Below, in pieces: positions 1 to 35,179 of a stretch of 35,179 nucleotides of DNA. Position numbers and translations under genes: made by a program. Source of the DNA: Flavobacteriales bacterium. GTDB lineage: Bacteria > Bacteroidota > Bacteroidia > NS11-12g > UBA955. The stretch spans positions 1-35,179 of the forward strand of contig NSIM01000016.1 of NCBI GenBank assembly GCA_002737705.1, read 5' to 3'. The notes beneath the pieces are model-generated. The model made no database searches. It saw nothing but the letters and a program-made list of their open reading frames with translations, and was not told the DNA's origin. How positions within the stretch are numbered: position 1 is the stretch's first letter; every line of letters begins with the position of its first letter.

Positions 1-975
1 TTAGTGATTCAATTTGACACTATTGCTCTACATGAAGGGGATCAAGATCGCTTTTATATTATGAAGGCACATGTGCAAATCCCCCAAGACAGGGTGGTTT
101 CTGCACTTGAATTTGTTCCTGGGGTATACGGATTGGTTCACCACGTAAATGGCCATTTACTGTTGTATCGAGACGGAAACAAAAAAATGCCCAAGCATGC
201 CAACGTTACAATTGATGTGAGCCAACCGAATCAAACATATCGATTCAAAGCGTTGGAATTAGAACAAGATGACGGCAGTTTACCCGAACGAATTCATTCT
301 GCATTTAATTATTTGCCGGGGGTTGAGGGGATTGAATATCCCAACGGGATTGGAAACTTTACCCTCACCAAGAATTTTGCTGTTGTGTTAAATGATATTC
401 ACTATGGACCCAGTGATCAGCAGGCAATTGATCATAGCGTATTGAATATTTTTTTTTCCAAAAATAAACCCAGGAGACAAACCTCAGAGATTATGTTGGG
501 TACCAATGGACGCAGTAAAATTAGCCCCCCTTTGGTTCTGTATCCCAACAAAATTTCGACCCACTCTACGCGGTATACCATCGATGCCGATATTTCAGTC
601 CTTACCATAAATCCTCATTTGCACCAGTTGGGCAAGTCTTTTTTGGCATTTGCCATTAAGCCCAATGGAGACACCATCCCATTGATTCGTATCAATCGCT
701 GGAATTTCAATTGGCAGTATTTTTATACTTTTAAAAAGATGACCAAGATTCCAGCCGGGTCAGAAATTATTGCCATTGCTGTATTTGACAATACGGCAAC
801 CAACAAATTTAACCCCAACAGACCTCCTATCGAAGTGAGGGAGCGGTTTGACAGGGGAGGGGCGAGTATGCGGGCCTCAGATGAGATGTTTCAGTGTATC
901 CTTACCTATACCCCATACTTAATCAACGATGAAACAATGTCATTGGAAAAAAATACACCCCATGCAGGTAATTGA
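1..975 (+). CDS. Copper type II ascorbate-dependent monooxygenase-like protein, 3' part
   Basis: The frame is open from the first base, so the N-terminus lies outside the window; the GTG at position 4 is unlikely to be the real start. The visible 324 residues resemble the two-domain PHM/dopamine beta-monooxygenase fold as found in Bacteroidota. A His-His pair (LVHHVNGHLL) matches the first copper site. A PHLHQLGKSF block carries the HxH of the second site, and DEM near the end (ASDEMF) matches the methionine ligand of that site. A family member would hydroxylate a substrate using O2 and a reductant, probably in the periplasm or outside the cell; the substrate is unknown. The last 14 bases overlap the next gene's ATG, which suggests co-transcription and translational coupling. 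The family call rests on the metal-ligand motifs; the function is inferred. Confidence 0.72.
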   Translation, partial: LVIQFDTIALHEGDQDRFYIMKAHVQIPQDRVVSALEFVPGVYGLVHHVNGHLLLYRDGNKKMPKHANVTIDVSQPNQTYRFKALELEQDDGSLPERIHSAFNYLPGVEGIEYPNGIGNFTLTKNFAVVLNDIHYGPSDQQAIDHSVLNIFFSKNKPRRQTSEIMLGTNGRSKISPPLVLYPNKISTHSTRYTIDADISVLTINPHLHQLGKSFLAFAIKPNGDTIPLIRINRWNFNWQYFYTFKKMTKIPAGSEIIAIAVFDNTATNKFNPNRPPIEVRERFDRGGASMRASDEMFQCILTYTPYLINDETMSLEKNTPHAGN

Positions 976-2080
976 AATAATAGAAACAAAACAAGTTGCA
1001 CTATTCCATTCGGTTTTAGAGAGGGTTTACCGCGATGACAAACAGTTTATTTTTCCGATAGAGGATGATATTGAGGCGGTTTTTGACAAAAATAAAAACA
1101 AATCTTTTCAACGTGGCAATATACGAAGATGGGTATTGTTGGGTTCAGACGGCCTTTTGGCCGGTAGAATTGCCGCATTCTATTTCCAAAAATCCCAATC
1201 AGGCAAACGCGGTGGAATCGGATTTTTTGATTGTGTAGACAATACAGAATATGCCACAACCCTTTGGGATGTGGCTGAGCAGTATTTAAAAGAAGAACGC
1301 TGTGAATTTATTGATGCCCCCATTAATTTTGGTGACCGCGACAGCTTTTGGGGTCTTTTGATTCACAGCCAAACACCCATATCCTACAAAGAGAATTACA
1401 ATCCACCTTATTATCAAAAGTGGATAGAATCTAGGGGGTATTCTGTAGAAATCGTTCAAAACACTTACGAGATCACCAATGAGAAGTTTAACTACAAGCG
1501 TTTTAGAACCATCGCAGATCGTGTGATGCAGAAACCCAATTACCGCTTTGTTTTTTTAGAGTATGGCCAAATTGCAACATTTGCCAAAGATTTTGTATCA
1601 ATTTACAATGAGGCTTGGGCATTTCACGAAGATTTTGCACCCCTTGAATCTGGTATTCTTCAAAAACGTTTGAATGAGATAAAACCCGCCATGCCCAAGG
1701 AATTTGCTGTGTTTGCCTATGACAATGAAAAGCCCATTGGTTTTTTTATTGCAATACTAGAATTAAACCAGGTATTTTCGAGATTCAAGGGCAAAATGGG
1801 CGCACTGCAGAAAATGCAATTCTTACTCAATCGAAAAAATATAGACAAGGGAAAAGCCATTGTATTCGGTATTGTTCCCAGCCACCAAAATTTGGGAATC
1901 GAAACAGGGCTAATCATGAAGTTTCATGAAGGGGTTATGCAATCAAATCGAATACATACCCTTGAATTGGCATGGATTGGAGACTTTAATCCTAAAATGA
2001 TCAGCATGTTGGAAGCAGTGGGGGCACAAAAAACCAAAATTCACCACACCTATCGAAAAGAAATTGCCGAAGGCATTTGA
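962..2080 (+). CDS. GNAT-fold acyltransferase-like protein, hypothetical
   Basis: This 372-residue soluble protein has no signal peptide. I chose the ATG at 962 (MQVIEIIETKQ), which overlaps the end of the upstream gene by 14 nt; an upstream in-frame ATG at 929 would add 11 residues. The text around GRIAAFYFQK followed by GGIGFFDC, and the later PIGFFIAILELNQ and IVPSHQNLGIETGLIMK blocks, resemble the beta4/beta5 and acetyl-CoA-binding parts of GNAT-like proteins of about 370-390 residues common in Bacteroidota. The substrate is not known. Its stop codon overlaps the TTTG -33 box of the tRNA-Lys promoter. I regard the fold as probable and the activity as unknown. Confidence 0.6.
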   Translation: MQVIEIIETKQVALFHSVLERVYRDDKQFIFPIEDDIEAVFDKNKNKSFQRGNIRRWVLLGSDGLLAGRIAAFYFQKSQSGKRGGIGFFDCVDNTEYATTLWDVAEQYLKEERCEFIDAPINFGDRDSFWGLLIHSQTPISYKENYNPPYYQKWIESRGYSVEIVQNTYEITNEKFNYKRFRTIADRVMQKPNYRFVFLEYGQIATFAKDFVSIYNEAWAFHEDFAPLESGILQKRLNEIKPAMPKEFAVFAYDNEKPIGFFIAILELNQVFSRFKGKMGALQKMQFLLNRKNIDKGKAIVFGIVPSHQNLGIETGLIMKFHEGVMQSNRIHTLELAWIGDFNPKMISMLEAVGAQKTKIHHTYRKEIAEGI

Positions 2081-2106
2081 TTTTTAGCCTTGCAGTTGTA
2101 TTTTTG
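2076..2106 (+). promoter_or_regulatory. Promoter of tRNA-Lys
   Basis: TTTG at 2076-2079 and TATTTTTG at 2099-2106 are separated by 19 nt. This is an exact match to the Bacteroidota -33/-7 pattern. With five nucleotides between the -7 box and the start, transcription would begin near 2112, giving a 24-nt leader before the tRNA. Confidence 0.65.
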
Positions 2107-2135
2107 CACCCTGATTTTAACAAGTTAAGCGCATT

Positions 2136-2208
2136 GATTCCGTAGCTCAGTTGGTAGAGCAATACACTTTTAATGTATGGGCCCTGGGTTCGAGTCCCAG
2201 CGGGATCA
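2136..2208 (+). tRNA. tRNA-Lys (anticodon UUU)
   Basis: A full cloverleaf can be folded. The 7-bp acceptor stem pairs 2136-2142 with 2201-2207 (one G-T pair). The D arm is GCTC/GAGC, the anticodon stem is ATACA/TGTAT with loop CTTTTAA (anticodon TTT at 2169-2171), and the T arm contains GGTTCGAGTCC. The discriminator base is A2208. CCA is not encoded and must be added after transcription. The gene is followed directly by an intrinsic terminator. Confidence 0.96.
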
Positions 2209-2209
2209 C

Positions 2210-2236
2210 AAAAGCCACCTTTAGGTGGCTTTTTTT
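2210..2236 (+). terminator. Intrinsic terminator of tRNA-Lys
   Basis: AAAGCCACCT and AGGTGGCTTT form a perfect stem around a very short TT loop, followed by a run of T. It begins two bases after the tRNA's last base. Confidence 0.85.
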
Positions 2237-2351
2237 GTTCAATCCTAAGGGTTTGCGGCTTTCAAATTATACTGTTCGATAGGTTTTGTGCGTTTTTTTG
2301 TAATATACTTGATTTATTCTTTTTTTTGTTAACATTGTAATAAAAATAATT

Positions 2352-4487
2352 ATGAAACAAATCTTACTGTTTATATGTATTGTGGGATGTGGTAATTTTG
2401 CATTTTCCCAAGTTCGAGCCCTGCACTTTGACGGTTCCAACGACCAAGTTGTCGTGAGTGGCACAAGCAAATTAAATGGACCAACCAAAATAACACTCGA
2501 AACCTGGGTGTATGTAAAAAACTTTAATACATCTCCCTGCGCCGATTGTGCACCCATTATTTTTGCTCAAAGCGGCGGGTATAGGTTTGGCACCGGAAAT
2601 GGGAAAGCCGTGAGTTTGGCGCTAAAAAATGGAAACTCTATTGTCAATTTAAAATCTACCGCAACTTTAACCGACAATACATGGCAACACATTGCAGCAA
2701 CCTATGATAGCAGCATGATAAGAATATTTATTGATGGAAGGCTAACCGATTCATTGGCATCTGTTTTTACCATTTCGTATAATTCCACTTCTTCAGATGT
2801 TTGGATTGTAGATCCGGTTACAGGTTATGGAGGGATATTAGAAGAAACAAGAATTTGGAATTATGCCCGTTCACAATCAGAAATTCAGACTGGAATGACC
2901 AAGAAAACGGATAGCAAAGCCAAAGGATTAATCTTGCAATTCAGTTACGATGAAGGTGTTCCCTACAAAGACAATACAGCAATTACAACAGTAATAGACA
3001 ATAGTCCAAATAAAAATGATGGTACATTAACCAATTTTAGGTTGAAAGATTCTACCTCCAATTATGTTTTGGGTCGTTCGTATTGTGATACAATCGCCTA
3101 TTCCAAATTCTCCGTGACTCGATGTGGCAAATACCCTTTGCCATCTAAGAAAAAAGTGATCACAAAATCTGGAACCTATAAAGATACAATTAAGTCATTT
3201 TTGGGATGTGACTCAGCAATGACGATTATAGTTACCATCAACAAAGCGTCGGCTTCTATTGTGGATGCCGTGGCTTGCGATTCTTTTAAAAATCCTTTGA
3301 CAGGGGTAGTGTATAAAAAATCAGGATCCAACAAGGTAACCCTTACCAATTCTGTAGGTTGTGATAGTGTCATTACATTTAATGTTATTATATCTGTTCG
3401 AGACTCGACTTTTTTTACCTACGAAGGTTGTTCATCGGTGAAGATAAACAATGGTAAAACAATCTACACAAGTGGAACGCTTATAGACACGTTTAAACGA
3501 AAAATGAAATGTGATAGTTTTGTGTTTCACCAAGTAAGAATAAATAAAAATACGATCTCCAAGAAAACCCTTAAAATGTGTAAGTTCGTTGTATGTCCGA
3601 CGAATAAAAATAAAGTGTTCAAAAAAACAGGTGTGTATTTTGACACCTTAATAAATCAGGCCAATTGCGATAGTATTATAGAATATACCGTATTGTCTGC
3701 ATCCAGCAATGGAATCATCAACGCAAAAGCCTGCTCTTCTTACAAAAGTCCATCTCTGAAGTATACCTATACCCAATCTGGTACCTATTATGACACCTTA
3801 TTTGATGAGAATAGTGAAGGGTGCGATAGTTTTATTAAGATTTATTTAGTTCTAAACGTGCCGATACAAGAAAAATTGACTGTCAAAAAATGCAGAAGCT
3901 ATACGGTACCCTCCGGCAATCAAATTATCACCACCTCCAAGACCGTAAAAGATTTTGTCAAATCAAAGCTTGGTTGTGACAGTATTGCATATACGATTGA
4001 TGTTACCATTGTAAATGCCAATGTTGGTATTACCAGAGAAATCAATACCTTAATTGCATCTACAACCAATGGATCTGCACTATTTCAATGGTTGGATTGC
4101 GACAAAAATTATGGCAAGATTGCCGCTGAGACTTCAAAAAAATACACGCCAATTGAGAATGGATTGTACGCCTTGGAGGTAAAGGAAAATCAATGTATTG
4201 ATACTTCCAGCTGTATAATATTTGCGATAAACAGACTCAATGCGTATAAAAATTTCAATCTTATTGTCTCCCCTAATCCAAGTAAAGGATTCTTTACAAT
4301 CAATGCAAACAATCCATTGCATAGCGTGGGTGTGTCTATCATGAATGTAAAAGGTCAAACCATTCACTCTTGGGCGTTGACAGAATTAACCCGTCACGAA
4401 TTCAATGTAAAACTTTCACCTGGACTCTGGTACGTAACAGTCGAATCCTTGGAGGGGAAGCAAGTAATCCCAATGGTTTTTGAATGA
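2352..4487 (+). CDS. LamG-domain secreted protein with six GCDS-type repeats and T9SS type A sorting domain
   Basis: The 711-residue protein starts with a signal peptide ending ...GNFAFSQ (about residue 20). Residues about 22-200 form a LamG/concanavalin-like domain (ALHFDGSNDQVVV, ITLETWVYVKN, WQHIAATYD, IRIFIDGRL). Residues about 258-555 hold six degenerate repeats of roughly 50 residues. Each opens with Cys, passes through an SGT-Y-x-DT-like strand and closes with CDS. The last 75 residues (NLIVSPNPSKGFFTI ... GLWYVTV) are a type A T9SS C-terminal domain, so the protein should cross the outer membrane by T9SS and be released or anchored after PorU cleavage. The likely role is surface adhesion or glycan binding; the ligand is unknown. 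Near-match promoter elements lie between 2290 and 2340, but none is exact. Confidence 0.85.
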   Translation: MKQILLFICIVGCGNFAFSQVRALHFDGSNDQVVVSGTSKLNGPTKITLETWVYVKNFNTSPCADCAPIIFAQSGGYRFGTGNGKAVSLALKNGNSIVNLKSTATLTDNTWQHIAATYDSSMIRIFIDGRLTDSLASVFTISYNSTSSDVWIVDPVTGYGGILEETRIWNYARSQSEIQTGMTKKTDSKAKGLILQFSYDEGVPYKDNTAITTVIDNSPNKNDGTLTNFRLKDSTSNYVLGRSYCDTIAYSKFSVTRCGKYPLPSKKKVITKSGTYKDTIKSFLGCDSAMTIIVTINKASASIVDAVACDSFKNPLTGVVYKKSGSNKVTLTNSVGCDSVITFNVIISVRDSTFFTYEGCSSVKINNGKTIYTSGTLIDTFKRKMKCDSFVFHQVRINKNTISKKTLKMCKFVVCPTNKNKVFKKTGVYFDTLINQANCDSIIEYTVLSASSNGIINAKACSSYKSPSLKYTYTQSGTYYDTLFDENSEGCDSFIKIYLVLNVPIQEKLTVKKCRSYTVPSGNQIITTSKTVKDFVKSKLGCDSIAYTIDVTIVNANVGITREINTLIASTTNGSALFQWLDCDKNYGKIAAETSKKYTPIENGLYALEVKENQCIDTSSCIIFAINRLNAYKNFNLIVSPNPSKGFFTINANNPLHSVGVSIMNVKGQTIHSWALTELTRHEFNVKLSPGLWYVTVESLEGKQVIPMVFE

Positions 4488-4548
4488 TAAGATATTGAAA
4501 GACTCGCCCCTTATCAAGGATGGGGCTGCAGGTGAGGGAACGCCAACA

Positions 4549-7500
4549 TTAATTTCCGCCTCCAGGTCGTGGCATTCCATGTCCAGGTGATCCTGGAGAG
4601 GGCATGCCACCCGGGAAAAACATTTTCATGTCTTTTCCCTCTTCGTTTTTGCCATTGAATTTGCGCAATTTATACGTAAAAGTGAGCATTAAATAACGGG
4701 TTAGTACTTGCGTTTTTACGTCTTCATAATAGGCTTGGCTCACAGTTCGTTGAATACTGCGATTTTGATTCAATATATCGTAGGCGGTGAACCTAAATTC
4801 TCCCGCATTTCCTTTCAAGAACTTGAAACCTATTCCGGCATTCCACAAATAAAACTGTTGGTTGAAGGAACTTGACAAACCTGTATAGGCTTGGTGGGTG
4901 ATGTCTGAATTCAAAACCCATTTTTTGCTAGGCATCCAGTTAATAGCAAACCGACTGGTGTAATTCATATAGTTTTGGTTGTTATTTTTTTGGATACTAT
5001 TGATAACCTGATTATAAGCGATATTTCCATATAGGGTAAAATCCATTCGTTCAGAAATATTACTTGTGATGGAGAGTCCAAGATTGGATGTGGGATTGTT
5101 AGCAATATTGGTAACGGCCTTCGAATTACCCATTTGAATCAAACTGGGAATATGCGAAATATTGGCCCCTCCGTTTAAACTTAGATTAATTTTTTTTATC
5201 GTACGACCCCATGCACCATATGCCCTAAGACTGTAGTAACCATTTACGTTGATAGGCAGTGTAAGTTGCGAGCCTACCAGTAAAGCAAGGCTGTCATTTC
5301 CGTTGTAAATATTGGGATCAATCGTTGAATTGCCTCCATAGGTTGAAGAATTTAATGGTATCAACAGGATATCGCGCAGCGCCAGAATGGTTTTATTGCT
5401 CATGTAATTATTGCTGTATTGGCTATTTAGCATCAAAAATAGATTTTTGCCAATTTCTGGCTTGACCGAAAAATAACGCACAAATAGACTGTGTTGATAA
5501 TCTTGAACCAACATTGGATTGCCTGAGCTCAATTGCATGGGATTGCTGTTATTGATCACTGGTTGCAATTGATCTACACTGGGCGCGTTGTTTGATGTGC
5601 TGTAATTGAAACGCAGATTTCTTTTTGCTCCCATATTGTAACGCAATTGAAAACCCGGCAAAATGGAGCCAAATTGGCGGTCCAATATTTGGATTTTGGG
5701 ATAGGTTTGATTTCCCTTTAAAAATGCCAATTGCCCGTCGATTGAAGCGGTGATATTCCATTTGTAATTTTGAATACGATAAGAAAAACCTATTTTGTGA
5801 GAGGAGTATCCATTCGCAAATTTGCTCGAAAACAATGTATCTAAGCGTGTATACCCGAGTTGGGCTAAATCGTATTGATAGGCAGAACGGTCATTGTTAT
5901 TTTCGTTAATATTTGTTGCCAAGGTGCCAGCAATAAAATGTGTTGAATCTAAGCCTTCAGTGAAGGTGATATTGCCACTTAGCGTTTGTGTAAGTTTATC
6001 AATTCTAGTCCGTTGATCACGCGCACTCGTATCCTTTTTTTGAATAATATTTGAGTTCTGCAATAGGGAAAATCCATTCTGGGCATTTCCGCCTGGAATA
6101 AGTTCCATCGAAACGGTGCGCCCCTTTTTTTCAAAGTTGTGTCGCCATAAAAAATTCGAACTGAAACGGTATCCGGTCGTTTCTGTTTGGGTATTATTAA
6201 CCAATTTTCCAATTTCCTGAAGTTGAGAACCGATAGACACCCTTTCACTTGCTAGGGTAATGGCTGAAACCGGGTTGCGGGAGATATTTTCTTGTAAAGA
6301 AAATTTTGGCTCAACCAAGAGTGAATTGTTTGAATCGATTTTCCAATTTACACGCAAATTTAAACGGTGGCTATAATTATCGTTACTGCTGGGGTTTTCT
6401 TCGTTGTACAAAATTCCGCCCATTTCAATCAGATTTCTAGATTGTGATGAAATGATATAGGTTCTGGATGTTTCTGTGGTATTCAGGTTATCGGTACTAT
6501 TGATAAAATAACTCCCTGAGACCTCTATTTTTTTCCCCCATTGATCGCTGTAATTTAGTCCGATGGCACGGGTAGTTGTAATCCCATTCTGCGTGCCCAC
6601 AAAAAAATTGCCCATTCCGCCCATTCCGCCCATTCCGCCGCGGTTTCCACCACCGCTGTTGCCCGATCGATTGCCGCCACCCATGCTTCCTACGATATCT
6701 TCGAACGAGAAGTTTTGTTCGTTAATATTGTTCATTTGACTCAATAATGAAATTCTGCGACTTCCCGAAAATACATTAACGATAATCCCTGATTTAAACT
6801 TGTGTATATCATTATTGCTCTTTACACCTTGGCCATATCCCAGGAAACCCCTGCCAAAAGACCCATTTCGAAACTGAGATTTAGTAACAATATTCATCGT
6901 TTTGGTTGTGTTGCCATCTTCAATTCCTGAAAAAAGACTTTGTTCACTTTTGGCATCAAAAATTTGAATTTTGCTTACAACTTCTGCGGGCAAGTTTTTG
7001 AGCGCTGCCGATGGATCATCCCCAAAAAAGGGTTTCCCATCAACCAATACTTTCTTTACCTGCTCACCTTGGGCTTGAACTTGACCGTTTGAATTAGCGA
7101 CACCTGGCATTTTCGCAACGAGGTCTTCTGCACTTGCATCAGGATTTACTTTAAAATTGGAGGCATTGATTTCAGTTGTATCTCCTTTTATGATCACAGA
7201 GGGGGTTTTTACTTCCACTGGAACCAATGTTTCAGCCTTGCCAATCAAAACCAAGTCGGGGATTATGAATTTAAATCCACCCTGAGGAGGTGGCATTTGA
7301 TTCATGGTGATTTTTTCTTTGAGGTTTATCCAAATAAAACCCAGTGCATTGGTTTTTGACTTTGCTACAATCAAGAAATAGAAAGAAGCGCTTGCAGAAT
7401 CTAGTATTTCATTTCGCAACCACATAAAATCTTTTCCTTCGGGGATAAAAATCTTAAACCCCAAATTGACTTGGTAAATCCCTAAACTATCGCTGAGGAT

Positions 7501-7848
7501 AGTCTGGACAAGGGTGTATTTTTCGGGTTTGTTTGGGTCATATGGGCGACCAATAAGACCGATTTCTTTGGGTGTGTAAATCGAAATTGAAGCCCCAGAT
7601 TCAGACAGCCCAGTGGCATTTAATATTTTTCCAATACCTTGAATTCCAACACTTCCTCCACGTCTTTTCCCCTCAGGATCTGAAAGTATTCTTGGAGGCT
7701 CGTTTCGATTGCCATTTTGCTGCCTGCCTTCGCCAATGTTTGATTGATTACCCACATTGTCTTGGGCCTTGATTTGGTTGCTGAATAGGCATTGAATTGC
7801 GAATAATAGGCCCATAAAAATGGGTGTGGTGGGTTTATAAAACTGCAT
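4549..7848 (-). CDS. Outer-membrane beta-barrel protein, TonB-receptor-like (OMP_b-brl type)
   Basis: The protein has 1099 residues from the ATG at 7848; a TTG at 7857 would add MKK. A signal peptide ends near residue 28 (SNQIKA). A carboxypeptidase-regulatory-like region follows, then a TonB plug-like segment (about 220-310) with the characteristic VLVDGKPFFGDD and ALKNLPA motifs. The remainder is a long beta-barrel rich in alternating Asn/Tyr/Ser strands. A Gly/Met-rich loop (about 386-414) and a Pro/Gly/Met-rich C-terminal tail (PGGMPSPGSPGHGMP) are unusual additions. Such proteins sit in the outer membrane and may take up or secrete an unidentified ligand; no SusD partner is next to it. 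A weak promoter (TTG, 17 nt, AATATTTG) ends six bases before the ATG. It converges on the LamG gene. Confidence 0.85.
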   Translation of the reverse strand: MQFYKPTTPIFMGLLFAIQCLFSNQIKAQDNVGNQSNIGEGRQQNGNRNEPPRILSDPEGKRRGGSVGIQGIGKILNATGLSESGASISIYTPKEIGLIGRPYDPNKPEKYTLVQTILSDSLGIYQVNLGFKIFIPEGKDFMWLRNEILDSASASFYFLIVAKSKTNALGFIWINLKEKITMNQMPPPQGGFKFIIPDLVLIGKAETLVPVEVKTPSVIIKGDTTEINASNFKVNPDASAEDLVAKMPGVANSNGQVQAQGEQVKKVLVDGKPFFGDDPSAALKNLPAEVVSKIQIFDAKSEQSLFSGIEDGNTTKTMNIVTKSQFRNGSFGRGFLGYGQGVKSNNDIHKFKSGIIVNVFSGSRRISLLSQMNNINEQNFSFEDIVGSMGGGNRSGNSGGGNRGGMGGMGGMGNFFVGTQNGITTTRAIGLNYSDQWGKKIEVSGSYFINSTDNLNTTETSRTYIISSQSRNLIEMGGILYNEENPSSNDNYSHRLNLRVNWKIDSNNSLLVEPKFSLQENISRNPVSAITLASERVSIGSQLQEIGKLVNNTQTETTGYRFSSNFLWRHNFEKKGRTVSMELIPGGNAQNGFSLLQNSNIIQKKDTSARDQRTRIDKLTQTLSGNITFTEGLDSTHFIAGTLATNINENNNDRSAYQYDLAQLGYTRLDTLFSSKFANGYSSHKIGFSYRIQNYKWNITASIDGQLAFLKGNQTYPKIQILDRQFGSILPGFQLRYNMGAKRNLRFNYSTSNNAPSVDQLQPVINNSNPMQLSSGNPMLVQDYQHSLFVRYFSVKPEIGKNLFLMLNSQYSNNYMSNKTILALRDILLIPLNSSTYGGNSTIDPNIYNGNDSLALLVGSQLTLPINVNGYYSLRAYGAWGRTIKKINLSLNGGANISHIPSLIQMGNSKAVTNIANNPTSNLGLSITSNISERMDFTLYGNIAYNQVINSIQKNNNQNYMNYTSRFAINWMPSKKWVLNSDITHQAYTGLSSSFNQQFYLWNAGIGFKFLKGNAGEFRFTAYDILNQNRSIQRTVSQAYYEDVKTQVLTRYLMLTFTYKLRKFNGKNEEGKDMKMFFPGGMPSPGSPGHGMPRPGGGN
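6611..6637 (-). repeat. In-frame 9-bp tandem repeat in the beta-barrel gene
   Basis: Three exact copies of CCCATTCCG (plus strand) encode a Gly-Gly-Met array inside the Gly-rich loop of the outer-membrane protein. Gain or loss of units would keep the reading frame. Confidence 0.85.
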
Positions 7849-7945
7849 TTTTTTCAAATATTTATACTGTAGAATCTTTCAATGGCCAGAACCTCTCATG
7901 TGAAAAACTTTTCCCACACCTTGCTCAGACAAAATCAATATCATG

Positions 7946-8020
7946 TATGTTTAAGGGGGCTTAATTATTATATGTTTAAGGGGGCTTAATTATTGTTTGT
8001 TTAACGGTGTTGATTATTGA
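7946..8020. repeat. 25-bp tandem repeat, three copies, the last degenerate
   Basis: Copies start at 7946, 7971 and 7996. The first two differ only at their last base, and the third has several substitutions. Each of the first two contains TTAAG-GGGG-CTTAA, a 5-bp inverted repeat with a 4-nt centre. The third copy runs through the stop codon of the SGNH-like gene (TAA at 8016-8014). The array lies between two minus-strand genes, just downstream of the gatB operon, so it could affect 3'-end formation. Confidence 0.85.
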
Positions 8021-9927
8021 ATCTTCAATTGAGAACCCAAGGCAATGTTATTGCTTGTTAGTGTATTCAACTTCTTCAATTCATTGACTGTGAGTCCATA
8101 TTTTTTTGATATTGAATACAAGGTTTCACCTTTTTGCACAATATGGTATTTGATTGTTATTTTTTCCAATGCATTTTTTTTATTGGAATCATTTGTTGCA
8201 ACAGGTAATTCTGTTACACGGGGTGATTTTTCTGTACGCAAGGGTTTTGGTGAATCGGCTTCTTCATTTGTAGATTGTGAAAAAACAATTTTATCTGCAT
8301 TAAGGCTGTCTAAATCCAAATTTTCTTTTAGTTGAATAGGATCTGTTTTTGCTGCGATGGCTATTTTTCCTACACGCAATTTTACTCCTTTGATAACTGT
8401 TGTTCCACGCAGGGCATTCCACTGTTTTAATTGGGAGACGGTAATTCCATATTTTTTAGCAATTCGCAATGCAGTTTCATGGTTTTTTACAACGTGGTAA
8501 CACCATACGCTTGAAACAGCGATATTTTTTGGAATTGTATCACGGTTTCTCGCTGCCAGCATTTTTTCTGGGTTAAGAGGTATGATCCATTGGCGATTTC
8601 CTTTTTTGTAACGGTTTGCAGTATTGCCAAAGGCTGCCGCGAACGCATCGGCCTTTAGTTGTAACCCCTCAGCTTGCAGATGAATGCCATCTGCGTTAAA
8701 CAAACCAAAATCTGCCCAATATTGGGCAGAATACTTCCCTCCGGCTACTCGATACCAATCATAAAAAGCCACTTTTTCAGTTTTACAAAGCCGAATCACT
8801 TCGCGTTGGTAATTTTCGAAGACATTCAGCGTTCGGCCTCCGCGCATACAATCTTGAGGAATACACAACAGAATTTTCGCCATCGGAACAGACAAGCGTA
8901 CAAGCTGAATACTTTTTTTCAGTGTTTCAATTTGCATTGTTTCGTCTTGGCGATAATGGTCGTAGAGTCCAAAATCTAAAATAACCAGGTCGGGTGAAAG
9001 AAAGGGCAATTGGGCAGCAAATTTGTCAAGGGTTAAAAAATGGGTGTATCCAATTCCACGCATGCCAATAGAATGTATTGAAGTTTTAGTGCTATTGGTG
9101 AGAGAAAGTCCCCACAACAAAAAATGTTGCTGAGACAAACGGTTTTGTTTGAAAGAGAGTATAATTTCTTTGATTCCCTTTCCGATCTGTAATTCGACAA
9201 ATCCCATGGCAACATCATTCGCTTCGCTTATAGAAATTTCTTTTTGTATAGGATTGATGGGGCTTCCATCAGGATTCCTGCCCGCATTGGTTTGGACAAG
9301 CAGTTCAAATGAATGCGCGCTTCGCTCGCAATAGATTGACAAGCGATCTACTGATTCTTGGTATTTTGACGGAATCAGTATGGTCAGCGTGGCAGATTTA
9401 TCTGCTGTAGAAGCAGCGTAGCCAGTAATTCCCAGAGGCAATGGATGATTTGGTTCTGCGGGTGTGGCATACCGCCACAAACCAGTATGGCTATTCAATA
9501 CATTGCTCGGCAGGGTATTCCAAATCAGGCTGCTTGGAAAGAAACAACCCGGTGTTTCATCCAAACCCATCAGTTTCTGTTGAACAAGGGCGGCTGAATA
9601 ACTTACTTGTTCATCCCCTAGATGTACAATAGATAACTTGCGTCCATTTTTTTGCTGCAAGAGTTCTACAATGCCCGCAATAATCTGGGATTGATGCGCT
9701 TGAAAATGGTTGGTGGTGGTGTCAAGGAAGGGCAACTCTTGCCGATTTTGGGGCAAGACAAGTATTTGTGCATGCAGAGAAAGCAGAGACAGCAACAGGG
9801 GTATCCAAAAAAGAATTCCTCTTCGGTGAATGGATACATAGCCAAACCGGCAGGGCAATATGTTAACATAGATACAAGGCGCAATACGGCGTAGTGTAGC
9901 AAAAAACAAACTGTGTCTCAAGCGCAT
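8014..9927 (-). CDS. SGNH/GDSL-like exported protein with two LysM domains; catalytic serine apparently missing
   Basis: The protein has 637 residues from ATG 9927, four bases after the gatB stop, so coupling to gatB is likely. The hydrophobic signal segment (GILFWIPLLLSLLSLHAQ) lies at residues 37-54. A later start such as the TTG for residue 24 is therefore possible. Residues about 97-435 resemble an SGNH hydrolase: block I is HLGDEQVSY, block III LDFGLYD and block V DGIHL (Asp413, His416). The expected nucleophilic Ser after GD is Glu106, and the GxND/E site reads GLYD. LysM domains occupy about 476-519 and 593-636 and should bind peptidoglycan. The likely location is the periplasm on the cell wall. 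It is either an inactive relative or an enzyme using other residues. Confidence 0.75.
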   Translation of the reverse strand: MRLRHSLFFATLRRIAPCIYVNILPCRFGYVSIHRRGILFWIPLLLSLLSLHAQILVLPQNRQELPFLDTTTNHFQAHQSQIIAGIVELLQQKNGRKLSIVHLGDEQVSYSAALVQQKLMGLDETPGCFFPSSLIWNTLPSNVLNSHTGLWRYATPAEPNHPLPLGITGYAASTADKSATLTILIPSKYQESVDRLSIYCERSAHSFELLVQTNAGRNPDGSPINPIQKEISISEANDVAMGFVELQIGKGIKEIILSFKQNRLSQQHFLLWGLSLTNSTKTSIHSIGMRGIGYTHFLTLDKFAAQLPFLSPDLVILDFGLYDHYRQDETMQIETLKKSIQLVRLSVPMAKILLCIPQDCMRGGRTLNVFENYQREVIRLCKTEKVAFYDWYRVAGGKYSAQYWADFGLFNADGIHLQAEGLQLKADAFAAAFGNTANRYKKGNRQWIIPLNPEKMLAARNRDTIPKNIAVSSVWCYHVVKNHETALRIAKKYGITVSQLKQWNALRGTTVIKGVKLRVGKIAIAAKTDPIQLKENLDLDSLNADKIVFSQSTNEEADSPKPLRTEKSPRVTELPVATNDSNKKNALEKITIKYHIVQKGETLYSISKKYGLTVNELKKLNTLTSNNIALGSQLKIQ

Positions 9928-9931
9928 ATGA

Positions 9932-11380
9932 TTAGTGCAGGTCTAAAAATTTTTTAACCGATTCATTCGCTGTTTTTGGATCGGCCTTTCCCTGAGAACG
10001 TTTCATAACTTCACCTACAAATAATCCCAACAATCCCAATTTCCCTGATCGATAGGCGGCAGCTTTGTCTGGAAATTCGGCCAATACTTCCAAAACCAAT
10101 GTATCGATAAACAGGGTATCAGTAATGGTTGAAAGCCCCAATTTTTTGAGTAAAGTTTCGGGGGAAGCTTCAGGATCTTTGGTGAGTGCCGGAAAAAGCT
10201 GCTGTGTGGCAGCCGTGTGGCTTATTTTATTAGATTCTACCAAATCGATGATACCGGCTATCTGTTTGGGGCTCAATACGAATTCATTGATACCCATAGC
10301 GTTTTCGTTTAAATAAGCGCGGATGCTTCCGGTTATCCAATTTGCAGCTTGTTTGTAATGGGGTAAAATTGAAACCACTTTTTCAAAATACAATGCACTG
10401 TCCTTATCGTCGATCAAAACGGATGCATCGTAATGACTCAGTGCATAATCTTTCGTAAACCGGGTGTAAAGGGTTGCGGGTAATTCTGGCATTCGCGAAC
10501 GAACATCGGCCAAATAAGCCGCTGAAATAATTGTGGGTGGCAAATCCGGATCTGGAAAAAAACGATAATCGTTCACAGTCTCCTTGGTTCGCATGCTAAA
10601 TGTACTCAAATTCGTTCCATTAAAGCCCCTGGTTTCTCCCAAAATTGTTCCACCACTTCGTATCACGTCTGTTTGTCTCAGTATTTCAAAATCAATGGCC
10701 CGTTTGACATTCGAAATCGAATTCATATTCTTTACCTCAACCTTGGTCCCAAACGTTTTCGAACCTTTTGGCATTATCGAAATATTCGCATCGCACCGTA
10801 AACTTCCTTCTTCCATATTTCCGTCACAAATTTCTAAATAGCGAACCAATCTACGAATTTCAGTAACAAAGGCATACGCCTCCTCTCCAGATTGAATATC
10901 GGGCTCTGTAACGATCTCTATCAATGCAGTTCCCGCTCTGTTGAAATCGATCAATGTATCATATAGATCTTGGTCGTGCATACTTTTTCCGGTATCTTCT
11001 TCCATGTGGATTCGCGTTAGCCGAATGTCTTTAACGCTTCCATCTGCCAATGGAATTCTCACCTGGCCATGATTGCATAAAGGGGTGTCAAATTGGGTAA
11101 TTTGATATCCCTTAGGCAAGTCTGCATAAAAATAGTTTTTACGGGAATAATGGTTTACTGTTCTAATATCACATTCCAATGCCAATCCCATTTTAAGGGC
11201 ATTGTCAATGGCCGCTTTATTGTGCATTGGCAAGGTGCCGGGATGACCCAAACTAATTGGACTTATTTGGGTGTTCGGACTGGCTCCATATTCGATACTA
11301 TCGGATGAAAAAGCCTTGCTGTTGGTTTGCAATTGTACGTGAATTTCCAAACCAATAACAACCTCAAATTGTGTTTCCAT
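9932..11380 (-). CDS. gatB: Aspartyl/glutamyl-tRNA(Asn/Gln) amidotransferase subunit B
   Basis: GatB is part of the GatCAB complex that converts Glu-tRNA(Gln), and in some species Asp-tRNA(Asn), to the amidated form in the cytoplasm. The ATG at 11380 (METQFEVVIGLEIHVQL) gives 482 residues, the usual size. Family blocks are visible: GLEIHVQL, YFYADLPKGYQITQFD, RIHMEEDTGK, FNRAGTALIEIVTEPD and RCDANISI, with a C-terminal YqeY-like tail (GLLGLFVGEVMK). The reading frame stays open to an ATG at 11875, but that extension is antisense to rnpB and has no GatB homology, so it is rejected. TATCTTTG (minus strand) lies just upstream and would give a leader of about seven bases. The SGNH/LysM gene follows after four bases. 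Confidence 0.97.
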   Translation of the reverse strand: METQFEVVIGLEIHVQLQTNSKAFSSDSIEYGASPNTQISPISLGHPGTLPMHNKAAIDNALKMGLALECDIRTVNHYSRKNYFYADLPKGYQITQFDTPLCNHGQVRIPLADGSVKDIRLTRIHMEEDTGKSMHDQDLYDTLIDFNRAGTALIEIVTEPDIQSGEEAYAFVTEIRRLVRYLEICDGNMEEGSLRCDANISIMPKGSKTFGTKVEVKNMNSISNVKRAIDFEILRQTDVIRSGGTILGETRGFNGTNLSTFSMRTKETVNDYRFFPDPDLPPTIISAAYLADVRSRMPELPATLYTRFTKDYALSHYDASVLIDDKDSALYFEKVVSILPHYKQAANWITGSIRAYLNENAMGINEFVLSPKQIAGIIDLVESNKISHTAATQQLFPALTKDPEASPETLLKKLGLSTITDTLFIDTLVLEVLAEFPDKAAAYRSGKLGLLGLFVGEVMKRSQGKADPKTANESVKKFLDLH

Positions 11381-11392
11381 ACTTCTGATTTG

Positions 11393-11400
11393 CAAAGATA
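11393..11400 (-). promoter_or_regulatory. -7 element of gatB
   Basis: TATCTTTG on the minus strand matches TAnnTTTG exactly. Using the spacing seen at rnpB, transcription would start at about 11387, seven bases before the gatB ATG. No clear TTG is seen at the -33 distance. Confidence 0.45.
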
Positions 11401-11423
11401 GTAAAAGGCAATGTGATCGGGAC

Positions 11424-11456
11424 TTGTGTTTTCCACCGATTTCATATGTACCTTTG
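11424..11456 (+). promoter_or_regulatory. Promoter of rnpB
   Basis: TTG at 11424-11426 and TACCTTTG at 11449-11456 are 22 nt apart. The RNase P RNA's first paired base (P1) is G11462, leaving five bases between the -7 box and the mature 5' end. This gives a local calibration for other promoters in the window. Confidence 0.6.
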
Positions 11457-11461
11457 ACCTT

Positions 11462-11833
11462 GGCAGTCCGTTCTATCGATTCGTAAAACCGAATAGGAAA
11501 GTCCGGGCAACACAGGGTACCGTACTTCCTAATAAGAAGGCATTTTTTGCTTCGGTAAAAAATGACAGACAGTGTCACAGAAAACGAAACCGCCTTTTTC
11601 GAGAGGTAAGGGTGAAAAAGTGGGGTAAGAGCCCACTCGTTCTGAAGTGATTCAGAATTGGGATAAACCTTACGGGTTGAAAGGTCAAATAAACCTGGAT
11701 CAAAGAGCGTCCCGCTCAATTGCTTAGGCAAGCCAGAAGGGTAGACCGATAGAGGTGTAATGTGAGTTGCATCCCAGATCAATGATAGAAGCTTGGGCTT
11801 GCCCAAGAACAGAACCCGGCTTACAGGACTGCC
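11462..11833 (+). ncRNA. rnpB: RNase P RNA (bacterial type A)
   Basis: This is the catalytic RNA that removes tRNA 5' leaders. The 5' end GGCAGTCC (11462-11469) pairs perfectly with GGACTGCC (11826-11833) to make P1. Conserved blocks appear in order: GGAAAGTCCGGGC (11496-11508, P4 5' side), AGTGTCACAGAAA followed by CGAAACCGCC, GGTAAGGGTGAAA with GGGGTAAGAGCCCAC (11605-11636), ATAAACC, and AGAACCCGGCTTACAGG (11811-11827, P4 3' side). The length is about 372 nt, normal for the family. A T-run at 11834-11839 directly after P1 may end transcription. The gene lies head to head with gatB, and its minus strand has a long open frame that could hide it from gene callers. Confidence 0.96.
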
Positions 11834-11848
11834 TTTTTTAATTTTTTT
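11834..11848 (+). terminator. T-rich 3' end of rnpB
   Basis: Six T's, two A's and seven T's directly follow the P1 stem, whose closing helix can serve as the terminator hairpin. Confidence 0.5.
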
Positions 11849-11857
11849 ACATTCTAC

Positions 11858-11888
11858 TTGATACACCAATATCATTGGTGTATTTTCG
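11858..11888 (+). promoter_or_regulatory. Promoter of tRNA-Gly with a perfect palindrome in the spacer
   Basis: TTG (11858-11860) and TATTTTCG (11881-11888) are 20 nt apart; one base differs from TAnnTTTG. The predicted start is near 11894, leaving a 23-nt leader, close to the 24-nt leader of tRNA-Lys. ATACACCAAT (11861-11870) and ATTGGTGTAT (11874-11883) form a 10-bp perfect inverted repeat filling the spacer. It could be an operator or an rnpB read-through hairpin. Confidence 0.5.
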
Positions 11889-11916
11889 CACCATCAATTC
11901 AAGCGAATCAATTTAA

Positions 11917-11989
11917 GCGAGAATAGCTCAGTTGGTAGAGCACAACCTTGCCAAGGTTGGGGTCGCGAGTTCGAGTCTCGTTTCTCGCT
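11917..11989 (+). tRNA. tRNA-Gly (anticodon GCC)
   Basis: The acceptor stem GCGAGAA (11917-11923) pairs with TTCTCGC (11982-11988). The D arm is GCTC/GAGC, and the anticodon arm is CAACC/GGTTG with a TTGCCAA loop holding GCC. The T arm contains GAGTTCGAGTCTC. The discriminator is T11989, as expected for bacterial tRNA-Gly. CCA is not encoded. Confidence 0.96.
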
Positions 11990-11990
11990 C

Positions 11991-12032
11991 AAACAATAAA
12001 AAAGCCCCGTTTCCGGGGCTTTTTTATTGTTT
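11991..12032. terminator. Bidirectional intrinsic terminator, 19-bp perfect stem
   Basis: Bases 11991-12009 pair without mismatch with 12014-12032 around a TTTC loop. The GC core is GCCCCG/CGGGGC, flanked by A and T runs on both sides. It should terminate tRNA-Gly on the plus strand and gldJ, whose stop is at 12050, on the minus strand. Confidence 0.93.
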
Positions 12033-12049
12033 GTATAAAATGATATTTC

Positions 12050-13579
12050 TTACCTAAGCTTTTTGGTTTTTTTGTCTATTCCAGAACTAGGCAAACGATT
12101 ATACTGTTTCTTCCCATTTCCTACTGGTGATCCAATACGAATCATCGCACAACGGAAACCGATATTGGACTGACTTTGTTTTTCATCCAAGAAACGGCGT
12201 GTACCTGGAGAAGCCCAGTAATTACGATCGTTCCAAGAAGCACCTTTAAAAACCCTGGCTTTGTTGTTTACAAGAGAAGTTGAACCGTAATCGTAGGTCA
12301 TGTCGGAATTGTTGTAGTTTTCTTCGTCTTTAAAACCAATATTATCGGCCTTTTTATAGTTTCTGCGTGTTACATTTTCGCGTTCAGTTACATCCCTGTA
12401 TACCAATCTACCCAAAGAATCTTTTTGTTCGATTACGCCATATTGATCCAATACCAATGTTTTGTAAAGGTTTCCACGGAACGGCATGAAGGCATCAAAA
12501 TCTTCTTGAGACAAAGGACGATAAACATCCATCGTCCATTCAGAAACATTGCCTTCCATATTGTATAATCCATAGGCATTGGGCCAATAGCTGTATACCG
12601 GAGTTGGAATGAATCCAGCGTCGTTCAATAAATCACCAGCAATACCCCCAAAATCGCCCTTGCCAACCATTGCATTCATACGAATCTTACCACGGTCATT
12701 TTCTTTTCCATCTTTGATGCGGGTAGTATAATCTGTCCAACCATAAATCTTCTTTTGATCAATATTGTTGAACGCCACCTCGCCAATATTGGCTTGCGCA
12801 GCATATTCCCATTCCGCTTCAGTGGGTAAGCGATACTCGGGCAACATGATTCCATCTTCCAGTAGAACTTTATACCGCTTTTGGTCTTTCTTTTTCTTTT
12901 TGGCATAGTCTTTTAAGGGGTTCTTGCCTTTTTTGATAAAGTCATATTGTCCAGCCAAATAGGTTCTGGTGTGGAAGGTATTGTCATCATTCGCGTCTGT
13001 AACAATATCAAATTTAGAAATACCCTCACGGTCTAAAATCATTTCATTCACCCGCTCAGTTCTCCATTGAGCAAATTCTGAAGCTTGCTGCCAATTAACA
13101 CCCACTACTGGATAATCCTTGTAAGAGGGATGGCGGAAATAATATTCAACGAAAGGTTCGTTGTAGGCCAATTTGCTTCTCCAACAAAGGGAATCGGGAA
13201 GGGCGCGCTGATATACTTCTGGAAAACTAACGTAAGTACGCATAAGCCAATACACATATTCACGGTATTGTAAATTACTTATTTCTGTCTCATCCATATA
13301 AAACGAATTCACAGTTACGGTTCTTTCTGTATTGTTGTTGTCGAATTGAAGATCTTTTTCGGTAGAGCCCATCGTAAATGAGCCACCCTCTACCAATACC
13401 AATCCCGGTCCTGTTTCTTGGCCTTTGTATTTCGGGTTGGCAAAGCCTCCCCATTTAGGACTGTTATAGCCTTGACCAGATGTTTTACTGACATTTTCCT
13501 TGGGACTACAAGCAGAAGCGGCTACAATAATGGCTATTGCCCAAATTCCAGTTCGATTTTTTGTTGAAACGGTTTGCAT
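12050..13579 (-). CDS. gldJ: Gliding motility / T9SS lipoprotein GldJ
   Basis: This 509-residue protein has a lipoprotein signal peptide (lipobox ASAC, Cys24) and a formylglycine-generating-enzyme-like (SUMF1) fold: GPGLVLVEGGSFTMGS, ETEISNLQYREYV, YPVVGVNWQQASEFAQWRTE, YRLPTEAEWEYAA, YGLYNMEGNVSEWTMD, KGASWNDRNYW and GFRCAMI. The WGGF-NPKYKGQETGPGLV entry and its place next to porU/porV favour GldJ over GldK. GldJ is an outer-membrane-associated lipoprotein that stabilises the T9SS core and motor partners and is needed for gliding and secretion in Flavobacterium. A TACATTTG element (13627-13620, minus) gives a leader of about 35 nt. The terminator at 11991-12032 lies just beyond the stop. 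Confidence 0.9.
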   Translation of the reverse strand: MQTVSTKNRTGIWAIAIIVAASACSPKENVSKTSGQGYNSPKWGGFANPKYKGQETGPGLVLVEGGSFTMGSTEKDLQFDNNNTERTVTVNSFYMDETEISNLQYREYVYWLMRTYVSFPEVYQRALPDSLCWRSKLAYNEPFVEYYFRHPSYKDYPVVGVNWQQASEFAQWRTERVNEMILDREGISKFDIVTDANDDNTFHTRTYLAGQYDFIKKGKNPLKDYAKKKKKDQKRYKVLLEDGIMLPEYRLPTEAEWEYAAQANIGEVAFNNIDQKKIYGWTDYTTRIKDGKENDRGKIRMNAMVGKGDFGGIAGDLLNDAGFIPTPVYSYWPNAYGLYNMEGNVSEWTMDVYRPLSQEDFDAFMPFRGNLYKTLVLDQYGVIEQKDSLGRLVYRDVTERENVTRRNYKKADNIGFKDEENYNNSDMTYDYGSTSLVNNKARVFKGASWNDRNYWASPGTRRFLDEKQSQSNIGFRCAMIRIGSPVGNGKKQYNRLPSSGIDKKTKKLR

Positions 13580-13619
13580 TGTTTTTTTGTTAATAACGAT
13601 GTTTAAAAGGTAATATTTT

Positions 13620-13627
13620 CAAATGTA
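13620..13627 (-). promoter_or_regulatory. -7 element upstream of gldJ
   Basis: TACATTTG on the minus strand fits TAnnTTTG exactly and lies in the gap after the porP stop. It suggests gldJ has its own promoter besides read-through from porP. The -33 box is not clear. Confidence 0.4.
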
Positions 13628-13635
13628 AAGAAAAT

Positions 13636-14637
13636 TTAGAATTCCGGACAGCGTAAAGGCTTGAACGGGCTTTTTCCAGGACGGACACACCAGTCGATGG
13701 TTGTACTCACTTCATGACTTGAAGGAATTGCTGATCGACCATCGCTTACAGTGAAATCATAACTATATCCAAATTTAAATCGGTTTTTGCGGAATCCAAT
13801 CAGCATCATTACAGCATCTGAATTGTTGTATTGGCCAAATGTTTGGCGAAACCATAGCCCAGTAACCAATGGACCTTTGTTGGTGTAAAATCCCAAATTA
13901 AGTTGGGTAAAGTTCCTTTGCTTCATAAAGAGCATGTTGGGGGAAAGTGTGTTTTCTTCGTATTTGCTTTTTGACAATTTGATGACAGCACCTCCGTGAA
14001 CGGTTAAGCGCATGGGTAAAATCTCGTCTGGATTTTTGTAGAAACTCCAATTGGGCTGGTTTATGTTGTGTGCGGCAAAACCCACATAAAACTGGCTGGA
14101 ATACATAATCCAACCAGCATTGAAATTGGGGTAGGTGACACTTTGTGAGGGAGTTTGTTCACCTGTTGGCAGTGTAAATCCTGCGGTGGGGTTAATTTGA
14201 TCCGCAAATCTGAGTTTGGTAAAATCTATAGATTTATTGGTTACAGAACCCTGAAATCCAAATCGCATGTATAATTTTCCCCGATTTAAGGGAAGTAAAT
14301 AGCTATAAACACCACTTATGGTCGTTGAGGTTAATAATCCAGAGCCAGCAATGTCATGAAAAACCATTGCGCCAATTCCTCCGCCTACATTTGGAATATG
14401 CTGGTCCCAAGATGCAGCTAAAGATCGAAATGTGCCAGGAAGGTTGGGCCATTGATTGCGGTAATTTAACGATACACGACCTGCAGCTCCATAAGAACAA
14501 ACAGCAGATCCCGCAAGTGCAGGGTTTGTATAAACAGGAGCAGCATAGAATTGGGTAAGTTGAGGATCTTGGGCATTTGAATATATCGGCAAGCTGCCAA
14601 CGATGGCCAAAACAAGAAGTCGTAAGGATGGTTTCAT
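13636..14637 (-). CDS. PorP/SprF family type IX secretion membrane protein
   Basis: The ATG at 14637 gives 333 residues with a clean signal peptide (MKPSLRLLVLAIVGSLPIYSNAQ); an in-frame ATG at 14664 would add nine residues. After the signal comes the family signature DPQLTQFYAAPVYTNPALAG, then NYRNQWP, a glycine-rich barrel region (GGGIGAMVFHD) and a final FKFGYSYDFTVSD strand. Proteins of this family are outer-membrane beta-barrels that work with T9SS, often helping a particular cargo reach or stay on the surface. Many paralogues exist in Bacteroidota, so I do not assign a specific name. It sits between gldJ and porU and is divergent from porU. A TAGTTTTG element at 14659-14652 would give a leader of about nine bases. 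Confidence 0.88.
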   Translation of the reverse strand: MKPSLRLLVLAIVGSLPIYSNAQDPQLTQFYAAPVYTNPALAGSAVCSYGAAGRVSLNYRNQWPNLPGTFRSLAASWDQHIPNVGGGIGAMVFHDIAGSGLLTSTTISGVYSYLLPLNRGKLYMRFGFQGSVTNKSIDFTKLRFADQINPTAGFTLPTGEQTPSQSVTYPNFNAGWIMYSSQFYVGFAAHNINQPNWSFYKNPDEILPMRLTVHGGAVIKLSKSKYEENTLSPNMLFMKQRNFTQLNLGFYTNKGPLVTGLWFRQTFGQYNNSDAVMMLIGFRKNRFKFGYSYDFTVSDGRSAIPSSHEVSTTIDWCVRPGKSPFKPLRCPEF

Positions 14638-14651
14638 ATCGTACCTTTTAA

Positions 14652-14659
14652 CAAAACTA
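14652..14659 (-). promoter_or_regulatory. -7 element of the porP/sprF gene
   Basis: TAGTTTTG on the minus strand fits TAnnTTTG and would place the start near 14646, nine bases before the ATG at 14637. There is no clear -33 TTG. Confidence 0.4.
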
Positions 14660-14766
14660 CACATAAAAACGAATCTATTGTAATATTATTGGAGGTGACG
14701 CATTTTTTTATCCATTGAATATGGTTTTTAAACCCAATTTTACATTTAATTATACGATTTTGCAAT

Positions 14767-14774
14767 TAAATTTG
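14767..14774 (+). promoter_or_regulatory. -7 element of porU
   Basis: TAAATTTG fits TAnnTTTG exactly; the predicted start near 14780 gives a 12-nt leader. A second, poorer match (TTG, 18 nt, TACGTTAG) lies closer to the ATG. Confidence 0.4.
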
Positions 14775-14791
14775 TATTTTTACGTTAGGAA

Positions 14792-17700
14792 ATGGTGCAG
14801 CAGATCATAGTATCTTTTTTTCTCTTTTTATTGTCTTTTGGGAAGGTACTTACGGCGCAAAGTTTTCTCGCTGCCGGGAAATGGGCCAAACTCGAACTTA
14901 AACAGCCTGGAATGTATGCTATTACCAAGGCTGATTTGTTGTCTATGGGTTTTGATTTGTCTTCTGCAGACCCTAGAAAATTTAAATTGTTTGGGATTCA
15001 AGGAAAAGCATTGGGACAAACCAATGCGCCAGAAATACGAAATCAATGCCCAGAGATACCCATCAAAATTTTTGGTGAGGAAGATGGAAAATGGAACGAT
15101 GGCGATTATGTAGTTTTTTATGGACAGGGAGTCAAGGATTGGGAATTTGATGGTGAATCGTACCGACATTTTGTAAATTTTTACGCCACCAGCACCAAAT
15201 TTGTAATGGGATACAATGCTGCTGATACAAATAATGGGAAAAGGGTTTCTTACAGTGCCCCTGTTACCGGTGCAATTTCAAAGATTTATTCGGGGAATGA
15301 GGAAAGGGTTTTTCACGACAGCGACATGATAAATCCTATTGGAATGGGCAGGGTTTGGTTGGGAGAGAAGTTGGGGAACGAAACCCTTCAACGCAGTTTT
15401 AGTGCCCAATTGTCTCCATCCATTGATTCGGTAAGGATTAAGTTTTTGATTGCATCTTCTCTCATCGAAGATTCGGGAAGCCTGGTTGTCGTTTGCAATG
15501 GATTCTCATTTCGTCAGAAGCTAAGAGCGACTGTTGGCGGATATGAAAACTATTATTTTGTAGAAAATAATGTCACTGTGCCAGCGTATATAGGATCCGT
15601 AGCAATCAAATTTATATTAAATCGCCCCAATACGAAATCGAGCGTTTATATAGATTATTTTGAAATTGAGGGGAAAAACAAACATTCCATTGTCCCAGGC
15701 CCAACTTGTTTTGTTCGCAATACCGCCATGGCCCAAGATACAAGAAACGTAGAATATGAGTTCATACCCAGTTTACCCAATTGTGTGTTGTGGAATGTAT
15801 CCAATCCGATGCGGCCAGAACAGGTTGAGATTCTTTCAAATGGCAATGGGTTGCGAAGCATGCTTATTGGATCCCAATCACCAAAATCTAACTTTCTTTG
15901 TTTTAATCTTGGAGCAGACAATTTTTTGAAGCCTTCCTTCCTTGGGATTTTGAATAACCAACCACCACCCAGCCAAGGGCCCTATGATTTCATTATCCTT
16001 AGCCATCCAAGTTTCATTGATGCAGCCAAAGAATTACAGGCATTTCGCAGTAAAAATCCAGGATACAAAACCCTGGTGGTGACACCCCAAGAAATTTACA
16101 ATGAATTTTCTGGTGGCCAACAAGATTTGGTGGCCCTGCGAGATTTCTTTCGTTGGCAAAAAAGCTATTCCGACAAAGTAGGCAGTCTAAGCACGCGCTT
16201 TCGGTATGTTACGCTATTGGGTGCGGCTTCCTTTGATATGCAAGATCGCGTTTCAGGGAATACCAATTTTATACCGGTTTATCAGTCTGGTGGGACTTCT
16301 TCGGCATCGGCGTTTTGTTTGGACGATTTTCTAGCCTATCTCGATAGCAATTCAGGAGATCCTGAATTGGGCAGTTCCAAAATGGATATTTCCATTGGAC
16401 GAATTCCCGCCAGAACAAAACAGGAAGCAATGGCTGTTGTTGAAAAAATTAAACGGTATGCCAATCCATTGTCATTAGGTCCTTGGAGAAGCCGTATCAC
16501 ATTTTCTTGTGATGATGTTGATGAATCATGGGAAACAGAATTCGTCAAAGAAAGTGAAGCCTACGCCCAATTCATCAACCAAAAATATCCGGCATTTCAG
16601 GTAAATCGTCTTTACACAGATGCGTTCAAACAAATTACAACAGGAAATAATGAGACATATCCGGAAATGAGTTCCGCGATTAATCGCACCTTGAAAGAGG
16701 GCACCCTGTTTTTTAATTATCAAGGGCATGGGGGCGTTAAAGGGTGGGCTCAGGAATCAATTTTAGACATTCCCATGATCAACAATTGGGACAACAAATA
16801 CCGCATGCCAGTATTTTTTACAGCGACGTGTGAATTTAGTTCTTTTGATAATCCAGCAGTTCAAAGTGGAGGCGAATTGGCCTTGTTAAATCCGAATGGG
16901 GGGGCAATTGCTTTAATGAGTACAACCCGTTTGGTGTATGTGAGTGGAAATTCTCAGATCAACAGTGATTTTTGGACCAAATATGGGTTTCCCAAACCGA
17001 ATGAGCCTATACCAACCGTGGGAGAGTTATTTCAGCGCATGAAAAATCGCCCATCAATTAATTCTGAAGACAACAAATTTGCCTTATTGGGCGATGCGAG
17101 TATGCCCCTGGCATTTCCCAAACACCTAATCTATGTCGATTCTGTCCAAGGTAAATCACGGGCACAATTTCGAGACACAATCAAAGCATTCTCGATAGTG
17201 AGATTAAAAGGACATGTTGATGAGCGATTGATTGGAAAGTTTATTTCTTTTAATGGAAATATGTGGGTCAAAGTATACGATAAACCCTTGATTAAATATA
17301 CCTTAAACAATGACAATGCCAATAATCCGGTGGCTTTTGAGGAGCAAGGCGGGATGTTGTTTAATGGCCAGGTTTCTGTAACCAAGGGAGAATTTGAGTT
17401 GTTATTTTCTATTCCCAAAGACATCGCATACAATTATGGAATTGGGATAGCCAAATTTTACGCGCACAATGGCGAAACAGATGCCGCAGGCTCATGGCAA
17501 TTTTATATTGGGGGTTCTGAAACATTGGTTAATCCGGATACAAAAGGCCCATTGGTCAAGGCCTATATGCAAGATACTACGTTTCTCAGTGGCGCTAGCG
17601 TTGCCAGTGGTGTCGATTTCGTAGCCCGTATTTATGATCAGGATGGCATCAATGCAACCGGTGCGGGCATTGGCAGAAATATATTGTTGGTGATAGACGA

Positions 17701-18205
17701 AGGAAGTGAAGTCGAAGAAACATTCGTTGTCAACGAGTATTTTTCTTACGATTTAAATTCCTATCAAAGAGGAACCATCCGTTTTCCCCTCAGTTCTTTG
17801 AAACCAGGAAAACATACATTTACGTGTAAGGCATGGGATATCTATAACAATGCGGGTAAGGGTGTTGTTGCTTGTTTGGTTATTCCGCCAAGAACCTTGG
17901 AAATTAGCAGCCATGGTGCTTTTCCTGTCCCCTTTAAAGACCAACTCACGGTTTGGATAAGACAATCACTGCCTGGCGAAACCCTTCGCGTCGAATGGAA
18001 AATTGTAGACCAAATTGGGAGAAAAATTGTTCAGGGGGAGGAAGTTTTTGAAATGAGTAAGGCAAAAATCGAAATAGTGCGGTGGAATGGGCAGGGAATA
18101 AACGGAAATTTGGTAGGACCGGGTATCTATTTTTACGAAGTGCTGATAAAAACTGAAGATGGGATGGAAAAAGCGGTGGGAGGCAAGTTTATCAAAGCAC
18201 AATGA
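14792..18205 (+). CDS. porU: T9SS C-terminal signal peptidase PorU (C25 family)
   Basis: PorU is the gingipain-like sortase of the outer-membrane attachment complex. It cuts off the C-terminal domain of T9SS cargo and helps attach the cargo to A-LPS. The protein has 1137 residues, starting with a signal peptide ending LTAQ. A PorU N-terminal domain follows, then the C25 peptidase region: KTLVVTPQEIYNEFSGGQQD, RYVTLLGAASFD, ISIGRIPARTKQEA. The catalytic His is in FFNYQGHGG (His646) and the catalytic Cys in FTATCEFSSFDNP (Cys680); both are present. The C-terminus (about 1045-1137) is an Ig-like domain with LVGPGIYFYEV. It is followed after 87 nt by porV and is divergent from porP/gldJ, the arrangement expected for T9SS loci. 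Confidence 0.95.
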   Translation: MVQQIIVSFFLFLLSFGKVLTAQSFLAAGKWAKLELKQPGMYAITKADLLSMGFDLSSADPRKFKLFGIQGKALGQTNAPEIRNQCPEIPIKIFGEEDGKWNDGDYVVFYGQGVKDWEFDGESYRHFVNFYATSTKFVMGYNAADTNNGKRVSYSAPVTGAISKIYSGNEERVFHDSDMINPIGMGRVWLGEKLGNETLQRSFSAQLSPSIDSVRIKFLIASSLIEDSGSLVVVCNGFSFRQKLRATVGGYENYYFVENNVTVPAYIGSVAIKFILNRPNTKSSVYIDYFEIEGKNKHSIVPGPTCFVRNTAMAQDTRNVEYEFIPSLPNCVLWNVSNPMRPEQVEILSNGNGLRSMLIGSQSPKSNFLCFNLGADNFLKPSFLGILNNQPPPSQGPYDFIILSHPSFIDAAKELQAFRSKNPGYKTLVVTPQEIYNEFSGGQQDLVALRDFFRWQKSYSDKVGSLSTRFRYVTLLGAASFDMQDRVSGNTNFIPVYQSGGTSSASAFCLDDFLAYLDSNSGDPELGSSKMDISIGRIPARTKQEAMAVVEKIKRYANPLSLGPWRSRITFSCDDVDESWETEFVKESEAYAQFINQKYPAFQVNRLYTDAFKQITTGNNETYPEMSSAINRTLKEGTLFFNYQGHGGVKGWAQESILDIPMINNWDNKYRMPVFFTATCEFSSFDNPAVQSGGELALLNPNGGAIALMSTTRLVYVSGNSQINSDFWTKYGFPKPNEPIPTVGELFQRMKNRPSINSEDNKFALLGDASMPLAFPKHLIYVDSVQGKSRAQFRDTIKAFSIVRLKGHVDERLIGKFISFNGNMWVKVYDKPLIKYTLNNDNANNPVAFEEQGGMLFNGQVSVTKGEFELLFSIPKDIAYNYGIGIAKFYAHNGETDAAGSWQFYIGGSETLVNPDTKGPLVKAYMQDTTFLSGASVASGVDFVARIYDQDGINATGAGIGRNILLVIDEGSEVEETFVVNEYFSYDLNSYQRGTIRFPLSSLKPGKHTFTCKAWDIYNNAGKGVVACLVIPPRTLEISSHGAFPVPFKDQLTVWIRQSLPGETLRVEWKIVDQIGRKIVQGEEVFEMSKAKIEIVRWNGQGINGNLVGPGIYFYEVLIKTEDGMEKAVGGKFIKAQ

Positions 18206-18272
18206 TGAATCATTTAACCCCAGCTTGGACAACAAGTTTTTTGATAAATTAGGATGATCAGAACAGAAATGA

Positions 18273-18280
18273 TAATTTTG
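18273..18280 (+). promoter_or_regulatory. -7 element of porV
   Basis: TAATTTTG fits TAnnTTTG and predicts a start near 18286, seven bases before the ATG at 18293. It suggests porV can be transcribed independently of porU and argues against the in-frame ATG at 18254. Confidence 0.4.
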
Positions 18281-18292
18281 CCATACAGTAGT

Positions 18293-19510
18293 ATGAAGAA
18301 AATTGCAACAAACAGCGTGTTATTGCTCCTGACTTTTGGTTCACTACAAGCCCAAAATGCATTCACGTCAAAGCAACTTGCAGGACAATTAAATACCGTT
18401 ACAACAATGGTGCCTTTTGTAAGCATAACCCCAGATAGCCGTTCTGCCGCTATGGGTGATGTTGGGGTTTCATTGTTTGATCCTGACGCCAACAGCAGTT
18501 ATTGGAATATGGCCAACTTGGTCAATGCCAAAAACAAGAGTGGATTTTCTTTGTCTTATGCACCTTGGTTACGCCAATTGGTTGACGATGTTGGGTTTTC
18601 ATATCTTACGGGGTATTCAAAAGTGGGAGAGAGTTCTGTTGTTTCGGGTTCGTTTAGGTATTTTTCTTTGGGAAATATTCAGTTCACCGACTTCGAAGGA
18701 AATCCTACAGGAAATTTTAATCCCAATGAGTTTGTATTTGATTTAGGATATGCTACAAAATTCTCAAAGAATTTATCTATGGGAGTAAATCTTAGTTTTA
18801 TCTACTCGAATCTCACGGGTAACAGAGCCTTTAACGGAATTGATTACAAAGCAGCCATCGGTGGGGCAGGAAATGTCAGTTTGTTGTATAAGACAGAGGT
18901 AAAAAATAACAATGGAGGTTACGATAAAGTACAGTTTGGATTTAATATTCAAAATATAGGATCTAAAATGTCATATTCTTCGAAAGAAAAACGTGATTTC
19001 ATACCTACAAATTTGAAGTTGGGTGCGGGCTATAGTCATAAAATTGATGATTATAATACGGTTAATATATACGCAGATTTTAATAAGTTATTGGTTCCTA
19101 CGCGTCCATATTATCTCTCCAATGCAAAGGGAGGAGATTCTATTAATAGCCAGGGTGTTAGACAATTTTTGGGAATTGATCCCAATACTTCGGTTATTCA
19201 GGGCATGATCCAATCGTTTTATGATGCGCCTGGAGGATTGTCTGAAGAAATGAAGGAATGGATTTTGAGTGTAGGAACAGAATATTTGTATGATGACCGT
19301 TTTGCGCTGCGGGCAGGCGTGTTTTATGAAGCAAAAACAAAGGGGGGGCGTCAATATGGAACCCTCGGTGTGGGTCTAAAATACCAAACTTTTACCATAG
19401 ATGCAGCGTATTTAGTGCCTTTTGCCAACCGTCATCCATTGCAAAATCAAATGCGTTTCTCTTTGCTTTTTGATTTGGATGCCTTGATGGATTCTCCAAA
19501 AGCGGAATAA
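18293..19510 (+). CDS. porV: T9SS outer-membrane shuttle protein PorV
   Basis: PorV is a FadL-like 14-strand barrel that carries cargo from the SprA translocon to PorU. I chose the ATG at 18293 because it puts a normal signal peptide at the N-terminus ([21 protein letters not shown]) and fits the -7 box at 18273-18280; an in-frame ATG at 18254 would add 13 residues. The 405-residue protein has the family signature [20 protein letters not shown] near the N-terminus, followed by [11 protein letters not shown] and repeated aromatic beta-strands ending in [13 protein letters not shown]. It lies 87 nt downstream of porU. Confidence 0.94.
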
Positions 19511-19525
19511 TTCTTATTTTTTTCA

Positions 19526-19554
19526 TTGTATTTACTGGGCAAAATGTAAATTTG
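19526..19554 (+). promoter_or_regulatory. Promoter of the acyl-CoA carboxylase beta gene, apparently leaderless
   Basis: TTG at 19526-19528 and TAAATTTG at 19547-19554 are 18 nt apart. Five bases separate the -7 box from the ATG at 19560, the same distance as from the rnpB -7 box to the RNA's 5' end, so transcription is predicted to start at the A of the ATG. Confidence 0.6.
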
Positions 19555-19559
19555 CCATC

Positions 19560-21101
19560 ATGGATTCACGCAGAAAAACGCTCCTTAAAAAGCGAGATGA
19601 AGTTTTATTGGGTGGGGGTCAATCACGAATCGACTCTCAACATAAAAAAGGAAAACTCACCGCCCGCGAAAGGATTGCTTTGTTTATTGACGAGGGAACA
19701 TTTTGTGAAGTGGGGTCATTTGTAACCCACCGAAGCAGCGACTTCGACATGCAAAATCAACAAATCCTTGGCGATGGGGTGGTGACTGGATATGGGAAAG
19801 TAAATGGGAGATTGGTCTATGTTTTTTCACAAGATTTTACTGTTTTCGGGGGTTCTTTGAGCGAGACACATGCCGAAAAAATCTGTAAAATAATGGATTT
19901 GGCATTGGAAAACGGTGCGCCATTAATCGGTATAAATGATTCAGGTGGCGCAAGAATTCAGGAAGGGGTAGTTTCACTTGGTGGGTATGCAGATATTTTT
20001 TATCGCAATGTTCAAAACAGTGGTGTCATTCCCCAACTCTCTGCGATTATGGGTCCTTGTGCTGGGGGTGCAGTTTATTCTCCAGCCCTGACAGACTTTA
20101 TTTTTATGGTAGAAAATACCAGTTATATGTTTGTAACGGGTCCGGGTGTTGTTAAAACAGTAACCAACGAAGATGTATCAAGCGAAGAGTTGGGTGGTGC
20201 ATCTGTGCATGGGTCTAAAAGTGGGGTAGCCCATTTTACGGCTAGCAATGAAGTAATGTGTATTCAGGCACTGAAAAAATTGCTTTCTTACCTTCCCCAA
20301 AATTGTGAAGAAAAAGCCTTGAATTTGACATATACTGAAGGCAATGAGATGAGAGAATCACTAGCCAATAGTATACCCGAAAATCCCAATCAACCCTATG
20401 ATATGAAAGAGGTGATTAATGAGATCGTAGATGGGGGTAGTTTCTTTGAGGTACACCAAGCCTATGCCGAAAACATGATAGTAGGATTTGCCCGTCTGGC
20501 TGGAAGAAGCATTGGATTGGTTGCCAATCAACCCGCTTTTTTGGCTGGAGTTTTAGATGTTCACAGCAGCCAGAAAGCCGCCCGATTTGTTCGTTTTTGT
20601 GATGCTTTCAATATTCCGTTGCTGGTAATTGAAGATGTTCCTGGATTTTTGCCCGGTACCGATCAAGAATGGAATGCCATTATTACGAATGGGGCAAAAT
20701 TGCTCTATGCGTTTAGTGAAGCAACCGTTCCAAGAATTACAGTTATCACAAGAAAAGCCTATGGTGGAGCCTACGATGTAATGAATTCCAAACACATTGG
20801 CGCCGACATGAACTTTGCTTGGCCAAGTGCTGAAATAGCCGTGATGGGAGCAAAGGGCGCTGCAGAAATTATTTTTAAGCGTGATATTGATCGTGCAGAA
20901 AACAGGGATCTCGCTTGGAAAGAAAAAGAAAAAGAATACAGCGATCTTTTTGCAAACCCCTACCGCGCAGCAGCGCGGGGTTTTGTAGACGAAGTGATTC
21001 TTCCTGAGGAAACACGCATTCGTTTGATTCAAGCTTTTGAAATGCTGCAAAATAAAGTAAAAAACAATCCCAAAAAGAAACACGGCAATATTCCCCTGTA
21101 G
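19560..21101 (+). CDS. Acyl-CoA carboxylase beta subunit, probably propionyl-CoA carboxylase
   Basis: This carboxyltransferase subunit moves CO2 from carboxybiotin to an acyl-CoA in the cytoplasm. Its 513 residues are the normal PccB length. Motifs include [17 protein letters not shown], the first oxyanion-loop region [28 protein letters not shown] and [12 protein letters not shown], and in the second domain [14 protein letters not shown] and [11 protein letters not shown]. Asp406 in GGAYDVM corresponds to the position that is Asp in propionyl-CoA carboxylases and Ile in acetyl-CoA-preferring actinobacterial homologues, so propionyl-CoA is the better guess. Product methylmalonyl-CoA would feed succinyl-CoA. 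Biotin carrier and biotin carboxylase genes follow after a 485-nt gap. The name accD/pccB is left open because partner use cannot be read from sequence. Confidence 0.9.
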
Positions 21102-21586
21102 GATAATCAGTAGGCACAACAAAAATTCTTTGCTTAGTTAGCCAAAACAACAAAAACAAAAAACGACATTGCCAGCTTCCGCCTACCAAGAAAAAATGAT
21201 TGTGGAATTGCTGACGATAGGCCCAGATTCTTCTCAAAAAACGGGGCTACCTCTTTCATTAGAACACGGGCAGCAATATTGCATGATATCGCAAAGCCGC
21301 CCGAAAAATACATTTTGCTGGGCATTAGAACGCGCCCGACAAATACATTTTGGCAGGTTGAAGATATTGGCCGTTTTGGAGTATAATAGCTTGTTTAGAT
21401 AGGCGGATTTTTAGATCAATTTTTTTTTCAATCGAGGAGATATTGACCTTTTTTATACATTTTTTTATTTGTCATATTTTGCCATTTATTGCTCAAAATC
21501 GTTCAAAAATCAAAGTTTTCTGCTCATTTTGAACCAGTTTTGTCATTTTTTAGCTTTATTTGCACAATCAAATAATACACTTAAAA
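21102..21586. other. 485-nt gap between carboxylase beta and accB: no credible gene, imperfect direct repeats, AT-rich accB leader
   Basis: The longest frames (77 codons plus, 63 codons minus) have no recognisable start signal or protein character. GCCCGAAAAATACATTTTG at 21299-21317 recurs at 21334-21352 with one change, and CATTAGAAC occurs at 21257-21265 and 21323-21331. They form a scrambled pair of short repeats suggestive of a decayed or duplicated sequence. From about 21415 the DNA becomes strongly T-rich and leads into the accB promoter. No terminator hairpin with a T-run is seen after the beta gene. Confidence 0.6.
21529..21562 (+). promoter_or_regulatory. Possible promoter of accB-accC
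   Basis: TTG at 21529-21531 and TTTATTTG at 21555-21562 (one mismatch to TAnnTTTG) are 23 nt apart. The start would be near 21568 with a 19-nt leader to the ATG at 21587. It implies accBC is transcribed apart from the beta gene. Confidence 0.35.
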
Positions 21587-22069
21587 ATGGAGATAAAAGA
21601 AATTCAAGCGCTAATAAAATTAATGGCAGCCAATGGTGTGAATGAAGTTGAAATCAACCGAAAAGATTTTAAAATACACATTACAAAAAACGCTACACAG
21701 GTAGTCAATACAAATTTTGTCCCAACCACAACTCCTGTGTCCAACTCAGCGATTCCAATGTCTCCGGAAATCCAAATGATGTCTCCTGTTAAGGCCTCTG
21801 TTGCAAGTGTGGAAACTGAATCGAGCCATTTGATTACGATTAAATCTCCCATGGTTGGAACTTTTTATCGTACTCCAAATCCGGACGCTCCTTCTTTTGT
21901 AAATGTGGGTGATGTTATTAATATTGGCAAGGCGATTTGTGTGATTGAAGCCATGAAGCTTTTCAATGAGATTGAGAGCGAAGTAAATGGAAAGATTGTT
22001 AAAGTATTGGTCGAAAATAGCAGTCCTATTGAATATGATCAACCCTTATTTTTGGTAGAACCTGCGTAA
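21587..22069 (+). CDS. accB: Biotin carboxyl carrier protein of acetyl-CoA carboxylase
   Basis: This protein carries biotin between biotin carboxylase and carboxyltransferase in fatty-acid synthesis. The ATG at 21587 gives 160 residues, the usual size; a TTG start at 21560 would add nine residues and overlap the promoter. The N-terminal segment ([21 protein letters not shown]) matches bacterial AccB, followed by a Pro/Thr/Ser-rich linker and the biotinyl domain. That domain carries [19 protein letters not shown] and [12 protein letters not shown], with biotinylated Lys124. The gene is 14 nt upstream of accC. Together with the upstream beta subunit it may also supply propionyl-CoA carboxylase. 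Confidence 0.95.
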
Positions 22070-22083
22070 TTTTTTTTATAAAA

Positions 22084-23421
22084 ATGTTTAAGAAAATATT
22101 AATCGCCAACCGCGGTGAAATAGCACTTCGTATAATTCGAACGTGCAAAGAGATGGGTATTAAAACTGTGGCGGTGTATTCAACTGCCGACCGTGAAAGT
22201 CTTCATGTTCGTTTTGCAGATGAAGCTATTTGTATTGGCCCGCCGCCTAGCAAAGACAGTTATTTAAACATGCACAGTTTGCTCTCGGCTGCAGAAATTA
22301 CCAATGCTGATGCCATACATCCTGGATATGGTTTTTTGTCCGAAAACAGCAAATTTTCGGGTCTGTGTCGGGATCATGGTATCAAATTTATCGGCGCCAC
22401 TCCTGAACATATAGAACAGATGGGTGATAAGGCGAATGCCAAAGACACTATGAAAAAGGCAGGGGTTCCGATAATTCCTGGATCTGATGGACTGTTGGAT
22501 AGTATAGCACAAGCCATTAAAATAGCCAATGAAATTGGATATCCCGCAATTATAAAAGCGACAGCAGGTGGTGGTGGACGCGGAATGCGTATTGTATGGA
22601 AAGACGAGGAAATAGAAGGGGCATGGAATAGTGCCAAGCTAGAAACTGCGAGTGCATTTGGAAACGATGGTTTATACATGGAAAAGTATATTGAAGATCC
22701 CCGCCATATAGAAATTCAGGTTGCCGGTGACCAATACGGAAAAGTATGCCATCTCAGCGAGCGAGATTGCAGTATTCAAAGACGCCATCAAAAATTGGTG
22801 GAAGAAAGCCCTTCGCCGTTTATGACTCCAGGGCTGAGAGATAAAATGGGATTGGCCGCCAAAGCAGCAGCGCAATTCATCAATTATGAAGGTGTTGGTA
22901 CAGTTGAATTTTTGGTAGACAAACACCGGAATTTTTATTTTATGGAAATGAATACCCGCATTCAGGTAGAACATACAGTTACAGAGGAGGTCATTAACTT
23001 TGATTTGGTTAAAGAACAAATTTTGATAGCAGCGGGGGTTCCTATTTCTGGAAATGATTATTACCCCACCAAACACGCCATAGAATGCCGTATTAACGCC
23101 GAAGATATGTACAACAATTTTCGTCCTTGTCCGGGTAAAATTACCCAATTAAACCGCCCAGGTGGACACGGTGTTCGGGTAGATACCCACATTTATGCAG
23201 GATATACAATACCCCCGCATTATGATTCGATGATTGCCAAGCTCATCGTCTGTGCCCAAACCCGAGAGGAAGCAATTGTGAAAATGGATCGTGCCTTGGG
23301 TGAGTTTATTGTTGAAGGGATCTCAACAACGGTTCCTTTACACATTCAATTGATGCGTAACAAAGATTTCATCAGTGGAAATTTTACGACCGCTTTTATG
23401 AACACCTTCGAAATACAATAG
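22084..23421 (+). CDS. accC: Biotin carboxylase subunit of acetyl-CoA carboxylase
   Basis: The enzyme carboxylates biotin on AccB using ATP and bicarbonate. The 445 residues cover the complete three-domain ATP-grasp enzyme: [20 protein letters not shown] at the N-terminus, [10 protein letters not shown], and the glycine-rich ATP loop [49 protein letters not shown] and the C-terminal [13 protein letters not shown] follow. There is no fused biotinyl domain, as in AccC and unlike PccA/MccA. It follows accB by 14 nt and converges on the DUF1343 gene with a 51-nt gap that holds no clear terminator. Confidence 0.96.
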
Positions 23422-23472
23422 GGTTTCCATGGTATAGCCGACACGCTTCAATCCGTCTGGTTTGTTACTTGC

Positions 23473-24774
23473 TTATTTTTTTAATCCAAGGGTTGGATCA
23501 AAGGGGTAGAGTAAATAAGGTTTTCGGTCGGTTGAAAATTTTTCAATTCCACTCTGCCACGATTTTCGGATTTCCTCGGCAGAATTTCCTGCCATGATTT
23601 GTTTTTTCAATTCGTCGCTTCCTGAGAGTTTTAAAAAAAACGGGTTGAAGAATTTGTTTTTATCCGGACATTCTTTATAGAGCATGATCAACCATTCGAT
23701 ATAGAGATGTTGGAATGAAACAATAAATTCATTGGCGAAATCACTGAGCAACACCCCATGACAAGTATCGTTCAAAAAGGGAGGGTTGAGTGCTTTTCCT
23801 TTGATATTTTGCGGTACAAATAAAAACGAACCCTTCCGCAGCCAAGGAGATCCATAACATTCGAATGGATAGGCTGTCCCACGACCCATACTCATTTGGG
23901 TACCTTCCAATAAGCACAGTGTTGGGTAAAGATAAATGGCATTTTGATTTGGAAGATTTGGGGAGGGAGGAATGGGTAAAATATAGGATTTGTTGTGGTC
24001 ATAATTCTCGCACTGAATAATCGTTAGCGGACAATGCCTCAAATCGGGGAGCCATTTTTCGCCATTAATCATCGAAGCAAGTTCGCCCAAAGTCATGCCA
24101 TGTACAATAGGAATTGGATGCATACCCACCATGCTTCTGAATTCGGTATTTAAAACGGGGCCATCAATAAAATATCCATTGGGGTTGGGACGATCTAGTA
24201 CAATGAGCTGCTTTTTATTTTCAGCGCAGGATTCCATAACATAATGAAGGGTTGTGAGATAGGTGTAAAAACGTGTGCCCACATCTTGAATATCAAAAAG
24301 CACACAATCAATTTCCTTTAAATCCGAAGCCAAGGGTTTTAAGTTGCTGCCATACAGTGAGATAATCCGTAAGCCGGTTTTGGCATCCATTCCATTTAAA
24401 ACGGTAGCCCCATTTTCTGCATCGCCTCGAAATCCATGTTCTGGAGCAAATACCAATCGAATATCTATACCCAATTTCTGTAGGCTATCGACCAAATGGG
24501 TTTTGCCGATGGTAGAGGTTTGGTTTGAAACCATGGCTATTTTTTTGCCGCGAATTAAGGGTAGGTATAGCCAGGTGCGTTCAGCGCCAACACGAATACG
24601 GTTGTTGTAATTGATGGAGTTAGAATAACCCGTGGAATTTTTGGCATTTATGGACTGAATTTTTACAGAGGATTGAGCAATCAAAGGGGGGAGTGAAAAA
24701 AAAGACAAGGATAAAAGCCATCCAAATAGCAATACAAATTTTGGGTTCGGGTGATTACCTTTGAATCCTATCAT
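23473..24774 (-). CDS. DUF1343 family exported protein
   Basis: The protein has 433 residues from the ATG at 24774, with a signal peptide (FVLLFGWLLSLSFFSLPPLIAQ) preceded by about 13 polar residues. Typical DUF1343 text follows: GKKIAMVSNQTSTIGKTHLVDSL, RLVFAPEHGFRGDAENGA, ISLYGSNLKP, DCVLFDIQDVGTRFYTYLTTL, LDRPNPNGYFIDGPVL and SMGRGTAYPFECYGSPW. The family includes NamZ, an exo-N-acetylmuramidase from Bacillus, so a role in turnover of muropeptide or glycan ends in the periplasm is plausible. An upstream ATG at 24807 is less likely because it would put 11 more residues before the signal. The start codon overlaps that of the divergent LolC/E-like gene. Confidence 0.88.
   Translation of the reverse strand: MIGFKGNHPNPKFVLLFGWLLSLSFFSLPPLIAQSSVKIQSINAKNSTGYSNSINYNNRIRVGAERTWLYLPLIRGKKIAMVSNQTSTIGKTHLVDSLQKLGIDIRLVFAPEHGFRGDAENGATVLNGMDAKTGLRIISLYGSNLKPLASDLKEIDCVLFDIQDVGTRFYTYLTTLHYVMESCAENKKQLIVLDRPNPNGYFIDGPVLNTEFRSMVGMHPIPIVHGMTLGELASMINGEKWLPDLRHCPLTIIQCENYDHNKSYILPIPPSPNLPNQNAIYLYPTLCLLEGTQMSMGRGTAYPFECYGSPWLRKGSFLFVPQNIKGKALNPPFLNDTCHGVLLSDFANEFIVSFQHLYIEWLIMLYKECPDKNKFFNPFFLKLSGSDELKKQIMAGNSAEEIRKSWQSGIEKFSTDRKPYLLYPFDPTLGLKK
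24756..24763 (+). promoter_or_regulatory. -7 element of the LolC/E-like gene, inside the DUF1343 coding region
   Basis: TACCTTTG fits TAnnTTTG exactly. The predicted start is near 24769, four bases before the ATG at 24773. No good TTG is present at the -33 distance. Confidence 0.4.
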
Positions 24775-25993
24775 GTCTTGGGTCAAATTTATAGCATATC
24801 GTTTCATTTGGTTTGAAAATCAATCGTTTTCTAAGAACATGACACTGTTGGCAGTTGCTGCAGTTTCCTTGAGTGTTGCAACCATGATAGTAACCATTGC
24901 AACCGTAAAAGGATTTCAAAATGGCATCCGTGAAAAGATTGTAAAGGTACATGGAAATTTTATCATAGACCATGCAGCAAATGTAGAAGGAGCAGAGCCA
25001 TTGCTGATAGCTCCAGAGTATCTGCCATCACGTTCAGACTTGCCCCAATTTAAAAGAATGGCAATTTCTATTTCCAAAGCATGTATTGTCAAAGCAGAAG
25101 ACGATATCGATGGGGCGATTGCTAAGGGTATGTTGAGGGAGGATGTTGAGTATTCCATGGGCGATTTTTTTAGGTATCAACAAGAAGCCAAGCATCGAGA
25201 ATCCTTACAACCTTGGGTTTATATTTCCCAAACCCTAGCCAATAGGTTAAAATTGGATACAGGCCAATTGTTTACAATGGTTTTTTTTGTGCGCGATAGT
25301 AGTGGTCAGCAGAGGCCAAGGGCAGTGAGGGTAAACATTGTTGGAATCTATGAAACCGGCATAGAGGAGATAGACAAGCAACTATTGTATACCGATATTT
25401 CATTGGTTCAAAAATATTCGGAAATCAAAGGAGCGTTTTCACAAATCGAATGCTGGCAAGCAAACAATAGCCCACTGAAGCTCTCAGAGATTTCGAAACA
25501 GTTGACAGCGGGTGTTTTGAGGGTAAGTGATTCCAGCCAGTTTAACCGTTTGATTTATGATTGGCTTGCAATTTTAAATACCAATGTTTGGATTATTTTG
25601 GTCTTAATGTCACTGGTAGCAATTATCGCAATGTCTACTATATTGCTAATTTTAATTGTTGAAAAGACCTCATTTATTGGTATTTCTCAAGCAATGGGAG
25701 CCAATATTTCCCAAATACAGCGTATTTTCTTATGGCAGAGTGGGTTCATTGTTTTTGCAGGTTTACTGATTGGGGATGCGATTGCCATTTCCCTTTGCCT
25801 GCTTCAAGAAAAAACACATTGGCTTAGCCTTAACCAGGAAGTGTATTTTGTAAAATATGTAATGGTAGACATTAATGTAATGGCAATCCTGATTGTAAAC
25901 AGCAGTGTTTTATTGGCCAGCCTTTTGGCAGCCATTGTTCCAGTTCAGTGGATTAAAAGAATGACACCAACCCAAGCGATTCGATTCCAATAA
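24773..25993 (+). CDS. ABC transporter permease of the LolC/LolE (FtsX/MacB) family
   Basis: Proteins of this family act with LolD ATPase in the inner membrane to release outer-membrane lipoproteins. The protein has 406 residues from the ATG at 24773 (MSWVKFIAYRFIWF). One N-terminal membrane segment (MTLLAVAAVSLSVATMIVTIATV) is followed by a large periplasmic domain (about 45-265). Three C-terminal membrane segments come next (WIILVLMSLVAIIAMSTILL, LWQSGFIVFAGLLIG and VMAILIVNSSVLLASLLAAI). The ends of the family (FQNGIREKIVKVHGN and a C-terminal MTPTQAIRF) are recognisable. A TTG start at 24761 is possible but would lie inside the -7 box. No ATPase gene is adjacent. It converges on gyrB, with a 156-nt gap holding no clear terminator. 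Confidence 0.88.
   Translation: MSWVKFIAYRFIWFENQSFSKNMTLLAVAAVSLSVATMIVTIATVKGFQNGIREKIVKVHGNFIIDHAANVEGAEPLLIAPEYLPSRSDLPQFKRMAISISKACIVKAEDDIDGAIAKGMLREDVEYSMGDFFRYQQEAKHRESLQPWVYISQTLANRLKLDTGQLFTMVFFVRDSSGQQRPRAVRVNIVGIYETGIEEIDKQLLYTDISLVQKYSEIKGAFSQIECWQANNSPLKLSEISKQLTAGVLRVSDSSQFNRLIYDWLAILNTNVWIILVLMSLVAIIAMSTILLILIVEKTSFIGISQAMGANISQIQRIFLWQSGFIVFAGLLIGDAIAISLCLLQEKTHWLSLNQEVYFVKYVMVDINVMAILIVNSSVLLASLLAAIVPVQWIKRMTPTQAIRFQ
24784..24791 (-). promoter_or_regulatory. -7 element of the DUF1343 gene, inside the LolC/E-like coding region
   Basis: TAAATTTG on the minus strand fits TAnnTTTG exactly. The predicted start is near 24778, four bases before the ATG at 24774. Confidence 0.4.
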
Positions 25994-26149
25994 AAAGGCG
26001 TAAAGAAATGCCCCCTGAATTGGTTGTTGAAATTGGGCACAATACTGCGAATTGGAAGCATTTTCTAAATTCTACGGTTCGTGGGACCAGTTTTTCGCAG
26101 GGTTTTTCTGTGCCCCCTAAGAATTACAAGAGCGCAAAAAAATCAAAAC

Positions 26150-28423
<2,274 letters not shown>

Positions 28424-29836
28424 TTATTTCCCTCGACCTTGTATCATAATCAAGAGCGTGTGCAACATGATCTTAAAGTCTAGACCCAAAGACATGTTTT
28501 CGAGGTAAAGGATATCATATTTGCTTCGATCTACCATTTCCTCAACAGTCGATGCATAGCCATATTTAATTTGTCCCCAACCGCTGATCCCTGGTTTGAT
28601 GCGTTGTAATCGATTATAGATAGGGATTCTTGATACGATTTGATCCTTAAAAAACTCCCTTTCTGGTCGAGGCCCAACCAAACTCATTTGCCCCATTAAG
28701 ACATTGAAAAATTGGGGTAATTCGTCCAAACGTATTCGGCGCAATACAATTCCAAGGCGGGTTCTGCGGTCGTCATTGTCATGGCTAAGCATAGGAGTGT
28801 CTGACTCTGACCCAATTTGCATACTTCTAAATTTAAAAATAGTAAACAATTTTCCTTTAAATCCCAAGCGCAATTGTTTAAACAATATGGGTCCTTTGCT
28901 ATCGCATTTGACCAATATGGCAATCCCAATGAAAACAGGAGACAAAAGCGCGATTGCCAAAATAGAGAAGACAATGTCAATGATGCGTTTGGCAAATTTT
29001 TGCCAGGTAGGCATGACTTCAAAATCTACTTCAACCAACATGGCACCCAAAATATTATTCATTTTTACCATTCCCAATACTAAACTGTATTGGTCGGGCA
29101 TTATTTTTAAATGAATATTTTCGTTTTGAACACAGTCAATAATAGGTGTAATCCATTCACTTTCAGATGTCTCAGAGCAAATAATCAGGTCTTCAATTTG
29201 CAATTTGTCAATCAATATTGGAAGGTCTTTCCATGACCCTAAAATGGTTCCGTTTGTTTTTGTCAAGTGACAATTTTCTGTAATTGAGAGAAAACCCTTT
29301 ATAAAAAACCCTTCCGATTTTTTTGCTGTATTCAACTCTGAGCAGAGTTTTTCGGCCCTCTCGCCACAACCAACAATGAGGGTATTGTAACCCCAAACCC
29401 TATTTTTGATATTGTGAATGGTTCGGGTAGAAATAACGATGCGAAATAGCAATGTAAAAAAAAATTGAAAGCCAAAAAGTATCCCAATTGAAAGATAATA
29501 GTCTCGGTAGTCTGTAATGCTATCATCTATAATCAAGGTGAAAAATAGAAAGACAACCCCGATGACGGTACTGTTAAACGTATGTTCCAGTTCTTTGAGT
29601 CGCGAACGCCTAAAAATATGTTTGTAATATCCATTAATAGCATGTAGTACAACCCAAAATAGGGGAATAAATACCAATCCCAAAAATAGGTTTTTATCAT
29701 CATTTACTGGGATTACATACCCGTGCTTTGCCGCTTCAATATAATCTTTTCTAAACAGAAACAATCCTAGCCAGCTGAGTATGGCAGCAGTCCAATCTGC
29801 GATTATGTGAAATACAATTTGGCTTCTGCGGTTCAT
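28424..29836 (-). CDS. Undecaprenyl-phosphate sugar phosphotransferase (exopolysaccharide initiating glycosyltransferase)
   Basis: Members of this family transfer a sugar-1-phosphate, often glucose, to undecaprenyl phosphate and so start exopolysaccharide or capsule units. I chose the ATG at 29836 (470 residues); a TTG at 29857 would abut the upstream stop. Four N-terminal membrane segments are visible, followed by a cytoplasmic CoA-binding-like Rossmann domain (YNTLIVGCGERAEKL) and a further membrane segment (IIDIVFSILAIALLSPVFIGIAILV). The C-terminal bacterial sugar transferase domain has ILFKQLRLGFKGK, FTIFKFRSMQ, RIRLDELPQFFNVLMGQMSL, VGPRPER and KPGISGWGQI. The DELPQ and VGPRPE motifs are intact. 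It follows a lipoprotein gene by 21 nt. No other polysaccharide genes are in the window. Confidence 0.92.
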   Translation of the reverse strand: MNRRSQIVFHIIADWTAAILSWLGLFLFRKDYIEAAKHGYVIPVNDDKNLFLGLVFIPLFWVVLHAINGYYKHIFRRSRLKELEHTFNSTVIGVVFLFFTLIIDDSITDYRDYYLSIGILFGFQFFFTLLFRIVISTRTIHNIKNRVWGYNTLIVGCGERAEKLCSELNTAKKSEGFFIKGFLSITENCHLTKTNGTILGSWKDLPILIDKLQIEDLIICSETSESEWITPIIDCVQNENIHLKIMPDQYSLVLGMVKMNNILGAMLVEVDFEVMPTWQKFAKRIIDIVFSILAIALLSPVFIGIAILVKCDSKGPILFKQLRLGFKGKLFTIFKFRSMQIGSESDTPMLSHDNDDRRTRLGIVLRRIRLDELPQFFNVLMGQMSLVGPRPEREFFKDQIVSRIPIYNRLQRIKPGISGWGQIKYGYASTVEEMVDRSKYDILYLENMSLGLDFKIMLHTLLIMIQGRGK

Positions 29837-29857
29837 AATTTTTGAGTCATATGACAA

Positions 29858-30763
29858 TTATTTTAGGTAACTCAAACGCAGATTGTCAAACAATATTTCC
29901 CTGTTGGGGATAACTGATGCGGGTTTGTTAATATCAAAAAATATTCGCAACGATGTACCACTGGGTTGACCTGCTATTTCGTAGACGAGATTCACATAAA
30001 ACCGCTTCCATTGCCCACGTGTTGGATTGACCAATAAATACGGAATTAGTTCGGTAGTAATTGTATTTTTTCGGCTTAATGCAAGTTGAACCGGAAGGTC
30101 AGTTTTAATGTCAAACTCAAAAAACATATTTCTGCCGTCGGTGGGTAAATTTTGAAATGCATCAAATGAGCCAATATCGATGTATTTAGCCGTATCTGTA
30201 TTTTCAAAACGCACACAATAAATGGTGCTCGTGCCGACAAATTTTCCATTCAAATCAAATGGACGTTTTTCGATGAATAGACTATCTCCAGGGAAAGGAG
30301 ATGGTGAAATAGCAACCAGTTTGGAGCGCCCATCTTCAAAATCTTCTACCCAAGGAAATTCTGCATTGCTGCGGTAAGTAAATGTAGGATTTAATACGTG
30401 TGTTTTGGAAGATGAGAATACAACAGAATCACCAAAGCTTTTCAGGGTGTTTAGGTGTACAATAGCATTTTTACTGCCATTGATAAATACCATGGGCAGA
30501 ATGTCTAATTTGACTTTTTCTCTTGTTACCAAAACAGGTATTTTAACAGGCAGCTCAAAATTGCCAATCATTTGATTGTTAATGTATACCTGAACACCCA
30601 AAATCTGATGGATAGCATTGCCTTGTCCCGTCTTGGTAATAATCGAAACAGAGTCAATTTTGAGTATAGCGTATTGCCCAGATTCCCGGTTTTTACAACC
30701 TGGAAAAAGACACACTAAGGAAAGTAAAATAAAGAATGAAATAGCGTTGAAAATCGGCTTCAC
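29858..30763 (-). CDS. Hypothetical lipoprotein
   Basis: This 301-residue protein starts at GTG 30763 and has a lipoprotein signal (MKPIFNAISFFILLSLVCLFPGC, Cys23). Two parts can be seen: an N-terminal beta-rich domain, and a C-terminal part (about 135-301) resembling a carbohydrate-binding jelly-roll (FPWVEDFEDG, MFFEFDIKTDLPVQLAL, GQWKRFYVNLVYEI, ILFDNLRLSYLK). Small conserved lipoproteins of this appearance occur next to sugar-transferase genes in other Bacteroidota, but I cannot name a family. It lies 86 nt after the Gfo/Idh-like gene and 21 nt before the sugar transferase, so an operon with the latter is likely. A TACCTTTG box ends four bases before its GTG. Confidence 0.7.
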   Translation of the reverse strand: MKPIFNAISFFILLSLVCLFPGCKNRESGQYAILKIDSVSIITKTGQGNAIHQILGVQVYINNQMIGNFELPVKIPVLVTREKVKLDILPMVFINGSKNAIVHLNTLKSFGDSVVFSSSKTHVLNPTFTYRSNAEFPWVEDFEDGRSKLVAISPSPFPGDSLFIEKRPFDLNGKFVGTSTIYCVRFENTDTAKYIDIGSFDAFQNLPTDGRNMFFEFDIKTDLPVQLALSRKNTITTELIPYLLVNPTRGQWKRFYVNLVYEIAGQPSGTSLRIFFDINKPASVIPNREILFDNLRLSYLK

Positions 30764-30767
30764 AATA

Positions 30768-30775
30768 CAAAGGTA
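30768..30775 (-). promoter_or_regulatory. -7 element of the lipoprotein gene
   Basis: TACCTTTG on the minus strand fits TAnnTTTG exactly and lies four bases upstream of the GTG start. The transcript would therefore begin at or within one base of the start codon. The -33 box is unclear. Confidence 0.4.
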
Positions 30776-30849
30776 AGGCTTATTTTTTTTGCCGTAAATT
30801 CAGGTATTCGCGCAAACAAAAAATTGTGCATTTTTTTTGCGGCAAGGGT

Positions 30850-31812
30850 TTATAAATCTTGGTATTTGCGTTGTATTTTCTCGCACGCCGTCTCGCAAAT
30901 AGTAGAAACATCCATTGCATGTTCAAGCATTGTATTTGGGGACAAGCGGTGGTAGATACTTTCGTAAAAATTGCGCAATTCCATTTTCCATGTATCGAAG
31001 GGCATGATTTGTCGGTCTATACGAATGAGTTCTGGCGGCAATTCGGGGTGGTCAAAATCGGCCGAAAGGGACAGTTGTTCGGATTGTTCTTCTGATCGAT
31101 ATTCCGTGAGTCCATTGTTGGCGAAATTTAACAAAAACAAACGGTCTTGTTGAAATATTTTTAAGGAATATGTACCTGGTTCCATTGCGCGCCCAACCGA
31201 AATATGGGCGATTGCATCGTTGTCAAATTCGAGGTGAATGGTTAGCAAATCGGTTTGACTCCCGAATAAAAACATTGGCCTTGCCGATATAGAGCGAACA
31301 TTACAGCGCATGGTTCGCTGAATCAAATCGATTTCTTGGTATAAATTGTTGTAAAACCAATGGTCAAATTCTCCAGGCAATGGCGCATCGCAATGTTTTT
31401 CTAATTTTATAAATCGTGGACTTTTAACCAATTGGAGTGCTGAGGTAAACAAGGGTTTGTTGTGTAGTACATTCCCGATTTGCAATACCACATTCGATTC
31501 GCACTGTATTTTTATAAGTTGTTGAATTTCTCCGGCCGACCAATTTCTAAATCCATCTAAAAATATGTGCTTTCCCAATTTCATCAAATGCCCAACAACT
31601 TCATACGAAAGATTTTTCACGTGGCGGTCTATGAAAAAAACATCGCCCATATTGGCTATCTCCAATACAAACATCATCTCTCCAAACATGCTATAATTTA
31701 CCGAATCGTCTGGATCGATGTATCCCACTATTTCGAATTCTTTTGAGCTGACCAAAAGGTGTTCGAAAATTTCTGCTTTTCTTTTAGATCCAATGATTAC
31801 AGATTTTACCAT
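30850..31812 (-). CDS. Degenerate Gfo/Idh/MocA-like oxidoreductase fold protein
   Basis: The 320-residue protein has the order of a Gfo/Idh/MocA enzyme: an N-terminal Rossmann fold (VKSVIIGSKRKAEI, then EIVGYIDPDD), a KHIFLDGF strand and a C-terminal alpha/beta domain with ARPMFLFGS and LEFDNDAIAHISVGR. The functional signatures are altered. The glycine-rich dinucleotide loop GxGxxG reads GSKRKA (residues 8-13). The EKP motif that carries the catalytic lysine reads DGF (86-88), and the usual HDID segment reads QEID (Gln159). It probably does not act as a normal NAD(P)-dependent sugar dehydrogenase. It is upstream of the lipoprotein and sugar-transferase genes, which suggests a link to polysaccharide synthesis. 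It is divergent from pcm with 70 nt between the start codons. Confidence 0.65.
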   Translation of the reverse strand: MVKSVIIGSKRKAEIFEHLLVSSKEFEIVGYIDPDDSVNYSMFGEMMFVLEIANMGDVFFIDRHVKNLSYEVVGHLMKLGKHIFLDGFRNWSAGEIQQLIKIQCESNVVLQIGNVLHNKPLFTSALQLVKSPRFIKLEKHCDAPLPGEFDHWFYNNLYQEIDLIQRTMRCNVRSISARPMFLFGSQTDLLTIHLEFDNDAIAHISVGRAMEPGTYSLKIFQQDRLFLLNFANNGLTEYRSEEQSEQLSLSADFDHPELPPELIRIDRQIMPFDTWKMELRNFYESIYHRLSPNTMLEHAMDVSTICETACEKIQRKYQDL

Positions 31813-31817
31813 ATTCC

Positions 31818-31825
31818 TACATTTG
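31818..31825 (+). promoter_or_regulatory. -7 element upstream of pcm
   Basis: TACATTTG fits TAnnTTTG exactly and would start a transcript near 31831 with a 52-nt leader to the ATG at 31883. No clear -33 TTG is seen. Confidence 0.35.
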
Positions 31826-31882
31826 TAGTTCGGTACAAAGATTCAACTCTACAGCCGAGCGCCAAAATTGGGTTTTGAACAC

Positions 31883-32551
31883 ATGCTTAAAAAGACAGAT
31901 TTAATAGACACATTAATTCACCAGGGTCAGCGAAAGCGCTTGGTTTCCGAATTGACAAAAAAAGGAATTGCAGATGAAAAGGTTTTGCAGGCCATTGGCA
32001 ATGTGCCAAGGCAGTGGTTTTTTCCGACAGATTTTGATCAATTTATATACCGTGATGCGGCATTTCCCATTGATCATGGGCAAACCATATCGCAACCTTA
32101 TACCGTTGCGTACCAAACAGAATTACTGGGATTAAAACCCAACGACAAGGTGCTTGAAATTGGTACAGGAAGTGGCTATCAAGCGGCAATTTTATTGGCG
32201 ATGGGTGCTAAAGTATATAGCGTTGAATACATTCTTCCATTGCTTAAAAAAGCCAATAAAATTTTTAAGGCAATGGGTGTGGAAATTCAATTGTTTCACG
32301 GGGATGGTAGCTTGGGTTTGCCATTGCATGCGCCTTTTGATTCGATTGTGGTTACAGCATGCGCTCCGGCAGTGCCAGAAACCTATACTAAACAATTAAA
32401 AATTGGCGGGAAGTTGGTGATTCCGGTAGGAGATGCCGAGAAAGTGCAAACAATGATGCGAATTACCCGGGTTTCGGAAACCCAAACCCAAACTGAAGTG
32501 TTGCAGCCATGTAAATTTGTTCCTTTGAAGGGATCTCTTGGTTGGAAATGA
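31883..32551 (+). CDS. pcm: Protein-L-isoaspartate O-methyltransferase
   Basis: The enzyme methylates isoaspartyl residues with S-adenosylmethionine as the first step of repair of aged proteins. The ATG at 31883 gives 222 residues; a TTG at 31868 would add five. Motifs are VPRQWFFPTD, the PCMT substrate loop DHGQTISQPYTVAYQ, SAM motif I VLEIGTGSGYQAAIL, motif II VYSVEYILPLL, FDSIVVTACAPAVPE and GGKLVIPVG. The length and order are normal. It is convergent with aminopeptidase P; the 105-nt gap has a 7-bp hairpin (32620-32636) without a T-run. Confidence 0.95.
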   Translation: MLKKTDLIDTLIHQGQRKRLVSELTKKGIADEKVLQAIGNVPRQWFFPTDFDQFIYRDAAFPIDHGQTISQPYTVAYQTELLGLKPNDKVLEIGTGSGYQAAILLAMGAKVYSVEYILPLLKKANKIFKAMGVEIQLFHGDGSLGLPLHAPFDSIVVTACAPAVPETYTKQLKIGGKLVIPVGDAEKVQTMMRITRVSETQTQTEVLQPCKFVPLKGSLGWK

Positions 32552-32656
32552 TTTTTTAGCACAGAATACGTGAGAACTTAGTTAAAAGGAGTGGTCCAAT
32601 CTTTGGCAAATTCTTTACAATGGGTACTATACCCATCATGGTTACAACCACAATAC

Positions 32657-33946
32657 TCATTTCGAATGCATGCGCTCTTCGATTTCTCCTACCTCAATCG
32701 GGTAATCATCCATCAAATCGACAACACCATTTTGTGTAATGACAACATCATTTTCGATGCGGATTCCCAATCCTTCCTCTGGAATATAGATTCCGGGTTC
32801 GACCGTGACTACCGTATTCAAGTCTAAATTTTCCCATCGATGCATGACGTCGTGGACGTCCAAACCCAAGTGGTGGCTGGTTCCATGCATATAATATTTC
32901 AGGAAGGCTTTTGGATGGGTTTTCAATTCCTTCTTGGTTAGTAAACCCAATTTTATCAATTCTTCAGACATGATTTTACACACTTCCTCATGATAATTTG
33001 GCAAACTAACACCGGGCTTCAACATTTTTTTGGCTTCTCTTTGAACGAAAAGTACGGCATTGTAAACGTTTTTTTGGCGCTCCGTAAAACGCCCATTTAC
33101 TGGAATGCAGCGGGTAAGGTCGCCATTGTAATTTCCGTATTCTGCGCCGAAATCCAAAAGCAACAAGTCTCCGTCCTTACATTGTTTATTGTTTTGAGTA
33201 TAGTGCAGAACGCAGGCGCTGGAACCACTTGCAATAATGGGGTCAAAGGCAAATCCCCGGCTGCGATTTCGAATAAATTCATGAATCAATTCAGCTTCAA
33301 TTTCAAACTCCCAAACACCGGGCTTTACAAAATTTAGTAGTCGATCAAATCCATTTTTTGTAATGCGTATGGCTTCTTTTAATTGTGCAATTTCTTCAGG
33401 TTCTTTGCGCATTCTCAAGTTTGCCAAAATCGGGGCAGACCGCTTTATGTTGTGGGCAGGATATTTCTCCTTAATTTCTTTGCAAAAACGCAAATTTGCA
33501 TAAGAAACATTGTCTGAAAATCGATCGTTTTCATTCAAATTAATATAAATATTTTCTGCAAGTAAAAATGCCGAATGGAGGGTTTTCCAAAACTCTTGAT
33601 ACCAGAACACCTGCTGAATTCCAGACAATTCTAGAACTTCATTTGGATTTAATTTGGCGCCGTCCCAGATGGCCATTTGGGTATTGGTCTCTTTAACAAA
33701 AATCATTTCTTTCTGCATTGCATTTGGACAGTCTGGGAAGAGAACCAAAATGGTGTCTTCTTGGTCGATGCCTGTTAAATAGTAGAGGTCGGATTGTTGT
33801 CTAAAACTAAAATGCGCATCCCCGTTTCTGGGAACTTCATCGTTGCTGTGAAAAATGGCGATGGATCCGGGCAATAATGCTTCACAAAGCTTTTTCCGAT
33901 TCTTTTTGAAAAGGACAGATTGGGGAGCATTGTATTTTGAATTCAT
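32657..33946 (-). CDS. pepP: Xaa-Pro aminopeptidase (aminopeptidase P, M24B)
   Basis: The enzyme removes an N-terminal residue in front of proline and uses two metal ions. The 429-residue protein has an N-terminal AMP_N domain (about 6-140: SIAIFHSNDEVPRNGDAHFSF, SDLYYLTGIDQ) and a C-terminal pita-bread domain with all ligands in place. These are the two Asp of LLLLDFGAEYGNYNGDLTR, the His in HGTSHHLGLDVHD, and the Glu residues in VEPGIYIPEEGLG and RIENDVVI. There is no signal peptide, so it is cytoplasmic. The ATG at 33946 is exactly five bases after an exact promoter -7 box, which suggests a leaderless transcript. It is divergent from the large surface-protein gene. Confidence 0.94.
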   Translation of the reverse strand: MNSKYNAPQSVLFKKNRKKLCEALLPGSIAIFHSNDEVPRNGDAHFSFRQQSDLYYLTGIDQEDTILVLFPDCPNAMQKEMIFVKETNTQMAIWDGAKLNPNEVLELSGIQQVFWYQEFWKTLHSAFLLAENIYINLNENDRFSDNVSYANLRFCKEIKEKYPAHNIKRSAPILANLRMRKEPEEIAQLKEAIRITKNGFDRLLNFVKPGVWEFEIEAELIHEFIRNRSRGFAFDPIIASGSSACVLHYTQNNKQCKDGDLLLLDFGAEYGNYNGDLTRCIPVNGRFTERQKNVYNAVLFVQREAKKMLKPGVSLPNYHEEVCKIMSEELIKLGLLTKKELKTHPKAFLKYYMHGTSHHLGLDVHDVMHRWENLDLNTVVTVEPGIYIPEEGLGIRIENDVVITQNGVVDLMDDYPIEVGEIEERMHSK

Positions 33947-33951
33947 GGTTG

Positions 33952-33982
33952 CAAACTTATTTGAAAGCCAATGGAAATCAAA
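33952..33982 (-). promoter_or_regulatory. Promoter of pepP, apparently leaderless
   Basis: On the minus strand TTTG (33982-33979), a 19-nt spacer and TAAGTTTG (33959-33952) match the consensus exactly, with the same layout as the tRNA-Lys promoter. Five bases lie between the -7 box and the ATG at 33946. Confidence 0.65.
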
Positions 33983-34041
33983 GTAATGTCATTAAATAAA
34001 AATTTACCATGGGGGGGTGGTCGTATTTTCGTATTAAAGTG

Positions 34042-34049
34042 TATTTTTG
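34042..34049 (+). promoter_or_regulatory. -7 element of the 3'-terminal surface-protein gene, with a 5' hairpin
   Basis: TATTTTTG fits TAnnTTTG; the predicted start near 34055 gives a leader of about 54 nt. CAACAAT (34053-34059) and ATTGTTG (34064-34070) form a 7-bp stem with a 4-nt loop at the very 5' end of that transcript. Confidence 0.4.
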
Positions 34050-34108
34050 ATGCAACAATATTGATTGTTGGGATGTCTATAAAATAAGTTGAAGCTTAAA
34101 TAAAAGTT

Positions 34109-35179
34109 ATGAATAAACCCCTACACATTTTAATTATTACAATTACCTGCCTTTTTTCTACTGTTTCTTTCGCTAGTCACATGATGGGTGGTGACATGTC
34201 ATACCGTTGTCTTGGTAGTGGTAAATATAAAATTACCGCTAAAATATACCGAGATTGTAGGGGTATTTCTTTCAACAATCCCACTTTCTTAGTGTATGCA
34301 GGAACCAACGGTGGAAATGGTTGTGGTTCAAGCAATATGTCAATTTCCAGAACGGGAATCAAGGACGTTACACCCCGTTGCTCAACAGCAAGTAGCCCTT
34401 GTTCGCCACAGAATACTGGTGGAACAGGTGAAGGTATTGAGGAACATACGTATGAAGTAACGGTTGATTTTACCAAATCGCCTTTGAGTGGATTTGTCAA
34501 TAAGAGTTCTTGTTGTGAAGTCACATTTGCCATTGGACAGTGTTGTAGGAATGGAGCTATTACCACCGGTCCAGCCGGAGCAGACTTCTTTACAACTTGC
34601 ATGATCAATATCTGTAATATTAAAAACTCCTTAAATAAATGCAATTCATCCCCTCAGTTGTCTAACCCTCCAATAGGCTTTTTGTGCTGCAATCAGGCAT
34701 ATTATTTTAACAATGGTGCAATTGATACCATAGATTACGATTCTTTTTCTTACAAGTTGACCAATGGTATAAATTCTTTGCCTAATAATTCGGTATCGTA
34801 CAGTTCTCCTTTTGATGCCCGCTATTTTATGACACCCTATTGTGTTCCTCCAACTTCTATAAAATGCACACCCAATTTTAAAACATCCCCCCCAAGGGGT
34901 CTGTATTTTGATACGAGTTCTGGTGATTTGATATTCACACCGACTAAATGCGATGAGGTTGGTATTGCTGTTATTGAAATAACGGAGTGGCGACAAGATA
35001 GTGCCAATAAAAAATGGGTGGTTATTGGTAAAACCCGGCGTGATATGCAACTTATAGTCAAGGACGACTGTGGTTACAATAAAGCACCCACCATAACAGG
35101 GCCTTACAATTGGAAGGTATGTGAAGGAGAAACAATTAAATTCAAAGTTGAGTCTGATGACGAGACATTCTCTCCCTAT
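34109..35179 (+). CDS. Large secreted surface protein, N-terminal part (cut by the window end)
   Basis: The ATG at 34109 opens a frame that stays open to the last base (357 codons seen). A signal peptide (MNKPLHILIITITCLFSTVSFA) precedes SHMMGGDMSYRCLGSGKYKI and AKIYRDCRGI. This is a start shared by very large Bacteroidota proteins that carry PKD/HYR-like repeats and a gliding-motility-associated or T9SS C-terminal domain. The visible part is rich in Cys (for example SSCCEVTFAIGQCCRNGA), Asn and Ser and has beta-rich repeats. By analogy it would be exported by T9SS and attached to the surface, in line with the porU/porV genes earlier in the window. The C-terminal sorting signal is outside the window, so this stays an inference. 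Confidence 0.8.
   Translation, partial: MNKPLHILIITITCLFSTVSFASHMMGGDMSYRCLGSGKYKITAKIYRDCRGISFNNPTFLVYAGTNGGNGCGSSNMSISRTGIKDVTPRCSTASSPCSPQNTGGTGEGIEEHTYEVTVDFTKSPLSGFVNKSSCCEVTFAIGQCCRNGAITTGPAGADFFTTCMINICNIKNSLNKCNSSPQLSNPPIGFLCCNQAYYFNNGAIDTIDYDSFSYKLTNGINSLPNNSVSYSSPFDARYFMTPYCVPPTSIKCTPNFKTSPPRGLYFDTSSGDLIFTPTKCDEVGIAVIEITEWRQDSANKKWVVIGKTRRDMQLIVKDDCGYNKAPTITGPYNWKVCEGETIKFKVESDDETFSPY

Follow-up and report, generated by a model that had tools for sequence, protein, structure and literature searches.

A compact divergent namZ/lolE gene pair with a shared CATG and predicted near-leaderless promoters in a Flavobacteriales genome

Results

The window, i.e. the whole stretch of DNA analysed, is the entire contig C8 (35,179 bases) of genome G000 (1.92 Mb, 45 contigs) and harbours two divergent genes that open on one palindromic CATG at 24772-24775, present on both strands. 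The plus-strand ATG at 24773-24775 opens the frame of a permease which ends at 25993, and the minus-strand ATG at 24774-24772 opens a NamZ frame which ends at 23473; inspection of the window sequence confirmed the original prediction that this one CATG supplies an ATG to both genes. By its domain content, the minus-strand protein (23473-24774) is a NamZ exo-beta-N-acetylmuramidase, as NamZ_N and NamZ_C both exceed the gathering score (PF07075, 1.8e-76, 256.5 bits against a cut-off of 26.9, and PF20732, 3.9e-29, 102.8 bits against a cut-off of 25), these domains being preceded by an N-terminus, MIGFKGNHPNPKFVLLFGWLLSLSFFSLPPLIAQ, that was judged by eye to be a signal peptide; DUF1343 is the former name of NamZ. 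The plus-strand protein (24773-25993) contains an FtsX domain (PF02687, 2e-9, 38 bits against a cut-off of 25.5), and as its best NCBIfam match, LolCE (TIGR02212), scores 146 bits and thus falls below the curated cut-off of 362, it was not assigned to LolC or LolE and is designated LolC/E-like. The two genes are referred to below as namZ and lolE, positions such as +18 or -17 are relative to the lolE start, and G012 denotes the closest relative of G000, g1 the genus of the window, f1 its family and f2 the sister family. Further in-frame starts in the window are a TTG at 24761 for lolE and, for namZ, a TTG at 24786 and an upstream ATG at 24805-24807 (minus strand), which would create a 35-bp overlap of the coding sequences and is replaced by ATA in G012.

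The two putative -7 boxes of the original prediction were located on the plus strand at 24756-24763 (TACCTTTG, ascribed to lolE and lying within namZ) and on the minus strand at 24791-24784 (TAAATTTG, ascribed to namZ and lying within codons 4-7 of lolE, where the plus strand reads CAAATTTA), each beginning 17 bases 5′ of its own ATG. Both match TAHHTTTG, the consensus of the Bacteroidota sigma-A -7 element as it appears in excerpts of PMC6847099. On the opposite strand the lolE box (TACCTTTGA) reads TC AAA GGT A, part of FKG near the NamZ N-terminus, and the namZ box sits in the lolE codons AAA TTT ATA and is thus cheap to arise. Sequence inspection revealed no -33 element (TTG or TTTG) at the usual spacing on either strand of the window; in F. 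johnsoniae this element is weak and much less evident, and 4-5 nt separate the -7 element from the start site (PMC6847099, excerpts). From this spacing, starts at 24768/24769 (plus) and 24778/24779 (minus) with leaders of 4-5 nt are plausible, in agreement with the four-base leaders and the starts near 24769 and 24778 that had been proposed. The two 5′ ends would then overlap by about 12 bases (24768-24779, both strands), and it is plausible that the two RNAs are complementary over this length.

The frequency of the box was determined in a sample of 772,441 bases of G000, comprising 582 open reading frames (ORFs) of at least 100 amino acids and 90 divergent pairs, with four control words for comparison. 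TAHHTTTG occurs 664 times on the two strands of this sample (4.3e-4 per position), and boxes beginning -12 to -18 from the first ATG were found 61 times among the 582 ORFs, as compared to 3, 12, 4 and 1 for the control words; exactly at -17 there were 6 boxes and no match to any control word. A sharp peak was observed at -12 (27 boxes, controls 0, 2, 1 and 0), a distance which places the predicted transcription start on the ATG itself; one control word gave 7 matches at -11, perhaps a true -12 box shifted by one base, and is not a clean control at that position. The enrichment at -12 to -18 indicates that very short leaders are ordinary in G000 and, together with that at -17, that neither box of the window, taken alone, is likely to have occurred by chance. 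Near-leaderless promoters thus look common in G000, and both boxes of the window appear to lie at a favoured distance. At nine of the 90 divergent pairs, each of the two genes has a box at -11 to -20 from a candidate start, and by their coordinates the boxes are crossed at the window's pair only. Two of the 90 pairs are shared-CATG candidates, namely the window's pair and L113:19467, and boxes on both sides accompany only the former; the latter, which is absent from the group of nine, pairs the third ATG of its minus ORF with the second of its plus ORF. The leaderless-type pattern TAHHTTTG + 4 nt + ATG was also counted in the whole of G000 and in the 149 genomes searched at class level. It is enriched, with 79 occurrences in G000 as compared to 26 of the reversed pattern and 33 when the spacing is 2 nt, 137-190 in the four g65 genomes of family f43 (reversed, 5-14) and 234-317 in the three g61 genomes of f39 (reversed, 47-53).

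Across 97 genomes, from the genus up to the order and with G000 included, namZ and lolE are adjacent and divergent on one contig in 77. The other 20 comprise eight genomes without a namZ match, two with matches on separate contigs and the ten genomes of genus g13, where the matches lie on separate contigs in eight and the place of lolE is not among the matches listed in two. The class-level search covered 149 genomes, four of which (G000, G013, G059 and G060) are already counted among the 77; with these, five genomes without a namZ match and five with an unlisted or untyped match (G173, G202, G203, G225 and G230) left out, 135 genomes were tabulated, and among the matches listed the genes are divergent neighbours in 102 and non-adjacent in 33. 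Draft assembly may be the cause of the non-adjacent cases, both the 33 at class level and the 20 up to the order. Among the papers listed for DUF1343, for NamZ and for LolE in Bacteroidetes, titles and abstract openings contain no description of this gene pair. For comparison of the junctions, six of the 77 adjacent genomes (G022, G032, G060, G074, G075 and G079) were dropped, since no alignment of the window's lolE to the short stretch was obtained, and 60 of the 102 adjacent class-level junctions were examined closely.

Of the 43 readable f1 junctions, 40 have TAHHTTTG 12-22 bases 5′ of the aligned lolE start (at -17 in 30 and at -16 in 7), the exceptions being G015, G024 and G028, and a weak scan for exact TAnnTTTG at -60 to -8 of lolE found it in 19 of 60 junctions at class level. 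The shared CATG was found in 10 of 43 f1 junctions, in none of 28 in f2 and in 3 of 60 across the class, and is thus not a conserved divergent overlap. In the window's genus only G000 and G012 have the CATG and the minus box; the remaining 11 of the 13 members with a readable junction have GTG as the lolE start and no TAAATTTG at the window's place. The original prediction had proposed conservation of the CATG and of both -7 boxes as a check: this holds for the lolE box and fails for the CATG and for the namZ box. Nor do the relatives simply have an ordinary intergenic gap, which would have spoken against that prediction, as many have other overlaps and several genera have other antisense boxes. 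Among the f1 junctions with a shared CATG, it is the sole candidate namZ start from +60 to -60 in G017 and G029 (a TTG at +61 of G029 lies just outside), alternative namZ starts are upstream only in G027 and G035, and later in-frame starts are also present in G000, G012, G015, G021, G028 and G037; in G012 the candidate namZ starts from +60 to -60 are ATG at +1 and TTG at +13 only.

Candidate namZ starts in the window's genus are found at +34, +19, -2, -17 or -35, varying by genome. CAT at +17 to +19 of lolE, i.e. an antisense namZ ATG, is present in 9 of 13 g1, 10 of 10 g5, 3 of 3 g10 and the single g12 junction, and this site (24790-24792, minus strand) is ATA in the window. In nine g5, g10 and g12 genomes (G018, G025, G030, G033, G041, G046, G049, G052 and G058) the interval between +19 and the point where the hydrophobic stretch ends, as judged by eye, contains no ATG, GTG or TTG; in G018, G033 and G058 the next such codons are at the end of that stretch or beyond. 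It follows that namZ of these nine must start at +19 or deeper in lolE, and that short 5′-5′ coding overlaps are real in the family. A codon test was rejected as proof of the +19 ATG, for TTC-ATA is unusual within lolE but TACATAGC is also found in f2, where the candidate namZ starts are elsewhere; the absence of later starts is the better evidence. Judged from these junctions, the shared CATG is one product of starts that slide, a local variant and not a conserved switch.

Antisense TAAATTTG at +18 is found in G000 and G012 only. The 13 other genomes of g1 and g4 (11 g1 members and both g4 genomes) all carry antisense TATTTTTG at +66, a place (24832-24839, minus strand) where the window has no box. 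Antisense TATTTTTG is also present at +162 in 7 of 7 g7 genomes, with TATCTTTG there in the single g8 genome, and antisense TAAATTTG at +33 in both g14 genomes; no exact antisense TAnnTTTG was found in lolE in most g5 junctions or in those of g10. An antisense TACATTTG at 24978-24985 (minus strand) corresponds to +212 of lolE in G000, G012 and G049. In f2, TAATCTTG at -20/-21 faces CAAAAGTA, which ends on the A of the lolE ATG, its complement TACTTTTG beginning opposite that A. Of the 28 junctions, 14 contain both boxes, 16 contain CAAAAGTA or CAAAAATA, and 22 have a looser form.

Scanned in windows of seven codons, lolE exceeds the expected synonymous codon identity most strongly from codon 20 in g1 (1.00 against 0.35 expected; rank 1 of 238); in g7 it does so from codon 49 (1.00 against 0.45 expected; rank 1 of 341). 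These top windows cover the +66 and the +162 box, respectively; the codon-20 window of g7 ranks 237. As the boxes had stood out partly for being conserved, some constraint is to be expected there, whereas the top rank is not. Promoters embedded in the coding sequence of the neighbour thus look real and recurrent, because antisense boxes recur (+66, +162 and +33) and the constraint coincides with them at +66 and +162. Codons 20-24 (24830-24844) are likewise the most constrained in g5 and g15, most of which have no exact TAnnTTTG there, and as the top windows at codons 20-21 of these genera are mostly without an exact box, the constraint may have another cause. A second region of high synonymous constraint was observed at the lolE 3′ end of the g1 and g4 genomes (about codons 394-404, window about 25952-25984). 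The LolE proteins of G000 and G012 are 88% identical; at codon level 270 of 340 comparable lolE codons are identical, and 8 of 9 in the first 12 codons, a figure drawn from two genomes only. Around the namZ box (-17 to +18) 33 of 35 bases are identical in these two genomes, as compared to 40/43, 55/60, 35/42 and 48/60 in adjoining stretches, so that the surroundings of the box are not clearly better conserved than the neighbourhood.

Discussion

The reading that we favour, with moderate confidence and on comparative sequence evidence, is that namZ and lolE form a compact pair in which each promoter lies in or against the start of the neighbouring gene, with leaders of 4-5 nt, a shared CATG and independent or mildly interfering expression. 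The housekeeping polymerase would transcribe lolE from TACCTTTG and namZ from TAAATTTG, yielding near-leaderless mRNAs that would both be translated from the shared CATG and whose leaders would be too short for ordinary upstream control. The interlocked geometry would have come about through the short leaders that are common in G000 and through sliding of the namZ start and promoter over the first lolE codons. Codon 6 of lolE provides a possible trace of such sliding, being TTC in most relatives and TTT in G000 and G012 (TTC ATA against TTT ATA): a C-to-T change at 24790 would remove the +19 namZ ATG and, with the GTC AAA before it, complete TAAATTTG. This direction is likely, judged by eye from parsimony rather than from a tree. 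G000 and G012 are also the two that lack the +66 box, and they have ATG at +1; TTT ATA is found in G003 and G006 too, without the box.

An alternative that we hold to be unlikely is that TAAATTTG is a by-product of the lolE codons K-F-I, in which case the namZ promoter would lie elsewhere or deeper in lolE and an ordinary leader would extend to the CATG. The lack of the box at the window's place in 11 of the 13 genus members is consistent with this, as are the boxes of relatives deeper in lolE and the TACATTTG at +212 of G000 and G012; the enrichment of boxes at -17 in G000 (6 per 582 ORFs, controls 0) argues against it, and so does the presence of the +18 box in the very two genomes that lack the +66 box. 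Initiation of namZ at ATG 24807, with a 35-bp coding overlap like that of relatives whose sole candidate start before the hydrophobic stretch is +34, appears improbable: a +34 ATG is present in 7 other genus members, and G003 and G006 have no start codon between it and a TTG at -44, but the closest relative G012 has ATA at this place, and in G000 the stretch upstream of 24807 has no exact box at a distance that would suit this start.

The geometry had originally been taken to make expression of the lipoprotein exporter and of the cell-wall-related protein mutually exclusive, and such a dedicated switch between export and cell-wall turnover is in our judgement very improbable. The start sites, the two promoters and the overlapping 5′ ends of that interpretation are plausible and its lolE box is deeply conserved; the arrangement itself is not conserved. 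Going by footprint size, two polymerases could not occupy both promoters together, the gene pair is conserved, and boxes that face each other are seen again in f2, all of which would suit a switch; yet the exact geometry is not conserved among relatives, and a lipoprotein exporter is expected to be required all the time. Excerpts of PMC12825309 also speak against a switch, as the basal activity of the five bidirectional promoters tested in E. coli was too low for polymerases to compete, and competition arose only when one side was strongly activated. Since interference was absent at basal activity in those promoters, compaction with mild interference is preferred over a switch. In a bolder version, which we put forward tentatively and consider rather unlikely, the first lolE codons would serve as the namZ promoter throughout the family and perhaps the class, and in several genera the first namZ codons as the lolE promoter, with the ratio of export to turnover set by occlusion and by the complementary 5′ ends, and with the interlock under selection as its spacing drifts.

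The bidirectional promoters described by Warman et al. (2026; PMC12825309, excerpts) resemble this locus in that opposing transcription issues from one short stretch to which polymerase cannot bind in both directions at once. Their start sites flank or lie within one shared -10 element. The pair analysed here has two distinct -7 boxes that face one another at a distance of 20 bases, with predicted starts that cross, so that the RNAs would overlap; the boxes at 24756-24763 and 24784-24791 share no base and thus do not represent a bidirectional promoter in the sense of these authors. The Bacteroidota housekeeping promoter, TTTG/TAnnTTTG in excerpts of PMC6847099 and PMC9723704, is matched by both boxes (as TAHHTTTG), but the -33 element is absent here and the predicted leaders are of 4-5 nt. 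According to the same excerpts, leaders exceed 10 nt in 87% of the F. johnsoniae transcripts for which a promoter is probable, and 5.5% of the examined mRNAs of F. psychrophilum are leaderless; a survey excerpted from PMC3160421 reported leaderless genes with Pribnow-like boxes, the sole type sought, in one of 37 Bacteroidetes/Chlorobi genomes. Known divergent overlapping genes (PMC2478687 and PMC2174442, excerpts) likewise have two coding sequences that overlap at their 5′ ends. Such overlaps are rare, amounting to 457 of 42,055, and all 75 that exceed 60 bp were judged misannotations (PMC2478687, excerpts); here, in contrast, short overlaps recur across genera, and in nine genomes every candidate namZ start that precedes the end of the signal stretch lies within lolE.

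Promoters with short leaders would allow a divergent pair to be compacted to the point where the same bases hold promoter, start codon and signal peptide, and the antisense boxes at +18, +33, +66, +162 and the lolE start may constitute a natural series in which starts and promoters have swapped places. Selection on the interlock, if proven, would be the more interesting outcome, and the best lead towards it is offered by the genus-specific antisense boxes under synonymous constraint. Owing to its class-wide spread, the pair is well suited to testing whether facing promoters couple two envelope genes.
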